Shown in pieces: positions 1 through 64,000 of a stretch of 64,000 nt of DNA. Made by a program: the position numbers and the translations under genes. The notes beneath the pieces were generated by a model that did not search any database, was not told the DNA's origin, and was given only the letters and a program-made list of their open reading frames with translations. The first letter of the stretch is position 1. Each line of letters opens with the position of its first letter. Origin of the DNA: an uncultured Lachnospiraceae bacterium (GTDB taxonomy: Bacteria; Bacillota; Clostridia; Lachnospirales; Lachnospiraceae); assembly GCA_947626365.1 (NCBI GenBank), contig CANQRW010000005.1:1-64000 (forward strand), written 5' to 3'.

Positions 1-254
1 TCATGCGTGAGCCGGTATATTGTCCGTCCAAACTTTCCATTTTCCCCTGTGGTTTGATGTTTTTCCACTACTCCGGCAGCAACAAGAACATTGATATGGC
101 GGTAAAACGTATCTTTCGCCATTCCCATTTCTTTTGTGATTGTGTCTATGCTTGGAAAACATTCATCAGAGGAACCACTAAGCGCCGCCAAATAAGCATA
201 TACGCCTTTGGCAGCAGCAGAAATATTACTGTTTCGTGTTACGCTCTGGCGCAC
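1..254 (-). CDS. Helix-turn-helix replication-initiator-like protein (3' end outside window)
   Basis: This gene starts with GTG at 252-254 and runs off the left edge, so only its first 84 or so residues are visible. An AGGAGG lies 10 bases before the GTG and the frame is open from there. The visible part contains an HTH-like stretch with the words TITKEMGMAKDTFYRHINVL followed by AAGVVEKH, typical of the N-terminal winged-helix domain of plasmid or integrative-element replication proteins and related phage regulators. It follows the small gene at 279-575 by 24 bases and probably shares its transcript. The role in element replication is inferred from neighbours and the HTH pattern; the missing C-terminus would decide it. 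Confidence 0.6.
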   Translation of the reverse strand, partial: MRQSVTRNSNISAAAKGVYAYLAALSGSSDECFPSIDTITKEMGMAKDTFYRHINVLVAAGVVEKHQTTGENGKFGRTIYRLTH

Positions 255-278
255 CCGTCCCCAGCCTCCTTTTTTTCA

Positions 279-575
279 CTATTCATCAACCTCGCCCCCG
301 CAGCTTTTTAGATAGTTCCGAGCCGAACGTAAAGCCCCTAATGTATTCCGGCCCCTGCTTTCCAGCGTCCTGATAAACTCCAATACTTCGTCCCTATTCT
401 CCGGTAGGAAATAACCGCCGCCATTCTCGCAAGTAGACAAAATAACTTCACCTGCTTCCCGCTCCCGTGATATGATCTCTTGTAGTTCCCTGACGCTTTT
501 ACACTCAGTCAGATCAGCTAAAGTCTTTGAAGATATGGCATTACGCTTGCCGACCTTCAAAAATTGTTCAATCAT
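279..575 (-). CDS. Small winged-helix-like protein of a mobile element
   Basis: A 98-residue protein. The ATG at 573-575 is preferred because an AGGGGA ribosome site sits just before it; an upstream in-frame ATG at 647 lacks one. The sequence begins MIEQFLKVGKRNAISSKTLA and has a helix-rich N-terminal half with an ISSKTLADLTECKSVRELQ segment resembling a winged-helix DNA-binding fold, then a short charged tail ending GGEVDE. Proteins of this type recur next to replication and excision genes of integrative elements and prophages in Clostridia. No enzyme motif is visible. Function is not known; a regulatory or replication accessory role is inferred from position between two other HTH proteins. 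Confidence 0.55.
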   Translation of the reverse strand: MIEQFLKVGKRNAISSKTLADLTECKSVRELQEIISREREAGEVILSTCENGGGYFLPENRDEVLEFIRTLESRGRNTLGALRSARNYLKSCGGEVDE

Positions 576-677
576 GTATTCCCCTTCCCGCCGGAATATG
601 TTATCATAAGTATGTGATACGGCTCCGGCTGTATTAATTGCCCTCAATGCGTTGCAGCGCTTCCGAGGGCTTTTTGT

Positions 678-881
678 TTACTCTCCGCTCATTGCGCTCA
701 GATACTTATCAATAATAGATACTTTATACAATGTTCTGCGTCCAATCTGGATTTTTGCCCCGGCATCCAAGCCTATTTTCGTGGCCGTAGCCCTTCCGCA
801 ATCTAACATGGCCGCCAAAGTATCTGCATTGACAGTTAAATACTCGTTCTGGTCTTTGCCCCTGCTTAAAGTTTTTCTCAT
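678..881 (-). CDS. Excisionase-like small HTH protein (DUF6462-type)
   Basis: A 67-residue protein read from the ATG at 879-881, chosen because AAAGGA stands 7 bases upstream; a longer start at 923 lacks a clear site. It contains an excisionase/MerR-like helix-turn-helix: NADTLAAMLDCGRATATKIG then a wing GAKIQIGRRTLYKVSIIDKY. The pattern matches small element-borne proteins annotated from memory as DUF6462. It is transcribed away from the XRE repressor at 1016-1669, and the shared intergenic region carries twin operators, the usual layout of an integrative element or prophage control switch. It may act as a recombination directionality factor or as a regulator; which one cannot be told. Confidence 0.6.
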   Translation of the reverse strand: MRKTLSRGKDQNEYLTVNADTLAAMLDCGRATATKIGLDAGAKIQIGRRTLYKVSIIDKYLSAMSGE

Positions 882-910
882 TTTGATTCCTTTCTGTCTG
901 TGTTTGTCTG

Positions 911-939
911 TTGACTTATTCATTCACTAGTGATATTAT
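911..939 (+). promoter_or_regulatory. Promoter of the XRE repressor gene
   Basis: TTGACT (911-916) and TATTAT (934-939) are separated by exactly 17 bases, giving a start point near 946, about 70 bases before the XRE start codon. The spacer contains a perfect 10-bp palindrome, TCACTAGTGA (924-933). The predicted start lies inside the first operator (942-963), which fits autorepression. Confidence 0.6.
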
Positions 940-941
940 AA

Positions 942-991
942 TTTTACTATGAAATTAGTAAAAAATGAAATTTTTACCAAAATATGGTAAA
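942..991. promoter_or_regulatory. Twin inverted-repeat operators between divergent element genes
   Basis: Two inverted repeats with nearly the same half-site lie side by side. The first has TTTTACTA (942-949) and TAGTAAAA (956-963) around 6 bases; the second has TTTACCA (973-979) and TGGTAAA (985-991) around 5 bases. Their centres are about 30 bp apart, close to three helical turns, so two dimers could bind one face. They lie between the XRE repressor and the leftward HTH genes. A leftward TATAAT (935-940 on the other strand) overlaps the same area. Binding by the XRE protein is inferred. Confidence 0.6.
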
Positions 992-1015
992 CACGTGATA
1001 TGTAGGAGAAAAATG

Positions 1016-1669
1016 ATGTCGAAAAACTATGAATTAGATGAAAAATGTGGTAAACGACTTTTAGAATGTATGGAAGCTTCAAATATAAACGGAACCCAAC
1101 TCGCCAAAAAAATGAATGACTACTACAATAAGCACGGTCTATCTTCGACGATGAATATTTCTCAGCAAAAAATATCAACTATCATCAATGGCCGTGTACA
1201 CCTTAAAAAAGAAGACGCTGAATTATTTGCCGAAATACTTAATGTTGATGTAAATTATTTGCTGGGAAATACAGATTATAAGACACCTTTAGATAAAGTC
1301 TCCGATAAATTCAAAACACAATTAGGCATTGAAAAACTATATTACCAAATTACGGAATTGCACGGGTTCGAAATAATAGCAACTGCTTCAGACTTAGAGA
1401 GAGTAAGCAAGAGCCCTTCTTTTATCCGTCAATGGATAATTCAAGATAAACAAATGACATCTACAACTCTGCATCATGTAAACTATAATCGCGCGCGAAT
1501 AATATTCTTATATGATATTAAACAGGAAAAATTATCACCACCCATTCTTATGGCTGATTTTGAAGAAATGATAAAAAACATTGATTACCATTTTCAATGT
1601 AGCCTTGAAAAGCCATTTCGCGACTATCAAAATTTGATTAAATCCGCAATTCCCTTAAAGCATAAATAG
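1016..1669 (+). CDS. XRE-family repressor-like regulator of a mobile element
   Basis: A 217-residue protein. The second of two adjacent ATGs (1016) is favoured because AGGAG at 1004-1008 is then 7 bases away. An HTH_3-type domain occupies roughly residues 10-80: GTQLAKKMNDYY, then the recognition region NISQQKISTIINGRVHLKKE and a LNVDVNYLLGNTD ending typical of Cro/CI-like XRE domains. The remaining 130 residues are helix-rich without a recognisable LexA-type Ser-Lys protease dyad. It is AT-rich compared with lysS and the genes to the right, consistent with horizontal origin. It is divergent from the excisionase-like gene and probably controls it through operators at 942-991. No integrase lies within the window. 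Confidence 0.75.
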   Translation: MSKNYELDEKCGKRLLECMEASNINGTQLAKKMNDYYNKHGLSSTMNISQQKISTIINGRVHLKKEDAELFAEILNVDVNYLLGNTDYKTPLDKVSDKFKTQLGIEKLYYQITELHGFEIIATASDLERVSKSPSFIRQWIIQDKQMTSTTLHHVNYNRARIIFLYDIKQEKLSPPILMADFEEMIKNIDYHFQCSLEKPFRDYQNLIKSAIPLKHK

Positions 1670-1680
1670 ACCTATATATA

Positions 1681-1716
1681 AAGGCCCCTGCCAGTAATAA
1701 TACCGACAAGGGCTTT
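1681..1716. terminator. Bidirectional terminator between XRE gene and lysS
   Basis: Arms AAGGCCCCTGCC (1681-1692) and the facing segment ending GGGCTTT (to 1716) pair over about 12 positions, counting G-U pairs, around an AT-rich loop. The + strand exit reads TTTCTCTT and the - strand exit reads TTTATATATA. The hairpin lies between convergent genes and can serve both. A second GC-rich hairpin (CCGGC stems, about 1768-1790) is closer to the lysS stop but has no T-run. Nothing else is evident in 1717-1818. Confidence 0.55.
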
Positions 1717-1818
1717 CTCTTGAAATCTTATTGAATTGAGTTATAAGTGAGTTACTAACCTCCCCCGGCAGCATCCCGCCGCCGGAATATGGCTTATTTT
1801 CTCACAATTTCAGCCATC

Positions 1819-3333
1819 TTACCTGTCAATGCTTTTCATTGTCGGGAACAGCAGCACATCCCTTATGGCCGGCGAGTCCGTCAGAAGCATCACCAGCCTG
1901 TCGATGCCGTATCCGATGCCTCCGGTAGGCGGCATGCCGATCTCCAGGGCGTTTAAGAAGTCCTCGTCGGTATGGTTGGCCTCCTCATCGCCGGCAGCGA
2001 AAGCCTCCTCCTGGGCCGCGAAGCGGGCCCTCTGGTCGATGGGATCGTTCAGTTCCGAGTAGGCGTTGCACATCTCGCGGGCGTAGATGAACAGCTCGAA
2101 CCGCTCCACCAGCTCCGACTTATCTGGTTTGCGCTTGGTGAGAGGGCTGACTTCTACGGGATGATCCATGATGAAAGTGGGCTGGATCAGATGCTCCTCC
2201 ACAAACTCCTCGAAGAACAGATTGATGATATCGCCGCGGGTGTGGCGGGCCTCATAGTGGACTTCCTTCTCGTCCGCCAGCTTCTTCGCTTCCTCGGTGG
2301 TTTTGATCTCCTCAAAATCGATACCGGTGTATTTCTTGATGGCGTCGATCATGGTCAGACGCTCGAAAGGCTTGCCCAGATCAATCTCCACGCCAGAGTA
2401 AGTAATGGTGGTGGTTCCACAGACCTCCTGGGCCACATGACGGAACATGTTCTCTGTCAGATCCATCATGCCGTAGTAATCCGTGTAGGCCTGATACAGC
2501 TCCATCAGGGTAAATTCCGGATTGTGCCGGGTATCCAGGCCCTCGTTGCGGAACACTCTTCCGATCTCGTAGACACGTTCCATGCCGCCTACGATCAGGC
2601 GCTTTAAGTACAGCTCCAGGGAAATACGCAGCTTCACGTCTTCATCCAGAGCATTGTAATGGGTCTCAAAAGGTCTCGCGGCGGCGCCGCCGGCATTGGC
2701 CACCAGCATGGGCGTCTCCACCTCCAAAAACCCCTGACCGTCCAGATAGCGGCGGATGCTGCTGATGATCCGGGAACGCATGACAAAGGTCTTTCTCACG
2801 TCCTCGTTCATGATCAGGTCCACATATCTCTGACGGTAGCGCATATCCGTATTGGTCAGGCCGTGGTATTTCTCAGGCAGAATCTGAAGGCTCTTGGACA
2901 GAAGCACCATGGATTTGGCGTGGACGGAAATCTCCCCCATCTTGGTGGTAAAGACAATGCCCTTCACGCCTACGATATCGCCGATATCCATCCGCTTAAA
3001 ATCCTTATAAGCCTCTTCTCCCAGGTCGTCCCTGGCCACATAGCACTGGATGTTGCCCTTCAGATCCTGGACATTGCAGAATGAAGCCTTGCCCATAACG
3101 CGCTTGGACATCATACGGCCGGCGATGGAAACTTCCTTCCCTTCCCATGCCTCATAATTGTCCTTCACATCAGTGCTGTGAACGGTCACGTCATATTTAG
3201 TGATCGCAAAGGGATCTTTGCCTGCGGCCTGAAGCTCGGCCAGTTTCTCCCGGCGGACCTTCAGAAGCTGATTGATGTCCTGCTGAGGCTGGTTTCCCTG
3301 ATTCTGATTGCTGTTCTGATTCTGCTGTGCCAC
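1819..3333 (-). CDS. lysS: Lysine--tRNA ligase, class II
   Basis: Charges tRNA-Lys with lysine in the cytoplasm. The 504-residue length fits bacterial class II LysRS. An N-terminal OB-fold anticodon-binding domain (about residues 60-170, with [18 protein letters not shown]) is followed by the catalytic core with motif 1 around FLEVETPML, motif 2 at [15 protein letters not shown] and motif 3 at [13 protein letters not shown]. The start is GTG, with AAGGAG 8 bases upstream. The first 20 residues are almost only Gln and Asn, an unusual extension for this family. The gene follows greA by 21 bases and both are probably driven by the promoter at 3902-3930. Confidence 0.97.
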
Positions 3334-3354
3334 GTCTCTTCTCCTTATTCTATG

Positions 3355-3834
3355 TTACACTCTCTGGATCTCCAGGACTTTATATTGCAGAACGCCTGCC
3401 GGCGCTTCCACATCTACCGTATCGCCCACTTTCTTTCCAAGCAGCGCCCGTCCCACCGGCGATTCATTGGAAATCCTGTTCTCCAGGCTGTTGGCCTGAG
3501 CGGAGCCCACCAGTGTAAACTCCACTTCCTCGTCAAACTCCACGTCGTAAACCTTCACCTTGCAGCCTATGCTGACCTGGTCGAGATCAACCTCATCTTC
3601 AACCACGACCTCGGCGTTCTTAAGCAGCTTTTCCAGTTCCTCAATGCGGAGTTCTATATCCCTCTGCTCATCTTTGGCGGCGTCGTACTCGGCATTCTCT
3701 GACAGGTCGCCCTGTTCCCTGGCCTCCTTGATCTTCTGGGCCACTTCCTTTCTCCGGACAACTTTCAGATTGTGAAGCTCATCTTCATACTGTTTTAACC
3801 CCGCATACGTTAAAATGTTCTTCTTCTCTGCCAT
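3355..3834 (-). CDS. greA: Transcription elongation factor GreA
   Basis: Rescues backtracked RNA polymerase by stimulating transcript cleavage through its secondary channel. The 159-residue length is typical. The N-terminal antiparallel coiled coil (roughly residues 10-80) carries the acidic tip sequence [13 protein letters not shown], whose D and E residues act at the polymerase active site; the C-terminal FKBP-like domain includes the family signature [14 protein letters not shown]. It is the first gene of a greA-lysS pair, an arrangement common in Firmicutes. Upstream lies a consensus-quality promoter. Confidence 0.97.
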
Positions 3835-3901
3835 AATACTCGTTACCTTCCTTTATTGTTTTCCCCTGCGAATGGATACGAATTCATCACGCATTCCCGA
3901 T

Positions 3902-3930
3902 ATTATATCCCAACAACTCCTTATTGTCAA
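3902..3930 (-). promoter_or_regulatory. Promoter of greA-lysS
   Basis: Reading leftwards, TTGACA (3925-3930) and TATAAT (3902-3907) both match consensus and are 17 bases apart, predicting a start near 3895 and a leader of about 60 bases before greA. The rest of 3835-4033 shows no further clear signal. Confidence 0.75.
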
Positions 3931-4033
3931 GAACCGGCGTTCAGATTCTGCGCCCATTCTGCGCCGCTTCCCAGTAGTCCCCAGGCAGTCATCGCATCCT
4001 CCGCAGCTGTCATGATACAGCATGATCCGGCCC

Positions 4034-5002
4034 TCAGATCCTGCTCCGGACCAGCTCGGTAAACTCCTTCAAGGTCTCCACCTGATTCACATCATTTCTC
4101 AAGGCCGCGGAATGGGGGATGCCGGCGGTGTACCAGCCCGCGTGCTTGCGCATCTCACGGATCCCCACATACTCTCCTTTGCATTCTGTCAGAAGCCGCG
4201 CGTGGCGGAGCATCATTTCCCGAACCTGCCGGCGGTCCGGCTCCGGCGGAAGCTCTCCCGTCTCCAGATAACGGAGGATCCCGGAAAAAATCCACGGATT
4301 CCCCCGGGCGCCCCGGGCCACCATAATGCCGTCGCAGCCGGTCTCCGCTAACATCCGCTCCGCATCCTCCGGCGCGAAGACATCTCCGTTGCCGATAACC
4401 GGAATCTTCACCGCTTCTTTCACCCGGCGGATGATATCCCAATCCGCCTTTCCGGAGTAAAACTGCTGCCGGGTTCTGCCGTGAACAGCCACAGCGGCGG
4501 CTCCGCAGCCCTCCGCGATTTTCGCCAGTTCCACCGCATCCGGGGAGGTTTCGTCAAAGCTTTTCCGAAACTTGACCGTCACCGGCTTTTTCACTTTCCG
4601 AACCATGGCAGTCAGAATGGCTTCTACCCGCTTCGGATCCTTCATAAGAGCGGACCCTTCCCCATTGTTTACGATCTTAGGCACCGGACAGCCCATGTTT
4701 ATATCGATCCAGGCGAAAGGGCCTTCTTCCATCTGTGCGGCCATGTCAGACAAAATATCGGGATCGCTTCCGAACAGCTGAAGGGCTGTGGGCCCTTCTT
4801 CCGCGCCGACACGCGTCAGTTCCAATGTATTCTGATTTCCATAAAAAATGGCCTTGGCACTGACCATCTCCGTGTATGCCGCCCCGCAGCCCTGCTCCCT
4901 GCAGAGCAGTCGGAACGGCATGTCCGTGACGCCCGCCATAGGCCCTAATATCAGGTTATTCTCCAGCTCGACCGAGCCGATCTTAAGCTTTGATATCCTC
5001 AA
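4034..5002 (-). CDS. dusB: tRNA-dihydrouridine synthase, DusB type
   Basis: Reduces uridines in the tRNA D-loop using FMN and NADPH. The 322-residue protein has a TIM barrel with the FMN-site start LILGPMAGVTDMPFRLLCRE, the NMGCPVPKIVNNGEGSALM segment containing the catalytic Cys of Dus enzymes, the VKFRKSFDE and VHGRTRQQFYSGKADW strands, and the phosphate-binding GNGDVFAPEDA and ARGARGNPWIF loops. The start is TTG (5000-5002) behind GGGAGA; no ATG lies near a suitable N-terminus. It overlaps the 3' end of the small gene at 4983-5321 by 20 bases, indicating translational coupling. Confidence 0.93.
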   Translation of the reverse strand: MRISKLKIGSVELENNLILGPMAGVTDMPFRLLCREQGCGAAYTEMVSAKAIFYGNQNTLELTRVGAEEGPTALQLFGSDPDILSDMAAQMEEGPFAWIDINMGCPVPKIVNNGEGSALMKDPKRVEAILTAMVRKVKKPVTVKFRKSFDETSPDAVELAKIAEGCGAAAVAVHGRTRQQFYSGKADWDIIRRVKEAVKIPVIGNGDVFAPEDAERMLAETGCDGIMVARGARGNPWIFSGILRYLETGELPPEPDRRQVREMMLRHARLLTECKGEYVGIREMRKHAGWYTAGIPHSAALRNDVNQVETLKEFTELVRSRI

Positions 5003-5321
5003 ACTTCTCTCCCTTGAAAAACACCCGGTAAAACAGTTCCAGCGACTCCAGAAGCTCCCGCTTCTCCGCCTGGTACTGCTTGATCTTCAGAGCGCTGCCA
5101 ATCTCATCGAACAGATAATCATTGTCCGCCGCCGTCACCCGAAACTCCAGATTCCCATCCTCGTCAAACTCCATGGTCAGGATTCCGCCCACGTCCTCCG
5201 TATAGAGAACGCACATGATCTGAAGCTCCTGCCGTATGGTTTCCGGCAGCGCTTTGAAGTCATTGTTAAAATAATATTTCTCCTCATAGGAGTTGGCCCC
5301 GCAGAGCACTACATTTGCCAT
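4983..5321 (-). CDS. Conserved small protein upstream of dusB (DUF6145-like)
   Basis: A 112-residue soluble protein, read from the ATG at 5319-5321; an upstream ATG at 5348 would place the start inside the 44-bp repeat array and is less likely. It begins MANVVLCGANSYEEKYYFN and has an alternating strand/helix pattern with TMEFDEDGNLEFRVTAADND in the middle and a helical C-terminus. No catalytic motif is recognised; the DUF6145 assignment is from memory. The 20-base overlap with dusB makes a shared transcript nearly certain, but a link to tRNA modification is only a guess from position. Its leader contains the repeat array 5338-5471. Confidence 0.65.
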   Translation of the reverse strand: MANVVLCGANSYEEKYYFNNDFKALPETIRQELQIMCVLYTEDVGGILTMEFDEDGNLEFRVTAADNDYLFDEIGSALKIKQYQAEKRELLESLELFYRVFFKGEKFEDIKA

Positions 5322-5337
5322 ATCCCTGTAATCTCCC

Positions 5338-5471
5338 AATACAAACAAAGCGTCACTGGCGCTTTGTTTGCATACTGACGTAATACAAGCAGAGCGTCAC
5401 TGGCGCTCTGTTTGCATACTGACGTAATACAAGCAAAGCGTCACTGGCGCTCTGCTCGCATACTGACGTAA
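5338..5471. repeat. Three tandem 44-bp hairpin repeats
   Basis: Three units with an exact 44-bp period start at 5338, 5382 and 5426. Each reads AATACAA, then a stem, a fixed loop TCACTGG, the complementary stem, then the fixed tail GCATACTGACGT. Stem bases change together: CAAAGCG/CGCTTTG in unit 1 becomes CAGAGCG/CGCTCTG in unit 2. The array fills the gap between the pfkA stop and the start of the gene at 4983-5321, and would be transcribed in that gene's leader. Related units occur at 16404-16491 and 26372-26415. Confidence 0.9.
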
Positions 5472-5494
5472 AGCTCTCAGGCTCTGTGGCTTCC

Positions 5495-6493
<999 letters not shown>

Positions 6494-6535
6494 TCATTAC
6501 AGCAATATTGTACGCATAGCCACACAAAACACATT

Positions 6536-9500
6536 TTAATTCATTTTCCAAATACTTTCAATATGTTTTTGCACGACTTTGACATTATTTTCACCTACCA
6601 GCCGGTACAGCTTCTGAAGCAGTTCCTCATCGCAGGTCACATTCCAGTTGGAAGGCAGATTTTTCCGGGCCCGCTCGGCCCGCAGATACACGGTGATCCC
6701 GTCGTTTCCGTCAGAACCTTTCAGGCAGTCCATCACTGCTCCCATCTGTCTGTCATAGGCCGCCTTGTCCGCGAACTGGATCCACAGCTGCCTGGGAAGA
6801 CGGCTGAAGGGAACGATCTTTTCACAGATCAGCTTGCCCACAGGATCGTCTCCTACAGACACCCTGCCGTAAACAAAGATCTTCTCGTCGTCCACCAGGA
6901 TATCCCGGTTGGCCTCATAATCTTTGGGAAATACGATCACCTCCACCGAGCCTACCAGGTCTTCCAGTTCGATGAAGGCCATCACCTGTCCGCTTTTCGT
7001 AGTCTTTACGGTCTTTCCCGCGATCATACCTCCTATGGTAACCCGGCTGTTGTCTTCAACGGCGGCCTTCTCCGTCTCCTCATCCACGATAAAATCTGTG
7101 GAAACCGCCGTTACAATGGCGCGCCACGCCTTCTCATAGGCTTCCAGGGGATGACCGCTAATGTAGATTCCAAGCATCTCCTTTTCAAAGGCCAGCAGCT
7201 CCTCCCTGCTGAATTCTTCCACATTGGGAAATGTGACCTGAAAATTCTTCTTATCTTCCTCGCCGGCGAAATCAAAGAGGGACATCTGGCCTTCCATAAC
7301 ATTTTTCTTATCCTTACTCTTTCTCTCAAGCATATCCGGGGCCGCCATGCATTTCTGCCGCCGGTTGCCGGGAAGGCTGTCCAGGGCCCCTGCTTTGATA
7401 AAGCTTTCCAGCGTCCGCTTGTTGACCTCCTTATTGCTCATGCGCTCCACAAAATCATCCAGGGTCCGAAAAGGACCATTGGCCTCGCGGTCCGCCACAA
7501 TAGTCTGCACCACGGAACGGCCGATACTCTTAATGGCCGCCAGGCCGTAACGAATGGAATCTCCCGATACCGTAAACCCTGCCTCCCCCTCGTTGATATC
7601 CGGCGGAAGGATCCCGATACCCATCTGACGGCACACAAGAATATATTCCGACACCTTATTGGAATTCTCCATGACCGACGTCATCAGCGCCGCCATGAAC
7701 TCTTTCGGATAATAATATTTCAGATAAGCGGTCTGATAGGCCACCACCGCATAGCAGGCCGCGTGGGACTTGTTGAAGGCGTAGCTTGCGAAGGCCGTCA
7801 TCTCATCGAAGATGGTATTGGCCGTCTTCTCGTCGATTCCGTTGCGGATACAGCCTTTCACGCCCTCCTCGTCATTTCCGTAGACGAAATTCTGCCGTTC
7901 CTTTGCCATGACGGAAGCCTTCTTTTTAGACATGGCGCGGCGGACCAGGTCGCTTCGGCCCATGGTATACCCGGCCAGATCCCGCACGATCTGCATCACC
8001 TGTTCCTGATAGACGATACATCCGTAGGTAGGCTCCAGAATCGGAACCAGCTGGGGACAGTCGTAGGTCACGTCTCCCTGATTATTCTTACCCTTCAGGT
8101 ACTTGGGAATAAATTCCATGGGGCCGGGACGGTACAGGGCGATCCCTGCGATAACATCCTCCAGGCTCTTGGGCTGAAGCTCTTTCATAAAACTTTTCAT
8201 TCCGCCGCTTTCAAGCTGGAATATGCCTTCATCGCGGCCGCTTCCGATCAGCTCGTACACGGCCGGGTCGTCATAGTCAATGCTGCCCATATCCAGACTG
8301 ATCCCATAGTTTTTCTCTGCCTGTTCCACGGCATCCTGTATCACCGTCAGGGTCCGAAGCCCCAGAAAATCCATCTTCAGAAGCCCCAGCTCCTCCAGGG
8401 TCGTCATGGTAAACTGGGTGGTAATCGTCCCGTCCGCCGCCCTGGACAGAGGCACATAGTTATCCACGGAAGTGCGGCTGATGACCACGCCTGCCGCGTG
8501 CATGGAGGTATGTCTGGGCAGTCCCTCCAGCCTCATGGACATGTCGATCAGATATTTGACGTCCGCGTCTTCCTCATATGCCTTTTTCAGATCGGCGCTC
8601 ATTTTCAGCGCCTTCTCAAGGGTCATTCCCAGATCGCCGGGAATCATTCTGGCAATCGTATCGCACTGCTTATAAGGCATATCAAGGACGCGGCCCACAT
8701 CACGGATCACTCCCTTGGCAGCCAGAGTACCGAATGTGATGATCTGTACGACCTGATCCTTGCCATATTTCTCCACCACATAATCGATGACCTCCTGCCT
8801 CCGCTCGAAGCAGAAATCAATATCGATATCCGGCATGGAGACACGCTCCGGATTAAGGAAACGCTCAAACAGCAGATTATAACGGATGGGATCGATGTCT
8901 GTAATTGTCAGGCAGTAAGCCACGATGGAACCTGCCGCCGACCCTCTTCCCGGGCCGACGCTGATGCCCCGGGATCTGGCGAAATGGATGAAATCCCACA
9001 CGATCAGGAAATAGTCTACATAGCCCATGTTCTTTATGACGCCCAGCTCGTAATCCAGACGTTCCCGCAGGGTGCCGTCGTCATGGGGATAGCGCTTCTT
9101 TATGCCTTCATCGCAGAGATGGTTCAGATAACTCCAGGAATCATATCCTTCCGGAACCTCGAATTTAGGAAGCTTGGTGACGCCGAACTCGATCTCCACA
9201 TTGCAGCGCTTCGCAATCTCATAGGTATTGTCAAGGGCCTCCTGGGCATAGGGAAACAATGCCCGCATCTCCGCCTCGGATTTGCAGTAATACTGGCCGC
9301 CCTCATAGCGCAGCCGGTTCTCATCGGATACCTTTTTTCCGGTCTGGATACACAGAAGGATATCGTGGGGAACCGCATCCTCCGCGTAGATATAATGGAT
9401 ATCATTGGTAGCTGCCAGCTTGATGCCCAGTTCGCTGCTGAGGCGCAGAAGGGCCTGGTTCACCGTCTTCTGTGCCGGGATCCCGTGGTCCTGCAGCTCC

Positions 9501-10018
9501 AGGAAGAAATTTCCTTTTCCGAAAATGGACTCGTACCGGAGCGCCGCTTCCTTACCCTTCTGATAAAGCCCTCGCTCCAGATACCTCTGGACCTCTCCGG
9601 CCAGACAGGCGCTCAGACAGATGATTCCCTCGTGGTATTTTTCAAGCACCTCATAATCCACCCTCGGCTTATAATAAAAGCCCTCCACAAATCCCTTGGA
9701 CACGATCTTCATCAGGTTGCTGTATCCCTGGTTGTTCTCCGCAAGGAGGATCAGATGGTAATACCGGTCCTCTCCCCGGCCTGCCTCACGGTCGAACCTG
9801 GAACCTGGCGCCACGTAGACCTCGCAGCCCAGGATCGGCTTGATGCCTGCCTCTCTGGCCGCCTTATAGAAATCGATGACGCCGTACATGACGCCGTGGT
9901 CCGTGATCGCGATACTGTCCATGCCCAGCTCTTTCACTCTGGCAACAAGCTCCTTAATCTTGCTGGAACCATCCAGCAGACTGTATTCCGTATGGACATG
10001 CAGATGTGTAAACGCCAT
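6536..10018 (-). CDS. dnaE: DNA polymerase III alpha subunit, DnaE type
   Basis: A replicative-type DNA polymerase; in Firmicutes DnaE extends primers alongside PolC. The 1160-residue protein has an N-terminal PHP domain (FTHLHVHTEYSLLDG, ITDHGVMYGV), the family C polymerase core with the catalytic aspartates in MPDIDIDFCFERR, GPGRGSAAGSIVAYCL and LPRHTSMHAAGVVI, a helix-hairpin-helix region and a C-terminal OB domain (VTIGGMIAGKTVKTTKSGQ). The PHP histidines look intact. A hairpin terminator at 10080-10102 separates it from the HPr-like gene upstream, so dnaE-pfkA probably have their own promoter or depend on read-through. Confidence 0.97.
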   Translation of the reverse strand: MAFTHLHVHTEYSLLDGSSKIKELVARVKELGMDSIAITDHGVMYGVIDFYKAAREAGIKPILGCEVYVAPGSRFDREAGRGEDRYYHLILLAENNQGYSNLMKIVSKGFVEGFYYKPRVDYEVLEKYHEGIICLSACLAGEVQRYLERGLYQKGKEAALRYESIFGKGNFFLELQDHGIPAQKTVNQALLRLSSELGIKLAATNDIHYIYAEDAVPHDILLCIQTGKKVSDENRLRYEGGQYYCKSEAEMRALFPYAQEALDNTYEIAKRCNVEIEFGVTKLPKFEVPEGYDSWSYLNHLCDEGIKKRYPHDDGTLRERLDYELGVIKNMGYVDYFLIVWDFIHFARSRGISVGPGRGSAAGSIVAYCLTITDIDPIRYNLLFERFLNPERVSMPDIDIDFCFERRQEVIDYVVEKYGKDQVVQIITFGTLAAKGVIRDVGRVLDMPYKQCDTIARMIPGDLGMTLEKALKMSADLKKAYEEDADVKYLIDMSMRLEGLPRHTSMHAAGVVISRTSVDNYVPLSRAADGTITTQFTMTTLEELGLLKMDFLGLRTLTVIQDAVEQAEKNYGISLDMGSIDYDDPAVYELIGSGRDEGIFQLESGGMKSFMKELQPKSLEDVIAGIALYRPGPMEFIPKYLKGKNNQGDVTYDCPQLVPILEPTYGCIVYQEQVMQIVRDLAGYTMGRSDLVRRAMSKKKASVMAKERQNFVYGNDEEGVKGCIRNGIDEKTANTIFDEMTAFASYAFNKSHAACYAVVAYQTAYLKYYYPKEFMAALMTSVMENSNKVSEYILVCRQMGIGILPPDINEGEAGFTVSGDSIRYGLAAIKSIGRSVVQTIVADREANGPFRTLDDFVERMSNKEVNKRTLESFIKAGALDSLPGNRRQKCMAAPDMLERKSKDKKNVMEGQMSLFDFAGEEDKKNFQVTFPNVEEFSREELLAFEKEMLGIYISGHPLEAYEKAWRAIVTAVSTDFIVDEETEKAAVEDNSRVTIGGMIAGKTVKTTKSGQVMAFIELEDLVGSVEVIVFPKDYEANRDILVDDEKIFVYGRVSVGDDPVGKLICEKIVPFSRLPRQLWIQFADKAAYDRQMGAVMDCLKGSDGNDGITVYLRAERARKNLPSNWNVTCDEELLQKLYRLVGENNVKVVQKHIESIWKMN

Positions 10019-10079
10019 GTTCTCCGCCTCTCTTTCTCGGATCTATGGGGATTTATCCCCGCCGTCATACTACAGAAAA

Positions 10080-10102
10080 GGAGTTTGCCTGACGCAAACT
10101 CC
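10080..10102 (-). terminator. Intrinsic terminator between HPr-like gene and dnaE
   Basis: On the - strand GGAGTTTGC and GCAAACTCC (10094-10102 and 10080-10088) form a perfect 9-bp stem with a 5-base loop followed by TTTTCTG. It would end the hprK-to-HPr operon before dnaE. A second perfect inverted repeat, GGGGAT/ATCCCC (10047-10060), lies just before the dnaE ribosome site. Confidence 0.75.
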
Positions 10103-10159
10103 CCATTGATGTTCATCGGGCCTGGCCCGGGCAATCCGTACCCGAAGCCTTTCCTGCTG

Positions 10160-10414
10160 TCAGCCCTCTGTCAGATATTTCTCAATCCCTTCGATTGCCC
10201 GCTCCTCATCAGCCCCGTCGGCAGAAACGATCAGCTGATCGCCGGGAACCAGGCCCAAGGTCATCATTCCCATAATGCTTTTGGCATTAATCCTTTTGGA
10301 ATCACGCTCCACATAGATGCTGCTGTCGTACTGGCTGGCAACCTGAACCAGCATCGCTACCGGTCTTGCCTCCAGTCCTGTCTCCAACTCGATTTTGATA
10401 GCCTTTTTCGTCAT
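10160..10414 (-). CDS. HPr-like regulatory protein with Glu in place of His15 (Crh-like)
   Basis: An 84-residue HPr-fold protein. The PTS phosphorylation site has been lost: the usual GLHARP reads GLEARPVAM, with Glu at position 15. The regulatory site is kept: Ser46 in NAKSIMGMM, the target of HPr kinase. This is the logic of Bacillus Crh, which has Gln15 and works only in carbon catabolite control through CcpA, not in sugar transport. Crh of Bacillus also sits directly after whiA, as here (4-bp overlap with whiA at 10411-10414). HPr kinase is encoded in the same run of genes. A Crh-type role is therefore likely, though Glu15 could also mimic His-phosphate; that is inference. Confidence 0.9.
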   Translation of the reverse strand: MTKKAIKIELETGLEARPVAMLVQVASQYDSSIYVERDSKRINAKSIMGMMTLGLVPGDQLIVSADGADEERAIEGIEKYLTEG

Positions 10415-11409
10415 AATTCTTCCTCCTCATTCCCTTGAATGGTCTGGCTGGCATTCCTCTCTCTTCTCTCCCTCAATTCTTCAGCCAGGTCGCTCAGCTT
10501 TCTGAGCCGATGATTCACTCCGGATTTCCCTACCGGCGGGTCCAGGGCCTCTCCAAGCTCCTTCAAAGTGGCGTCGGGATTTGCCAGCCTGGCTCTGGCA
10601 ATCTCAGCCAGATTCTCAGGCAGATTGTCGAAACCGACAAAATCCCGCACATATGTGATATCCTCCAGCTGCCTCACTGCCGCGGACACCGTCTTGTTGA
10701 TGTTGGCCGTCTCGCAGTTGACCTGCCGGTTGACGCTGCCCCGCATCTCCTTGACGATCCGGATGTTCTCCATCTCCATAAGCGACCGGGGTGCCTCCAT
10801 CACGCTGAGAATATCCACGATCTGACTGCCTTCCTTGATATACACCACGTAATACTTCTTCCGCATCACGATCCTGGCGTCAATGCCGAAGGCCGAAATC
10901 ACATCCCTCAGCTGCTCTGCCTTGGCCTCCGACTGGCATGCGATCTCAAAATGGTAGAACTTCTCCGGATCGCTGATAGAGCCGGCGGCCAGAAACGCTC
11001 CGCGGATAAAGGCTCTCCTGCAGCAGGTGTGCTGTATGACCCGGTTCCGCACTACGGAAAGGACCTCCTCCACCTGGCCGTTCTCATCAAGGAGCTTAGT
11101 GGTGACAAGGACTTTTCTGGCGTCCTTATCTTCCGAGATCATCACCTGATAAGACTTATTACGCCGCAGATAGGCATTCTGGCGAATCACAATATCCGTA
11201 CTTATATTAAATGTTTTTTCCAATAATGTAAAGCACTTTCTTGCGACAGCTTCATTTTCCGTTGAAATTTTTATGCGGAAACGATCATTTTCGTCAATCT
11301 GAACCTTGCCGCACAGACTGATGATGGCGGCGATTTCCGCAATCTGACAGTGCCGGGCCGGGCTGATCTGCTTTGAAAGCTCTTCCTTTACCTGTGAAGA
11401 AAATGACAT
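10411..11409 (-). CDS. whiA: DNA-binding protein WhiA
   Basis: WhiA proteins combine a degenerate LAGLIDADG homing-endonuclease fold with a C-terminal helix-turn-helix; they control sporulation septation in actinomycetes and affect division and chromosome segregation in Firmicutes. The 332-residue protein starts SFSSQVKEELSKQI, has CCRRAFIRGAFLAAGSISDP in the LAGLIDADG part and ends with the HTH region LKELGEALDPPVGKSGVNHRLRK (quoted in pieces: LKELGEALDPPVGKSG, VNHRLRKLSDLAEELRE). It overlaps the HPr-like gene by 4 bases and lies 36 bases after rapZ. The uridine-nucleotide-binding YvcK gene found between rapZ and whiA in Bacillus is absent. Confidence 0.95.
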   Translation of the reverse strand: MSFSSQVKEELSKQISPARHCQIAEIAAIISLCGKVQIDENDRFRIKISTENEAVARKCFTLLEKTFNISTDIVIRQNAYLRRNKSYQVMISEDKDARKVLVTTKLLDENGQVEEVLSVVRNRVIQHTCCRRAFIRGAFLAAGSISDPEKFYHFEIACQSEAKAEQLRDVISAFGIDARIVMRKKYYVVYIKEGSQIVDILSVMEAPRSLMEMENIRIVKEMRGSVNRQVNCETANINKTVSAAVRQLEDITYVRDFVGFDNLPENLAEIARARLANPDATLKELGEALDPPVGKSGVNHRLRKLSDLAEELRERRERNASQTIQGNEEEEL

Positions 11410-11445
11410 GATTCACACCTCACGTCCGCTGAAACTGCAGCGGTT

Positions 11446-12315
11446 TTATCTGTTCCCGCGGTCCATGTCCCTGTGCTCCAGCTTAAGCCCAAGCTGTCTG
11501 GCCGCTTTCAGATGGTAGTAAAGGGCGTTGGCCATAGTGACGGAGCGATGCCTTCCGCCGGTACAGCCGACAGCGATAACCAGTCGGTTCTTTCCCTCCT
11601 GCACATAGTTGGGGATCAGAAAATCGATCATATCGTACAGCCTGGTAAGGAACTGATACCCGGTTCCGCCCCGCATCACATACTCGGACACGGCGCTGTC
11701 CTCCCCGGTTTTCTCCTTCAGCTCATCTACATAATAGGGATTCGGCAGAAAACGGACGTCGAAAACCAGGTCCGCATCGGCCGGGATTCCGTATTTGAAT
11801 CCAAAGGACAGCACTGTAATGAAAAGATTATCGTAGCTTTTGTTTTCCAAAAACAGCTTCTCCAGCTCCTGGCGGAGATCCTTGGTCAGAAGCTTGCTGG
11901 TGTCAATGATGAAATCCGCCTCTGCCTTCAGAAAAGCAAGCTTCTCCCTCTCCTTCGCGATACCATGATCGATCCGTCCCATACCTGCCAGAGGATGGTT
12001 TCTCCTGGTCTCCTTGTACCGCTTGATCAGCACCTCATCATCGGAATCCAGAAAAAGCACCCTGCAGTCCATGCCGGCTTCCTGCCATTCCTTCAATACA
12101 TTATCGAACTGAGGCAGGTCCTGTCCGCTGCGGATATCAATTCCCAGGGCCACCCGGTCCGACGGCTTTTCTTTGTTTCCTTCCAGAAGGGAGGCAAATT
12201 CTTTCATCAGAGGAATGGGAAGGTTGTCTACGCAGTAGTATCCCATATCCTCCAGCATCTTCAGGGCCACGGTTTTGCCGGCTCCCGACATTCCTGTCAC
12301 AATCACCAGTTTCAT
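11446..12315 (-). CDS. rapZ: RNase adapter / nucleotide-binding protein RapZ (YvcJ)
   Basis: RapZ proteins bind nucleotides; in enterobacteria RapZ directs RNase E to small RNAs controlling glucosamine-6-phosphate synthase, and in Bacillus YvcJ affects competence. The 289-residue protein shows a Walker A motif TGMSGAGKT at residues 6-14, the Walker-B-like LGIDIRSGQD, and the C-terminal signature RFLPNPYYVDELKEKTGED and AVGCTGGRHRSV. The start codon follows the murB stop directly (TAG then ATG), indicating translational coupling. Which nucleotide or RNA it handles here cannot be read from sequence. Confidence 0.95.
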   Translation of the reverse strand: MKLVIVTGMSGAGKTVALKMLEDMGYYCVDNLPIPLMKEFASLLEGNKEKPSDRVALGIDIRSGQDLPQFDNVLKEWQEAGMDCRVLFLDSDDEVLIKRYKETRRNHPLAGMGRIDHGIAKEREKLAFLKAEADFIIDTSKLLTKDLRQELEKLFLENKSYDNLFITVLSFGFKYGIPADADLVFDVRFLPNPYYVDELKEKTGEDSAVSEYVMRGGTGYQFLTRLYDMIDFLIPNYVQEGKNRLVIAVGCTGGRHRSVTMANALYYHLKAARQLGLKLEHRDMDRGNR

Positions 12316-13227
12316 CTATTGGTTTCCTCCCAGATATTTCACTTCCCGTTCAAGCTCAACGCCGAATTTTTCCTGCACAATGCGGCTGACCTCTTCACAG
12401 AGCTCCAGCACATCATCCGCTGTGGCCCCGCCTTTGTTGATCACAAATCCGCAGTGCTTTTCCGACACCTGGGCGCCTCCCACGGCAAATCCGCGAAGGC
12501 CGGCATCCTCGATCAATTTTCCCGCGAAATACCCTTCCGGCCGCTTGAACATACTACCGGCGCTGGGATACTCCAGAGGCTGTTTCGATCTGCGCTTAAA
12601 AGCAAGGTCATCCATTCTCGCCTGAATCTCATCCTTCTGTCCATGGGCCAGCCGAAGTTCCGCCTCAAGGACGATGTAACCCATATCCGGAATGCAGCTG
12701 GTCCGGTATCCCAGCTTAAGTTCTTCCAGTCCAAGCCTCCGCACCTGACCGTCCGGCGTAAGAACCGTGGCGGACGTCAGCACATCCTTCATCTCGGAAC
12801 CGTAAGCGCCTGCGTTCATCACCACGGCGCCCCCCAGAGTTCCCGGAATCCCCGCCGCGAACTCAAAGCCGGTCAGTCCTTTGTCACAGGCTGCCCTGGC
12901 CATCTTCGCCAGGGAGATCCCCGCGCCTGCCGTCATCACCGTATCCTGAATCTCACAGCCGCACAGGTTCTCAGTGGAGATCATCACGCCCCGCCAGCCG
13001 TTGTCGCTTATCAGAAGATTGCTCCCCTTTCCCAGAATATAGAAAGGAACTTCCTCTTCCCTGCAAAGCTCCGCGATTTTCTTCAGCTGTGCCTTGTCAG
13101 CCGGAACCGCAAACAGATCCGCCGGGCCGCCGATCCGGAACGTGGTGTGGTTGGCCATCGGCTCTCCGGCTTTCACATTCTTCTCTCCGGCGGCTTCTGT
13201 CAGCCTCTTCCGAAATTGTTCTCTCAT
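12316..13227 (-). CDS. murB: UDP-N-acetylenolpyruvoylglucosamine reductase
   Basis: Reduces UDP-GlcNAc-enolpyruvate to UDP-MurNAc with NADPH and FAD, the second committed step of peptidoglycan precursor synthesis. The 303-residue protein has the FAD-binding NHTTFRIGGPADLF and PGTLGGAVVMNAGAYGSEM segments and the type II MurB substrate site SAGSMFKRP with its proton-donating Ser, then AQVSEKHCGFVIN. It is co-transcribed after hprK (20-base gap) and abuts rapZ with no gap. Confidence 0.97.
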   Translation of the reverse strand: MREQFRKRLTEAAGEKNVKAGEPMANHTTFRIGGPADLFAVPADKAQLKKIAELCREEEVPFYILGKGSNLLISDNGWRGVMISTENLCGCEIQDTVMTAGAGISLAKMARAACDKGLTGFEFAAGIPGTLGGAVVMNAGAYGSEMKDVLTSATVLTPDGQVRRLGLEELKLGYRTSCIPDMGYIVLEAELRLAHGQKDEIQARMDDLAFKRRSKQPLEYPSAGSMFKRPEGYFAGKLIEDAGLRGFAVGGAQVSEKHCGFVINKGGATADDVLELCEEVSRIVQEKFGVELEREVKYLGGNQ

Positions 13228-13247
13228 TCAAATAAACCTCCCGGGCT

Positions 13248-14177
13248 TTACCTGCTTCCTCTGGACAGATTGGCCTGCACGCGATTATATAACTCTTTGG
13301 CGGCGTTATAGCCCATGGCTTTCTGCCGGTGGTTGATGGCGGCGGCCTCCACGATCAGGGCCAGATTTCTTCCGGGACGGATGGGAATATTATAGCATAC
13401 CACCTGATTTCCCAGATATTCCGTGTACTGGTCCTCCAGCCCCAGCCGGTCGTACTCCCGGTCCTTATCCCAGTCTTCCAGCTTGATCACCATATTGATG
13501 GTCTGGGTGTCCTCCACGCTCTCCACACCGAACAGGCTCTTTACATCTATGATTCCTATGCCTCTCAGCTCGATAAAATGCTTGGTAATATCAGGAGCCG
13601 TCCCGATCAGCGTCTCATCGCTGACCTTGCGGATCTCCACCACGTCGTCAGTCACCAGCCGGTGGCCTCTCTTGATCAGCTCCAGGGCCGTCTCGCTCTT
13701 TCCGATACCGCTCTCGCCAGTAATAAGGACTCCCTCACCGAACACATCCACCAGCACTCCGTGAATGGTGATGCAGGGTGCCAGCTTCACCTTCAGCCAC
13801 CGGAAAATCTCCGCCATCAGATCGGAAGTGGCCTTGTCAGACATAAGGCAGGGCACGCCGTAATAATTGCACAGCTCCAGCATATCGCTGTCCGGCTTCA
13901 GATTGCGGCAGTAGACCATGCAGGGAATCTTTTCCGCCAAAAGCTGTTCGTACCGGGTCCGCTTGGTAGCCCAGTCCAGATTCTTGATATACTCCTGCTC
14001 CACATAACCGATCAGCTGTACCCTGTCTTTATCAAAATGCTCAAAGAATCCGGCCAGCTGCAGGGCCGGGCGATTCACATCCGCATGGGTCAGCACCATT
14101 TTCTCCGCGTCGATCTCAGGCGTCATATTCTTCAGCTTCAGCTTATCGATCAGTTCCTGTATGGTTACTCCGTACAT
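13248..14177 (-). CDS. hprK: HPr kinase/phosphorylase
   Basis: Phosphorylates and dephosphorylates HPr-type proteins on Ser46, linking glycolytic state to catabolite repression. The 309 residues comprise an N-terminal ligand-sensor-like domain and a C-terminal kinase domain with the Walker A motif GESGIGKSETALEL, the RGHRLVTDDVVEI strand carrying the catalytic Asp pair, and the family loop RGIGIIDVKSLFG. Two possible substrates are encoded nearby: the HPr-like protein at 10160-10414 and canonical HPr at 54238-54504, both with Ser46. It appears to be the first gene of the hprK-murB-rapZ-whiA-HPr-like operon. Upstream are four 23-bp tandem repeats. Confidence 0.97.
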   Translation of the reverse strand: MYGVTIQELIDKLKLKNMTPEIDAEKMVLTHADVNRPALQLAGFFEHFDKDRVQLIGYVEQEYIKNLDWATKRTRYEQLLAEKIPCMVYCRNLKPDSDMLELCNYYGVPCLMSDKATSDLMAEIFRWLKVKLAPCITIHGVLVDVFGEGVLITGESGIGKSETALELIKRGHRLVTDDVVEIRKVSDETLIGTAPDITKHFIELRGIGIIDVKSLFGVESVEDTQTINMVIKLEDWDKDREYDRLGLEDQYTEYLGNQVVCYNIPIRPGRNLALIVEAAAINHRQKAMGYNAAKELYNRVQANLSRGSR

Positions 14178-14242
14178 GGCACAACTCTCCTTTTATTCTG
14201 TCGGTTACTCCGGAAAGCGCGATTTTCTCTGAATTCTATATA

Positions 14243-14333
14243 TTTTCCGCTTCCCGGCAGCATGTTTTCCCGCTTTCCTGCAGCATGTTTTCCCGCTTTC
14301 CAGCAGCATGTTTTCCCGCTTTCCTGCAACATT
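14243..14333. repeat. Four tandem 22-23-bp repeats upstream of hprK
   Basis: Units begin at 14243, 14265, 14288 and 14311, each close to TTTTCCCGCTTTCC followed by TGCAGCATG, with a degenerate fifth ending near 14346. They fill the gap between the uvrC stop (14452) and the hprK start (14177), within the hprK leader or promoter region. The pyrimidine-rich bias is strong on this strand. No transposase or known element end is associated. Confidence 0.85.
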
Positions 14334-14451
14334 TCCCTGCATCATGTTATCACAAAATACGGCCCTTGTCCATACGCAGAAACAAAGCCTCTGCCGTCAT
14401 AAACCATCATAATCCGTCATAAACTGTGCCGCCGCGGAGCCGAACCGCCCT

Positions 14452-16311
14452 CTACCGGAAGAACCGGTACACGCTTTCCGCCGCCCTGCGGTTCATGCCG
14501 GGAACCGCCTCCAACTCCTCGACAGCCGCCTCCTTTACCGCCTCCAGCGATTTAAACTCACGCATCAGCGCCTTTCTCCTGGCGGGACCGATATCCGGAA
14601 TATCATCCAGTATGGAATGGACCTGATCCTTTCCCCGCAGGCTGCGGTGATACTCTATGGCAAAGCGGTGGGCCTCATCCTGGATCCGGGTGATCAGCCG
14701 GAAGCCCTCGGAGTGCCGGTCGATGGGCACCTCCACGTTCCGGTAATAGAGTCCGCGGGTCCTGTGGTGATCGTCTTTCACCATGCCGCAGACTGGTATC
14801 TCAAGCCCCAGTTCGCCTAAGACCTCCAGGGCGATGTTTACCTGGCCCCGGCCGCCGTCCATCATCAGAAGGTCCGGGAACCTGGTAAAGCTTCCCATGG
14901 ATTTATCCGCGATTCCCTGCTCCTCCATGTCCCTGGATTCCTTCAGGCCGTGGCTGAATCTTCGCATCAGCACTTCCCGCATGGAGGCGTAATCGTTGGG
15001 CCCCTTCACTGTCTGTATCTTGAATTTCCGGTAGTCGCTTCGTTTGGGCCTGCCGTCCTCATAGACGATCATGGAGCCTACGGACTCCAGGCCGCTGGTG
15101 TTGGAGATATCGTAGGCCTCCACCCGGCGGATTCCCGACAGGCCGATCAGCTCGCCGATCTGATTCATGGCCCCGATGGTGCAAAGTTCCTCCCGCTTGA
15201 TTTTCTCTTTGTCCTGGGCCAGCACCATGGCGGCGTTCCGCTCCGCCAGTTCCACCAGCCGCTCCTTCTGGCCTTTCTGGGGCACCACGATCTTCACCTT
15301 CTGCCCCCGCTTCATCTCAAGCCAGCGGGCAATGACGTCCCCATCCTCCAGCTCCTCCTGAATCCACAGCTCCCTGGGCACGAAGGGGGTTCCGGAATAA
15401 AACTGCTTTACAAAACTGGTCAGGATCTGCTGCCGGTTCTCCGCCGTGGCGATATTGACGTGAAAATGATCCCGGCCGATGAGCTTTCCCTCCCGGACGA
15501 AGAATACCTGGACCACGGCATCGGTGTCGTCCCTGGCCATGGCGATAATATCCCGATCGTCCATATTGCCGGAGGTGATCTTCTGCTTCTGGGCCACCTT
15601 CTTTACGCTGTTTAACAGCTCCCGATACTCGATGGCCTTCTCAAAATCCATGGCGTCCGAGGCAGCCATCATCTTCTCCTCAAGCATTTTCAGGATAGAA
15701 TCATAGTGTCCTCCCAGAAAATCCTGAGCCTGGGCGATGGCCTTGCCGTAGTCCTCCCTGGAAATATACCCCTGGCAGGGGGCATCGCACTGATGGATGT
15801 GATAGTTCAGGCAGGGCCGTTCCTTCCCCGTATCCCTGGGCAGATTCCGGCTGCAGGTACGAATCTTATACAGCTTGTGAATCAGATCCAGGGTGTCCTT
15901 CACCGCCCCCGCGCTGGTATAAGGGCCGAAATATTTGCTCTTGTCCTTCTTCATGGTCCTGGACATCATGACTCTGGGGAAATCCTCGGCCACCGTCACC
16001 TTGATATAGGGGTAGGCCTTGTCGTCCTTCAGCATGGTGTTGTAGCGTGGGCGATGCTCCTTGATCAGATTGCACTCCAGGACCAGGGCCTCCAGCTCTG
16101 AATCCGTAATAATATACTCAAACCACGCGATTCTTGACACCATCTGCTCAATCTTGGCCGTCTTGTTCCGGCTGCTCTGAAAATACTGCCGCACCCGGTT
16201 CTTCAGGCTGATGGCCTTGCCCACGTAGATGATCTGGTCACGCTTGTCATGCATGATATAGACGCCGGGCTGGGCCGGCAGTTTCTTCAGTTCTTCCTCA
16301 ATATCAAACAT
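14452..16311 (-). CDS. uvrC: UvrABC excinuclease subunit C
   Basis: Makes both incisions in nucleotide excision repair. At 619 residues it has normal length. The N-terminal GIY-YIG nuclease is seen at [20 protein letters not shown], the Cys-rich region at [19 protein letters not shown] (with [10 protein letters not shown]), the UvrB-binding UVR motif around [15 protein letters not shown], the RNase H-like second nuclease at [19 protein letters not shown], and tandem helix-hairpin-helix motifs at [13 protein letters not shown] and [17 protein letters not shown]. It is separated from hprK by 274 bases that hold repeats, so probably an independent unit. Confidence 0.97.
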
Positions 16312-16403
16312 ACATTTCCCTCACAATCCGGCAGAATAATCCTTCAGCAGCCAGAGCATCGCCGGCACAATTCATTATCGGCACAATATGCCGGGTATTC
16401 CGC

Positions 16404-16491
16404 AATACAACAAACGCGTCACTGGCGCGTTTGTTGCATACTAACGTAATACACACAAAGCGTCACTGGCGCGTTGTGTGCATACTGACGT
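16404..16491. repeat. Two tandem 44-bp hairpin repeats
   Basis: Units start at 16404 and 16448 with the same 44-bp period, loop TCACTGG and tail GCATACTRACGT as the array at 5338-5471, but with different stems: CAACAAACGCG/CGCGTTTGTTG in the first and CACACAAAGCG/CGCGTTGTGTG (one mismatch) in the second. The arms have changed together, so structure is what is conserved. They lie between the stop of the DUF1653 gene (about 20 bases away) and the start of uvrC. The remaining sequence 16312-16403 shows nothing clear. Confidence 0.9.
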
Positions 16492-16513
16492 AACACATAT
16501 GGAACGCGGCGCA

Positions 16514-17035
16514 TCAGCGCAGCCGCGTTCCGTCAAATTTCTTCTGCATTTTAAGATACGATTCCACAGATTCTGCCTGTTGTTCAATATCTCCCGTCTT
16601 GCGGAACAGATCCAGCACCTCATAGAGAATGTCCAGTTCCTCCTGGGTAAGACTCCCCTTCATCTTCCTAAAGATATCCAGCCGCTTTCCGTAATCTTCC
16701 TCCTCCACAAAATCCAGAAGCAGGGGATTCAAAGCAGCCGCTTCCTTCTGAAGTTCTTCCGGTTCCGGCTCTTTTTCCGCCGGATCATTCTGACCGGCGC
16801 TCTCTTCCTCCTTAAGCAGCTGGCCGGATTCCTCTTCCGTCCGGTTCACTCCTTCCGGCTTCATCTCCCGCATAAACATCGCCTCAGGCATGGCATAGAC
16901 GCGATAATCCTTATGCAGGCTCTGGTAGATCACCAGCTTCTCTCCGGTCTGCGCATGCTCCGCTATCGCGGCAAGCTGATACAGCACATCATCCTCATCG
17001 CGGTATAAATCGCCTGGTCTTGGAATTCTTTCCAT
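16514..17035 (-). CDS. DUF1653-domain protein with acidic C-terminal extension
   Basis: The first 60 residues match the DUF1653 pattern: PRPGDLYRDEDDVLYQLAAI, AEHAQTGEKLVIYQSLHKDY, RVYAMPEAMF. This small beta-rich domain has no established activity. The remaining 110 residues are Glu-rich and helical (EESGQLLKEEE, PEKEPEPEELQKEAA, then a coiled segment to the end) and may be a partner-binding tail. It follows the DUF4015 lipoprotein by 24 bases on the same strand, so the two form an operon. No function is proposed. Confidence 0.8.
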   Translation of the reverse strand: MERIPRPGDLYRDEDDVLYQLAAIAEHAQTGEKLVIYQSLHKDYRVYAMPEAMFMREMKPEGVNRTEEESGQLLKEEESAGQNDPAEKEPEPEELQKEAAALNPLLLDFVEEEDYGKRLDIFRKMKGSLTQEELDILYEVLDLFRKTGDIEQQAESVESYLKMQKKFDGTRLR

Positions 17036-17059
17036 CTCACATTCCTTTCTGAAATGAAC

Positions 17060-18445
17060 CTACGCAGCGCTCTCCGAGGCGCTCTCTGAGGCTGTCTCCG
17101 CAGCGCTTGCGGACTCCTCCGAACCTTCGCTGCCGCCGGCCTCTGAGGTGTCAGGCGCCGCTGTCTCCGGCGCTGCCGTCTCCGGAATGGCTGCCCGGGA
17201 TTCGGCAATCCTCGCCGTCTCCTCCTCGGCCTCCTCAGGCGTTCTCAGGCCGCCCCAGTGATATTTACAGGCGGCGCTCCAGAGCATCCACTCATCGTAT
17301 CCCGCATCGTAAACCGCCTGAATCTGGGCACGAATCTGTTCATCTCCATATTCTATATAATTGGCAAGATAAGATGCCGTAAAATCCTGAAGCCACGGGC
17401 GGACCACCGCCTGATGCTCCCCGTTCCTGGCATAATTCCTCAGATCCGCCTTGGACCCCTGAAGGGCCGCGAGGATGGTGTCATAAGGCTGCGTATCAGG
17501 ATGTTCGATCCCGAAATTGCCGTCGGCATAGTGGGAAGGATAGATCATGGGACAGATGTAATCCAGACTTGCCGCCATCTCCCCGTAGGACTGTCCCACG
17601 GAATCCGAATCGATTCCTCCGCCGATGATGGCGCCGAACACATCCGCCGCCACATAGACGCCTTCCGCCGCCAGCCTCTCATAGGCATACTGCACAAACT
17701 CTGTGATGATCTGAGTCTTAGTGCGGCCCTGAGTGTCCGCCTCGTCATAGACCACATCATTGATCCCCCGCTCCGTACAGAAACGGATGTAATCAAACTG
17801 AACCTCGTCAAAGCCGGCCTGATGGGCCCCGATGCCCACCTCCACCAGATAATCCCACATCTCCTGCTTGTAGGGGTTCACCCACGCCATGCCGTTCCGG
17901 TCACGGTAGAGGCTTCCGTCCGCAAGCTTAAGTCCCAGCTCCGGTCTCTGCTCCGGAAGATAGGGGTCGCGGAACGCCACCACTCTGGCGATGGTATAGA
18001 TATTATGCTCCTTCAGCTTCGCCATCAGCTTCTGGATATCCGGGATATAACTTTTCACCGAACCGTATTCGCTGACCAGAGGCATATCCATGGCGAATGT
18101 AACCCGGCCGTTATCATCCTTCACGTCGATGACCACCGTATTGATCTCGGTAGCGTCGATCTGCTGGATGATATTATCCATCATGCTCTCTGACCCCGAT
18201 ACATAGGCGGACAGATAGATTCCTTTTACCTTTGTGGGAATCTTCTCAGGCAAAGGCGGCTCTGTCTCTTCTTCTGTGGTTAGCTCCACTGCTTTAGACT
18301 CTTCCTCCGCAGACGTCTCTTCCGCCGCTTCGTCAGGATTCCGTCCCACAACCACAGGCGCCGGCGTGGACATCTCAACCCTCTCATAGCGGTGGCAGCC
18401 GCAGAGGAACAGGATACACAGCAGACATATTTCCAATCTTTTCAT
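17060..18445 (-). CDS. DUF4015 putative glycoside hydrolase, predicted lipoprotein
   Basis: A 461-residue protein read from the ATG at 18443-18445, chosen because GAGGA stands 9 bases upstream and the result is a clean signal peptide MKRLEICLLCILFLCGC whose LCGC lipobox predicts anchoring at the Cys. The body is a TIM-barrel-like DUF4015 domain: KVKGIYLSAYVSGSESMMDN, TVVIDVKDDNGRVTF, ARVVAFRDPYLPE, the acidic DEVQFDYIRFCTE strand, DVFGAIIGG and ICPMIYPSHYADG. Family members are presumed extracellular glycosidases without defined substrate. The last 45 residues are a low-complexity Ala/Glu/Ser tail. A promoter is seen at 18493-18521. Confidence 0.8.
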   Translation of the reverse strand: MKRLEICLLCILFLCGCHRYERVEMSTPAPVVVGRNPDEAAEETSAEEESKAVELTTEEETEPPLPEKIPTKVKGIYLSAYVSGSESMMDNIIQQIDATEINTVVIDVKDDNGRVTFAMDMPLVSEYGSVKSYIPDIQKLMAKLKEHNIYTIARVVAFRDPYLPEQRPELGLKLADGSLYRDRNGMAWVNPYKQEMWDYLVEVGIGAHQAGFDEVQFDYIRFCTERGINDVVYDEADTQGRTKTQIITEFVQYAYERLAAEGVYVAADVFGAIIGGGIDSDSVGQSYGEMAASLDYICPMIYPSHYADGNFGIEHPDTQPYDTILAALQGSKADLRNYARNGEHQAVVRPWLQDFTASYLANYIEYGDEQIRAQIQAVYDAGYDEWMLWSAACKYHWGGLRTPEEAEEETARIAESRAAIPETAAPETAAPDTSEAGGSEGSEESASAAETASESASESAA

Positions 18446-18492
18446 AAACGTCATTCCTCTGTATATCTTTTGTAAAACTCCAGTAGGATAAC

Positions 18493-18521
18493 ATTGTAAC
18501 ACATTTTTCACAAATTGGAAA
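18493..18521 (-). promoter_or_regulatory. Promoter of the DUF4015-DUF1653 operon
   Basis: Leftward TTTCCA (18516-18521) and TACAAT (18493-18498) are 17 bases apart; the TG two bases before TACAAT makes an extended -10. The start would fall near 18486, about 40 bases before the start codon. Confidence 0.5.
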
Positions 18522-18595
18522 TATATTTTCGCTATTATCCCCCACAAAAGGCCTTTTTTTTATGAAAAAATGGGATTTCAAGCCCACAGAGCCCC

Positions 18596-19264
18596 CTATT
18601 TGCCGTTCCTCAGCCTCAAAATTGACATAATTTCCGCCGGATGAGCGGCGATATAGGCCGGATGGAACCGCTCCAGCTCCTCCCGTTTCCGAAATCCCCA
18701 CAGGGCTCCCACCGTGTCCATTCCGGCCGCAATTCCGGTCTTCATATCCGTGTTGGTGTCTCCCACATAGAGACATTCCTCAGGCCGGGCGCCTAACATG
18801 CGGGCGGTATACAGCGCCCCGGAAGGGTCCGGCTTCCGCTTAAGGCCTTCCCGCTCGCCGGTTATCAGGTCAAAATATCCTTGTCCGTAAACGGTTTCTA
18901 TATTCTCCACTGCCTGGCGCTGCCCTTTGTTGGTCAGGACGGCGATCTTAATCTGTCCCTTCTTCAAAAAAGCAAGAAGTTCCCTCATGCCGTCATAAGC
19001 CTCGATGCGATAGAGACAGTTTGCCTGAAAATTCCGGTTATATACTTCGTAAGCCTCCGCAAGAACCTGCTGGCCGGTCTCTCCCCGAAAAGCAAATGCC
19101 CGGCTGACGAATTTTTTATAACCGTCTCCTACAAATACTTTCGTTTCCTCATCGCCGATGGGGGCCAGGCCGAAATGTTCAAGGGTCAGGTTCATGGTTC
19201 TGGTCAGGGCATAGACTGTGTTGATCAGCGTCCCGTCCAGATCAAAAATACAGCATCGATACAT
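18596..19264 (-). CDS. HAD-superfamily phosphatase, phosphoglycolate-phosphatase-like
   Basis: A 222-residue haloacid-dehalogenase hydrolase. Motif I with the nucleophile Asp is IFDLDGTLINTV, motif II is IAVLTNKGQ, the motif III Lys lies near LKRKPDPSGALY, and motif IV is CLYVGDTNTDMKTGIAAGMD. A four-helix cap sits between motifs I and II, as in Gph/PpaX proteins. Substrate cannot be read; phosphoglycolate, pyrophosphate or a sugar phosphate are all possible. It is divergent from nfo across a 237-base region with both promoters and a tandem repeat. A short TGGG/CCCA hairpin followed by T6 (18564-18587) may terminate it. Confidence 0.85.
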   Translation of the reverse strand: MYRCCIFDLDGTLINTVYALTRTMNLTLEHFGLAPIGDEETKVFVGDGYKKFVSRAFAFRGETGQQVLAEAYEVYNRNFQANCLYRIEAYDGMRELLAFLKKGQIKIAVLTNKGQRQAVENIETVYGQGYFDLITGEREGLKRKPDPSGALYTARMLGARPEECLYVGDTNTDMKTGIAAGMDTVGALWGFRKREELERFHPAYIAAHPAEIMSILRLRNGK

Positions 19265-19294
19265 AAGATTGTCCTCTTCCTCTCTTTGTCTGCT

Positions 19295-19323
19295 ACTATA
19301 ATACGGAATCCATCCATATGCAA
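19295..19323 (-). promoter_or_regulatory. Promoter of the HAD phosphatase gene
   Basis: Leftward TTGCAT (19318-19323) and TATAGT (19295-19300) separated by 17 bases, about 30 bases before the start codon. Confidence 0.6.
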
Positions 19324-19352
19324 GTGTAATTTCCGGACAGGATTTCCGACGG

Positions 19353-19431
19353 CCCCGCCGCTCTTCCTAATTTCCCGCAGCCTCGCCGCTCTTCCTAATT
19401 TCCCGCAGTCCCGCCGCTCTTCCTGTTCTTT
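19353..19431. repeat. 28-bp tandem repeat between HAD gene and nfo
   Basis: Two full 28-bp units (19353-19380 and 19381-19408) and a partial third from 19409 share CGCCGCTCTTCCTAATTTCC. The repeat lies between the two divergent promoters and its third unit runs into the -35 of nfo. No associated element is seen. Confidence 0.8.
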
Positions 19432-19457
19432 ACAAACGCCGCTTCATCGGGTATAGT
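19429..19457 (+). promoter_or_regulatory. Promoter of nfo
   Basis: TTTACA (19429-19434) and TATAGT (19452-19457) with a 17-base spacer, start near 19464, about 38 bases before the ATG of nfo. Confidence 0.65.
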
Positions 19458-19501
19458 TAATCCTGTACCGGAGAAAACCATTTTTACGAGGAGGACCTTC
19501 C

Positions 19502-20347
19502 ATGCTCACTATCGGCTGCCATCTTTCTTCATCCAAAGGCTATCTGTCCATGGGCAAAACCGCCGTTTCCATAGGCGCCAACACCTTTCAGTTCTTTACC
19601 AGAAATCCCCGGGGCGGAAACGCCAAGGCCATAGATCCCCAGGATATAGACGCCTATCTGGCTTACGCAAAGGAACACGGTATCGGCTGCATTCTGGCCC
19701 ACGCCCCCTATACGCTGAACGCCTGTTCCGGAGACGCGGCGGTCCGCGATTTCGCTTACCGGGCCATGAAGGAAGACCTGGAGCGTATGGAATACACTCC
19801 GGGAAACTGCTATAATTTCCATCCGGGAAGCCATGTGGGCCAGGGAATTGAAACGGGGATCTCCCTGATCAGCCGGCTTCTCAACTCCATTCTGACCCCT
19901 GAACACCATACTACCGTCCTTCTGGAAACCATGGCCGGCAAAGGCAGCGAGGTAGGCGGCCGCTTTGAGGAGCTTCGGGAAATTCTGGACCGAACGGAGC
20001 TTTCGGATCATATGGGCGTCTGTCTGGACACCTGCCACGTGTGGGACGGCGGATACGATATCGTGAATCATCCGGATGAAGTTCTGACCGAATTTGACCG
20101 GGTGATCGGCCTGGACAGGCTGAAGGCTGTCCACTTAAACGACAGCAAGAATCCTCTGGGCGCTCGGAAAGACCGCCACGCCAAAATCGGCGAGGGATGT
20201 ATCGGGACGGAGGCCCTGGCCCGGGTGGTCACTCATCCGGCTCTCAGAGATCTGCCCTTCTATCTGGAGACTCCCAATGAACTGGACGGATATGCCAGGG
20301 AAATCGCCCTTATGCGGGAGCGGGCGGACGGCCCTGCCAGTCTCTGA
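19502..20347 (+). CDS. nfo: Endonuclease IV (AP endonuclease)
   Basis: Cleaves DNA 5' of abasic sites in base excision repair using a tri-zinc centre in a TIM barrel. The 281 residues show the metal ligands in order: GCHLSSSKG (His), [10 protein letters not shown] (His), [10 protein letters not shown] (His and His), [10 protein letters not shown] (Glu), [14 protein letters not shown] (Asp, His), [19 protein letters not shown] (His, Asp, His) and FYLETP (Glu). The gene has its own promoter and stands convergent with the carboxypeptidase gene, with no clear terminator in the 52 bases between. Confidence 0.97.
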
Positions 20348-20399
20348 ATCCGCGGAAGCGGCTGCTGCCAATCGACACAGAACTGCCGGAAATGCCGTC

Positions 20400-21635
20400 T
20401 CACTTCAGATACCTCCGAAGAATCTGCCCCAGGCACCACCCCGGAGTTATCTTCTCCACTGTCTTTGCCGCATAGATCGGATAAGACCGTATCGGCGTTC
20501 CATCCAGATAATAATCCGCCCGGCCTACCTCTGCTCCGGCATCCACCGGAGCATTCAGGCGGTCCGGCAGATGAATACGGAGTTCCTCCTTCTCCCCCTC
20601 TTTCATGAGAACCTTCAGGCTCTTTTCCTCTTCTTTCAGGTTCAGCGTCACCTCCGCCGCAGCGGTCTCTGCCAGATTGCCGCTTTTTGCGATCCCATTC
20701 TCCACCGCGATGGGTTTAAACTCCGGCTGCTGAAAAATCTCTCTCAATTCATAATGGTCGGTCCCGTAATTCAGAAGCTTTCTGGCGTCGCTCCATTTCC
20801 AGGTCTTATGAGGCGGCCAGCCGCAGCCTAGCAGGGCGATCACGTATCTGCGGCCCTTATCTTCCAGAGCCGCCACATAGGAGTATCCGGCGCCGCCGGT
20901 AAATCCGGTTTTCCCTGACAGCAGGTGTTCCATGGAGGAAAGCAGGACGTTGTGATTGGCGCAGGAATAGCTGCCCTTTCCGTCGATGTCTGTAAAATAA
21001 TAGTTCTGCGTCCTGGTAATCTCCAGAAACTCCCGGCTTTTGGGCGACTGCCACACGCAGTAGCGCATGATGGCAGCCAGTTCCTCCGCAGTGGTGCTGT
21101 GCATCTTCTCCGTTCCGTCTTCCAGAGTCTCCGTATCATCCAGGCCGTTGGGCGTGATAAACCAAGTGCTTTCGCAGCCCAGTTCCGCCGCCTTCTCATT
21201 CATCAGTTCCGAAAAGCCATCAGCTGTGCCGCCGATATGTTCCGCAATCATTACCGCCGTGTCATTGTGGGATTCCAGCATAAGGGAATACAGAAGGTCC
21301 CTCAGATAAAATCTGCGTCCCGCCGGAGCCCCAAGATGGACCTTAGGCTGACTGGCCGCATAGGAGGACACTGTCACTACGTCGTCCGGATTTCCGTATT
21401 CCAGCGCCAGAATACAGGTCATGATCTTGGTTGTGCTGGCCATGGGACGGACGGTATCGCCATTCTTCTCGTAGAGGACCCGTCCCGTCGCTCCATCCAT
21501 AAGAACCGCCGACTGGGCGTTAAGAGAAATCTCCTGCGCGCTCTCATTCTCACCTGCCAATGCAGGCGTTGTCCCAAAAGCCAGCATAACTGCCGCCCAC
21601 AACATATATTTGACAAATCTCCGGAACCTTTTCAA
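20400..21635 (-). CDS. dacF: D-alanyl-D-alanine carboxypeptidase, DacF/PBP5-like
   Basis: Trims the terminal D-Ala from peptidoglycan pentapeptides at the outer face of the membrane. The 411-residue protein starts with TTG (21633-21635), 7 bases behind AGGAG, and has a signal peptide ending TTPALA. The three penicillin-binding motifs are present: SxxK at MASTTKIM, SxN at ESHNDTAV and KTG at SGKTGFTGGAGYS. The C-terminal 120 residues form the PBP5-type beta domain and end in an amphipathic segment (ILRRYLK) rather than a strong membrane helix. The dacF symbol is chosen by family resemblance; dacB or dacA are alternatives. Confidence 0.9.
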   Translation of the reverse strand: MKRFRRFVKYMLWAAVMLAFGTTPALAGENESAQEISLNAQSAVLMDGATGRVLYEKNGDTVRPMASTTKIMTCILALEYGNPDDVVTVSSYAASQPKVHLGAPAGRRFYLRDLLYSLMLESHNDTAVMIAEHIGGTADGFSELMNEKAAELGCESTWFITPNGLDDTETLEDGTEKMHSTTAEELAAIMRYCVWQSPKSREFLEITRTQNYYFTDIDGKGSYSCANHNVLLSSMEHLLSGKTGFTGGAGYSYVAALEDKGRRYVIALLGCGWPPHKTWKWSDARKLLNYGTDHYELREIFQQPEFKPIAVENGIAKSGNLAETAAAEVTLNLKEEEKSLKVLMKEGEKEELRIHLPDRLNAPVDAGAEVGRADYYLDGTPIRSYPIYAAKTVEKITPGWCLGQILRRYLK

Positions 21636-21703
21636 TACAGATCTCCTGCAGGCATTTGTTTATATGTATTCCCGTTTTTTTCAGGATAGACGTTTCATGG
21701 CTG

Positions 21704-21732
21704 TTTCTATTTTTGAAAGACTGTGCTATGAT
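21704..21732 (+). promoter_or_regulatory. Promoter of dinB
   Basis: TTTCTA (21704-21709) and TATGAT (21727-21732) with 17 bases between; TGC directly before the -10 makes it an extended -10. No LexA-type GAAC/GTTC box was found nearby, so SOS control is not supported. Confidence 0.55.
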
Positions 21733-21781
21733 TATTTAAACAGACAACAGAAGCTTATTCCCATATGAGGAGAATCACCCT

Positions 21782-23056
21782 ATGCCTTCCAGCCGTATTA
21801 TTTTCCATATCGACGTCAATTCCGCATTCCTAAGCTGGGAGTCGGTCTACCGGCTCTCACAGGACCCGTCTGCCCTGGACCTGCGGGAGATTCCCTCCGC
21901 CGTAGGAGGCGACCGGGCCTCCCGCCACGGCATCGTCCTTGCCAAATCCACGCCTGCTAAGAAATACGGCGTGACTACCGGGGAGCCTCTGTCCCAGGCT
22001 CTGAAAAAATGTCCTCAGCTGGTGGTGGTTCCCTCAAGATTCGAATATTACCGCCAGGCTTCCCGGAATATGATCCATCTTCTGGAGGAATACACGCCGG
22101 ACATTGAGAAATTCAGCATCGACGAGGCGTTTCTGGACATGACCACCACCATCCATCTCTTCGGGGAACCGGTGGAAGCAGCGGATCGGATCCGCACACG
22201 GATTCACTCGGAGCTGGGCTTCACCGTCAATGTGGGAATCGCGCCCAACAAGCTTCTGGCCAAGATGGCGTCGGATTTTCAGAAGCCGGACCGGACGCAC
22301 ACCCTCTGGGAGCACGAGATTCCGGAGAAAATGTGGCCGCTTCCCGTCCGCGACCTGTTCTTCGTAGGCAGTTCCGCGGAGAAGAAAATGCAGGCCATCG
22401 GCATCCGCACCATCGGAGACCTGGCCCACTGCGACCTGTCGGTCCTCAAGTCCCATCTGGGAGAAAAATACGCTGTCCAGATTCACAGGTATGCCAATGG
22501 TATCGATGATGACCCCGTCGCGGAGAGGGATCCTGTGGGGAAAGGCTACGGCAACAGCACCACTCTGCCCAGAGATGTGGATGATTATGAAACCGCCTGC
22601 CAGATCCTTCTTTCCCTGTGCGAGACGGTGGGAATCCGCCTCCGAAGGGATCATGTCCAGTGCGGCAGCGTCTGTGTGGAGCTGCGGGATTATAATTTCC
22701 ATGACCATTCCCACCAGATGACGCTGGATGCCCCCACAGATTCCACCACCATTCTCTATGAGAGCGCCTGCCGCCTTTTAAAAGAATTCTGGAATCTCAC
22801 TCCCGTCCGCCTGATCGGCGTGCGGGCCGCCAGGATTTCCGATGAAAGCTATATCCAGATGAATCTGTTTGACACGGAGAGACAGCAGAAACTGGAGAAA
22901 ATGGACAAAGCAATCGACGCCATACGAGGAAAGTACGGCGCCGACAGTATCAAACGTGCCAGTTTTCTGAACAGCCATTCCATCACCGGCCATATAGCCG
23001 GCAGAGAAAAGCATTTTACGGATTCTTCCGAAGGCCTTTCGGATAATGATTCTTGA
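21782..23056 (+). CDS. dinB: Y-family DNA polymerase IV
   Basis: A translesion polymerase that extends past damaged bases. The 424 residues show the Y-family palm motifs with catalytic acids: IIFHIDVNSAFLSWESV and KFSIDEAFLDM, the finger segment GIVLAKSTPAKKYGV, the thumb helix-hairpin-helix IGIRTIGDLAHCD and a C-terminal little-finger domain. The extended tail ends KHFTDSSEGLSDNDS and runs 41 bases into the 3' end of the methyltransferase gene on the other strand. No standard beta-clamp motif could be assigned with certainty. It has its own promoter. Confidence 0.94.
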   Translation: MPSSRIIFHIDVNSAFLSWESVYRLSQDPSALDLREIPSAVGGDRASRHGIVLAKSTPAKKYGVTTGEPLSQALKKCPQLVVVPSRFEYYRQASRNMIHLLEEYTPDIEKFSIDEAFLDMTTTIHLFGEPVEAADRIRTRIHSELGFTVNVGIAPNKLLAKMASDFQKPDRTHTLWEHEIPEKMWPLPVRDLFFVGSSAEKKMQAIGIRTIGDLAHCDLSVLKSHLGEKYAVQIHRYANGIDDDPVAERDPVGKGYGNSTTLPRDVDDYETACQILLSLCETVGIRLRRDHVQCGSVCVELRDYNFHDHSHQMTLDAPTDSTTILYESACRLLKEFWNLTPVRLIGVRAARISDESYIQMNLFDTERQQKLEKMDKAIDAIRGKYGADSIKRASFLNSHSITGHIAGREKHFTDSSEGLSDNDS

Positions 23057-24722
23057 GGGTCGCTCCTACCTGCTTCGCCCAGCCGACGGAGTATCCGTCC
23101 GCCAGAACCAGAACCCAGCCGTTTCCGGTCAGGCCCTTGCTGCCGGCCGGATTCTCGCTTCCGGTCAGACCTTCGCTGCCTGTCGGGCCCTCGCTGCCGG
23201 ACAGGCCTTCGCTGTCAGCCGGGACTTCTGTAATTTCCAGGGTTTCTCCCCGCAGATACCGCTCCATAGCAGGGCTTTCCGCCGGAAGGGAATACCATCG
23301 TTTCACCTGTTCACGCCTCAGCCAGAGGGCCAGCGCGTGAGACGGTTCCAGCCGGTTCTTCTTCACTGTTCCCAGATGGAGCCCCGGCCGCAGAACCTTA
23401 AGGCCGCGGAAATCGATGAACGGTTCCGGCTGAAGGTACAGCTGGTCTCCGAACATCAAAAGCCTTCCGCTGCCGTCTGCCGGGTCCGTATTCAGATTAT
23501 CTCTGCAGAATCCTTTCCAGAGAACCGAAATCTCTTTCTCCCTGTTTCCCAAACTGCCGGACTCCCTTTTCCTTTGGGCTTTCCGTACATCGGCTGTTTC
23601 AGCCCCGCTGAACTCCGGTCCTTCCTTTCTGAGAACCGCAATATAATGGCCTTCTCCCTCCGCCCTATGAGGCCAGATCCGGATCGTGTTCGCAAGAGCT
23701 CTTCTGATCTCCGCCTCTCTGTCCGCAGATACCTTCCCTTTCACCTCTCTGTCCGCAGATACTTTCCCTTCTTCTGACGTCCCTTCCTTCAGCCACTCCG
23801 GCCTTCCGGGAGAAAAGTCTTTGCAGACAGCCCCTTTGCTACCGCCGGGCTTCTCCACAGAAAACTCCCTGTGTCGTTCCAGAAAGCTTCGGATATTTCC
23901 CTCATTCTCTTCCGGAGAAAAGGTACAGGTGGAATAGACCAGTCGGCCGCCTGGCCGAAGCATACCGGCGGCACAGTCCAGAATCTCCGCCTGCCGCCGG
24001 GCGCACATAGCCACATGTTCCGGGCTCCACTCCTGCCTGGCAGCCTCGTCCTTCCGAAACATTCCCTCGCCGGAACAAGGTGCGTCCACTAAAACCCTGT
24101 CAAAAAACTCGTGAAAGGTCTCAGAAAGCCGTTTTGGCGTCTCGTTTGTGACCACTGCGCTGCCGATTCCCATCCGCTCTATGTTCTGGGAAAGGATGCG
24201 CGCCCGCTCCGGATGAATCTCATTGGCGATTAAGAGCCCCTTTCCTCGCATCTTCCCTGCGATCTGAGTGGATTTTCCGCCGGGAGCGGCGCACAGATCC
24301 AGAATCCGTTCCCCAGGCTTAGGGTTCAGAAGCTCTGCCACGGCCATGGCGCTGGGTTCCTGGATGTAATAGAGTCCCGCCTCATGGTAGGGATGCCGGC
24401 CTGGCCGCGTCTCCGTCTCATAATAATAGCCGTCTTCCGCCCAGGGAACCGGCCGCAGGCCGAACTTGTCCCTGAGTTTTTGCTTCATCTCTATATCTTC
24501 CAAATCTTTGGCCGCGGAAGCTTCGGCCTCTTCATCCCGGTTTTCTTCTCTGCCGGGCGTCTCAAACCGCAGAGGGTTCAGGCGAAGCCCCTGGCTCCGC
24601 TCCTTTTCACAGCTTTCCGAAAACGTCTCATATTCCTGCCCCAGAAGGGCTTTCATCTTCTGACGGAACGCCTCCGGCAGCGGAATCCTATATTCCATCG
24701 TGTTTTCCGTTTTATCTGTCAT
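23016..24722 (-). CDS. RsmF/NOL1-NOP2-Sun-family RNA m5C methyltransferase
   Basis: Predicted to methylate C5 of a cytosine in 16S rRNA using S-adenosylmethionine. The 568 residues contain the SAM loop LDLCAAPGGKSTQIAGKMRG, the motif IV DAPCSGEGMFRKDE and the catalytic Cys in LVYSTCTFSPEENEG, then a RsmF-like C-terminal pseudouridine-synthase-associated region. Two low-complexity insertions interrupt it: a duplicated KVSADRE unit near residue 330 (DNA 23715-23770) and five six-residue units of the GLTGSE type near residue 520 (DNA 23117-23217). Both are absent from the family norm. Its last 41 bases overlap dinB on the opposite strand. Confidence 0.9.
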   Translation of the reverse strand: MTDKTENTMEYRIPLPEAFRQKMKALLGQEYETFSESCEKERSQGLRLNPLRFETPGREENRDEEAEASAAKDLEDIEMKQKLRDKFGLRPVPWAEDGYYYETETRPGRHPYHEAGLYYIQEPSAMAVAELLNPKPGERILDLCAAPGGKSTQIAGKMRGKGLLIANEIHPERARILSQNIERMGIGSAVVTNETPKRLSETFHEFFDRVLVDAPCSGEGMFRKDEAARQEWSPEHVAMCARRQAEILDCAAGMLRPGGRLVYSTCTFSPEENEGNIRSFLERHREFSVEKPGGSKGAVCKDFSPGRPEWLKEGTSEEGKVSADREVKGKVSADREAEIRRALANTIRIWPHRAEGEGHYIAVLRKEGPEFSGAETADVRKAQRKRESGSLGNREKEISVLWKGFCRDNLNTDPADGSGRLLMFGDQLYLQPEPFIDFRGLKVLRPGLHLGTVKKNRLEPSHALALWLRREQVKRWYSLPAESPAMERYLRGETLEITEVPADSEGLSGSEGPTGSEGLTGSENPAGSKGLTGNGWVLVLADGYSVGWAKQVGATLKNHYPKGLRKNP

Positions 24723-24817
24723 CTTCCATCCTCAGTTCGTCACAGAATCCTGATCATCATGTACCTGTGTCCTGCAAAAAAGGCCCCGCAAAACGTCTTT
24801 TCGGATTCCGAGGCATA

Positions 24818-24847
24818 TTGAAAGCAGGATAAATCCTGTGCTATAAT
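24818..24847 (+). promoter_or_regulatory. Promoter and hairpin leader of the DUF1576 gene
   Basis: TTGAAA (24818-24823) and a perfect TATAAT (24842-24847) are 18 bases apart, predicting a start near 24854 and a leader of about 90 bases. The leader contains a GGGGC...GCCCC hairpin (about 24866-24899) but no T-run, and matches no riboswitch class that I recognise. Confidence 0.6.
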
Positions 24848-24942
24848 ATTATACAAAGATGTTGGGGCCGCTGCATAATTGCTCTGCGCTTAGCGCCCCC
24901 GCAATCCTAAAACACCTTAAATCCGCTTTCAGGAGCCTGCAT

Positions 24943-26382
24943 ATGAAAAAACAATCTTTTACCAATAGTCAGATTATCAACGGAGTTGCTCTCGGATTTT
25001 CCATTGCCTTTTTCCTGGCTGCCGCCGCTGCTGCGGTCTACGCCAGAGAATGGCGGCACACACTGATCGACTGGCAGCATCTTATGACGGCCCCCTGTCC
25101 CCTGATCACCGACTACATCGCCCTGGGCGGCCTGTCCAGCGCCTTCCTAAACGCGGGAGCCTGCGGACTGAGCTGCGCCCTTTTCATGATCTTTTTGAAA
25201 GGGGAATCCCGGGCCAACACTCTGGCCGGGTATTTCCTGGTGGTAGGCCACTGCTTCTACGGCCTGAACTTTCTCAATATGTGGCCCTGCTTTCTGGCGC
25301 CGTTTCTTTACCTGCGCCTCAAAAAGCTGAGCTTTAAGAAGAACCTGCACATCTGCATGTTTGCCACCGCTTTCAGCCCTTTCATCAGCGAATTTTTATT
25401 CCGCTATTTACATAACGACGCCTTCATCTATGGCCAGCCTTATGTCCGCCCCATAGGCGTGGTGCTGGCCGTCCTTTTCAGCCTGATGATCGGTTTTCTG
25501 GTACCCGCCCTTCTGCCCGGCTCCAGCACCTGGCACAAGGGCTACAACCTGTACAACGGCGGACTGGCCTTCGGCCTGTTCGGATTCTTTCTGTACAGCC
25601 TCATGTATTCCACCATGGGCGTGGAGCCGCCGGAGCGCATCAGCCGCCTTAATCTGGCCTATCACATGTCCGGCCTGTCCTATGAGGAATTTGCCACGGT
25701 ATTTTACATCATCGTCTTTCTGACCTGCCTAATCTGCGGCTATGTGCTCAACGGCCGCAGCTTCAAGGGCTATGGGGATCTGACCAAAGATACGGGCCTG
25801 GCCAGCGATTTCGCGGAAAAATACACTATGCCCGTCTGCCTGATCAACATGGGCGTCCATGGACTCCTGATCCTTCTCTATATGAATATTCATATTCTGT
25901 TATTTGAGGGCGCCGGCTTCACCGGGCCTACCATCGGCGTCATCCTGGCGGCCATGACCTTCACCGCCATGGGGCAGCATCCTAAAAACGTGTGGCCCAT
26001 TCTTCTGGGGTATCAGGTGCTGTTCTTCACCGTCATGCTCCTGTGCAAAATCGACGGCAGGGATATTCACTGGACCCTGGCCTCCCAGGGCTTCATCAAC
26101 AGCGCCGCCTTCGCCACCGGACTCTGCCCCATCGCGGGCCGCTACGGCGTTCGGGCCGGCATTCTGGCCGGGGCCATGTGCGCCGCCCTCTGCAGCACCA
26201 CCAGCGCTGTCCACGGCGGCCTGGTCCTCTACAACGGCGGATTTACCACAGGCATCACCGCCATGCTCCTTCTGCCGATTCTGGAGCATTACACCGCCAA
26301 AGCCAGAGACGAGATGTCCTCCGCCTCCGGTTTCCAGAGTCTGATCTCCCTGGTGGGGAATATCACTCCGAAATACAAATAA
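24943..26382 (+). CDS. DUF1576 polytopic membrane protein
   Basis: A 479-residue integral membrane protein, read from the ATG at 24943 with AGGAG about 9 bases before; an upstream in-frame ATG (24859) would sit at the transcript start. At least ten hydrophobic segments alternate with short loops. Recognisable words of the DUF1576 family include LGGLSSAFLNAGACGLSCAL, YNGGLAFGLFGFFLYSLMYS and, as a second related half, VLYNGGFTTGITAMLLLPIL, pointing to an internal duplication with conserved LxNAG/YNGG motifs. The function is unknown; a transporter role is plausible. Its last codons and stop (AAA TAC AAA TAA) lie inside a 44-bp hairpin repeat. Confidence 0.8.
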   Translation: MKKQSFTNSQIINGVALGFSIAFFLAAAAAAVYAREWRHTLIDWQHLMTAPCPLITDYIALGGLSSAFLNAGACGLSCALFMIFLKGESRANTLAGYFLVVGHCFYGLNFLNMWPCFLAPFLYLRLKKLSFKKNLHICMFATAFSPFISEFLFRYLHNDAFIYGQPYVRPIGVVLAVLFSLMIGFLVPALLPGSSTWHKGYNLYNGGLAFGLFGFFLYSLMYSTMGVEPPERISRLNLAYHMSGLSYEEFATVFYIIVFLTCLICGYVLNGRSFKGYGDLTKDTGLASDFAEKYTMPVCLINMGVHGLLILLYMNIHILLFEGAGFTGPTIGVILAAMTFTAMGQHPKNVWPILLGYQVLFFTVMLLCKIDGRDIHWTLASQGFINSAAFATGLCPIAGRYGVRAGILAGAMCAALCSTTSAVHGGLVLYNGGFTTGITAMLLLPILEHYTAKARDEMSSASGFQSLISLVGNITPKYK

Positions 26383-26415
26383 AGCGTCACTGGCGCTTTG
26401 TTTGCATACTGACGT
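26372..26415. repeat. Single 44-bp hairpin repeat overlapping a gene end
   Basis: One unit of the same family as 5338-5471: AATACAA, stem AAAGCG/CGCTTT, loop TCACTGG, tail GCATACTGACGT. It overlaps the last ten bases of the DUF1576 gene and supplies its stop codon. Confidence 0.88.
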
Positions 26416-26420
26416 AATCG

Positions 26421-26471
26421 AAAGCGGAACAGGTTTCTACCTGAATGGAATGCCTGTCCCGCTTTTCTTTT
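26421..26471 (+). terminator. Intrinsic terminator between convergent genes
   Basis: AAAGCGGAACAGG (26421-26433) pairs with CCTGTCCCGCTTT (26453-26465) with one G-U, followed by TCTTTTT. It ends the DUF1576 transcript; the convergent DUF853 gene stops at 26482 and can use the same hairpin on the other strand, though with a weaker T-run. Confidence 0.8.
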
Positions 26472-26481
26472 TCCAACAGGA

Positions 26482-28212
26482 TTACCTTCCAAACAGCGTC
26501 CCCAGGATCCCCCGGCCGATGCTGGCGCCCAGATTGCCGCCCAGCCTCTTTCCGAAGGTGCCTCCCATCTTCTTGCCAATCTCATTGCCAAACTCCCGTC
26601 CGATGGTCCCGGCCGCGGTTTTGGCCACGCTGGACACGGCGCTTTTGCGGGCCCGCTCAATGGCTGCCTGCTCCTTCGCCTCTTCCTTCGCTTTCCGTTC
26701 CGCTTCCTTCTCCGCCTCCCGGGCCGCTTTCTCCGCGGCTCTGGCTTCCTCTCTGGCCTGCCGCTCCGCTTCTTTGGCTGCTTCCTTCGCCTGTCTTTCA
26801 GCTTCCCTGGCTTCCTCTTTTGCCTGCTTTTCCGCCTCCTTGGCTTCCTGCTTCTTACGCTGCGCCTCGGTCTTTTCCTGCTCCGCCTTCTGTCTGGCTT
26901 CCTCCGCGGCCTGCTCCTCCTGCTTCATTTTCCTCTGGAAGAACTCGTAGGCGGAATCCCGGTCCACATAAGTTCCATACTTCAAAAACAGATTGTTGTT
27001 CTGAATCTCCGACTGCCGGTCCCCGTCGGCGATGGGGCCCATCTGGCTCTGAGGCGGCAGAATCTTCGCCACCTGAACCACAGAGGGCGAACCGTCCTCC
27101 TGAAGGAAGGAAACCAGCGCCTCGCCGGTTCCCAGCTGGGTCAGCATTTCTTTCGTGTCAAACTCTGGATTGACGCGGAAGGAATCGGCAGCCGCTTTCA
27201 CCGCCTTCTGGTCCGAAGGCGTGTAAGCGTGAAGGGCGTGCTGGATCTTATTGCCCAGCTGGCCCAGGACGCCGTCGGGGATATCCCTGGGGCTCTGGGT
27301 GATGAAATATACGCCTACGCCCTTGGAGCGGACCAGCTTCACCACCTGCTCGATCTTCTGGAGAAGCGCCTTCGGCGCGTCATTGAACAGCAGATGGGCC
27401 TCGTCAAAGAAAAATACCATCCTGGGCCGCTCGGCGTCCCCCACCTCCGGCAGGGTCTCGAACAGCTCCGAGAGCATCCACAGCATAAAGGTGGAATACA
27501 TCATGGGATTGTTGATCAGACTTTCGCTGTCCAGAATATTGATGATACCTTTCCCGTTATAGTCCGTTCGGAACCAGTCCCGGATATCCAAAGCCGGCTC
27601 TCCGAAAAACTGGTCGCCGCCCTGTTCCTCCAGCGCCACCAGATTTCTCAGGATACTGTTGATGCTCTGCCTGGGCATGTTGCCGTACTCCGCGCTGTAC
27701 TCCTTATTGTTCTCCGATACATAGTTCAGCATGGACCGAAGATCCTTGGTATCGATCAGAAGCAGGCCCTCGTCGTCGGCGATCTTGAACACGATGGACA
27801 GAATGTCTGTCTGGGCATCCGTCAGATCCATAAGCCGGGCCAGCAGGGTGGGACCCATCTCCGTGACCGTGGTCCGCAGCGGCAGCCCCTTCTCCCCGAA
27901 AATATCCCAGAAACAAGTGGGGTACGCATGATAACGGAAACCGGCTTCCGCCAGTCCGAATCCTTCAATCCGCTTCCGCATATCCTCCGAATCCGCGCCG
28001 GGACGGCACATACCGGCCAGGTCGCCTTTCACATCCGCCAGAAATACCGGGACTCCCCCGTCGCTGAAGGACTCCGCCAGAACCTTCAGGGTAATGGTCT
28101 TGCCGGTGCCGGTAGCGCCTGCTATGAGGCCGTGGCGGTTGGCCATCTTCGGCAGAATGCACAGCTTCTCGTCCCCGCTTATGCCTGCCCATATCTTCCC
28201 TTCATAAAACAT
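26482..28212 (-). CDS. DUF853-family HerA/FtsK-like ATPase with long charged tail
   Basis: A 576-residue P-loop ATPase of the YjgR/DUF853 group. The ATG at 28212 follows AGGAGGAG; an ATG ten codons earlier lacks a site. Walker A is GLIAGATGTGKTITLKVL, Walker B is RMVFFFDEAHLLF, and a sensor-like FITQSPRDIPDGVLGQLGN follows, as in HerA/VirB4-type motors. From about residue 430 the protein becomes a long Ala/Glu/Lys/Arg helix rich in KEAERQA-type heptads, then a Gly-rich end (GKRLGGNLGASIGRGILG). The biological role of this family is not settled. It is divergent from the deacetylase gene, with start codons 146 bases apart. Confidence 0.85.
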   Translation of the reverse strand: MFYEGKIWAGISGDEKLCILPKMANRHGLIAGATGTGKTITLKVLAESFSDGGVPVFLADVKGDLAGMCRPGADSEDMRKRIEGFGLAEAGFRYHAYPTCFWDIFGEKGLPLRTTVTEMGPTLLARLMDLTDAQTDILSIVFKIADDEGLLLIDTKDLRSMLNYVSENNKEYSAEYGNMPRQSINSILRNLVALEEQGGDQFFGEPALDIRDWFRTDYNGKGIINILDSESLINNPMMYSTFMLWMLSELFETLPEVGDAERPRMVFFFDEAHLLFNDAPKALLQKIEQVVKLVRSKGVGVYFITQSPRDIPDGVLGQLGNKIQHALHAYTPSDQKAVKAAADSFRVNPEFDTKEMLTQLGTGEALVSFLQEDGSPSVVQVAKILPPQSQMGPIADGDRQSEIQNNNLFLKYGTYVDRDSAYEFFQRKMKQEEQAAEEARQKAEQEKTEAQRKKQEAKEAEKQAKEEAREAERQAKEAAKEAERQAREEARAAEKAAREAEKEAERKAKEEAKEQAAIERARKSAVSSVAKTAAGTIGREFGNEIGKKMGGTFGKRLGGNLGASIGRGILGTLFGR

Positions 28213-28357
28213 GATTTTCTCCTCCTGAAACTGATTTTCCATCTATCATAAGTATACCAGAATGCCGTCAGGCCGCAAGCGGTTTCTTCGGAAAGATCAC
28301 CGCATTTCTCCGGAACCGGCAGCATATACTCCTACAAAAATGATTCCGGAAACAATC

Positions 28358-29233
28358 ATGAACCGAATCTCCCACATCATCCGCCGCTTAGGCGAACTGT
28401 TCTTCCTGGCAGTCTTCTGCTTCTGCCTGGGAGACCAGGCAGGCCGCCTGGCAGAGCGGTATCCTTTCTCAGAGCAGCCGTTTTTCTTTTCCCATGACGC
28501 CTCCGCCGGCTCCCCATCCGCTGATTCCGCCCTTCCGGCATCCGCAGACGGAAACTGGGGATTAAGCTTTCAGCAGGAAGGAAAACCTCCGGTAGCCAAC
28601 GCCACCGCCGATTACCTGAAGCAGTTCGACGCTTACTACGCCCGCCAGACCGACGAAAAGGTCCTCTATCTGACCTTCGACGCCGGATATGAGAACGGCA
28701 ACACGGAGGCGATCCTGGACGCCCTGAAGAAGCACCATGCCCCCGCCGCTTTCTTTGTGGTTGGGAATTATCTGCAGACCAGCCCGGAGCTGGTAAAACG
28801 AATGGTATCCGAGGGACATATCGTGGGAAACCACACCTTCCACCACCCGGATATGTCCTCCATCTCCGCAAAAGAAACATTTGAAAAAGAGCTGACCGAC
28901 CTGGAAGCACTCTATCAGCAGGTCACCGGCCAGCCCATGAAGAAATATTACCGTCCTCCCCAGGGAAAATACAGCGAGGCCAATCTGCAGATGGCGAAGG
29001 ACTTAGGCTATAAGACCTTCTTCTGGAGCCTGGCGTACGTAGACTGGTATCAGGACAAACAGCCTTCCCACGAGGAAGCCTTCCAAAAGCTGCTGGGACG
29101 GATCCATCCGGGAGCCGTAGTTCTTCTCCACAGCACCTCCAAGACCAACGGCGAGATCCTGGATGAGCTCCTCTCCAAATGGGAAGAAATGGGCTACCGC
29201 TTCGCGTCCCTGGATGAACTGGCGGGCACCTGA
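28358..29233 (+). CDS. Polysaccharide deacetylase, PdaA-like
   Basis: Family 4 carbohydrate esterase predicted to remove N-acetyl groups from peptidoglycan muramic acid; Bacillus PdaA thereby enables muramic-delta-lactam formation in the spore cortex. The start at 28358 gives a 291-residue protein with a signal anchor (LFFLAVFCFCLGDQAG); the upstream ATGs at 28262 and 28340 lack ribosome sites. Catalytic motifs are intact: LYLTFDAGYENGN (base Asp), GNHTFHHPDM (metal His residues), YYRPPQGKYSE and VVLLHSTSKTNGEIL (His). The FDAGY form with Ala-Gly-Tyr is characteristic of PdaA rather than chitooligosaccharide deacetylases. Confidence 0.88.
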   Translation: MNRISHIIRRLGELFFLAVFCFCLGDQAGRLAERYPFSEQPFFFSHDASAGSPSADSALPASADGNWGLSFQQEGKPPVANATADYLKQFDAYYARQTDEKVLYLTFDAGYENGNTEAILDALKKHHAPAAFFVVGNYLQTSPELVKRMVSEGHIVGNHTFHHPDMSSISAKETFEKELTDLEALYQQVTGQPMKKYYRPPQGKYSEANLQMAKDLGYKTFFWSLAYVDWYQDKQPSHEEAFQKLLGRIHPGAVVLLHSTSKTNGEILDELLSKWEEMGYRFASLDELAGT

Positions 29234-29266
29234 AAGCACTGTATACGGCTCAGACAAATCCTTTCT

Positions 29267-30970
29267 CTAAGCCTTTATCTGTCTCACCACGTCATCGATC
29301 TCCTCCCGGGAAAACTGCCCGGTAAGCTTGCTCCTGACCAGCCCGCAGAGCACATCCCGGGCGTTGGCGAAACCGTCTCTCTCCGCGTTTTTGATAATCC
29401 GGCGGTACTGCAACACCACAGCCCTTTTCTGGGCCTCGCCCTGGGGATCCGCCTCTTCCATGGTCATGTGGGAGATTCCGTCCCGGTCAAGCCATGCCAG
29501 CTGCTCTTCGCAGTTCTTTTGAAACTCCGTGTAATCCGTCCGGCCGCTCCAGGCCCTCTGGGCCACCGCAAACAGCCGGGGAAACGCCATATATTCCAGA
29601 CGGCTCTTATTCTCAATCTGCTCTGCCCACAGAGTCGCCTCGCAGCCTGCGATGCTCTCTGTGGGAACCGTCCGTCCTCCCCGCAGCACCGGCTGGTCAA
29701 AAAACACCCTGCGCAGCGGCGTCAGCGCCGGAATATAGTCCAGATACAGATAGGGCGTAAAGGAGTAAATACATTTCCGGCCGTTTTCAAAAGCCTGTTC
29801 ACAGTAATTTTCTCCCTTTCCTTCCTCATCCCAGTACTGAACCACCGCCCGTTCGCTCAGATGCCCGGACTTAAGCGTCTCATTCCAGCAGACGCCGATT
29901 TTTCCCTTTTTCTCCAGATACGCCAGAAGTTCTTCCGTAAACCACCGCTGCAAGGCTTCCTCTCCGTCCAGGTACTCGCGGCGGATTCTCTCCTGACAGT
30001 GGGGGCATTTCCTCCACTCGCCTTTGGGCACCTCATCTCCGCCAATGTGAAAATAGGGCGAATCAAACAGCGGACACACTTCATCCAGCAGTTCCTTTAC
30101 AAAATTCATTACCGGATCTTTCCCGACACACAAAATCCTGTTGTAGATACCCGGCGCCGCCGGCGGTTCCACAGGTTCCCCGCTGCAGCTCAGCTCCGGA
30201 TAAGCCGCAAGCATGGCGCTCACATGTCCCGGAAGATCGATTTCCGGGATCACCTCCACGCCGCGGGCCGCCGCGTAATCCTGTATCTCACGGATCTGCT
30301 CCCACGTATAGTATCCGCCGTAGACCGTTCCGTCCGGTTCTTTCCGCCAGGAACCCACCGTGTTCAGCTTCGGAAAGCGGCGGCTTTCCACACGATATCC
30401 CTGGTCGTCGCTCAGGTGCCAGTGAAGACGATTCAGCTTCCGGAGAGCCCCCTGCTCAATCATGCTCTTCACAGTCTCCGTGTCGAAAAAGTGCCGGCTG
30501 CCGTCAAGAAGATACCCTCTGCTTGCGTACACAGGCCGATCCTCGATCTGTCCGCAGGAAAGCATGCCTCCCATCTCACATACGCGCCAGAACAGCGTCG
30601 TCAGCCCATGGGCAAGCTCCGACATCTTTCCTGCCGTAATCCCAATCCGGTCCCTTCCGATCACCATCCGATAACCGGATTCCGGCTCCTGAGATTCAAT
30701 CTCTGCTGTAATCAGCAGAATCTCCGGGATCTCACCTTTCTGCAGGCCATCGGCCTTCTGCACTCCGGATTCCGTTTTCTTGGACCTTCTCTTACCCGGT
30801 TCCATCTCTCCTGCCTCCACAAACCGAACCTTTTCATATCCGGGCAGTTTCCTCAGCCGCTCCTCAAACACGGCAAACATGGCCGCCGGTCCCTCAAACC
30901 ATATCCGGTTCTTCGGAAATCTGACCTTCTCCCCTGATCGTTTCTCAATTCCACGGACTGTCGGAATCAA
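29267..30970 (-). CDS. Glycoside hydrolase family 20 beta-N-acetylhexosaminidase
   Basis: Releases terminal GlcNAc or GalNAc from glycans by substrate-assisted catalysis. The 567-residue protein starts with TTG behind a GGGGGA and has no signal peptide, so it is likely cytoplasmic. A small N-terminal alpha/beta domain is followed by the TIM barrel: YASRGYLLDGSRHFFDT, LHWHLSDDQGYRVESRRFPK, EVIPEIDLPGHVSAMLAAYP and the catalytic Asp-Glu pair in FHIGGDEVPKGEWRKC. A Lys/Glu-rich insertion (around residues 58-80) lies in the N-terminal domain. It could supply GlcNAc for the NagA/ROK-kinase locus at 54.7-58.4 kb. Confidence 0.92.
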   Translation of the reverse strand: MIPTVRGIEKRSGEKVRFPKNRIWFEGPAAMFAVFEERLRKLPGYEKVRFVEAGEMEPGKRRSKKTESGVQKADGLQKGEIPEILLITAEIESQEPESGYRMVIGRDRIGITAGKMSELAHGLTTLFWRVCEMGGMLSCGQIEDRPVYASRGYLLDGSRHFFDTETVKSMIEQGALRKLNRLHWHLSDDQGYRVESRRFPKLNTVGSWRKEPDGTVYGGYYTWEQIREIQDYAAARGVEVIPEIDLPGHVSAMLAAYPELSCSGEPVEPPAAPGIYNRILCVGKDPVMNFVKELLDEVCPLFDSPYFHIGGDEVPKGEWRKCPHCQERIRREYLDGEEALQRWFTEELLAYLEKKGKIGVCWNETLKSGHLSERAVVQYWDEEGKGENYCEQAFENGRKCIYSFTPYLYLDYIPALTPLRRVFFDQPVLRGGRTVPTESIAGCEATLWAEQIENKSRLEYMAFPRLFAVAQRAWSGRTDYTEFQKNCEEQLAWLDRDGISHMTMEEADPQGEAQKRAVVLQYRRIIKNAERDGFANARDVLCGLVRSKLTGQFSREEIDDVVRQIKA

Positions 30971-31178
30971 TATCTCGTCCCCCTTTTATTTTTCTTTCAG
31001 AATCAGCCGCCCGTTTTACACAAAAACGGCAGCAAATATATCGGTCAATACTGGATTTCACCGTCTTTGCCGATATCCTCGCTCCGTCGGATATCAGAAA
31101 TCTGTGGAAGTGCATTTCTTCAATATTTTATATATTTCCTGTAATAGTCCTGCAACCACATTCCGCTCATTTTATCAA

Positions 31179-31224
31179 GTTAAGGGGGTATATTTTTCTT
31201 TTTTATCATTTTATCCCCCTTAAC
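31179..31224. repeat. Inverted repeat with AT-rich spacer
   Basis: GTTAAGGGGG (31179-31188) and CCCCCTTAAC (31215-31224) are perfect inverted copies around 26 AT-rich bases rich in T on this strand. It lies in the 329-base gap between dapL and the GH20 gene, which holds nothing else I can identify apart from the terminator at 31237-31276. Its role is unclear: hairpin, operator pair or a footprint of a small element. Confidence 0.6.
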
Positions 31225-31236
31225 TGGCGTAATTTG

Positions 31237-31276
31237 AATAAGGCCGTTGTCCGACACCGCAGACAACGACCTTATT
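31237..31276. terminator. Terminator downstream of dapL
   Basis: AATAAGGCCGTTGTC (31237-31251) pairs with GACAACGACCTTATT (31262-31276): 15 positions with one G-U. It lies 23 bases after the dapL stop. The T-run on the - strand is weak (TTATTCAAATT), so efficiency is uncertain. Confidence 0.7.
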
Positions 31277-31299
31277 TGGAAATATCGTAATATGGCTTT

Positions 31300-32520
31300 T
31301 CAGCTTCTCTTCAGCTTCTTGATCCGCCCGATGGCCTCCACCGTGTTTTCATAAGTTCCGAAGGCCGTCAGCCGGAAATATCCTTCGCCGCTGGGGCCGA
31401 AGCCGCTGCCGGGGGTTCCCACCACGTTGGCCTCGGTCAGCAGATAGTCGAAGAAATCCCAGGAGGTCATGCTTTCCGGCACTTTCAGCCAGATATAGGG
31501 CGCGTTGATACCGCCGTAAACCTCATAGCCGACCTCTTTCAGGCCGTCGTAAATGACCTTGGCGTTGCGCATATAATAAGCCACCTGCTCCTTCAGCTGG
31601 GCCTTGCCTTCTTCAGAATATACAGCCATGGCCGCCTTCTGGACGATATAGGGAGCTCCGTTGAACTTGGTCCCGTGCCTTCTGGCCCACAGGCTGTGTG
31701 CCATGACGCCGTTGCTCTTCAGATCCTTGGGAACTACGGTAAAGCCCAGGCGGACGCCGGTAAATCCGGCGTTCTTGGAGAAGGAGCGGAATTCGATGGC
31801 GCAGGTCCTGGCCCCGGGAATCTCATAGATGCTGTGAGGAACATCGTCCTCGGCGATATACGCCTCGTAAGCCGCGTCGTAGAGGATCACGGCTCCCACC
31901 TGATTGGCATAATCCACCCAGACCTTCAGCTGATCTCGGGTCAATGTGGTTCCGGTGGGGTTATTGGGAATGCACAGATAAATCAAATCCGGCGTCTCCT
32001 CCGGAAGCTGAGGCACAAAACCGTTCTCCGCCGTACAGGGCATATAGATCACATTGCTCCAGGTTCCTGTGGCCTCATCGTAATCGCCGGTCCTTCCGGC
32101 CATCACATTGGAATCCACATAAACCGGATAGACCGGATCGCAGACAGCGATTCTGCTGTCCGGCGCAAAGATTTCCTGGATATTGCCGCAGTCGCTCTTG
32201 GCTCCGTCAGAGACGAAGATCTCATCGGCCTCCACCTGACAGCCTTTAGCCTGATAATCCGCCGCCAGGGTATCGCGAAGAAACGCGTAGCCCAGATCCG
32301 GCGCGTAGCCGTGGAAGGTCTCCGCATGGCCCATCTCCTCCACTGCCTCATGCAGAGCCTTGATAATGGCGGGTGCCAGAGGCTGGGTCACATCGCCGAT
32401 TCCCAGACGGATAATCCGTTTGTCCGGATTCTCATCCTGGTAGGCCTTCACCTTCTTGGCAATGGTGGAGAACAGATAGCTCCCCGGCAATTTCAGATAA
32501 TTCTCGTTCAGTTGAAACAT
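31300..32520 (-). CDS. dapL: LL-diaminopimelate aminotransferase
   Basis: Converts tetrahydrodipicolinate directly to LL-diaminopimelate with glutamate, bypassing the acylated intermediates of the DapD/DapC/DapE route. At 406 residues it fits DapL. The N-terminus [20 protein letters not shown] and [20 protein letters not shown] are diagnostic for DapL within class I/II aminotransferases; [22 protein letters not shown] and the PLP lysine in [15 protein letters not shown] follow. dapF lies directly upstream on the same strand with a 135-base gap, so the pair gives meso-diaminopimelate for lysine and peptidoglycan. Confidence 0.96.
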
Positions 32521-32655
32521 AGCACTACTCCCTCCGTTTTCCTGGTTCCGCCGCTGCGGAACTCTTTTTCTTTATCTATTTTTATACCTTTTATAGTTCT
32601 GTCCCGCAGACTTTCCGCCGGACATTTTTATACTTCAAGTTTCCCCTGAAAACTT

Positions 32656-33456
32656 CTATATCTCAATCTCCCCGCTGAAGACCTCCACGGCCGGACCGGT
32701 CATATAGGCATGACCGCTGTCTTTGTCCAGCGTGATCGTAAGGGTTCCGCCCCGAAGAGACACCTCAACCGTATGATCTGTGTATCCCATGAGAATGGAC
32801 GCTGCGGCGCTGGCCGTCGCTCCCGTTCCGCAGGCCAGGGTCTCGCCGCTTCCTCTCTCCCACACCCGCATGCGGATATGACCCCGGTCAATCACCTCCA
32901 CAAACTCCGAGTTGACCCGGTTGGGAAAACGGCTGTGATTCTCGTAAGACGGGCCGATTTTTTCCAGATCCAGGCTATCGATTCCTTCCCGAAAATACAC
33001 GGCGTGAGGATTGCCGGTGGAGATTCCCACAAACTCCTGCTCCATGCCATCCACTGTGATCTTCTCCGGAAGAGCCGAGGTCAGCTCCGGCCGTCCCATA
33101 TCCACCGTAGCCGCCGTCACCTTTCCGTCCTTTATTGTCAGATGCAGATATTTGATTCCACCCAGGGTTTCCACGGAAATCTTATCTTTCCTCACAATGC
33201 CGTGATCGTACACATATTTGCCCACACAGCGGATAGCGTTGCCGCACATCTCCCCTTCGGAACCATCGACATTGAACATGCGCATCCGGCAGTCCGCCGT
33301 ATCGGACGGGCAGATCAGGATCAGGCCGTCGGAGCCAATCCCGAAATGGCGGTCGCTGACCTTAACCGATACCGAGTGGGGATCCTCCACTGCCTCCTCA
33401 AAACAGTTTACGTACACGTAATCGTTTCCCGCGCCCTGCATTTTCGTGAATCTCAT
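32656..33456 (-). CDS. dapF: Diaminopimelate epimerase
   Basis: Interconverts LL- and meso-diaminopimelate by a two-base mechanism without cofactor. The 266-residue protein shows [12 protein letters not shown] at the N-terminus, the first catalytic Cys in [17 protein letters not shown], and the second in [26 protein letters not shown] marks the substrate-binding strand. It probably belongs with dapL immediately downstream; the ANTAR regulator gene ends 63 bases upstream, so read-through from glnA-ANTAR is possible. Confidence 0.97.
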
Positions 33457-33518
33457 AACCTTCCTCCCTCATTTCTCACTGTTGAACCAGACTGATGAGC
33501 TTCTATATTCATTTCCTG

Positions 33519-34070
33519 TTATTGAATCAGGCTGATGAGCTTCCGGGCGGTTTCCACCATGTTGGAGCCGCTGTCCATACTGCATTTCTGGATATACCGG
33601 TGCGCTTCGCTTTCCGTCATGCCGTTGCGCTCCATAAGAAGCTCCTTGGCCCTGGCAATGGTCTGAAGCTCCGCCTGGCTCCGGCCCGCCGGCTTTTGCC
33701 GCTGTATCTTCTTTCTCTGCGCATAGACGTCGCTCATATGTCCCAGAACATCTAAAAGCCTCTGTACGATCAAAGGCATGGGAAGCCACGTGATTCCCTC
33801 CGGCACTTCCCCTCCTACCTTGCTGGCCGATGCAATCAGAAGCATCTCAAACCCGGGAGACAGATTCTCCCGCACATCACTGTACAGCATATCGGCGAAC
33901 CGATATCCGCAGACGACGATTCCGCCGCTTAATCCGTCCAGACTGCTGATAGTCTGGGCTCCGGAGCTGCAGACAGCGACTACATTGAAACCGTTTCTCA
34001 CCAGAATATTCCTGATGTTTCTGGCATCTTCCGCTCTGGAAAACGCCACGATAATATTGGTCGTCGTCAC
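33519..34070 (-). CDS. ANTAR-domain RNA-binding antiterminator with pseudo-receiver
   Basis: ANTAR proteins bind paired RNA hairpins and prevent transcription termination, often in nitrogen metabolism. The 183-residue protein starts with GTG behind GGAGG. Residues 1-115 form a receiver-like alpha/beta fold, but the usual phosphoacceptor region reads GGIVVCGYRFADM without the expected Asp, so it is probably not phosphorylated in the classical way. Residues 125-183 are the ANTAR three-helix domain: ELQTIARAKELLMERNGMTE, then SEAHRYIQKCSMDSGSNMVE. It lies 47 bases downstream of glnA and likely shares its transcript, suggesting a nitrogen-control role. Confidence 0.88.
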   Translation of the reverse strand: MTTTNIIVAFSRAEDARNIRNILVRNGFNVVAVCSSGAQTISSLDGLSGGIVVCGYRFADMLYSDVRENLSPGFEMLLIASASKVGGEVPEGITWLPMPLIVQRLLDVLGHMSDVYAQRKKIQRQKPAGRSQAELQTIARAKELLMERNGMTESEAHRYIQKCSMDSGSNMVETARKLISLIQ

Positions 34071-34117
34071 ATTATCCCACCTCCAGATAACCTCGATTAA
34101 GAACTCAGACAGAATAT

Positions 34118-35455
34118 CTAAAACTTATACAGATATTCTCCCAGTTCCCAGTCGGTCACCTGACAGCGGAACTCATTCCACTCTTTCTTTTTGGCCTCCA
34201 GATACTTGGTGTAAATGTGCTCGCCCAGTACCTCCTGCAGAAACGTATCGTTCTCAAAAGCCTCGATAGCCTCTCCCAGCGTCTCCGGCAGATGGCAGAT
34301 ACCCAGGCGTTTCATCTCTTTGCGGCTCATGGAAAACGCGTTGCCGTTAAAGGGCTCCGGCGGAACCATTTCCTTCTTGATTCCGTCAAGTCCCGCCGCC
34401 AGACAGGCGGAAAGAGCCAGATAAGGGTTCATGGCGGAATCCGGGCTTCGGAACTCGATGCGGGTGCCGCCTCCTCTGGTGGATGGAATCCTCATGACCT
34501 GTCCCCGTTTGGCAGCCGGGGACCAGGCGATGTAGACCGGCGCGTCATATCCGGGAATCAGCCTTTTGTAGGAGTTCACCAGCGGATTGGTCAGAATAGT
34601 CATTGGCTTCATATGGTACAGGATCCCCGCCAGGAACTGATAGGCCAGCTGGCTTAAGCCATGGCTGTCTGCCGGATCCGCGAAAAGATTCTTGCCCAGT
34701 CCGTCCTCCAGAGACATGTTGATATGCATTCCGGAACCGTTGACTCCGGCCTTGGGCTTGGGCATGAAGGTCGCATGGAGACCGTGGCGCTTGGCGATGG
34801 TCTTCACCGCAATCTTGAAGGTAACAATATTGTCCGCCGCCTTCAATCCTTTCTCATACTGGAAATCCACCTCATGCTGCCCCGGGGCGATCTCATGGTG
34901 GGAGGATTCAATCTCATAGCCCATCTCCTCCAGATTCAGCACAATATCCCGGCGGACGTTCTCCGCCAGATCGATGGGCGCCACGTCGAAATATCCCGCC
35001 GTCTCATGGGTCATGGTGGTGGGCCTGCCCTCCTCATCCGTGTGGAACAGGAAGAACTCACACTCCGGCCCTACATTAAAATAATACCCCATATCCTCGG
35101 CCTCTTTCAAGACCTTTTTCAGCACATACCGGGGATCCCCCTCAAAAGGCGTCCCATCGGGACAGTAGACGTCGCAGAACAGCCTGGCCACCTTGCCCTG
35201 CTGGGGCCGCCAGGGAAAGATGGTAAAGGTATCCAGGTCCGGATAAAGGTACATGTCGGACTCCTCCTCCCGGACAAATCCCTCGATTGCGGAGCCGTCA
35301 AACATACACTGGTTGTCAAGAGCCTTCTCAAGCTGGCTTGACGTGATGGCCACATTCTTCAGCATCCCGAACATGTCGGTAAACTGGAGGCGGATAAATT
35401 CCACGTCCTCCTCTTCCACCATACGGATGATATCCTCTTTGCTGTATCTGCTCAT
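34118..35455 (-). CDS. glnA: Glutamine synthetase, type I
   Basis: Makes glutamine from glutamate, ammonia and ATP. The ATG at 35453-35455 follows AGGAGGAG and gives 445 residues, the size of the GSI-alpha form of Firmicutes. Visible are the beta-grasp start, DGSAIEGFVREEESDM, the metal and substrate sites VGPECEFFLF and ESSHHEIAPGQHEVDF, the ATP-site GSGMHINMSL, PSTRGGGTRIEFRSPD and NPYLALSACLAAG. The GSI-beta insertion and adenylylation Tyr are absent, so control is expected to be by feedback and protein partners. The leader holds a promoter and an early terminator-like hairpin (35552-35625). Confidence 0.96.
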   Translation of the reverse strand: MSRYSKEDIIRMVEEEDVEFIRLQFTDMFGMLKNVAITSSQLEKALDNQCMFDGSAIEGFVREEESDMYLYPDLDTFTIFPWRPQQGKVARLFCDVYCPDGTPFEGDPRYVLKKVLKEAEDMGYYFNVGPECEFFLFHTDEEGRPTTMTHETAGYFDVAPIDLAENVRRDIVLNLEEMGYEIESSHHEIAPGQHEVDFQYEKGLKAADNIVTFKIAVKTIAKRHGLHATFMPKPKAGVNGSGMHINMSLEDGLGKNLFADPADSHGLSQLAYQFLAGILYHMKPMTILTNPLVNSYKRLIPGYDAPVYIAWSPAAKRGQVMRIPSTRGGGTRIEFRSPDSAMNPYLALSACLAAGLDGIKKEMVPPEPFNGNAFSMSRKEMKRLGICHLPETLGEAIEAFENDTFLQEVLGEHIYTKYLEAKKKEWNEFRCQVTDWELGEYLYKF

Positions 35456-35551
35456 TATGGTTCTCCTCCTGATCCAATCCTCATATTTCGCTTCCCGCCA
35501 GGCCTCCGCGCAAAAACCGTTCCTTCCGCGCCGGCGGAAAGGCCCACAAAA

Positions 35552-35581
35552 AAGGGGACTACAAATAAATGTAACCCCCTT
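35552..35581 (-). terminator. Terminator-like hairpin at the start of the glnA leader
   Basis: On the - strand AAGGGG and CCCCTT flank an inner TACA/TGTA pairing with a 6-base loop, followed by TTTTTT (35548-35553). It lies 40 bases after the metal-ATPase stop codon and, if the promoter at 35597-35625 is used, only about 10 bases after the transcript start. It is either the ATPase terminator or an attenuator for glnA. Sequence after it has a CTTTCCGC/GCGGAAGG hairpin (about 35524-35545). Confidence 0.7.
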
Positions 35582-35596
35582 GCTACACACATGAAA

Positions 35597-35625
35597 ATCA
35601 TAACAGCTGAATTTTCAAATGTCAA
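35597..35625 (-). promoter_or_regulatory. Likely glnA promoter overlapping the ATPase stop codon
   Basis: Leftward TTGACA (35620-35625) and TATGAT (35597-35602) with a 17-base spacer. The -35 overlaps the TGA stop of the upstream ATPase gene. The start would fall near 35590, giving a leader of about 135 bases before glnA. Confidence 0.7.
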
Positions 35626-37631
35626 TATTTTCTCTTGTAATTCAATGCCCGGATGGCGTTAAGAATAGCGATTACCGACACTCCCACGTCGCCGAACACT
35701 GCCATCCACATGTTGGCCAGCCCCAGCGCCACCAGGATCAGTACCAGAATCTTCACGCCGATGGCGAAAATGATATTTTGGCGGACGATTCCCACCGTCT
35801 TTCTGGCAATGCGGATTCCATCGACAATCTTGGAGGGCTCGTCGTTCATGATCACCACATCGGCCGCCTCCACCGCCGCGTCGGAACCGATGCCGCCCAT
35901 GGCGATTCCCACATCGGCCCTGGAGAGCACCGGGGCGTCGTTGATCCCGTCGCCCACAAAGGCCAGCGACCGGCCTTCCGGTTTCTCCGCCAGCAGTTCC
36001 TCCACCTTTGCCACCTTATCCTGGGGCAAAAGATTGCCAAATACCCGGTCCAGGCCCAGCTGACCGGCCACCGCTTTCCCTACAGACTCCTTATCCCCCG
36101 TCAGCATGACCAGACTGCGGACGCCTTCCCGCCGCAGGCCGGCAAAAGCCTCCGGCACATCCTCACGGACCGTATCCGAGATCAGGATGGAGCCGATAAA
36201 GGTATTGTCCCTCGCCACATACAGAGTAGTTCCGGCAGCTTCTTTCCGGCTGTTCACAGAAATTCCCTGCCGCTTCATCAGCTTTTCATTGCCGATATAC
36301 AGATCAAAGGTTCCGGCAGCTTCCGCACTGCCGGGCGCGCCGGCTTCCTTCTTTCCACCGTCTCCGGACGATACGGCCCGAAGAACCGCATGGATTCCGT
36401 GTCCCGCAATCTCTTCCACCGATTCGATCCGGCCCTGATCCATGACCTCACTTTCTCCGCCGCTTTCATGACCGTCATTTGAGGCCGCAGAGGCCGCCTT
36501 ACCCTGCCCCCTCGAATCTGTGTCAAGCATATGCTCATAGGCTTCCAGCACAGATAAAGCGATGGGATGGGTGGAATGGCTCTCGCCGTAAGCCGCCAGC
36601 GTCAGAAGTTCTTCCCTGCTTACGCCTTCCTCGGGCACTGTCTCCGTCACCTGGAACCGGCCTGTAGTCAGGGTGCCGGTCTTGTCAAACACGACCGTAT
36701 CCAGATTTCCCATAGCCTCCAGATAGTTGCTGCCCTTCATAAGGATTCCCTGCTTCGACGCCGCGCCCAGGCCGCCGAAAAAGCTTAGGGGTACGGAGAT
36801 CACCAGAGCGCAGGGACAGGATACCACCAGGAAACTGCAGGCCCGGTACAGCCATACGGACCAGGGCTGCCCCAGAAGCAGCGGCGGGATCACCGCCAGG
36901 ATTACCGCCAGGGCCACGACCACCGGCGTATAGACCCGGGCAAACCGGGTGATAAAATTCTCCGCCTTCGCCTTACGGGAACTGGCGTTTTCCACCAGCT
37001 CCAGAATTTTGGCCACGGTAGAATCGTCGTACAGCTTCGTCACCCGCACCTCCAGCAGGCCGTTGATATTGATGGAGCCGCTGACGATATTATCTCCCTC
37101 ATGAATCTCCATGGGCATGGACTCGCCGGTCAGGGCCTTGGTATCCAGACTGGAGGTTCCCTTCAGCACGATTCCGTCCAGAGGCACCCGCTCGCCGGGC
37201 CGGATCACCACCGTCTCGCCGATCTCCACCTCATCCGGGTCCACCTGCTCCTCGCTGCCGTCCCGCAGCACATTGGCAAACTCCGGATTGATGTCCATCA
37301 GGTCCGAAATGGATTTCCGGGATTTATTGACCGCATAGTCATTGAACAGCTCACCCACCTGATAGAACAGCATAACGGCTACCGCTTCCTCATAAGCGCC
37401 TATGCCGATGGCTCCGAAGGTGGCGACAGTCATAAGGAAATTCTCATCGAACACCTGGCCGCCCCGAATCGTCTTCAGAGCCTTCAGCGGAATATCATAT
37501 CCCGCCGAAAGATAAGACACCGCAAAAAATATCCAGTCAATGGGATGAGTTCCCTCGGAAATCAATCCCGCGATCAGAAATACGGCGCTGATACACAGGC
37601 GTATGGTCATTTTTTTCTGCTTCTTCGTCAT
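35622..37631 (-). CDS. CPx-type heavy-metal-exporting P-type ATPase
   Basis: A 669-residue P1B ATPase that pumps metal ions outward. Membrane helices precede and include the metal-translocating SCPCALVISVP; the actuator has TKALTGESMPM, the phosphorylation site is FDKTGTLTTG, the nucleotide domain has the P1B-specific HP motif in ESHSTHPIALSVL, and the hinge is FVGDGINDAPVLS. The SCPCAL motif and the CadC-like repressor next door point to Zn/Cd/Pb. There is no N-terminal metal-binding domain. Two low-complexity insertions rich in Gly, Ala, Ser and Glu occur in the nucleotide domain (around residues 370-395 and 415-432). Confidence 0.93.
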   Translation of the reverse strand: MTKKQKKMTIRLCISAVFLIAGLISEGTHPIDWIFFAVSYLSAGYDIPLKALKTIRGGQVFDENFLMTVATFGAIGIGAYEEAVAVMLFYQVGELFNDYAVNKSRKSISDLMDINPEFANVLRDGSEEQVDPDEVEIGETVVIRPGERVPLDGIVLKGTSSLDTKALTGESMPMEIHEGDNIVSGSININGLLEVRVTKLYDDSTVAKILELVENASSRKAKAENFITRFARVYTPVVVALAVILAVIPPLLLGQPWSVWLYRACSFLVVSCPCALVISVPLSFFGGLGAASKQGILMKGSNYLEAMGNLDTVVFDKTGTLTTGRFQVTETVPEEGVSREELLTLAAYGESHSTHPIALSVLEAYEHMLDTDSRGQGKAASAASNDGHESGGESEVMDQGRIESVEEIAGHGIHAVLRAVSSGDGGKKEAGAPGSAEAAGTFDLYIGNEKLMKRQGISVNSRKEAAGTTLYVARDNTFIGSILISDTVREDVPEAFAGLRREGVRSLVMLTGDKESVGKAVAGQLGLDRVFGNLLPQDKVAKVEELLAEKPEGRSLAFVGDGINDAPVLSRADVGIAMGGIGSDAAVEAADVVIMNDEPSKIVDGIRIARKTVGIVRQNIIFAIGVKILVLILVALGLANMWMAVFGDVGVSVIAILNAIRALNYKRKY

Positions 37632-37746
37632 GATTCGTCCTCTCCCTTGGTTTCAAGATTATGTGATGACAACGTAATGGTTTTTCGAAAAACACGGTGC
37701 TGCACGGCCCGGCCGGATTTCGGCCCTGACCTGTCACCCGCTGATG

Positions 37747-38127
37747 TCACTCGTTGATATGCTCCATGCCCTGGGCCAGAATGGTCTGAATATGGCCGTC
37801 CGACAGGGAATAGAATACGGTCTTGCCCTCCCGGCGGAACTTTACCAGCCGCATCTGCTTCAGGATCCGCAGCTGATGGGAAATGGCCGACTGCCCCATC
37901 ATAAGAAGGGACGCGATATCGCAGACACACATCTCCGACTGACTCAGCACATACAGGATCTTGATCCTGGTGGAATCGCCGAATATCTTGAAAAACTCGG
38001 AAAGGTCGATCAGCTCCTGCTCATCCGGCATGACCGACTGCACTTTCTTCACGATATCGTCATGAACATGAACCAGTTCGCAGGCGCCCTCGGCGACCTC
38101 CTGCTCTATCATCTCTCTCTCTGTCAT
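37747..38127 (-). CDS. ArsR/SmtB-family metal-responsive repressor, CadC-like
   Basis: A 126-residue winged-helix repressor released from DNA by metal. The ATG at 38127 follows AAGGAG; longer starts would run into the operator. The HTH is QSEMCVCDIASLLMMGQSAI then SHQLRILKQMRLV. The CVC pair matches the thiolate site of CadC-type Cd/Pb/Zn sensors, and the C-terminal SDGHIQTILAQGMEHINE keeps the Asp, His, His and Glu positions of the second (alpha-5) metal site. It precedes the CPx ATPase by 115 bases on the same strand and presumably controls it. Operator and promoter lie at 38203-38261. Confidence 0.93.
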   Translation of the reverse strand: MTEREMIEQEVAEGACELVHVHDDIVKKVQSVMPDEQELIDLSEFFKIFGDSTRIKILYVLSQSEMCVCDIASLLMMGQSAISHQLRILKQMRLVKFRREGKTVFYSLSDGHIQTILAQGMEHINE

Positions 38128-38202
38128 AGCAATTCTCCTTCCCTGGATCCTATGCGGACCATGGATTACCGTCATTCTTTCCGCACAGGTGATTGATATT
38201 TT

Positions 38203-38236
38203 TATTAACATATGAATAACTGTTCATATGTTAATA
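38203..38236. promoter_or_regulatory. ArsR-type operator
   Basis: A perfect inverted repeat with 14-bp arms, TATTAACATATGAA (38203-38216) and its complement (38223-38236), around TAACTG. It resembles the ATATGAA...TTCATAT operators bound by SmtB/CadC-type repressors. It overlaps the -10 and predicted start site of the repressor gene, so bound repressor would block transcription. Confidence 0.8.
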
Positions 38237-38261
38237 TTATCACGCTGATTCCATTTGTCAA
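38234..38261 (-). promoter_or_regulatory. Promoter of the ArsR repressor-metal ATPase operon
   Basis: Leftward TTGACA (38256-38261) and TAATAT (38234-38239) with a 16-base spacer; the -10 enters the operator. Confidence 0.65.
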
Positions 38262-38317
38262 TACTATTTTGCAGAAAAAATATTTTATCAAAAATATATT
38301 TCCGCGAAAGATTTCCG

Positions 38318-38346
38318 TTGCATGAAGAATATCTTTTCGATATAAT
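38318..38346 (+). promoter_or_regulatory. Promoter of the GNAT gene
   Basis: TTGCAT (38318-38323) and TATAAT (38341-38346), 17 bases apart, start near 38353, about 35 bases before the ATG. Confidence 0.6.
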
Positions 38347-38386
38347 GATAGAAATTTATCAAATCCACTTCAAGAGGAATCCGATT

Positions 38387-39280
38387 ATGAAGCTGCTGCA
38401 TACCACCGCACTGAATGAGGAACAAAAAAACGCCGTTTTGGCCCTGACGGAAGCCTGCAAAAAGGCCGAGCCCATCTCTCTGTCCGCCGCCCTGGAAGAC
38501 GGCATCGACTATTTCCTTTCCTATGGAGGCAAGGACGACGGGATCCTTCTGGGATACAGCTTTCTGTTTTTCGCAGGGTCCCCGACCGATCAGTCGGATG
38601 ACGTGGGTTCCGCTGAATTCATGGCCTTCGTTCACCCTGCCCATCGCAGAAAAGGGATTTTTACCGGAATGCTGAACGAAGCCCTGGCTTGTACCGAGGC
38701 TTATGAAAAAGAACATCACTGCGAGATGGACTTCTATCTGCTCAGCGACCAGAAATCGGAGGACGCCGACGCGGTCCTGGCTCTCATCGGAGCTGAATAC
38801 TGGTATTCCGAATACACTATGACCCGCGGTTTGACGGAAAAAGACCGCGCCTACCAGTCAAAAGTACAGATTCAGAGAGACGATCAGAGTCCCGACGGTT
38901 CCGATCTCTATATTGCCTCTCTGGAAGGCCAGATCATCGGCACCTGCGCCGTCATTCTCAGCGGTCAAAGCGCTTACCTGTATTCCTTCCAGATTAAGGA
39001 AAACTTCCAAAGCCAAGGCCACGGAAAAGATTTTCTCCTGGGAATGCTGTCACTCCTCGCCTCGGAAACCGAAAGCATCCCAGAAGCCGGGGACATCTCC
39101 GAAACTGAAAGTATCTCCAAAGCCGAAAGCATCCCGGAAACGAAAAAAGTCTCAGAGACCAGGAAACGGCCTGTGGATTCCGTCTCCGTTCAGGTATCCG
39201 GCCTCAACTATATCGCGCGGAACCTGTACAAAAAAACAGGGTTCCGCACCGCGGATACCCTGTCCTACTACATTTATTAA
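38387..39280 (+). CDS. GNAT-family N-acetyltransferase with two acetyltransferase-like halves
   Basis: A 297-residue protein, started at 38387 behind AGAGGA. The N-terminal half has the acetyl-CoA loop in EFMAFVHPAHRRKGIFTGML, the R-x-x-G-x-F form of the GNAT motif A. The second half repeats the fold: ASLEGQIIGTCAVILSGQSA, YLYSFQIKENFQSQGHGKDF and, after an insertion, LNYIARNLYKKTGFRTADTL. The insertion (about residues 230-262, DNA 39066-39160) is a run of near-repeats such as ETESIPEAG, ETESISKAE and SIPETKKVSE that separates beta strands of the second domain. Substrate is unknown. It converges on the Mrp gene with 12 bases between. Confidence 0.8.
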   Translation: MKLLHTTALNEEQKNAVLALTEACKKAEPISLSAALEDGIDYFLSYGGKDDGILLGYSFLFFAGSPTDQSDDVGSAEFMAFVHPAHRRKGIFTGMLNEALACTEAYEKEHHCEMDFYLLSDQKSEDADAVLALIGAEYWYSEYTMTRGLTEKDRAYQSKVQIQRDDQSPDGSDLYIASLEGQIIGTCAVILSGQSAYLYSFQIKENFQSQGHGKDFLLGMLSLLASETESIPEAGDISETESISKAESIPETKKVSETRKRPVDSVSVQVSGLNYIARNLYKKTGFRTADTLSYYIY

Positions 39281-39292
39281 TTACTAGGATTC

Positions 39293-40150
39293 TTAAGCTT
39301 CTTTCACAATCGCTTCCGCCGCTTCCTCTAACCACGGGGCTTCCAGATATTCCACGGAGCCGTCGTCCACGGCCCTGGCTGTGGCCGGCTCAATGGGAAT
39401 CTTGGCAAGCACCGGTATGCCGGCTTCCTGAGCCACATCATCAATATGGCTCTCTCCGAACACACTGATCTTCTTCCCGCAGTCCGGGCACTCCAGATAA
39501 CTCATGTTCTCCACGATTCCGATGATGGGAATATCCATCTTCTGGGCCATATGAACCGCCTTGGTCACGATCATGGACACCAGCTCCTGGGGCGACGTGA
39601 CGATGATGATGCCGCTGACCGGCAGAGACTGGAATACGGTCAGAGGCACGTCGCCGGTCCCCGGAGGCATGTCCACAAACATGTAGTCGATATCCTTCCA
39701 GTAAGCCTCGCTCCAGAACTGCTTCACCGCGCCGGCGATGACCGGGCCGCGCCAGATCACCGGGTCCGTGTCATTCTCCAGAAGCAGATTGGCGGACATG
39801 ATCTGAATTCCCGTGCTGGTAACCGCCGGAATCATAAGATCCGTTCCCTCAATCTCCGCCATGCCGATTCCGCCGTCGATGCCGAAGGTCTTGGGAATGG
39901 ACGGCCCGGTAATATCCGCGTCCAGAATGGCCGTCCGGTATCCTCTGGCGTTCATCTTCACCGCCAGCAGGGATGTGACCAGGGACTTGCCGACGCCGCC
40001 TTTGCCGCTGACCACTCCGATCACCTTCTTCACGGAGCTGGCGGGATTCAGCGCCTCCAGAAAGCTGTTCTGCTCCTGGGTTCTGCTGCTGCAGCTGGCG
40101 CCGCAGGTATTGCAGTTATGGGTACAATTTTCACTTGTTACTTCTGCCAT
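39293..40150 (-). CDS. Mrp/NBP35-family Fe-S cluster carrier ATPase
   Basis: A 285-residue P-loop ATPase that binds and hands on Fe-S clusters. The ATG at 40148-40150 follows GGAGGAG. The N-terminus carries Cys9, Cys13, Cys16 and Cys20 (CTHNCNTCGASC), the cluster-binding pattern of the NBP35 type. Then come the deviant Walker A VVSGKGGVGKSLVTSLLAVK, YMFVDMPPGTGDVPLTV with the switch Asp, and the CPDC pair in MSYLECPDCGKK at the dimer interface. The usual bacterial Mrp N-terminal MIP18 domain is absent. The gene looks monocistronic with its own promoter. Confidence 0.9.
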   Translation of the reverse strand: MAEVTSENCTHNCNTCGASCSSRTQEQNSFLEALNPASSVKKVIGVVSGKGGVGKSLVTSLLAVKMNARGYRTAILDADITGPSIPKTFGIDGGIGMAEIEGTDLMIPAVTSTGIQIMSANLLLENDTDPVIWRGPVIAGAVKQFWSEAYWKDIDYMFVDMPPGTGDVPLTVFQSLPVSGIIIVTSPQELVSMIVTKAVHMAQKMDIPIIGIVENMSYLECPDCGKKISVFGESHIDDVAQEAGIPVLAKIPIEPATARAVDDGSVEYLEAPWLEEAAEAIVKEA

Positions 40151-40192
40151 GATGATCTCCTCCAAATGATAGTTTAACGCTCAATTAGTGAT

Positions 40193-40221
40193 AGTATAGC
40201 CCATATACGGGAAAATGTCCA
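40193..40221 (-). promoter_or_regulatory. Promoter of the Mrp ATPase gene
   Basis: Leftward TGGACA (40216-40221) and TATACT (40193-40198) with a 17-base spacer. Confidence 0.6.
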
Positions 40222-40283
40222 GATGGGAAATGGGCCGTCCGATCCTATATTATCTCCGGCATAAAGCCGGCTATCCTGCTCCT

Positions 40284-40889
40284 TTAGGCTCTTCCCTTTT
40301 CCGCCCCGCGAAGCGCTTTAAACACGCCGCCCTGCTCCAGGGTCCACGCCAGTGTGTAGAAAATGGCGGAATTGATGGGCCACATAATCAGATTTTTAAA
40401 GACCCGCATGGGAAGTATGGCGAAAAACGCCTGCCCGTACATGATATTCAGCCACAGGGTCCCCAGAAACATATTGCATACTACGGAGACTGCCAGCTCC
40501 GCCGCCAGCACTCTCCACAGGCGCAGCGGCTTCCGGTACAGGAACACGCCGTACAGCACTCCCGCCACGGCGGCGCTCAAAGTCCATCCCGGGAAAAACG
40601 CTCCCGTAGGCTTGACGATGAATTTCAGGATGTCCAGGGTCCCTCCGAACAGCGCCCCCACCACAGGCCCGAACAGATAATACACGAACTGATTGGCGAT
40701 GCTGGAAAAGCCGATCTTGATGTAGTCTCCGATGGCGATGGTCAGCGCCCCCAGTATGATGGAGATGGCGCCGAACATGCCCAGAGTGGTGATCGTCCTT
40801 ACCTGGACGCCCTTCACCGTCTTGTCGTCTGCTCCGTACACATAGAATTCTCTGTAAGATTCCTGGAACAAAGTCGCTAATTTCTTCAT
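40284..40889 (-). CDS. folT: ECF transporter S component for folate, FolT-like
   Basis: The substrate-binding membrane subunit of an energy-coupling-factor folate importer; the shared EcfA/EcfT module is not in this window. The 201-residue protein has about six hydrophobic segments, beginning after VQVRTITTLGMFGAISIILG, with GPVVGALFGGTLDILKFIVK and FFPGWTLSAAVAGVLYGVFL typical of FolT-type S components. The AAGGAGG ribosome site is strong. A tetrahydrofolate riboswitch lies upstream, which supports folate rather than another vitamin as substrate. A CCGGC/GCCGG hairpin (40258-40272) follows the stop. Confidence 0.88.
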   Translation of the reverse strand: MKKLATLFQESYREFYVYGADDKTVKGVQVRTITTLGMFGAISIILGALTIAIGDYIKIGFSSIANQFVYYLFGPVVGALFGGTLDILKFIVKPTGAFFPGWTLSAAVAGVLYGVFLYRKPLRLWRVLAAELAVSVVCNMFLGTLWLNIMYGQAFFAILPMRVFKNLIMWPINSAIFYTLAWTLEQGGVFKALRGAEKGRA

Positions 40890-40950
40890 AAAAAATTACC
40901 TCCTTTGCAGCCCTCTTACTACAACAGGAGATAATCATCCTATCTTCCAT

Positions 40951-41157
40951 TGCAGCGGGATGCGACCTGCGCACCGCGGAATCTCCGCGCCTGACCGCAT
41001 AAGGTACTCCACCGGAGAAATCTCTCATTCCGATTGGAGAAATCTCTCATTCCGATTCTCTTCTGTCCCTTCTGCGGCGCGGCCTTCTCTCTCCTTCGTC
41101 CCACAGGCAACTCCCCGTCCTGTAAGCACTTGACGCGCGCAAATCTACTCTGCTTTT
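40951..41157 (-). promoter_or_regulatory. Tetrahydrofolate riboswitch with an enlarged arm, upstream of folT
   Basis: Conserved THF-riboswitch pieces occur in order on the - strand: P1 GCAG (41150-41153) with AGTAGA, GCGTCAAGTG (41127-41136), a P3 stem ACAGG/CCTGT around GGGGAGTTG, GGGACGAAG (41094-41102), then CGCGGTG (40973-40979), a P2 strand GCGCAGG pairing with TTTGCGC, TCGCATCC and P1 CTGC (40952-40955). Between ACGAAG and CGCGGTG, where known members have only about six bases, there are about 115. An anti-Shine-Dalgarno CTCCT near 40926-40931 could mask AAGGAGG (40909-40917), suggesting translational control of folT. Confidence 0.82.
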
Positions 41158-41247
41158 CTATTCAGTTTTCAGGTGACTGTTTCAGTATATCACAGTTAAG
41201 AGGAAATGCAACCGATTTCTTTAAAAATCCGGACTTTCCCTGTATAT

Positions 41248-41291
41248 ATGGACCGCCGCAGATACCAAAACAGGCATCTGCGGCGGTCCAT
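41248..41291. terminator. Long hairpin downstream of the sugar-binding protein gene
   Basis: ATGGACCGCCGCAGAT and its complement form a stem of about 18 bp (one mismatch) around AAAACA, 31 bases after the stop at 41323. A clear T-run is missing, so it may act as a transcript end or as 3' protection. Between it and the riboswitch (41158-41247) only AT-rich sequence, presumably the folT promoter region, is seen. Confidence 0.6.
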
Positions 41292-41322
41292 GATCATGCA
41301 TATACAAAATTAGAGAGTAAGT

Positions 41323-42759
41323 TTATTCGCCAAGAAGATCCAGAACATCCTGCTGGGCCTTCTCACAGGCTTCCTGAGCTGTCATCTCACCTGCCTGGGC
41401 CCGAGAACCATAGCTGCCCATAATATCCAGCATCTGGTTGATCTGCTCATGAGGCGGAGTCCACTGAAGGCCTCTTTTTACCAGCCCGTTGGCTTTCTCC
41501 AGAGCTGCCAGCTGGGCCGGGAACGACGGATTCTCTTCAACCAAAGATTCATTTTCATAGATGGAATATCTTGTAGCCGCGCCGCCGTTTTCCACATATT
41601 CCAGGCTCTTCTCACGGCTGGTCATAAACATGATGAACGCCCATGCCGCATCCGGGTTCTGCGCGCCTTCGGGAATGGATACGTTCCAGTCCGCCAGTGC
41701 AGCAGACTCTCCCGCAGGTCCGTCCGGCGGCGCCGCAAAGGCCACCTTATCATAAATCGCCGACTGTTCCGGATCGGTGATCGCCGCCGCAATCGCAGTG
41801 GCATCCAGCCACATGGCCGTCTTTCCTGACATGAAGGCGCCTAAGGCCTCCTCATGGGTGTAGGTCGATACGTCAGGCGGCGCGCATTTCAGCATCTCAA
41901 GATACCATTCCAGAGATTCTACTACGCCGGGATCGTCGATCTTCGGCTCCAGGGTCTTCTGATCCATCATCCCGTCACAGAACGCATACATCGTCGTAAG
42001 CCAGCCGGAAGCAAAGTGGATTCCTCTCTGTGCCCTCAGCGCCACTCCGTACAATCCGTCTTCCTTTCCGTTAAAGAATCTGGCAAGCTCAAGGAACTCG
42101 TCCATGGTAGTCGGAACCTTCTTATCATATTTTTCAAACAGGTCCGTCCGATACGCAAGGAATCTGGTTTCTCCCGCAATTGGAATTCCGATGGTCTTGC
42201 CCTGATAACGCCCCAGATCGCAGTATGCGGGAATCAGATCGGCCGCATCATACCACTCCGGCGTCTTCTCCGGATCGTTCAGATAATCATCCAGAGGCTG
42301 GACGACATTTTTCGAACCATACTCCGCATTCCAGAAGCTGTCCACCATAAATACGTCATAGCTGTGCGCTCCCTGGAAATCCAAAAGCTGTTTGTTTTTC
42401 AGATACGTCTGTTCCACCACATCCCATTCGACCTGTATCCCCGTCAGGTCGGTAAACTCATCGGTCATCGCCTGGAACGCCTCCGTAGATGGATGGGAGG
42501 CCATGGACACAACGATTTTTGTCCCGTCCAGCTGTTCCTTCACAGCCGCGCCCCATCCTTCCAGAGTAGAGACGTCCGCCGCGGCCTCCTCTGTCTTTTC
42601 TTCTGCCGCCGTCTCTGCCTGAGACTCAGCCTGAGTCTCAGCCTGTGGAGCCTGCGTTGTCTCCGGCGCCTGGGTTGCCGCCGGCTGCCCGGAACTGCCG
42701 CAGCCTGCAAGAATGACCATTGACAGCGCTGTTACCGTAGCAAAAATCCTTTTTTTCAT
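41323..42759 (-). CDS. Sugar ABC transporter substrate-binding lipoprotein
   Basis: The 478-residue extracellular receptor of a family 1 carbohydrate importer. A lipoprotein signal MKKRIFATVTALSMVILAGC ends in an LAGC lipobox, then a Gln/Ala/Glu-rich linker of about 45 residues. The mature part follows the SBP_bac_1 pattern: VSMASHPSTEAFQAM, DEFTDLTGIQVEWDVV, DVFMVDSFWNAEYG and AFMSGKTAMWLDATAIAAAI. It is the last gene of a six-gene ROK-regulated cassette and follows the second permease by 35 bases. The sugar is unknown; the accompanying isomerase and oxidoreductase hint at an inositol-like or unusual hexose substrate, which is inference. Confidence 0.92.
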   Translation of the reverse strand: MKKRIFATVTALSMVILAGCGSSGQPAATQAPETTQAPQAETQAESQAETAAEEKTEEAAADVSTLEGWGAAVKEQLDGTKIVVSMASHPSTEAFQAMTDEFTDLTGIQVEWDVVEQTYLKNKQLLDFQGAHSYDVFMVDSFWNAEYGSKNVVQPLDDYLNDPEKTPEWYDAADLIPAYCDLGRYQGKTIGIPIAGETRFLAYRTDLFEKYDKKVPTTMDEFLELARFFNGKEDGLYGVALRAQRGIHFASGWLTTMYAFCDGMMDQKTLEPKIDDPGVVESLEWYLEMLKCAPPDVSTYTHEEALGAFMSGKTAMWLDATAIAAAITDPEQSAIYDKVAFAAPPDGPAGESAALADWNVSIPEGAQNPDAAWAFIMFMTSREKSLEYVENGGAATRYSIYENESLVEENPSFPAQLAALEKANGLVKRGLQWTPPHEQINQMLDIMGSYGSRAQAGEMTAQEACEKAQQDVLDLLGE

Positions 42760-42794
42760 AGCTTTTCCTCCTTCTTATATGAGAAATTATTAAG

Positions 42795-43625
42795 TTACCC
42801 CTTTACAGCTCCAAATGTCAGTCCCCGAATCATATATTTTTGAACGGCTATCCCAAATACGATAACCGGCAGGCTGGCCAGGACTCCGGTGGCCGCCATC
42901 TCTCCCCATTTCGTCCCCGACACCGACAGAAACAGCATAACGGAAGTCGGAACCGTCTTGGCTTTCACACTGGTCAAAAAATTAGCGAATACAAACTCAT
43001 TCCACGAATTGATCAGGCAAAAAATCGCGGTGGCCGTAAGGCCCGGCAGGGACAATGGTATGATCAGTTCCTTCAGCACCTGCCAGCCGCTGCAGCCGTC
43101 AATCTTTCCTGCCTCTTCAATCTCCAGGGGAATATCTTCAAAGAATCCCCTCATCATCAGGATCGTGAACGGAACGTTAAACAACATGTAGCAGATTACC
43201 AGAATCTTTCTGGTGTCCAGCCATCCCGCAAACATGGCCATCAGAAAGTACGGAATCACAATGGCCATAGCCGGAAGCATCCTCTGGCTCAGGACCATAA
43301 ACGCCATGTTCTCTCTGTCCTTCCAGTTGAACCTGGCGAATCCGTAGGCCGCTATGGAACCTATGACAAGAGACAGCACCGTAGAAACCGCCGAAACCAG
43401 CATACTGTTTTTGAAATACTCCAGAATGTGGGCGTCCTCTATGATACTCCTGTAATTCTCAAGGGTAGGAACAAACAAAAGTTTTCCGGGATCATAGATA
43501 TCCACCTTAGGCTTCAGGCTTATCAGCACCATCCAAAGATAGGGAGCCAGGAAAAAGAAACATATGATGAGAAACAGCAGCAGAACGACGACTTTCCTGA
43601 CGGCCCGCTTTTGTGCCCTGCTCAT
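42795..43625 (-). CDS. Carbohydrate ABC transporter permease, MalG-like
   Basis: One of two inner-membrane subunits of the sugar importer. 276 residues with six predicted helices, beginning with VVLLLFLIICFFFLAPYLWM. The permease coupling (EAA) loop reads EEAGKIDGCSGWQVLKELII and contacts the ATPase subunit, which is not encoded here and is probably a shared MsmX-type protein. The start codon lies 5 bases after the stop of the partner permease, so the two are translationally coupled. Confidence 0.93.
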   Translation of the reverse strand: MSRAQKRAVRKVVVLLLFLIICFFFLAPYLWMVLISLKPKVDIYDPGKLLFVPTLENYRSIIEDAHILEYFKNSMLVSAVSTVLSLVIGSIAAYGFARFNWKDRENMAFMVLSQRMLPAMAIVIPYFLMAMFAGWLDTRKILVICYMLFNVPFTILMMRGFFEDIPLEIEEAGKIDGCSGWQVLKELIIPLSLPGLTATAIFCLINSWNEFVFANFLTSVKAKTVPTSVMLFLSVSGTKWGEMAATGVLASLPVIVFGIAVQKYMIRGLTFGAVKG

Positions 43626-43629
43626 GCCA

Positions 43630-44514
43630 TCACATCTCCTTTCTCTGAAAATATGTCAGCACCTTGCTGACAGCGCTTGAAATCATCATCAGTATTATGG
43701 CGTTGGCCGCCGCCCTTCCGATCAGCCCGTTCTGCGCGTTGGCCAGCCGGTAGATATGCAGGCTCAGAAATTCCGTGGAATTGCCGGGGCCTCCCTGAGT
43801 CAGGACAAAGGGCATGTCATATATTTTCAGAGAATCTATGGTTCTGAAAATCATGGCAAGAAATATCAGCGGCCTCAGGGACGGCAGCGTAATGTACCGA
43901 AACAGCTGGAATGCATTTCCGCCGTCAATTCTGGCGGCCTCATACTGATCTGTGGGAAGCGAACACACCCCGGCGTAGCTGATCAGGGCCACAAACGGCG
44001 TCCATTGCCAGATATCGGCCAGTACCACAGACGTAAACGCCATGTCAGCATCCAGCCAGGTAACCCTGGGCAAATGCAATACCGCGAGGAAATAATTTAC
44101 GATCCCGTACTCGGCGTTCAGCATAAGCTTCCAGATATTTCCCGCGATGCTGGGTGTCATGACGATCGGTATGATCAGGACGGCAAACACAATCGGTTTC
44201 ATTCTGGATTCCGAATCGCACAGAAGCTTACCAATCAGAAAGCCGAAGATCATTTCAGCTGCCGTGGTTATCACCATGAATTTCAGGCTGATATAAACGG
44301 CGTTCCAGAAATCAGGATCTCTGCCGGACACAAGGCGGATATAATTGTCCAGTCCTACAAACTTCACCCGCCCCAGGTCCCATCCCAGCTGATAATTGGT
44401 CATGCTGATGAGCCACAAAAAGATGGTCGGGAACAGGGTGAGCACCGTCATAAGCGCCATGGCAGGCGCGATATACGTCATATAAGGTTTTTTCTTAAAA
44501 TAGCGTTTTATCAT
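43630..44514 (-). CDS. Sugar ABC transporter permease, MalF-like
   Basis: Second membrane subunit of the same importer. 294 residues with six helices; the first is YIAPAMALMTVLTLFPTIFL. The coupling loop is EAARIDGGNAFQLFRYITLP. FVLTQGGPGNSTEFLSLHIY matches the conserved region of MalF/UgpA-type permeases. It lies 21 bases downstream of the oxidoreductase gene in the cassette. Confidence 0.93.
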   Translation of the reverse strand: MIKRYFKKKPYMTYIAPAMALMTVLTLFPTIFLWLISMTNYQLGWDLGRVKFVGLDNYIRLVSGRDPDFWNAVYISLKFMVITTAAEMIFGFLIGKLLCDSESRMKPIVFAVLIIPIVMTPSIAGNIWKLMLNAEYGIVNYFLAVLHLPRVTWLDADMAFTSVVLADIWQWTPFVALISYAGVCSLPTDQYEAARIDGGNAFQLFRYITLPSLRPLIFLAMIFRTIDSLKIYDMPFVLTQGGPGNSTEFLSLHIYRLANAQNGLIGRAAANAIILMMISSAVSKVLTYFQRKEM

Positions 44515-44535
44515 AAATGATACCTTCTCTCCATG

Positions 44536-45501
44536 TCAGGAAAGGGCAACGATACGGTTCTCTCTTCCGGCTTCCGCTGCTGCCCAGAGAACCTCCATAG
44601 TCCCTTTCACTGACGCCAGATCAGCCCTTTCGGGATTTTCACCCCTTTCTATACATTCCAGGAAATACCGGAGTTCTTCCTTGTAGCCATTCTTCTTTTC
44701 CAGATCCAGCTGCCGCTTCTCTGAATTTTTTATCCATTCGATTCTGTCGTCTCCGATATATGTAATCATCCCATCGTCTCCCACAATCTCAAGGGAAGCA
44801 GACAATTCCCCGCGTGAGAAACCATCCGGCATGCCCCAGGAACCGATGATATTCACACAGCAGCCGTCATAAATCATATTGATGATTCCGTGAAGCACCG
44901 CGTCCTCGTTCCGCACGATCTGACAGGAAACGCTCTCCGGACGCCCCAAAAGCCAGTTAATATAATCCACATCATGGATACACAGATCCATGAGGATTCC
45001 TCCGCTCTTTTTTTCATCCATCAGCCAGTTTCCCTTCGACCAGGACGGACGCTTCTGCCTGCGGAAACAATTGACAAACCGGACCTTTCCTACGGCTCCC
45101 TGCCGGACAAGCTCCATAGCCTTAACATACCCTTCCCAGAACCGAAGGACCTGTCCCACCATCAGCTTCATGCCGCGCTTTTTCTGGATAGCCGCGATCT
45201 CATCAAATTCCCCGGGGCTTAAGCAGACCGGTTTCTCACAAATAACAGCCCGGCAATACTCCGACGCTTTTTCCAATGCTGTCCTGTGCAGGTTTGACGG
45301 AAGGCATATGTCTATAATATCCACATTCTGTTTTTCCAGCTCACCGGGATCTGAGAACGCTGCGCACTGAAATTCCGCCGCAAACTGTTCCGCCTCTTCT
45401 CTGTCCTTTTCAATGACACAGGCAATCTCCGTACCCATTTCCCGGTAGGCGTTTCCGTGAACCCATCCCATTTTGCCTGCTCCCCAGACCGCTACTCTCA
45501 T
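44536..45501 (-). CDS. Gfo/Idh/MocA-family NAD(P)-dependent oxidoreductase
   Basis: Oxidises or reduces a sugar or cyclitol with NAD(P). The ATG at 45501 follows GGAGGAAA and starts at the Rossmann motif MRVAVWGAGKMGWVHGNAY; a longer reading upstream would overlap the isomerase gene. VICEKPVCLSPGEF carries the family EKP motif with its active-site Lys, and a C-terminal beta-sheet substrate domain follows (GGILMDLCIHDVDYINWLLG with the conserved Asp and His). 321 residues. Together with the sugar isomerase it probably processes the sugar imported by the cassette. Confidence 0.9.
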   Translation of the reverse strand: MRVAVWGAGKMGWVHGNAYREMGTEIACVIEKDREEAEQFAAEFQCAAFSDPGELEKQNVDIIDICLPSNLHRTALEKASEYCRAVICEKPVCLSPGEFDEIAAIQKKRGMKLMVGQVLRFWEGYVKAMELVRQGAVGKVRFVNCFRRQKRPSWSKGNWLMDEKKSGGILMDLCIHDVDYINWLLGRPESVSCQIVRNEDAVLHGIINMIYDGCCVNIIGSWGMPDGFSRGELSASLEIVGDDGMITYIGDDRIEWIKNSEKRQLDLEKKNGYKEELRYFLECIERGENPERADLASVKGTMEVLWAAAEAGRENRIVALS

Positions 45502-45517
45502 TCCCTTTCCTCCGCTT

Positions 45518-46345
45518 CTACGAATAAAGAATCTTCTCCAGGAATCGTTTCCCTTCTTCCATCTCCAATCGCTGTCTCTCATTGCCCTCTTCAATTTCAT
45601 ATTCAATGGATATGGAACCGTCGTAATGGATCGCCTTCAGCTTTTCGACAAACCGCGGGAAATCCACCTGACCTTTTCCAATTGGATATTCCTGCCCCAG
45701 TTCGTATCCGTCAACAGGATAAGAGCCGTCCTTGGCATGAATGCTTCTGACATACTCGCCCAGAATACCCAGGCCGTCTACCGGATTGGCATTGCCATAC
45801 ATCATCAGATTCGCCGGATCATAATTGACATACAGATTGGCGCTTCCCACATCCTGTATCAGCCGCTTCAGCACCACCGGCGGTTCCTGTCCGGTCTCCA
45901 TAAGAAGATTCTGGCCGTGCCGCGCAAGTTCTTCCGCGATATACCTGACCGTATTGACAACTCCTGTATAATTCACATCCCTGCAGTTAAGGGGAATAAA
46001 CCCCAAGTGGGTAATAATATCCTTCACGCCGAGCACCCGCCCGTAAGCGGCTCCGTCCAGCAGATTCCTGGTCCTGGTCGCCCTGTATTCAGGCGGCACG
46101 ATCCCCAGCACAGACGGCCCTTCCGTAAAATTCCAGCGTATCGGTCCGTGCCATCCGCACCACAATCCTGTGATCTCCATATCAAAAGATTCCGCGATCC
46201 GCCGCACTTTTTCCGCATGCCGCTCATTTACATTTTCCATATTCCATATCTGAAGCTGACAATTCCCAAATCCCAGCTTCACAGCCCAGTCAAGCATTTC
46301 CTCCAGGTGTTCATCGATTTTCAGCGCTATTCCCAGAGATTTCAT
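45518..46345 (-). CDS. Sugar phosphate isomerase/epimerase-family TIM barrel
   Basis: A 275-residue AP-endonuclease-2-like TIM barrel (IolE/IolI or xylose-isomerase-like). The ATG at 46343-46345 follows AAGGAGG. Likely metal ligands are LLMETGQEPP (Glu), LYVNYDPANLMMYG (Asp), VRSIHAKDGSYP (His, Asp) and SISIEYEIEEGN (Glu). Such enzymes catalyse isomerisation, epimerisation or dehydration of sugars and inositol derivatives. It is the second gene of the cassette, 27 bases after the ROK regulator. Confidence 0.85.
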   Translation of the reverse strand: MKSLGIALKIDEHLEEMLDWAVKLGFGNCQLQIWNMENVNERHAEKVRRIAESFDMEITGLWCGWHGPIRWNFTEGPSVLGIVPPEYRATRTRNLLDGAAYGRVLGVKDIITHLGFIPLNCRDVNYTGVVNTVRYIAEELARHGQNLLMETGQEPPVVLKRLIQDVGSANLYVNYDPANLMMYGNANPVDGLGILGEYVRSIHAKDGSYPVDGYELGQEYPIGKGQVDFPRFVEKLKAIHYDGSISIEYEIEEGNERQRLEMEEGKRFLEKILYS

Positions 46346-46372
46346 AGATCCTCCTTTTTCCAAACCCTGCCA

Positions 46373-47575
46373 TTATCCGCAAAACAACTGATTCGCTTCC
46401 ATATCGTCAAACCGAAAATAACTGTTCATATAATATTTGGCGGCTCCCCGCACCACAGATGCCTCACCTAATTTTGTATAGATCACCTCCACGTCCGAGA
46501 CAAACTGCTGAAATCCAAAACTTTTCATATTCTGACGCACCATGGTCAGAAAATCATCTCCAAGCTTTCTTCCGATTCCTCCGATTACCACAAACTTCGG
46601 GTGGAACAGGGCAATCGCGTTGCAGAGCGCGTAAGCGAAATCCTCCGCCATAGCCTCCATCAGTTTCGCCGCGTTTTCATCTCCTTTCTTAACCAACTGC
46701 GCCAGATCCTTAAACATGATCTTCTCCCCGTCTTTTCTGGGACTTTTGATCCCGTACTGCTGGAAAAGCCTGGGAAGCGCCATCTCGCCGATCTGATTTT
46801 CCAGACATCCTTTGTTGCCGCAGGCACAGCTGTGTCCGTTCCTGTCCACAGAAAAATGCCCGAACTGGCTTGCCATTCCGCTGGCCCCGCTGAGAAGGTG
46901 TCCGTCATGGATGATCGCGGCGCCGACGCCGTCGTTTATATTGATGTAAATATAGCTGTCCTCGTTCAATTTTTCGAAAACATTCTCCGCGTAGGCGAAA
47001 CACGCCGTATCATTCAGTATTGCCAGCGGATACTCTTTTATTATTTTTTTTAATCTGCTTATCCGGTAATTGCCGCTCTTCTCATTCGGCAGCACCACGG
47101 AGATCAGCCGGTCATGCTTCTCGTCGATCATTCCCGGAAATATAACGCATACGCCCAAAATACGGATACTTACACATTCCGATTCGATAAAATCCTGATA
47201 GCAGCTCCCCAGCTTTCCCAGGGAATCCGAAGTGTTCTTCATGTCATAGGCCTTGCAGAAATTGATATTCATGGCGGAATCGACCAGCGCGATCTCCGCG
47301 TTGTCTTTGCGCCAGTTGATCACGATAATATAGTTATTTTTGTTATTCACCATCAAACTGTTGGGCCGTCTTCCCTGGTGACTGCTGACCTGCGCTCCCT
47401 GATCGATCACGTAATTTTCCTGCAGCAGCTCGTCTACCAGGGCGGAAACCGTAGTTTTGCTCAGCTTCAGCTGCTCCGCAAGCCTCACCCGGCTGATTCC
47501 CGGAAATTCTTCTATCAGCTGATAAATCAGTTTCTTATTATTGTCTTTGATCAAAATCTGGTTGTATTTTTTCAT
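46373..47575 (-). CDS. ROK-family transcriptional regulator of the sugar cassette
   Basis: A 400-residue repressor-type ROK protein (NagC/XylR/Mlc group). Residues 15-75 form a winged helix: GISRVRLAEQLKLSKTTVSA then LVDELLQENYVI. The ROK domain has the ATP-like site and the zinc motif GHSCACGNKGCLENQIGE, and ends with VVIGGIGRKLGDDF. It is the first gene of the cassette and probably represses itself and the genes after it until the cognate sugar binds. Its own promoter and a candidate operator are at 47592-47658. Confidence 0.93.
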   Translation of the reverse strand: MKKYNQILIKDNNKKLIYQLIEEFPGISRVRLAEQLKLSKTTVSALVDELLQENYVIDQGAQVSSHQGRRPNSLMVNNKNNYIIVINWRKDNAEIALVDSAMNINFCKAYDMKNTSDSLGKLGSCYQDFIESECVSIRILGVCVIFPGMIDEKHDRLISVVLPNEKSGNYRISRLKKIIKEYPLAILNDTACFAYAENVFEKLNEDSYIYININDGVGAAIIHDGHLLSGASGMASQFGHFSVDRNGHSCACGNKGCLENQIGEMALPRLFQQYGIKSPRKDGEKIMFKDLAQLVKKGDENAAKLMEAMAEDFAYALCNAIALFHPKFVVIGGIGRKLGDDFLTMVRQNMKSFGFQQFVSDVEVIYTKLGEASVVRGAAKYYMNSYFRFDDMEANQLFCG

Positions 47576-47591
47576 CTTTTTATCTTCCTTT

Positions 47592-47622
47592 TAATTAGTT
47601 AGTTCAGTGACCTTACTAATTA
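47592..47622. promoter_or_regulatory. Candidate ROK operator
   Basis: TAATTAGT (47592-47599) and ACTAATTA (47615-47622) are a perfect inverted pair around 15 bases, directly downstream of the ROK gene -10, over the likely start site. The symmetric TTAGT/ACTAA arms resemble operators of XylR-type ROK repressors. Confidence 0.65.
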
Positions 47623-47629
47623 TGAATAG

Positions 47630-47658
47630 AGTATAACATAAAGAGGATTCATATGCAA
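47630..47658 (-). promoter_or_regulatory. Promoter of the ROK-regulated sugar cassette
   Basis: Leftward TTGCAT (47653-47658) and TATACT (47630-47635) with a 17-base spacer. Confidence 0.65.
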
Positions 47659-47684
47659 GGATTATTTTTTGAATATATATACAA

Positions 47685-47731
47685 AGGGGCTGTTGCAGAA
47701 TGATACAGTGAATATTTCTGCGACAGCCCCT
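47685..47731. terminator. Terminator hairpin downstream of gltD
   Basis: AGGGGCTGTTGCAGAA (47685-47700) pairs with TTCTGCGACAGCCCCT (47716-47731), 16 positions with one G-U, loop of 15. On the - strand the exit is TTTGTATATATATT. The 3' flank TGTATACTAATGTAA (47733-47747) resembles the tail of the 44-bp repeats, so this may be a diverged relative with an exchanged stem. Confidence 0.75.
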
Positions 47732-47762
47732 CTGTATACTAATGTAAAGTATGCCAGCGCCG

Positions 47763-49349
47763 CTACATCAGGTTCGTGTACCCCATCAGGGCCTCATCCA
47801 CTTCCTTGGCCACTTCTCTTCCTTCCCGGATGGCCCACACCACCAGGGACTGGCCCCGGTGCATGTCGCCTGCGGCGAATACCTTTTCCACATTGGTCTT
47901 ATAGCCGCCGGCCTCTGTGGCCACATTGGTCCGCTGGTTCAGCTTCACGCCAAAGGCGTCGGCCACATACTTCTGGCTGCCCAAAAAACCTGCCGCGATC
48001 AGCACCAGATCTGCCGGGACTTCCTTCTCGCTCCCTTCCACGGGAACCATCATAAGGCGCCCCGTCTTCTCATCCTTCTTCGGCTCCAGGCTGACCAGCA
48101 CCGCCCCGCAGACTTTTCCGTCCTTGGTCTTCTTAAACTCTTTCACCGTAGTCTGATAGATCCGGGGATCGCCGCCGAACACAGCGATGGCCTCCTCCTG
48201 GCCGTAATCGGTTTTCAGGATCTTCGGCCACTCCGGCCAGGTATTGTCCGCCGTCCGCTGGGCCGGAGGCTTGGGCATCATCTCCAGCTGAGTCACGGAC
48301 TTGCAGCCGTGGCGGATGGAGGTTCCCACACAGTCGTTGCCGGTGTCGCCGCCGCCGATGACGATGACATGCTTGCCTTTGGCGGAGATATAGGTTCCGT
48401 CTTTAAGAGACGATACCGGCATGGCCGTTCCGGCTGTCCCCAAACCGGCTGCAGAACCGCCGGCCGAATCCGGCAAAACCTCCGGTTCCCCGGCTTTCCC
48501 TGCCTTCTTTCCAGCCAGCAGGCTTTTGGTAGTAGATTTCAGGAAATCTACCGCGAAATAGATTCCTTCCGCTTCTCTTCCCGGCACCTGGATATCCCTG
48601 GGGTTGGAAGCGCCGCAGGCCAGGATCACGCTGTCATATTCCTTCAGAAGCTTTTCCGCCTTGTAGTCCTTTCCCACGTTGACTCCCGTGACGAAAGTGA
48701 CGCCTTCCTCTTTCATCACCTTCACCTTCCGGTCAATGATGTGTTTCTCCAGCTTCATGTTGGGGATTCCGTACATCAGAAGCCCGCCTACACGGTCCTC
48801 ACGCTCATAGACCGTCACCAGATGGCCTCTCTTGTTCAGCTGGTCCGCGGCCGCCAGGCCGGATGGTCCGGAGCCCACCACCGCCACCTTCCTGCCGGTG
48901 CGGATCCTGGGCGGATTAGCCGCCGCCCAGCCGGTCTCATAGGCTTTCTCCACTACCGCGTGCTCATTTTCCTTGATGCTCACCGGATCCCCGTTCAGGC
49001 CGCAGGTGCAGGCCGCCTCACAGGGGGCCGGGCATACCCGGGAGGTAAACTCCGGAAAGCTGTTGGTTCTCTTAAGCCGGTTGAAGGCCTGCTTCCAGTT
49101 ACCCGTATAAACCAGGTCGTTCCACTCCGGAACCAGATTGTTCAGAGGGCAGCCGGAAGTCATACCCTTGATCATCATGCCCGACTGGCAGAAGGGTACG
49201 CCGCACTCCATGCACCGGGCGCCCTGTTTCCTCTGCTCCGCCTCGCTTAAAGGAGTGTGGAACTCATTGAAATTTTTGATTCTCGCTTTGGGACTTACCG
49301 CCTTGGAAGTCTCTCTGTCATATTCTAAAAATCCTGTGGTTTTTCCCAT
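47763..49349 (-). CDS. gltD: Glutamate synthase small subunit
   Basis: Feeds electrons from NAD(P)H through FAD and Fe-S clusters to the large subunit. The ATG at 49347-49349 follows AGGAGG and gives 528 residues. N-terminal Fe-S cysteines appear in CMECGVPFC and [14 protein letters not shown], the FAD site is [20 protein letters not shown], the NADPH site is [20 protein letters not shown], and the C-terminal FAD contact is [20 protein letters not shown]. An extra Ala/Gly/Ser-rich segment of about 35 residues ([20 protein letters not shown] and onward) precedes the NADPH motif. It follows gltB by 13 bases. Confidence 0.96.
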
Positions 49350-49362
49350 GATTTCCTTCCTC

Positions 49363-52300
49363 CTACTTATGAATGTTGGCGTAGAACGCCTCAATCTGCG
49401 CCTGCTCGCTGGACAAGCCCTTCTCTTCCATCTGCACGATGGTGTTCATCATACGCCGGTAGTCATGGGGCAGGATCTTCTTAAACTTGGGCAGATACTC
49501 GCCGAAATGCTCCAGGATTTCCTTGCCCTTGGCGGAGTTAGTGTAGGACACATGCTCGTTGATCATGTCCTTCAGCTCCAGCACGTCGTACTTGTTGGTC
49601 ACTTCCTCCATGGAAACCAGGTCTTTGTTCAGCCTTCGGTACAGGTCGTTTTTCTCATCCAGCACGTAGGCGATACCGCCGCTCATGCCAGCCGCGAAGT
49701 TCTTGCCCGTAGGCCCTAAGATCACTACCCGGCCGCCGGTCATATACTCGCAGCCGTGGTCTCCCACGCCTTCCACTACAGCCGTGGCCCCCGAGTTTCT
49801 CACGCAGAACCGCTCGCCGGCCAGGCCGTTGATGAAGGCCTTGCCGCTGGTGGCTCCGTAGAGGGCCACGTTGCCGATGATGATGTTCTCCTCCGCCTTA
49901 AACTGGACTCCCGTAGGCGGATAGACGATCAGCTTGCCGCCGGACAGGCCCTTGCCGAAATAATCGTTGCTGTCGCCTACCAGCTCCAGGGTCAGGCCTT
50001 TGGGAATAAAGGCGCCGAAGCTCTGGCCGCCGGCTCCCCGGCAGCTGATGGTGAAGGTATCCTCCGGAAGTCCCTCTGGATACTCCCTCGTGATCTCCGC
50101 GCCGAACATGGTTCCCAGGGTACGGTTCACGTTGGACACATCAACCTGAAGCCCCTTCTTCCGGCCGTCTGCCAGGGCATGGCCCAGCTTCTTCATGAAT
50201 ACCGTCTCGTCAATGCTTTCGTTCAGCTTAAAGTCAAATACCTGTTTCTGGGCGTAGCCTGCCAGCTTCACATGCTCGTAGGGATTGCCCAGGATGTTGG
50301 ACAGATCCACCTTGGCCGCCCGCTCAGAAGGCATGTGATCCTTCTTCTTCAGAAGGTCGGTCCTGCCTACCAGTTCGTCTACGGTGCGGACGCCCAGCTT
50401 CGCCATGTATTCCCGAAGCTCCTGGGCGATAAAATACATGAAATTCACCACATACTCCGGCTTGCCCCGGAAACGCTTCCGAAGTTCCGGATTCTGGGTA
50501 GCCACGCCTACGGGGCAGGTGTCCAGGTTGCAGACACGCATCATGACGCAGCCCATGGTAACCAGTGGAGCCGTGGCGAATCCAAACTCTTCCGCCCCCA
50601 GCATACAGGCGATGGCCACATCCCGGCCGGTCATCAGCTTGCCGTCGGTCTCCAGGATCACCTTGTCCCGAAGACCGTTCATGATCAGGGTCTGATGGGT
50701 CTCGGCGATGCCCAGCTCCCAGGGAAGACCCGCGTTGTAGATGGAGTTGCGGGGGGCCGCGCCGGTGCCGCCGTCGTAGGAGGATACCAGGATCACCTGG
50801 GCCCCTGCCTTGGCCACGCCCGCGGCCACGGTTCCCACGCCTGCCTCGCTTACCAGCTTCACGGAAATCCTTGCGTTCTTATTGGAATTCTTCAGATCGA
50901 AGATCAGCTGGGCCAGGTCCTCGATGGAATAGATATCGTGGTGGGGCGGCGGGGAGATCAGGCCTACGCCGGTGGTGGAATGTCTGGTCCTGGCAATCCA
51001 CGGATATACCTTGCCGCCTGGCAGCTGGCCGCCCTCGCCGGGCTTGGCGCCCTGTGCCATCTTGATCTGAATCTCCTTGGCGCTGACCAGATACCGGGAG
51101 GTGACGCCGAACCGTCCCGAAGCTACCTGCTTGATGGCGGAACATTTATTCATATCCGGCTGCTGCGGCTCCAGGCGTTCCAGGCTCTCGCCGCCCTCGC
51201 CGCTGTTGGACTTGCCGCCGATCCGGTTCATAGCGATGGCCAGGGTCTCATGGGCCTCCTGGGAAATGGAACCGTAGGACATGGCGCCGGTCTTAAACCG
51301 CTTCACAATGGAATCCGCGCTCTCCACTTCCTCGATGGGCACCCCGCCCTTCTCGTCGTATTTAAAATCGATAAGGCTTCGAAGGTTGATGGTCTGGCCT
51401 TCCTCGTTCAGGGCGTGGGTGTACGCCTTGAAGGTCTCATAGTTTCCTGTCCGGGTGGCCTCCTGAAGCAGATGGATGGTCAGAGGATTGTACAGATGTT
51501 CCTCCTGTCCGGACCTCATCTTGTGGCTTCCCACGCTGTCCAGGGTCAGATCCACGTCCAGCCCCAGGGGATCGAAGGCTGCCGAGTGAAGCACATCCAC
51601 GTCCCTTGCGATATCATCCAGAGTAATGCCGCCTACGCGGCTGACCGTGTTGGTGAAATATTTATCGATCACTTCCCTGGAGATACCGATTGCCTCGAAA
51701 ATCTGGGCTCCCTGATAGGACTGTATGGTAGAAATACCCATCTTGGAGGCAATCTTCACAATGCCGTGAAGTACGGCGGAATTGTAATCATTGACCGCCG
51801 CGTAATAGTCCTTGTCAAGCATCCCCGTCTCGATCAGATAGCTGATGGTCTCATGGGCCAGGTAGGGATTGATGGCGCAGGCGCCGTAGCCCAGAAGGGT
51901 GGCGAAATGGTGAACCTCCCTGGGTTCGCCGCTTTCCAGGATCAGCGCCACGCTGGTCCGCTTCTTGGTGTTCACCAGATGCTGCTGAAGGGCGGAAACC
52001 GCCAGCAGGGACGGAATAGGCACATGGTTCTCATCAATATCCCGATCGGACAGGATAATGATATTGGCGCCGTCCCGATGGGCACGGTCCACCTCCAGGA
52101 AAAGCCGGTCGATGGCCTTGGCCAGGGAAGTGTTCTTATAATAGGTAATGGGGATTACTTCCACCTTAAAGCCCGGCTTCTTCATATATTTGATCTTCAG
52201 AAGATCCGTGTTGGTAAGGATAGGATTGTTCACCTGAAGGATCTTACAGTTGCCCGGCTTCTCCTCCAGGACATTTCCCTCGGTTCCCACATAGACCGTG

Positions 52301-53916
52301 GTGGAGGTCACGATCTCCTCACGGATGGCGTCAATGGGCGGATTGGTCACCTGGGCAAACAGCTGCTTGAAATAGTTAAACAGAGGCTGGTGCATCTTGG
52401 AGAGAACCGCCAGGGGGCTGTCGCAGCCCATGGCGGAAGCCGGCTCCGCTCCGTTTAAAGCCATGGGAAGGATCATAGTCTTAAACTGTTCGTAGGTATA
52501 ACCGTAGGTCTTCTGAAGACGGGCCCGGTCCTCCCCGCTCATCTTGGGCACGCCCACATTGGGAATGCTTAAATCAGCCAGATCGATCAGATTGGTATCC
52601 AGCCACTGGCCGTAAGGGTTGCGGGTGGAATAGTATGCCTTCAGCTCCTCATCCTCGATGATCCTGCCCTTGGTGGTGTCTACCAGCAGCATACGGCCGG
52701 GTTTTAAGCGGTCCTTTCGGATCACATGCTCCTGGGCAATGTCGATGGCTCCTACCTCAGAAGCCAGAATCACTTGGTCGTCGTCGGTGACGTAATACCG
52801 GGAAGGCCGCAGCCCGTTCCGGTCCAGGACGGCGCCGATCAGGTCGCCGTCACAGAACACGATGGACGCCGGCCCGTCCCAGGGCTCCATCATGGTAGAA
52901 TAATAATGGTAGAAATCCCTTACTTCCTGGGACATGGATTTATCATGGCTCCAGGGGGCTGGAATCATGGTCATAACTGCCAGAGGAAGCTCCATGCCGC
53001 TCATCATCATAAATTCCAGGGCGTTGTCCAGCATGGCCGAATCGGAGCCTTCCTGATTGATGATGGGAAGCACCTTGTGCATCTCCGATTTGAAATAATC
53101 CGTCTCAATGGTCTCCTCACGGGCAAGCATCTTATCCACATTGCCGCGGATAGTATTGATCTCGCCGTTGTGAACGATAATACGGTTGGGATGGGCTCTC
53201 ATCCAGCTGGGATTGGTATTGGTGCTGAACCGGGAATGGATCATGGCCATGGCGGTCTCGTAATCCTTATCCTGCAGGTCCGGGAAGAACTTCCGAAGCT
53301 CCTTCACCAAAAACATTCCCTTATAGACAATGGTACGGCTGCTTAAGGACACCACATAGGTATTGTCGTTGCTCTGTTCAAAGACACGGCGGATCACATA
53401 GAGCCGCCGGTCAAAGGGAAGTCCCTTCTCCAGCTCCGGCGACTTCTTCACAAATCCCTGGACGATATAGGGCATCTTTTCAAGGGCTTTCTGGCCGATC
53501 ACCTCCGGATGGATGGGCACCTCCCTCCAGCCCAGGAATTTCAGGCCCTCTTTCTTGACGATGATCTCAAACATCTTCATGGCCTGATTCCGGGCAAGCA
53601 TATCCTGGGGGAAGAAGAACATGCCTACGCCGTACTCCCTCTCCTCGCCCAAATCAAAGCCCAGAGGCTTCGTCACTTTCTTAAAAAATTTATGGGAAAT
53701 CTGGAGAAGGATTCCCACGCCGTCGCCGGTCTTCCCTTCGCCGTCCCTGCCGGCCCGGTGTTCCAGATTCTCCACAATATGTAGCGCCTGATCCACAGTC
53801 TTTCTGGTCTTTACACCCTTCACATTGACAACCGCGCCAATGCCGCAGTTGTCATGTTCAAACCTGGGATCATATAGTCCCGGCCGTTTCCCGTCGGGCT
53901 GTCTGCTGTCTTCCAT
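49363..53916 (-). CDS. gltB: Glutamate synthase large subunit
   Basis: Transfers the glutamine amide to 2-oxoglutarate. The second ATG (53914-53916) is used because it lies 6 bases behind GGAGGA, giving 1517 residues. The glutaminase nucleophile is Cys24 in HDNCGIGAVV, exposed after removal of a propeptide. Then come the central domain, the FMN domain with MAQGAKPGEGGQLPGGKVYP and SYDGGTGAAPRNSI, the 3Fe-4S cysteines in CVMMRVCNLDTCPVGVATQN, and the C-terminal beta-helix with repeated GG turns (TSGKAFINGLAGERFCVRNS). With glnA it forms the GS-GOGAT cycle. Promoter at 53964-53992. Confidence 0.97.
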   Translation of the reverse strand: MEDSRQPDGKRPGLYDPRFEHDNCGIGAVVNVKGVKTRKTVDQALHIVENLEHRAGRDGEGKTGDGVGILLQISHKFFKKVTKPLGFDLGEEREYGVGMFFFPQDMLARNQAMKMFEIIVKKEGLKFLGWREVPIHPEVIGQKALEKMPYIVQGFVKKSPELEKGLPFDRRLYVIRRVFEQSNDNTYVVSLSSRTIVYKGMFLVKELRKFFPDLQDKDYETAMAMIHSRFSTNTNPSWMRAHPNRIIVHNGEINTIRGNVDKMLAREETIETDYFKSEMHKVLPIINQEGSDSAMLDNALEFMMMSGMELPLAVMTMIPAPWSHDKSMSQEVRDFYHYYSTMMEPWDGPASIVFCDGDLIGAVLDRNGLRPSRYYVTDDDQVILASEVGAIDIAQEHVIRKDRLKPGRMLLVDTTKGRIIEDEELKAYYSTRNPYGQWLDTNLIDLADLSIPNVGVPKMSGEDRARLQKTYGYTYEQFKTMILPMALNGAEPASAMGCDSPLAVLSKMHQPLFNYFKQLFAQVTNPPIDAIREEIVTSTTVYVGTEGNVLEEKPGNCKILQVNNPILTNTDLLKIKYMKKPGFKVEVIPITYYKNTSLAKAIDRLFLEVDRAHRDGANIIILSDRDIDENHVPIPSLLAVSALQQHLVNTKKRTSVALILESGEPREVHHFATLLGYGACAINPYLAHETISYLIETGMLDKDYYAAVNDYNSAVLHGIVKIASKMGISTIQSYQGAQIFEAIGISREVIDKYFTNTVSRVGGITLDDIARDVDVLHSAAFDPLGLDVDLTLDSVGSHKMRSGQEEHLYNPLTIHLLQEATRTGNYETFKAYTHALNEEGQTINLRSLIDFKYDEKGGVPIEEVESADSIVKRFKTGAMSYGSISQEAHETLAIAMNRIGGKSNSGEGGESLERLEPQQPDMNKCSAIKQVASGRFGVTSRYLVSAKEIQIKMAQGAKPGEGGQLPGGKVYPWIARTRHSTTGVGLISPPPHHDIYSIEDLAQLIFDLKNSNKNARISVKLVSEAGVGTVAAGVAKAGAQVILVSSYDGGTGAAPRNSIYNAGLPWELGIAETHQTLIMNGLRDKVILETDGKLMTGRDVAIACMLGAEEFGFATAPLVTMGCVMMRVCNLDTCPVGVATQNPELRKRFRGKPEYVVNFMYFIAQELREYMAKLGVRTVDELVGRTDLLKKKDHMPSERAAKVDLSNILGNPYEHVKLAGYAQKQVFDFKLNESIDETVFMKKLGHALADGRKKGLQVDVSNVNRTLGTMFGAEITREYPEGLPEDTFTISCRGAGGQSFGAFIPKGLTLELVGDSNDYFGKGLSGGKLIVYPPTGVQFKAEENIIIGNVALYGATSGKAFINGLAGERFCVRNSGATAVVEGVGDHGCEYMTGGRVVILGPTGKNFAAGMSGGIAYVLDEKNDLYRRLNKDLVSMEEVTNKYDVLELKDMINEHVSYTNSAKGKEILEHFGEYLPKFKKILPHDYRRMMNTIVQMEEKGLSSEQAQIEAFYANIHK

Positions 53917-53963
53917 AACCATTCCTCCATCACGTTAATCTGGTAAAGCAATATTTTCTGGTA

Positions 53964-53992
53964 ATCATACTACAACTTTCCCCGTTTGTAAA
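53964..53992 (-). promoter_or_regulatory. Promoter of gltBD
   Basis: Leftward TTTACA (53987-53992) and TATGAT (53964-53969), 17-base spacer, start near 53957. The remainder of the 321-base gap 53917-54237 is strongly AT-rich (54000-54080), possibly an UP-element-like or regulator-binding stretch, and ends in the terminator at 54159-54188. Confidence 0.65.
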
Positions 53993-54158
53993 GTACTTTT
54001 TTTCTGTAAATTGTCAGATAATATGTCTTTTTATCGTTTTATATATTTTTTTCTGATTATTGCTGATATTTTCTCGTTCAATGCAAATATTTCTGCCTGT
54101 TTTCCGCTTGCAGCCGCAGCCGATTCCTTTCCATGCCTATACTAACTTACCATAACAA

Positions 54159-54188
54159 AAGGCTGCCGCGATGGCCCACGGCAGCCTT
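54159..54188 (-). terminator. Terminator of the HPr gene
   Basis: AAGGCTGCCG and CGGCAGCCTT form a perfect 10-bp stem around a 10-base loop, followed on the - strand by TTTTGTTATG. It lies about 50 bases after the HPr stop. Confidence 0.85.
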
Positions 54189-54237
54189 ACCAGTTCTATG
54201 TATTCTATCCTCTATGTATTTATTCCGCAATATCCTG

Positions 54238-54504
54238 TTACAGTTCTCCCAATCCGGTCTCAATCGCTCTTGCGATCACCTCAACAGCTTCCGCCTCATC
54301 CTCACCGTCACAGATTAAGGTAATCTCCTCCCCGCGCTTAATTCCGGCCGCCATAACATTCAGCACGCTCTTCGCTGCGATCCGCTTATCTTCACATTCA
54401 ATGATAACGTCACTCTTAAATCTCATGGCAGTCTGAGATAACACTCCCGCCGGTCTCAAATGAAGTCCCGATGGATTAATTACTGTCACGGTCCTGCTAT
54501 GCAT
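54238..54504 (-). CDS. ptsH: Phosphocarrier protein HPr
   Basis: Carries phosphate from enzyme I to sugar-specific PTS permeases. The ATG at 54502-54504, behind AAGGAG, makes 88 residues and puts the catalytic His exactly at position 15 in NPSGLHLRPAG; Ser46 in AAKSVLNVMAAG is the HPr-kinase site. An ATG six codons upstream overlaps the ribosome site and is rejected. Unlike the HPr-like protein at 10160-10414, this one can take part in PTS transport. No enzyme I gene is adjacent; the gene has its own promoter (54577-54605) and terminator. Confidence 0.93.
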   Translation of the reverse strand: MHSRTVTVINPSGLHLRPAGVLSQTAMRFKSDVIIECEDKRIAAKSVLNVMAAGIKRGEEITLICDGEDEAEAVEVIARAIETGLGEL

Positions 54505-54576
54505 ATTCCTACTCTCCTTCATACACTGACTCAGATGTTGCAGGGAGCAATCAGATTTTACCCCCGTCAGTTAAGA

Positions 54577-54605
54577 ATTCTATTACAAATACCACCGGAT
54601 GTCAA
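54577..54605 (-). promoter_or_regulatory. Promoter of the HPr gene
   Basis: Leftward TTGACA (54600-54605) and TAGAAT (54577-54582) with a 17-base spacer. Confidence 0.65.
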
Positions 54606-54669
54606 GCATCAATGAAGCAAGAAGCGGATCAAAAGCGGACCAGCCAGGAAATACATCAGCAGGTATCCG

Positions 54670-56313
54670 TCAGCCGGGCACCGCGGAAATCAATATCTCA
54701 TGGCTGCAGTTGGAAAAGTCGGTACACAGCACCCGGAAAACCTTTGTCACATCCTCCGATTCCGGCACTATAGAGTGAGCGGCGAAGGCGGGGCCGACCC
54801 GTATGGCCTTTTGATCCGCGGAAGCCTGGAAAAATCCCTCCTTCAACAGGATATTCTTTCCTTCCGCGCCGTCAGCCGCCATATACGGATTTTCGATTCG
54901 GACCGGTACCCCAAAGGCGAATTCCAGCGTCAAAGGCACACGGTCAACTCCCTCCGTCTCCAGCGTGACACGAAGGCCGTCCTCGGTTTCACGGATCGCT
55001 GCCTTCAGACGCAGATTCGGTCCATAGATCTTTTCTCTGGTATGCGCGTTATCCATCTCCCACCAGTCGGAAGTACCCCGATATTCTCCAAAGGGCAGAT
55101 AATACCATCCGGCCATGGTCTGGGTCAATTCATAACCATCCTCTGTTTTTTTCAGCTCCGTCGGTACAAAATAGCGATTCTCGAAAAACGGAACAGCCAG
55201 TTTCACAGACATGGTCACCTCGCCATGCCGAAAATACAGAAAGTGAGAAGAATTTCCCAAAATCGTCCAGGAATACGCCTGGTTTCTGCCCCGGACAATA
55301 TGAGAATCCGCGAAATAGCGCTGATAACTGGCAGGCATCCCGCTTTCTTCAAATTCCAGCTGTATTAATTCCGGCTGATTCATCAGCTGAATCAGGCAGT
55401 CCGAAGAGGACAGCTGATTTCTCTCCACGGTTTCCATGATGCTGTTCGCCGCCTTCAAAAAATCCGGATTTTTGAATTTCCATCCCATAAACAGATATTC
55501 CATGTAATAGTTTTTGGGGAAAACCTTTTTCCCGTAGTCCTGCCTGGTGGAATTGTTGGTAAAGATCGTTCCGTCCGGTTCCATATAAGACAGCATCATG
55601 TATAGATTTTTAGCAGCATAATCATAATACTTTGAATCTCCGGTTTCCTGCGCGATCGTGATCATAGCATCATTATTAACACGATTGTAATTGCCCGCAG
55701 ACCGCTCCGCGTATTCCCCATCCGGCGTATTATCTACTCCTTCCGCCAGGAAACGCTCTGCGAATTCCCTATAGGCAGGCCGGTCAAACAGTCTGCCGCA
55801 GCTCAAAAGAGCGGCGGTAATCGCCCATCGGTGGTTCGGCGTATGAAAGCCTCCGGTTAGGATCGCGTCTGCGCCTTTTTGAATGATCCGGCCGAACTGT
55901 TCACGCAAAAGCCCCAGGTCTGTCACTTCTCCGTCTTTTTCCCGGCGGCTTAACAGATATTCATAGACCGGCAGCATTCTCTTGATGCAAAAGGCCGTGT
56001 CCGGAGCAGAACAGAAATTCAGCGTTCCCAGATCAAAAAAGCCGTCCTGCCGCTGCGAGGCCGTAATGTAGCGAAGTCCCTTCAAAACGCTTTCATAAAC
56101 AGCCGGATCCTGATAATAGCGGCTCTCTTCATTCAGCAGGCACGCGATCATGGTAGTCACCCGATAGATCGCGTACTTTGGCGAAGGACAGCCTGTCCCC
56201 GGGCGGACAAACCCTCCGTACCAGTCAGAATCCTTCTCCGAAATCTGAATTTCCATGGAGCGGCGCACCCGCGCGTCGGAATCATGTAAAATTCTTTTAT
56301 AATGTTCTTTCAT
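54670..56313 (-). CDS. Toroid-fold carbohydrate enzyme, heparinase II/III-like candidate
   Basis: I cannot assign this 547-residue protein firmly. There is no signal peptide, so it is probably cytoplasmic. Residues 1-300 are helical with paired aromatic-rich repeats (YRVTTMIACLL, GLRYITASQRQDGFFDLGTL, GGFHTPNHRWAITAALLSCG, YNRVNNDAMITIAQETGDSK), the look of an (alpha/alpha) toroid; residues 330-547 are beta-rich, as in polysaccharide lyases of the heparinase II/III group. The NHRW and NYNRVNND stretches are candidate active-site segments. Its start overlaps the nagA stop by 4 bases (ATGA), so it belongs to the kinase-nagA operon and likely acts on an amino-sugar-containing glycan or disaccharide. 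Confidence 0.5.
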   Translation of the reverse strand: MKEHYKRILHDSDARVRRSMEIQISEKDSDWYGGFVRPGTGCPSPKYAIYRVTTMIACLLNEESRYYQDPAVYESVLKGLRYITASQRQDGFFDLGTLNFCSAPDTAFCIKRMLPVYEYLLSRREKDGEVTDLGLLREQFGRIIQKGADAILTGGFHTPNHRWAITAALLSCGRLFDRPAYREFAERFLAEGVDNTPDGEYAERSAGNYNRVNNDAMITIAQETGDSKYYDYAAKNLYMMLSYMEPDGTIFTNNSTRQDYGKKVFPKNYYMEYLFMGWKFKNPDFLKAANSIMETVERNQLSSSDCLIQLMNQPELIQLEFEESGMPASYQRYFADSHIVRGRNQAYSWTILGNSSHFLYFRHGEVTMSVKLAVPFFENRYFVPTELKKTEDGYELTQTMAGWYYLPFGEYRGTSDWWEMDNAHTREKIYGPNLRLKAAIRETEDGLRVTLETEGVDRVPLTLEFAFGVPVRIENPYMAADGAEGKNILLKEGFFQASADQKAIRVGPAFAAHSIVPESEDVTKVFRVLCTDFSNCSHEILISAVPG

Positions 56314-57389
56314 TCCTGTGTACTCCTTTCGTAAAAAATCTCTCCCTGAACCATGGTACTGATCAGATCCATATTGTCGCCGATCACCAGAAGATCCGCG
56401 TCATATCCTTCTTTGATCTGCCCTTTCTTCACTCCCAGAAACTCCGCCGGCGTCCGGGAAGCCATCCTGACAGCATCCGAAAAGGGAATTCCAAATCGGA
56501 CGCAGGTTCTCACGTTATCAAGAAGGCAGTTCCAGCAGCCGGAGATGGTTCCGTTAGGCAGGCGAATGGTTTTGTTCTTTACTATTTTTACTTTCTCCTG
56601 ATGATGGTACTCGCCGTCCGGAAGTCCGGCCTCCTCCGTACTGTCTGAAATCAGGACCATTCGATCCGGGCCGAACATCCGGTAAGCGGCAATTACCAAT
56701 GGGGCCTGAATGTGAAAGCCGTCTGTGATCATCTGGCAGTACGCATGGCGCATAATCGCCGCTCCTGCCGGTCCCGGCTCTCTTTTCAGCAGCGGCGCCA
56801 TGGCATTGAATGTATGCGTCAGCATCACCGCCCCCGCGTCGAAGGCAGCAAGGGCAGTTTCGTAACCCGCGGCGGTGTGGCCCAAAGACACTTTCGTCTC
56901 CTTGGCGATCTCCCGAATAAAGTCCATGGCTCCTTCCACTTCCGGCGCGACGGTAATCATCTTCACATCATGAAAAGAACGGAACAATTCCACATCCGGC
57001 TTACGGATATATTTCTCCAGCATTCCGCCCTTGAATTCCCTGGAAATAAATGGTCCCTCCATATGAAATCCCAGAACCTGGGCGCCGGGAGCATCTGTAG
57101 GCTGATCGTTCACCCGGTGAATCTGTTCCAGGCTCATGGTCGAGGTGGTTGCCAGATACGAGGTGGTCCCGTGATTCGCATAGGCCCTGTTCAATTCCGC
57201 AAAATTGCCTCCCATCACCCCTTCTCCCAGCATTCCATGGGTATGAAGATCGATCAGTCCCGGAATTACCCTGTTTCCTTTCGCGTCATAGCCCTGTCCC
57301 AGTTCCCTGTCTGTAATTTCACGGATAATTCCGCCAGAAATCAATACATTCCGGATCTCTCCGTCTATCCGCGCGTTTTTAATATTCAT
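56310..57389 (-). CDS. nagA: N-acetylglucosamine-6-phosphate deacetylase
   Basis: Deacetylates GlcNAc-6-phosphate to glucosamine-6-phosphate. The ATG at 57387-57389 behind GGGAGATG gives 359 residues; a longer reading would overlap the kinase. The amidohydrolase barrel shows GLIDLHTHGMLGEGVMGG, the metal Glu in LGFHMEGPFISREFKGGM, His residues in VSLGHTAAGYE and LTHTFNAMAPL, and the catalytic Asp in VLISDSTEEAG. It follows the ROK kinase by 40 bases and is coupled to the toroid enzyme. No nagB deaminase is present in the window. Confidence 0.92.
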   Translation of the reverse strand: MNIKNARIDGEIRNVLISGGIIREITDRELGQGYDAKGNRVIPGLIDLHTHGMLGEGVMGGNFAELNRAYANHGTTSYLATTSTMSLEQIHRVNDQPTDAPGAQVLGFHMEGPFISREFKGGMLEKYIRKPDVELFRSFHDVKMITVAPEVEGAMDFIREIAKETKVSLGHTAAGYETALAAFDAGAVMLTHTFNAMAPLLKREPGPAGAAIMRHAYCQMITDGFHIQAPLVIAAYRMFGPDRMVLISDSTEEAGLPDGEYHHQEKVKIVKNKTIRLPNGTISGCWNCLLDNVRTCVRFGIPFSDAVRMASRTPAEFLGVKKGQIKEGYDADLLVIGDNMDLISTMVQGEIFYERSTQE

Positions 57390-57429
57390 CTTCCCATCTC
57401 CCTGTCGGTTTTCCTGTCCGGTTCCGCGT

Positions 57430-58404
57430 TCAGAACCGGCTGACATTACTGTTTCGGCTTCGATGCAGAAACGCCGCGCCAATCACGCCTGCGTCCTCTC
57501 CCAGCTCCGCTATTCTCAGTATCGTAATACGGTCTCTGTTTCCGTTAAACTCGCGTTCTGCCATAATCTGTTCGATCTCGTCGATCAAAGGCTGCCCCTG
57601 GTTGGAAATTCCGCCTCCGATACACAGAACCTCCGGCTGAAGCATGCGGATGAAATTGGCGATTCCCGTTCCCAGACTGACAAGATATCTCTGAATGACT
57701 TCCTCCGCCGCCGCATCTCCGGCCGATCTGGCATCAAACACCATTTTCGCGTCCATATGGGCCGGATCGCGGCCGCAGAGCTTCCACAACCGGCTGTCGG
57801 GTCTCAGGGCCATGGCACGTCTGGCATCGCGGATCAGCGCGCTGGCCGAGGCGTATGCCTCAAGACAGCCTCTGCGCCCGCAGGGGCAGGGCTCTCCATC
57901 CTGAACAATCACGGTATGTCCAAACTCACCTCCCTCGTATCCGGCTCCCTCGTAAATCATTCCATTGACGATCAAACTGCCTCCGATTCCCGTTCCCAGC
58001 GTCAGTTCCATAAAACTGTTTGTTCCGCGTCCCGCGCCGGCGATATATTCTCCCCAGGCGGCCGCGTTGGCGTCATTTTCACATTGGAACCAGTAACCGG
58101 TCTTTTCATAAAGGATCTGCCGAAGGGGAACCTGTGTGAAATCCAGATTGCTGGCACGGATCAAAACGCCCTCAGCCGCGTTCACCATGCCGCAGGAACC
58201 GATTCCGAATCCGGATATCTCCTGGGGCGTCAGGCCTGCCGACCGTACCGCCGCGGCCACATCTGCCCCTATGTCCCCGCAAATGCTCTCCGCATCCCGT
58301 CCCGGCCGGGTCCTGGAGGAGATTTTGCTCACAATGTGATACGAATCATCCACCACCGCCGCCACAATATTGGTACCGCCCAGATCCACTCCCACCCGAA
58401 ACAT
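57430..58404 (-). CDS. ROK-family sugar kinase, likely N-acetylglucosamine or glucose kinase
   Basis: A 324-residue ROK protein without HTH. The ATG at 58404 follows GGGAGG. The ATP site is VGVDLGGTNIVAAVVDD, the catalytic Asp lies in CENDANAAAWGEY, the sugar-binding region is LTLGTGIGGSLIVNG and EGGEFGHTVI, and the zinc motif is CPCGRRGCLEAYAS. NagA next to it implies GlcNAc (or ManNAc) as substrate: the kinase makes GlcNAc-6-phosphate and NagA deacetylates it. GlcK-type glucokinase is the alternative. The promoter is at 58449-58476 in a divergent control region. Confidence 0.88.
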   Translation of the reverse strand: MFRVGVDLGGTNIVAAVVDDSYHIVSKISSRTRPGRDAESICGDIGADVAAAVRSAGLTPQEISGFGIGSCGMVNAAEGVLIRASNLDFTQVPLRQILYEKTGYWFQCENDANAAAWGEYIAGAGRGTNSFMELTLGTGIGGSLIVNGMIYEGAGYEGGEFGHTVIVQDGEPCPCGRRGCLEAYASASALIRDARRAMALRPDSRLWKLCGRDPAHMDAKMVFDARSAGDAAAEEVIQRYLVSLGTGIANFIRMLQPEVLCIGGGISNQGQPLIDEIEQIMAEREFNGNRDRITILRIAELGEDAGVIGAAFLHRSRNSNVSRF

Positions 58405-58448
58405 ATCAGACCTCCCGAATTCCAGTCTCATTCTGCAATGCTATATTC

Positions 58449-58476
58449 ATTATACACAAATTCCCAGAATATACAA
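58449..58476 (-). promoter_or_regulatory. Promoter of the kinase-nagA operon
   Basis: Leftward TTGTAT (58471-58476) and TATAAT (58449-58454) with a 16-base spacer. Confidence 0.65.
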
Positions 58477-58477
58477 C

Positions 58478-58572
58478 GGTTTTTTTATCGCTGTTAAAAA
58501 ATTGTCTGTATATGTATTGACAATCCCCTGTAATACTGATATATTTAATTTATTAACAGCGCAAAAAAATGC
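58478..58572. promoter_or_regulatory. Paired operator-like elements between divergent promoters
   Basis: The sequence AATTTWTTAACAGCG followed by two bases and an A6-A7 run occurs twice, in opposite orientation: on the - strand at 58478-58503, next to the kinase -35, and on the + strand at 58547-58572, directly after the MFS -10. A separate inverted repeat ATTGTC/GACAAT (58501-58506 and 58519-58524) overlaps the MFS -35. The pair of ROK genes in this locus makes a ROK regulator the first candidate binder. Confidence 0.6.
58517..58545 (+). promoter_or_regulatory. Promoter of the MFS-ABC transporter run
   Basis: TTGACA (58517-58522) and TATATT (58540-58545) with a 17-base spacer; start near 58552, within an operator-like element. 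Confidence 0.7.
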
Positions 58573-58600
58573 TTATGTGTCCAAAGGACAGGTGATTGAT

Positions 58601-59791
58601 ATGACACAGAAGGAAAATTTCCCAACCCTACTCTTTACCGTTTATTTCATTTACTTTGCAGGGCAGGCGATTCAGAATGGATATCAGAGCCTGTTTTTGA
58701 CACAGAATGGATTCTCTCCTTCCGAAATCGGAATCACTACATTTGTTACCGCATTATTCATTCTTTTTATGCAGACCGGATTCGGTTATATAAGCGACCA
58801 TACCAGAATCAAAAATTATAGTATTTACCTGCTGTATGCGGGAGCCCTCCTGACCTCGCTGCTGCTGTGTTTGGTTCCCCATTCATTATTTTCTGTTTTG
58901 ATATTGCTGTCACTATTTAGTGGTTTTTTTTCTTCTCTTGTGCCTATGACAGATAACTTTACTACTTCTTTCATGAGCCGGAACTCAAAGTATGACTATG
59001 GATCCGTGCGGATGGGCGGCACCATTGGATACGCCTTTATGATGCTCATCAGCGGATATATTTTAAACGATAACTATCGTCATATTTTCATGATAATTGC
59101 GCTTTCTCTCTTTCTTGGTTTCCTGTGCTTTCTATTTCTGCCGAAAAACACTGGAAGCCAACCTCAAATAAGTTCATCAGAAACCGATAACCGAATAAAA
59201 CACGGTTTTTTTCAAATCATATTGAACAACCGGGTTTTTCTGATGCTGATTCTGTTTAGCCTATTGCTTTCAGTGGGAGAGAATCTTTACAGCAGCTATT
59301 ATCCTATTTATTACCTGACAATCGGCGGAAACAGTCGATTGATCGGAATCATGCAGTTCATCAATGCAATTTCAGAGATACCCTGCCTGTTTTTTATTGG
59401 GCGCATTGTCCGAAAATACGGTGTAGGAAAAACGCTTTCCGTCAGCGCCGCGCTGGCCTGTCTGCGATGGCTCCTGCTGTATCTGATTACGGATCCGACA
59501 ATCAGCATTTTCGCAGGACTTCTCCACGGATTCACTTTTTCCTGCTCCAATTACTGTATGGTAAATTATATTTTCCAACATATGGATGCGCAGGTACAGG
59601 CCAGCAGCCAGGTTTTTAAAAACACCGTAAGTATGATCTTTTCACGCGCGATTTTCGGATACCTGGGCGGACTCCTATATGAATCTTTTCAGCCAAGGTT
59701 TCTGCTCCTGGTTTCTGCATCTTTTGCCGGGACTGCCGCAATTCTAATGCTGTTATGGGGCCGAAATAAGGAAGCAGCTTTAAAAATATAA
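58601..59791 (+). CDS. MFS transporter, MFS_1-like (LacY/nucleoside-symporter type)
   Basis: A 396-residue major facilitator with about twelve hydrophobic helices, read from the ATG at 58601, which has AGGTGAT upstream; longer readings would begin inside the divergent kinase gene. The loop after helix 2 (FGYISDHTRIKNYSI) is the MFS signature region, and GSVRMGGTIGYAFMMLISGY in helix 5 matches the MFS_1-like family that includes sugar and nucleoside proton symporters. It lacks the AT-poor look of the genes to the left; codon use is AT-richer. The ABC permease gene starts 17 bases after its stop, so the two systems share a transcript. Confidence 0.85.
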   Translation: MTQKENFPTLLFTVYFIYFAGQAIQNGYQSLFLTQNGFSPSEIGITTFVTALFILFMQTGFGYISDHTRIKNYSIYLLYAGALLTSLLLCLVPHSLFSVLILLSLFSGFFSSLVPMTDNFTTSFMSRNSKYDYGSVRMGGTIGYAFMMLISGYILNDNYRHIFMIIALSLFLGFLCFLFLPKNTGSQPQISSSETDNRIKHGFFQIILNNRVFLMLILFSLLLSVGENLYSSYYPIYYLTIGGNSRLIGIMQFINAISEIPCLFFIGRIVRKYGVGKTLSVSAALACLRWLLLYLITDPTISIFAGLLHGFTFSCSNYCMVNYIFQHMDAQVQASSQVFKNTVSMIFSRAIFGYLGGLLYESFQPRFLLLVSASFAGTAAILMLLWGRNKEAALKI

Positions 59792-59808
59792 ATCGGAGGA
59801 GGCTATAA

Positions 59809-60705
59809 ATGGATAAAATTACAACAAAAAAGAAACGAAAAGATCGTAAACAGATCTGGGCTATCCTGTTTGTCACACCGAATATTGTTCTGTTTCTGCT
59901 GTTTTTTGTTTCACCGGCTTTTGTAGGCCTGAAGTATTCTTTTACCAATTACAATGGTCTCATGAAAAATGATTGGATTGGCCTGCAAAATTATATCGAA
60001 TTATTCGAAGATTCAGAATTCTATGCTGCGCTTATAAATACTGTAAAATATAGTCTGGTTACTGTTCCGCTTGGATACGTTACCGCGTTAATACTGGCGC
60101 TGATACTTACATCCAAATCCGTCTGCGGTAACAGCCTTCTGCGAGTTTTGATTTATTGGCCTACTCTTCTTTCAACTATCATCGTAGGTTTGACCTGGAA
60201 ATGGTTGTTTGGAGAAACATTCGGCCTGATCAATTACCTGATCAAATTATCCGGCGGAACTGGTATTGGGTGGGCGACCAATTCCACCGCTGCATTTGCC
60301 ACCACTGTCATTGCTTTTGTCTGGGCTGACTGCGGTACTAATATGCTGATCTTCATTGGCGGACTAAAACAGATTTCCGAAGATCTTTACGAAGCCGCCA
60401 AGATTGATGGAGCTAATTCCTGGAAACTTTTCCGTTATATTACACTTCCTGAACTGGTTCCAATATCCTTTATGGTCATTATGTTGTCCATTATCAGTTC
60501 CTTCAAAGTGTTTGCGATGGTACAAACGTTAACTAACGGAGGACCTGGAACTTCTACTACTTACATGATTCAGTACATTTATTCTACGGGATTTGAAAAG
60601 ATGAGGGTTGGGTACTCGTCAGCTGCATCCTTGGTTATGTTTGTGCTTTTACTTATCCTCTCTATCGTACAGACAAAAGTTAACAATCGGTTCAGTGACT
60701 ACTAA
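59809..60705 (+). CDS. Sugar ABC transporter permease, MalF/UgpA-like
   Basis: 298 residues with a Lys-rich start, then six membrane helices beginning FVTPNIVLFLLFFVSPAFVG. The coupling loop is YEAAKIDGANSWKLFRYITL and the signature QTLTNGGPGTSTTYMIQYIY follows. The ribosome site GGAGGAGG is strong. No ATPase gene is present, so a shared MsmX/UgpC-type ATPase is expected to energise it. Confidence 0.93.
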   Translation: MDKITTKKKRKDRKQIWAILFVTPNIVLFLLFFVSPAFVGLKYSFTNYNGLMKNDWIGLQNYIELFEDSEFYAALINTVKYSLVTVPLGYVTALILALILTSKSVCGNSLLRVLIYWPTLLSTIIVGLTWKWLFGETFGLINYLIKLSGGTGIGWATNSTAAFATTVIAFVWADCGTNMLIFIGGLKQISEDLYEAAKIDGANSWKLFRYITLPELVPISFMVIMLSIISSFKVFAMVQTLTNGGPGTSTTYMIQYIYSTGFEKMRVGYSSAASLVMFVLLLILSIVQTKVNNRFSDY

Positions 60706-60722
60706 TTATAAGGAGGAGCCCA

Positions 60723-61541
60723 ATGAAATTTTTCAAAAAGCTATTCATAAATATCATAATTTATTTATTTGTACTGCTGTGGGTATTTCCCGTTCTGTGG
60801 GTAGTTATCAGTTCCTTTAAAAATGGAAATGAACTGTTTCGTTATCCCCTGACCTTCTTTCCTAGCCAGCCTACGGTTCAGAATTATATTGACGTATGGA
60901 ATCAATTTGACTTTATGACTTATATGTCTAACTCCGCATTCATTACCATTGTCGCCACAGTACTGACCATACTAATCTCCGCTATGTGCGGATTCGCGCT
61001 GGCAAAATATCATTACAGATGGCTAACCATTGTTTTCATCATGCTGCTGTGTACAACAATGCTTCCGTCTGAGGTCATTATGAAACCCAGTTTCACTATT
61101 TTATATCATCTGGGATTATATGACTCTCTTTGGGGTTGTATTATTCCCTGTATCGGTACTATGACCGGAGTTTTTCTGATGCGTCAGTTCTTTATCACTG
61201 TTCCGGATGAAATGTTGGATGCCGCGCGCATCGACGGGGCAAGCGAAGGGAAAATTTTTACTCTCATCATGCTGCCAATATGCAAATCCCAGATATCTAT
61301 TCTGACTATCTTTTCTTTTAAATGGAGATGGAATGATTACATCTGGCCTTTATTAGCGCTGCGGTCAAAAAACAAATACACCTTACAGCTCGCACTGCGT
61401 GTGCTTTCTGGCGCAGAAGCCGTGAACTGGACAGCCCTGCTGTCCGCATCTGTCATTACAGTAATTCCAGTTCTGGTTATCTTTATTGTCTTTAACCGAC
61501 AAATAATGAACGCAGGGTTATCTGCAGGAGTCAAAGGATAA
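60723..61541 (+). CDS. Carbohydrate ABC transporter permease, MalG/UgpE-like
   Basis: 272 residues with six helices; the first is IYLFVLLWVFPVLWVVISSF. The coupling loop is LDAARIDGASEGKIFTLIML. It starts 17 bases after the partner permease behind AAGGAGGAG. The C-terminus FNRQIMNAGLSAGVKG is typical of MalG-type permeases. Confidence 0.93.
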   Translation: MKFFKKLFINIIIYLFVLLWVFPVLWVVISSFKNGNELFRYPLTFFPSQPTVQNYIDVWNQFDFMTYMSNSAFITIVATVLTILISAMCGFALAKYHYRWLTIVFIMLLCTTMLPSEVIMKPSFTILYHLGLYDSLWGCIIPCIGTMTGVFLMRQFFITVPDEMLDAARIDGASEGKIFTLIMLPICKSQISILTIFSFKWRWNDYIWPLLALRSKNKYTLQLALRVLSGAEAVNWTALLSASVITVIPVLVIFIVFNRQIMNAGLSAGVKG

Positions 61542-61565
61542 TGGTTATGTTATCCTAATGAACTC

Positions 61566-61608
61566 AACACCCGAAGGAGAATTCGATAATTCCCTTCCAA
61601 AAGGTGTT
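61566..61608 (+). terminator. Hairpin between permease and binding-protein genes
   Basis: Outer stem AACACC/GGTGTT encloses an inner GAAGG-GAATT/AATTC-CTTC stem, followed by TTTGTTAT. Placed between the permeases and the binding protein, it may partly end transcription or protect the downstream message. The leader after it (to 61690) also has GTTAGAC/GTCTAAC arms (61631-61637 and 61655-61661) before the AGGAGGAG of the binding-protein gene. Confidence 0.6.
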
Positions 61609-61690
61609 TTGTTATATAAACAATGAAACTGTTAGACCTAGCTGACTGTTAGATGTCTAACCACCACAACCTTACAGGAGGAGAAATGAA

Positions 61691-63019
61691 ATGAAAAAGA
61701 AAGCAATCATCTGTCTTCTAGCGGCTCTGATGACCAGCTTGACGGCATGCGGCGGGAAAAGCGCTCCATCCACAAGCGCAGAGACAACAGCAAACACTGT
61801 TTCCAGTCAGACAGCATCTGACACAACCGAAACGAAAGAAGAAAGTATTCCTTCCGGTGAAACTGTCACGCTGGAACTTCTGGTATCTGATGATACTCTC
61901 GAAGGCGGCGGCATGGCAAAAATGGTAGAAAAATTTAACAAAGAATTTGAAGACAAAGGAATACAGGTAGAGATGAACGAAATCGCACATGCCGATATGG
62001 ATACGCAAATCCAAAACAGAGCAAGTGTCGGGGAACTTCCTGCCCTGGTTCGTCATACCAATTTTAACGACTATATTGATTATATTCATCCCTTGGACGG
62101 TACTGCGCTGTCTCAGGAAGATTTCCAAATTAATACCACCAGAAACGGTATTTTCTACTCTACTCCAATCAATGCCACTGCAGTAGGCATGTTAATTAAC
62201 AAAACCGCTTTTGATGAGGCCGGCGTATCCTATCCTACTACAGAAGAAGATCGCTGGACCTGGGACGAATTTCTCGCGGCCATTAGTGAAGTAACGGCCA
62301 AAACAGACTGCGAATACGGCATGGTAATTGACTATTCCTCTCAGAGATACAGTACTATTCTGTACACTTTCGGAGCTGAATTCTTTGACCCTAATGACCA
62401 TACCAAGGTAACTCTCCGAAGTGACGAAACATTGGAGGGGCTCCAATTTATTATGGATTTATATACTAACGGATACTGCCCGGTATCTGTTGGTATTGGC
62501 TCCGAGAACGCTCAGTCTACTTTTAAAACCGGAAAAGTTGCTGCTCACTGGGCCGGCAACTGGGTACTCACAGACTATGCGGAAAACATTACTGATTTTG
62601 AATATGCCGTGGTATATGCACCCTATGAGAGAGAATGCGCTACCAGTCTGGGAGGAAATTATTTATACGCATTTGAGGGAACCGGTCAGGAAGAACAGGC
62701 TGTAACTTTCTTGGAATGGTTTTATAAACCGGAGAATTACACTGAATACTGTTCTTATAACAATTATCTTCCGTCCATGCTGGGCATTGACCCGGATTAC
62801 AGCGTAGAGGGCCTTGACATTTTCAATGCTGAAATGAACGCCTCCTGCGAAGCTCCCGGCGTTACCAGTGATGTAAACGCAGAACACGCAGGCGAAACCT
62901 ATGGCGAAGTCGTAAAAGAAACCCTTGCAAAAGCATTTGTAGGTGAGCTGACTGCGGAAGAAGTCTTAGATACAATCATTGATACAATTATCCAAAACTT
63001 CTCCGGCGTTTCTGAATAA
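61691..63019 (+). CDS. Sugar ABC transporter substrate-binding lipoprotein
   Basis: A 442-residue family 1 binding protein. The signal MKKKAIICLLAALMTSLTAC ends in an LTAC lipobox, followed by a Ser/Thr/Glu-rich linker to about residue 55. The mature domain includes GMAKMVEKFNKEFEDKGIQV, NATAVGMLINKTAFDEAGVS, RWTWDEFLAAISEV, FKTGKVAAHWAGNWVLTDYA and a C-terminal helical end. It completes the importer encoded by the two permeases upstream. The substrate is unknown; the NagA-kinase operon nearby suggests an amino-sugar oligosaccharide. Confidence 0.92.
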   Translation: MKKKAIICLLAALMTSLTACGGKSAPSTSAETTANTVSSQTASDTTETKEESIPSGETVTLELLVSDDTLEGGGMAKMVEKFNKEFEDKGIQVEMNEIAHADMDTQIQNRASVGELPALVRHTNFNDYIDYIHPLDGTALSQEDFQINTTRNGIFYSTPINATAVGMLINKTAFDEAGVSYPTTEEDRWTWDEFLAAISEVTAKTDCEYGMVIDYSSQRYSTILYTFGAEFFDPNDHTKVTLRSDETLEGLQFIMDLYTNGYCPVSVGIGSENAQSTFKTGKVAAHWAGNWVLTDYAENITDFEYAVVYAPYERECATSLGGNYLYAFEGTGQEEQAVTFLEWFYKPENYTEYCSYNNYLPSMLGIDPDYSVEGLDIFNAEMNASCEAPGVTSDVNAEHAGETYGEVVKETLAKAFVGELTAEEVLDTIIDTIIQNFSGVSE

Positions 63020-63054
63020 CATTGAATTCGAAAGAATCAGTTATAAATTGTAGT

Positions 63055-63110
63055 AAAGCCAACCGAACGTCTGCTATTCGTGGACTGTTCGGTTGGCTTT
63101 ATCTTTTTTA
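63055..63110. terminator. Strong bidirectional terminator
   Basis: AAAGCCAACCGAAC (63055-63068) and GTTCGGTTGGCTTT (63087-63100) are a perfect 14-bp stem, followed by ATCTTTTTTA. It ends the transporter run and, on the other strand (TTTACTACAATT), the convergent ROK gene. Confidence 0.9.
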
Positions 63111-63166
63111 TATTTGCCGAAGCAGCTGCCTGTACGGCAAAATCATACATATAAACAACGGCTGTT

Positions 63167-64000
63167 TTACAGCAGAATATCTCCAAGCAAATGGGAGGCC
63201 ATCAGCGCGCTTCCCACTACGCCGGAATATTCTGTTTTTGTCTTTTCGACGACAGCATTCTCAAATGTGAGGCTGCCCACATACTCCTGAATTTTATCAA
63301 TCAGCGTATCTCCGCATAGGTCCAGCATCCTGCCGCCCATAACAACCTGGCTAAAATCCAGCATATTCAGGATATTGGCAATAAAGGGAGACATCATTTT
63401 CGCGATATAATCAATTATCTCTTCGCTGATCTCGTCTGTTTCCACATCGATTCCAAATCGCTCAATCAGCGCCTGTCTGGATATCTGATCTTCCAGCCAC
63501 CCCGATTTTCCATATTGCACTATCGCATCTGTATCCCGCACAGATGCCCCGATTTCGCCGGCATGATGAGAGATGCCCTTGCGGAGTTTCCCATTCAAAA
63601 CCAGACTTGCTCCAAGTCCAAAATTACTGTACAGCACAAAAAGCAGATCCGAAACCGGATTGGCTGTCCACCGAAGATAATACTCGCCCAATGCCCGCGC
63701 ATTGGCATCATTTTCCAGAAAAACAGGGATCTGGTATTTCTCTTTCACCTGTCTGAATAAGCTGTCATCATCTGTCTCTCCAAAGACGGCCAGCTTTCTG
63801 GACAATCGGATTTTTCGGTTACCGTGAGCAATAGATCCTGGAATCCCTACCCCGACAGCCTGACAGTGAATTCCATTCGCCGCAGAAATCTGCATCAGCC
63901 GGTCAATACATTCATTAATTGGTTTAAATAAATTTTCATCCGCTGTTTCAATCTGCTGCCTGATCTGATAATGAATATCGCCATCCAGATTCACGATTCC
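63167..64000 (-). CDS. ROK-family protein, probable regulator (5' end outside window)
   Basis: The frame is open to the right edge; 277 residues are visible, lacking the N-terminus, where a winged helix would be expected in a regulator of about 380-400 residues. A GTG at 63994 could be taken as a start but lies inside the ROK domain, so the gene continues. The ROK core is clear: AVGVGIPGSIAHGNRKIRLS, FLENDANARALGEYYLRW, LYSNFGLGASLVLNGKLRKG and SQVVMGGRMLDLCGD. The zinc-binding CxCGxxGC is missing: after HHAGEIGASVRDTDAIVQYG comes KSGWLEDQIS. It faces the transporter run and is its likely regulator. Confidence 0.8.
   Translation of the reverse strand, partial: GIVNLDGDIHYQIRQQIETADENLFKPINECIDRLMQISAANGIHCQAVGVGIPGSIAHGNRKIRLSRKLAVFGETDDDSLFRQVKEKYQIPVFLENDANARALGEYYLRWTANPVSDLLFVLYSNFGLGASLVLNGKLRKGISHHAGEIGASVRDTDAIVQYGKSGWLEDQISRQALIERFGIDVETDEISEEIIDYIAKMMSPFIANILNMLDFSQVVMGGRMLDLCGDTLIDKIQEYVGSLTFENAVVEKTKTEYSGVVGSALMASHLLGDILL

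Follow-up and report, generated by a model that had tools for sequence, protein, structure and literature searches.

Our analysis revealed an entire THF-I riboswitch aptamer upstream of folT on the minus strand (41157-40950) of the window, i.e. of the whole stretch of 64,000 nucleotides that was analysed. Very likely, this is a working translational riboswitch of folT whose P4 hairpin was extended into a long peripheral arm that folds on itself, a 'variable insertion'. The letters of core, pseudoknot and platform show no damage, and the extra bases are located in P4. Compensatory changes keep the base of P4 paired, and the length of P4 varies widely among close kin. The downstream gene (40284-40889, minus strand) encodes the folate-family S component of an ECF transporter with 201 aa (TIGR04518 with 121.6 bits at a cut-off of 60, and PF12822 with 63.1 bits), and folT is presumably the gene under riboswitch control. 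The genome contains a single THF match. A consensus scan for promoters upstream of the leader found none; ahead of the leader, TGATATACT (41192-41184, minus strand) was noted by eye, which we take to resemble an extended -10 promoter element. Elsewhere in the window, a putative heavy-metal P-type ATPase (35622-37631, minus strand) was seen beside a small ArsR-like regulator (37747-38211, minus strand), both noted by eye from the translations.

Two covariance models were used to delimit the element. The Rfam THF model (RF01831) gave a partial match of 37.1 bits against a cut-off of 36, from 41138 to 41074 and covering model positions 17-80 of 99. This match ends early because a decoy within the P4 arm, GGCCGCGCCGC (41074-41084), is taken in the Rfam alignment for the last part of P4 plus the 3' strand of P2. 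For the second model, relatives were collected: 63 folT loci were found in named genomes, and P4 was measured in 58 of them (L074 by hand). The remaining five are L075 and L093, which start too near the gene, L121 and L128, which were missed by the text pattern, and L129; R1 matches L121 and L128 in full, with spans of 104 and 102 nt, and gave no match to L129. R1 is the covariance model built from the THF leaders of 43 of the 58 measured loci (alignment A1), with the element itself and its nearest relative L067 excluded; L067 was omitted deliberately, and 14 others were dropped because they were near-duplicates or to keep the set short. On the 64-kb window R1 matched the whole element (41157-40950, 102.7 bits, E 2.5e-26, model positions 1-113) and assigned the extra bases to the loop of P4. 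The original prediction of a THF riboswitch was thus confirmed by both models, whereas the extra domain it had proposed between the conserved parts turned out to be an elongation of the existing P4 hairpin. Rejection of the 3' half by a covariance model, named there as a point against the prediction, did not occur with R1, which was built from leaders that include long P4 loops. A second case is L023, where the Rfam match spans 88 nt although the text pattern gives a P4 of 119 nt, and the Rfam THF model can thus truncate members with a long P4.

Read 5' to 3' on the minus strand, the parts follow in the order P1 GCAG, P2 GCGCGT, P3 with ACGGGGAGTTG, CGAA, P4, GCGGTGC, J2/1 with TCCC, and CTGC. 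All conserved aptamer parts could be located in order and with matching P1, P2 and P3, as had been claimed from the sequence alone. The 5' strand of P1 (GCAG, 41150-41153) pairs with CTGC (40952-40955), with 100% of cells paired in the 43 relatives; by R1 alignment and fold, this 3' strand is common to the aptamer and a predicted anti-sequestor. R1 alignment and covariation place the strands of P2 at 41133-41138 (GCGCGT) and 40971-40977 (GCGGTGC). Both the Rfam and the R1 alignments support the P3 hairpin at 41098-41129 (strands 41129-41119 and 41107-41098) with its loop L3, ACGGGGAGTTG, at 41108-41118. The pseudoknot is formed by GGGA on the L3 side (41112-41115) and TCCC on the J2/1 side (40957-40960), as assigned from the letters and the covariation of relatives. 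The enlarged P4 arm comprises 117 nt (40978-41094), an enlargement of roughly ten-fold, and we counted 115 bases between ACGAAG and CGCGGTG, in agreement with the approximate number given before. Among 21 core pairs checked no mismatch was found.

The structure is well supported by the relatives. In A1, 96.7% of 1117 cells are paired with double changes at 15 of 26 pairs, and none of 500 shuffles was equally high on any of five measures of covariation. Double changes occur at all four pairs of the P4 base, mainly between A-U and G-C. For the L3-J2/1 pseudoknot, all 172 cells from the 43 relatives are paired, with three double changes at two of its four pairs; of the ligand sites, the one in this pseudoknot is described as relevant for control (PMC9881143).

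The element and that of L067 (95% folT identity) share 86 of 88 letters in the core and 60 of 62 in the platform, compared with 78 of 99 four-fold sites in folT. This argues against a broken riboswitch copy that was split by an insertion and is nonfunctional, an explanation we regard as very unlikely. The full-length match of R1 speaks against it as well, as do arms of at least 50 nt with matching cores in eight other members of the folT clade described below and in L107, L108, L110 and L120. In its favor are the Rfam match, which is partial and barely above the cut-off, the existence of a compact close relative, and some core pairs that are missing from the unconstrained fold. In an energy model holding neither pseudoknot nor ligand, the unconstrained fold of the aptamer is better by 5.3 kcal/mol than the fold with the core forced (-77.7 vs. 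-72.4); it keeps P1, the outer part of P2 and P3, with other pairs replacing three junction-proximal pairs of P2 and the P4 base. For L067 the non-core fold reaches -76.3 and the core fold -70.5, and its computed core is essentially absent (0.00), again in a model of energies that leaves out pseudoknot and ligand.

A phylogenetic tree of FolT proteins (57 rows, comprising our sequence and 56 of the 58 measured loci; L126 and L127 were left out) places the protein in a clade of 13 members with a support of 98/92. Within this clade P4 measures 117 (this element), 81, 12, 64, 67, 119, 72, 71, 68, 27, 34, 27 and 72 nt, so that nine of 13 members have a P4 of at least 64 nt. Outside the clade, P4 is 10-33 nt long in 42 of 46 folT leaders, the exceptions being L107, L108, L110 and L120 with 53, 52, 50 and 76 nt, respectively. 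In the tree, the seven sequences that lie closest outside the clade, with Hungatella and comparable names as titles, have a P4 of 12-14 nt; the support for the joining node is 91/94, and it is not starred. The titles of the twelve named clade members read 'uncultured Lachnospiraceae bacterium isolate Lapin-...'; 'lapin' is the French word for rabbit, and going by these isolate names the clade members would come from rabbit gut.

Even the closest relatives differ in arm length. The sister L068 (93% folT identity) has a P4 of 12 nt consisting of just GGAATGATTTCC. The original prediction had connected compact relatives with a broken copy; such a relative does exist, but nothing points to a broken copy. 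L076 and L078 have a P4 of 27 nt amid relatives with 68-119 nt, and their basal letters are similar, GGAGACGG... Going by these letters, the short arms of L076 and L078 read as having lost their interior, though gain and loss are not firmly separable because the support within that group is moderate. By eye, the arm base in L071-L074, L076, L078 and L079 keeps GGA-GA on one side and GA-TCC on the other in most cases, possibly as a tandem G-A internal loop.

The prediction that the insert folds as its own arm is supported by computation. When folded alone, all 18 arms exceeded the average stability of their dinucleotide shuffles (all z negative), and for nine of them at most 5 of 300 dinucleotide shuffles were equally stable; since the arms are related, these values are not independent. 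The arm of our element has a z of -1.96, its stability being reached by 10 of 300 dinucleotide shuffles; weak results were obtained for L069, L074, L078 and L112, where 44 to 118 of 300 shuffles reached the stability of the real arm. Our arm is predicted to form one long rod in which two 22-nt repeats pair with each other with a probability of up to 0.86. The perfect 7-bp pairing of CCGCGCC with GGCGCGG, which had been proposed to close the insertion, exists, but its closing role did not hold up. It is a minority pairing at chance level: 32 of 200 mononucleotide-shuffled arms hold a perfect helix of at least 7 bp, and its pair probability is 0.23-0.35 compared with 0.64-0.77 for the competing pairs. 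Forcing the helix costs as little as 0.7 kcal/mol (-37.3 vs. -38.0), and because of this small cost we consider it a real alternative which loses to its competitors rather than the closing stem.

As to whether real arms disturb the core less than shuffled ones, the leaders differed. In 10 of 13 leaders the mean core-pair probability was above the mean obtained with shuffled arms, L067, L074 and L110 being the exceptions, in a model without pseudoknot or ligand (L077 was skipped for a length mismatch). With our own leader, 4 of 100 shuffled arms left the core as well formed as the real arm did.

Sequence conservation of the arm is largely restricted to the nearest relative. It should be noted that global arm alignments flatter, as shuffled letters still average an identity of 0.72. 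The arms of our element and L067 are clearly related, with an alignment score of 76 compared with 33 for the best of 200 shuffles; 67 of 76 aligned letters are identical and 46 of 122 columns contain gaps. The alignment score with L120 was 6 and like that of shuffles (mean 4.4), and the one with L069 (22) equalled the best of 200 shuffles (22). For L071 the score of 36 lay below that of the best shuffle (45.5), and for L072 it was slightly above chance (28 compared with 24.5). A search for similar arms in other folT leaders had been suggested. Long arms occur in the clade, in L120 and in L130, but among the five arms compared only that of L067 is clearly alignable in sequence. Regarding the predicted pairs of the arm, 21 have letters in both our element and L067, of which 17 are the same, two are changed on one side, one shows a double change (G-C to A-U) and one is broken; 14 further pairs fall into gaps. 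Other pairs of relatives show more broken arm pairs (5 of 17 from L072 to L073). A search for other Rfam families in the arm found none, the sole other match up to E 10 being one of 12.8 bits on the opposite strand that we attribute to chance. An ATG-started upstream frame of 210 aa (40396-41028, minus strand), which begins in the insert and overlaps folT in another frame, was considered as a candidate and dropped solely for poor arm alignment.

These comparisons bear on whether the arm is an extra functional domain, be it a second sensor, a platform for a protein or a kinetic delay before closure of P2/P1. The presence of arms of 64-119 nt in nine of 13 clade members, their stability above the shuffle means, the one double change between our element and L067 and the low number of shuffled arms that leave our core as well formed would all fit such a domain. 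On the other side, arm alignment to the four more distant relatives is poor or absent, P4 ranges from 12 to 119 nt within the clade, the 12-nt sister is found at 93% folT identity, and the arm contains no other Rfam family. We consider an extra domain unlikely on balance. In particular the second sensor or protein-binding arm of the original prediction found no positive support and is not indicated, because there is little arm conservation with the four distant relatives, the length varies as described and there is no other Rfam match.

The arm contains an exact tandem duplication of 22 nt, with the first copy at 41057-41036 and the second at 41035-41014 (5' to 3' on the minus strand). When a near-palindromic unit like this one is duplicated in tandem, a hairpin becomes longer in one step. 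Direct repeats were detected in three of six arms examined, depending on settings, namely in ours, in L139 and in L071, and none were found in L067, L120 and L130 at the settings used. In L139 (103-265), which belongs to another family, the P4 region is an imperfect tandem array with a period of 14 nt, and the arm of L071 contains a 17-nt repeat with 88% identity at a distance of 40 nt. An exact 22-nt repeat in a draft genome of 144 contigs could also raise the suspicion of an assembly error, with the repeat or more of the arm misassembled. However, long arms are present in other assemblies (L071 has 119 nt, and L130, from another genus, 111 nt), and with one repeat copy subtracted the arm would still measure 95 nt, which makes such an error highly unlikely.

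A mobile or foreign element (MITE, REP or intron-like) that landed in the P4 loop was also considered, as suggested by the abrupt length gap to the compact sister. Against this, the arm is present as a single copy in its genome (11 further matches had E-values of 0.19 or weaker), there was no match among 72,556 plasmid records, and the shorter arm of the nearest relative aligns with ours. The mobile-element insert was rejected on the missing second copy and plasmid match, and we regard it as extremely unlikely.

The platform between aptamer and gene suggests how the riboswitch might act on translation. Folded over its first 40 to 56 bases, the platform prefers a predicted anti-sequestor hairpin (40919-40955, minus strand, -14.0 kcal/mol), which starts from the CTGC of P1 and covers the anti-SD CUCCU together with UUGUAG. 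By 62 platform bases, past the SD AGGAGG (40899-40904), a predicted sequestor hairpin (40888-40943, minus strand) that hides the SD dominates and finally reaches -23.1 kcal/mol. The two hairpins are mutually exclusive in our computations. The complete platform folds best into the sequestor both when the P1 strand can take part and when it cannot, and the SD is unpaired with a probability of 0.00-0.02 in both cases. With the anti-sequestor forced (-15.6 kcal/mol), the SD letters are unpaired with 0.93 to 0.21. Binding of THF would close P1 and withhold CTGC from the anti-sequestor, the blocked anti-sequestor would leave the SD to be hidden by the sequestor, and translation of folT would drop. 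Without THF, the anti-sequestor, being transcribed first, might hold the SD open for a time. Such switching would have to be kinetic: once the platform is complete, the sequestor is preferred regardless of the P1 strand, so that equilibrium folds predict the OFF state in both ligand states. We infer THF-dependent switching of folT by the platform from these computed folds.

As for the arm itself, P4 probably points away from the ligand sites, and the aptamer would then tolerate changes in length at this position. The arm may grow through tandem duplication and shrink through deletion, while selection would mainly demand that it pairs with itself and leaves the core undisturbed, so that a separate function of the arm would not be required. 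The P4 arm has the look of an appendage that is tolerated and changes fast, not of a second sensor, and the data point to P4 as a place where the THF-I aptamer tolerates differences in length. The arms of at least 64 nt in nine of 13 clade members could hint at a clade-specific use. It is improbable, in our estimate, that the long arm is a regulatory part that tunes the THF response, either as a folding clock that inserts about 100 nt of additional transcription after P3 and before the closure of P2/P1, or through structure-based binding of a partner. A role in timing is worth testing because the computed platform switches only kinetically. The natural series of P4 arms from 12 to 119 nt on a near-constant core and platform is suited for tests of the effects of arm and transcription time.

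Surveys at higher taxonomic levels indicate how unusual the length is. Within the genus, the Rfam THF model matched in 23 of 26 genomes; G004 and G015 gave neither an Rfam match nor one to a 96-base leader query, and in G016, also without an Rfam hit, the contig starts within the leader. In the family, R1 matched 165 of 397 genomes, with a median element of 104 nt among the best 150 matches, three of which reach 150 nt, our own included (155, 202 and 208 nt). In the class, 209 of 391 genomes were matched, and among the best 150 matches the median is 105 nt and three, again with ours, reach 150 nt (157, 163 and 208 nt). The 202-nt element, L130, belongs to another genus and has its own P4 of 111 nt, closed by GATGC/GCATC, a length counted from sequence; because of it, we conclude from sequence comparison that the P4 hairpin has been lengthened in several lineages. 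In two other genera, L132 (213-355) and L137 (965-1092) have J2/3 enlarged by an additional hairpin, located between GCGTT and AGTGCC. J2/3 is a second insertion-taking site of THF riboswitches, and P4 is therefore not the sole one. On contig C5 of G168, two THF riboswitches of equal score were seen at 414936-415038 and 416844-416946, about 1.9 kb apart on the same strand.

In the parts of the literature searched, a scope to which the primary THF-I papers do not belong, we did not find long P4 arms of THF-I described, and we make no claim that such arms are unpublished. THF-I riboswitches are described as a three-way junction of P2, P3 and P4 with an L3-J2/1 pseudoknot, preceding the folate genes folT, folC and folE (PMC9881143). 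The element resembles the THF-I family (RF01831) in the order P1-P2-P3-P4, the three-way junction, the pseudoknot, the conserved letters and the place before folT, but has a P4 of 117 nt where the Rfam consensus has a 4-bp stem and a 5-nt loop. 'Variable insertions' of riboswitches have been described by Barrick and Breaker in 2007 (PMC2258182), and our arm is alike in being a long, non-conserved stem-loop extra at a fixed site with the core intact; the sections of that study which bear on such insertions do not treat THF, and the site here is P4 of THF-I. Fungal TPP riboswitches, as far as the relevant sections of PMC11683625 describe them, have an extended P3 of up to 172 nt, and Rfam matches are often incomplete when the P3 arm exceeds about 60 nt. 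As in our element, the arm exceeds the rest of the aptamer and the Rfam match breaks off inside it, though riboswitch, kingdom and helix are different. The arm is thus of a known kind, a riboswitch variable insertion, located here at P4 of THF-I and unusually long and widely varying within one clade.
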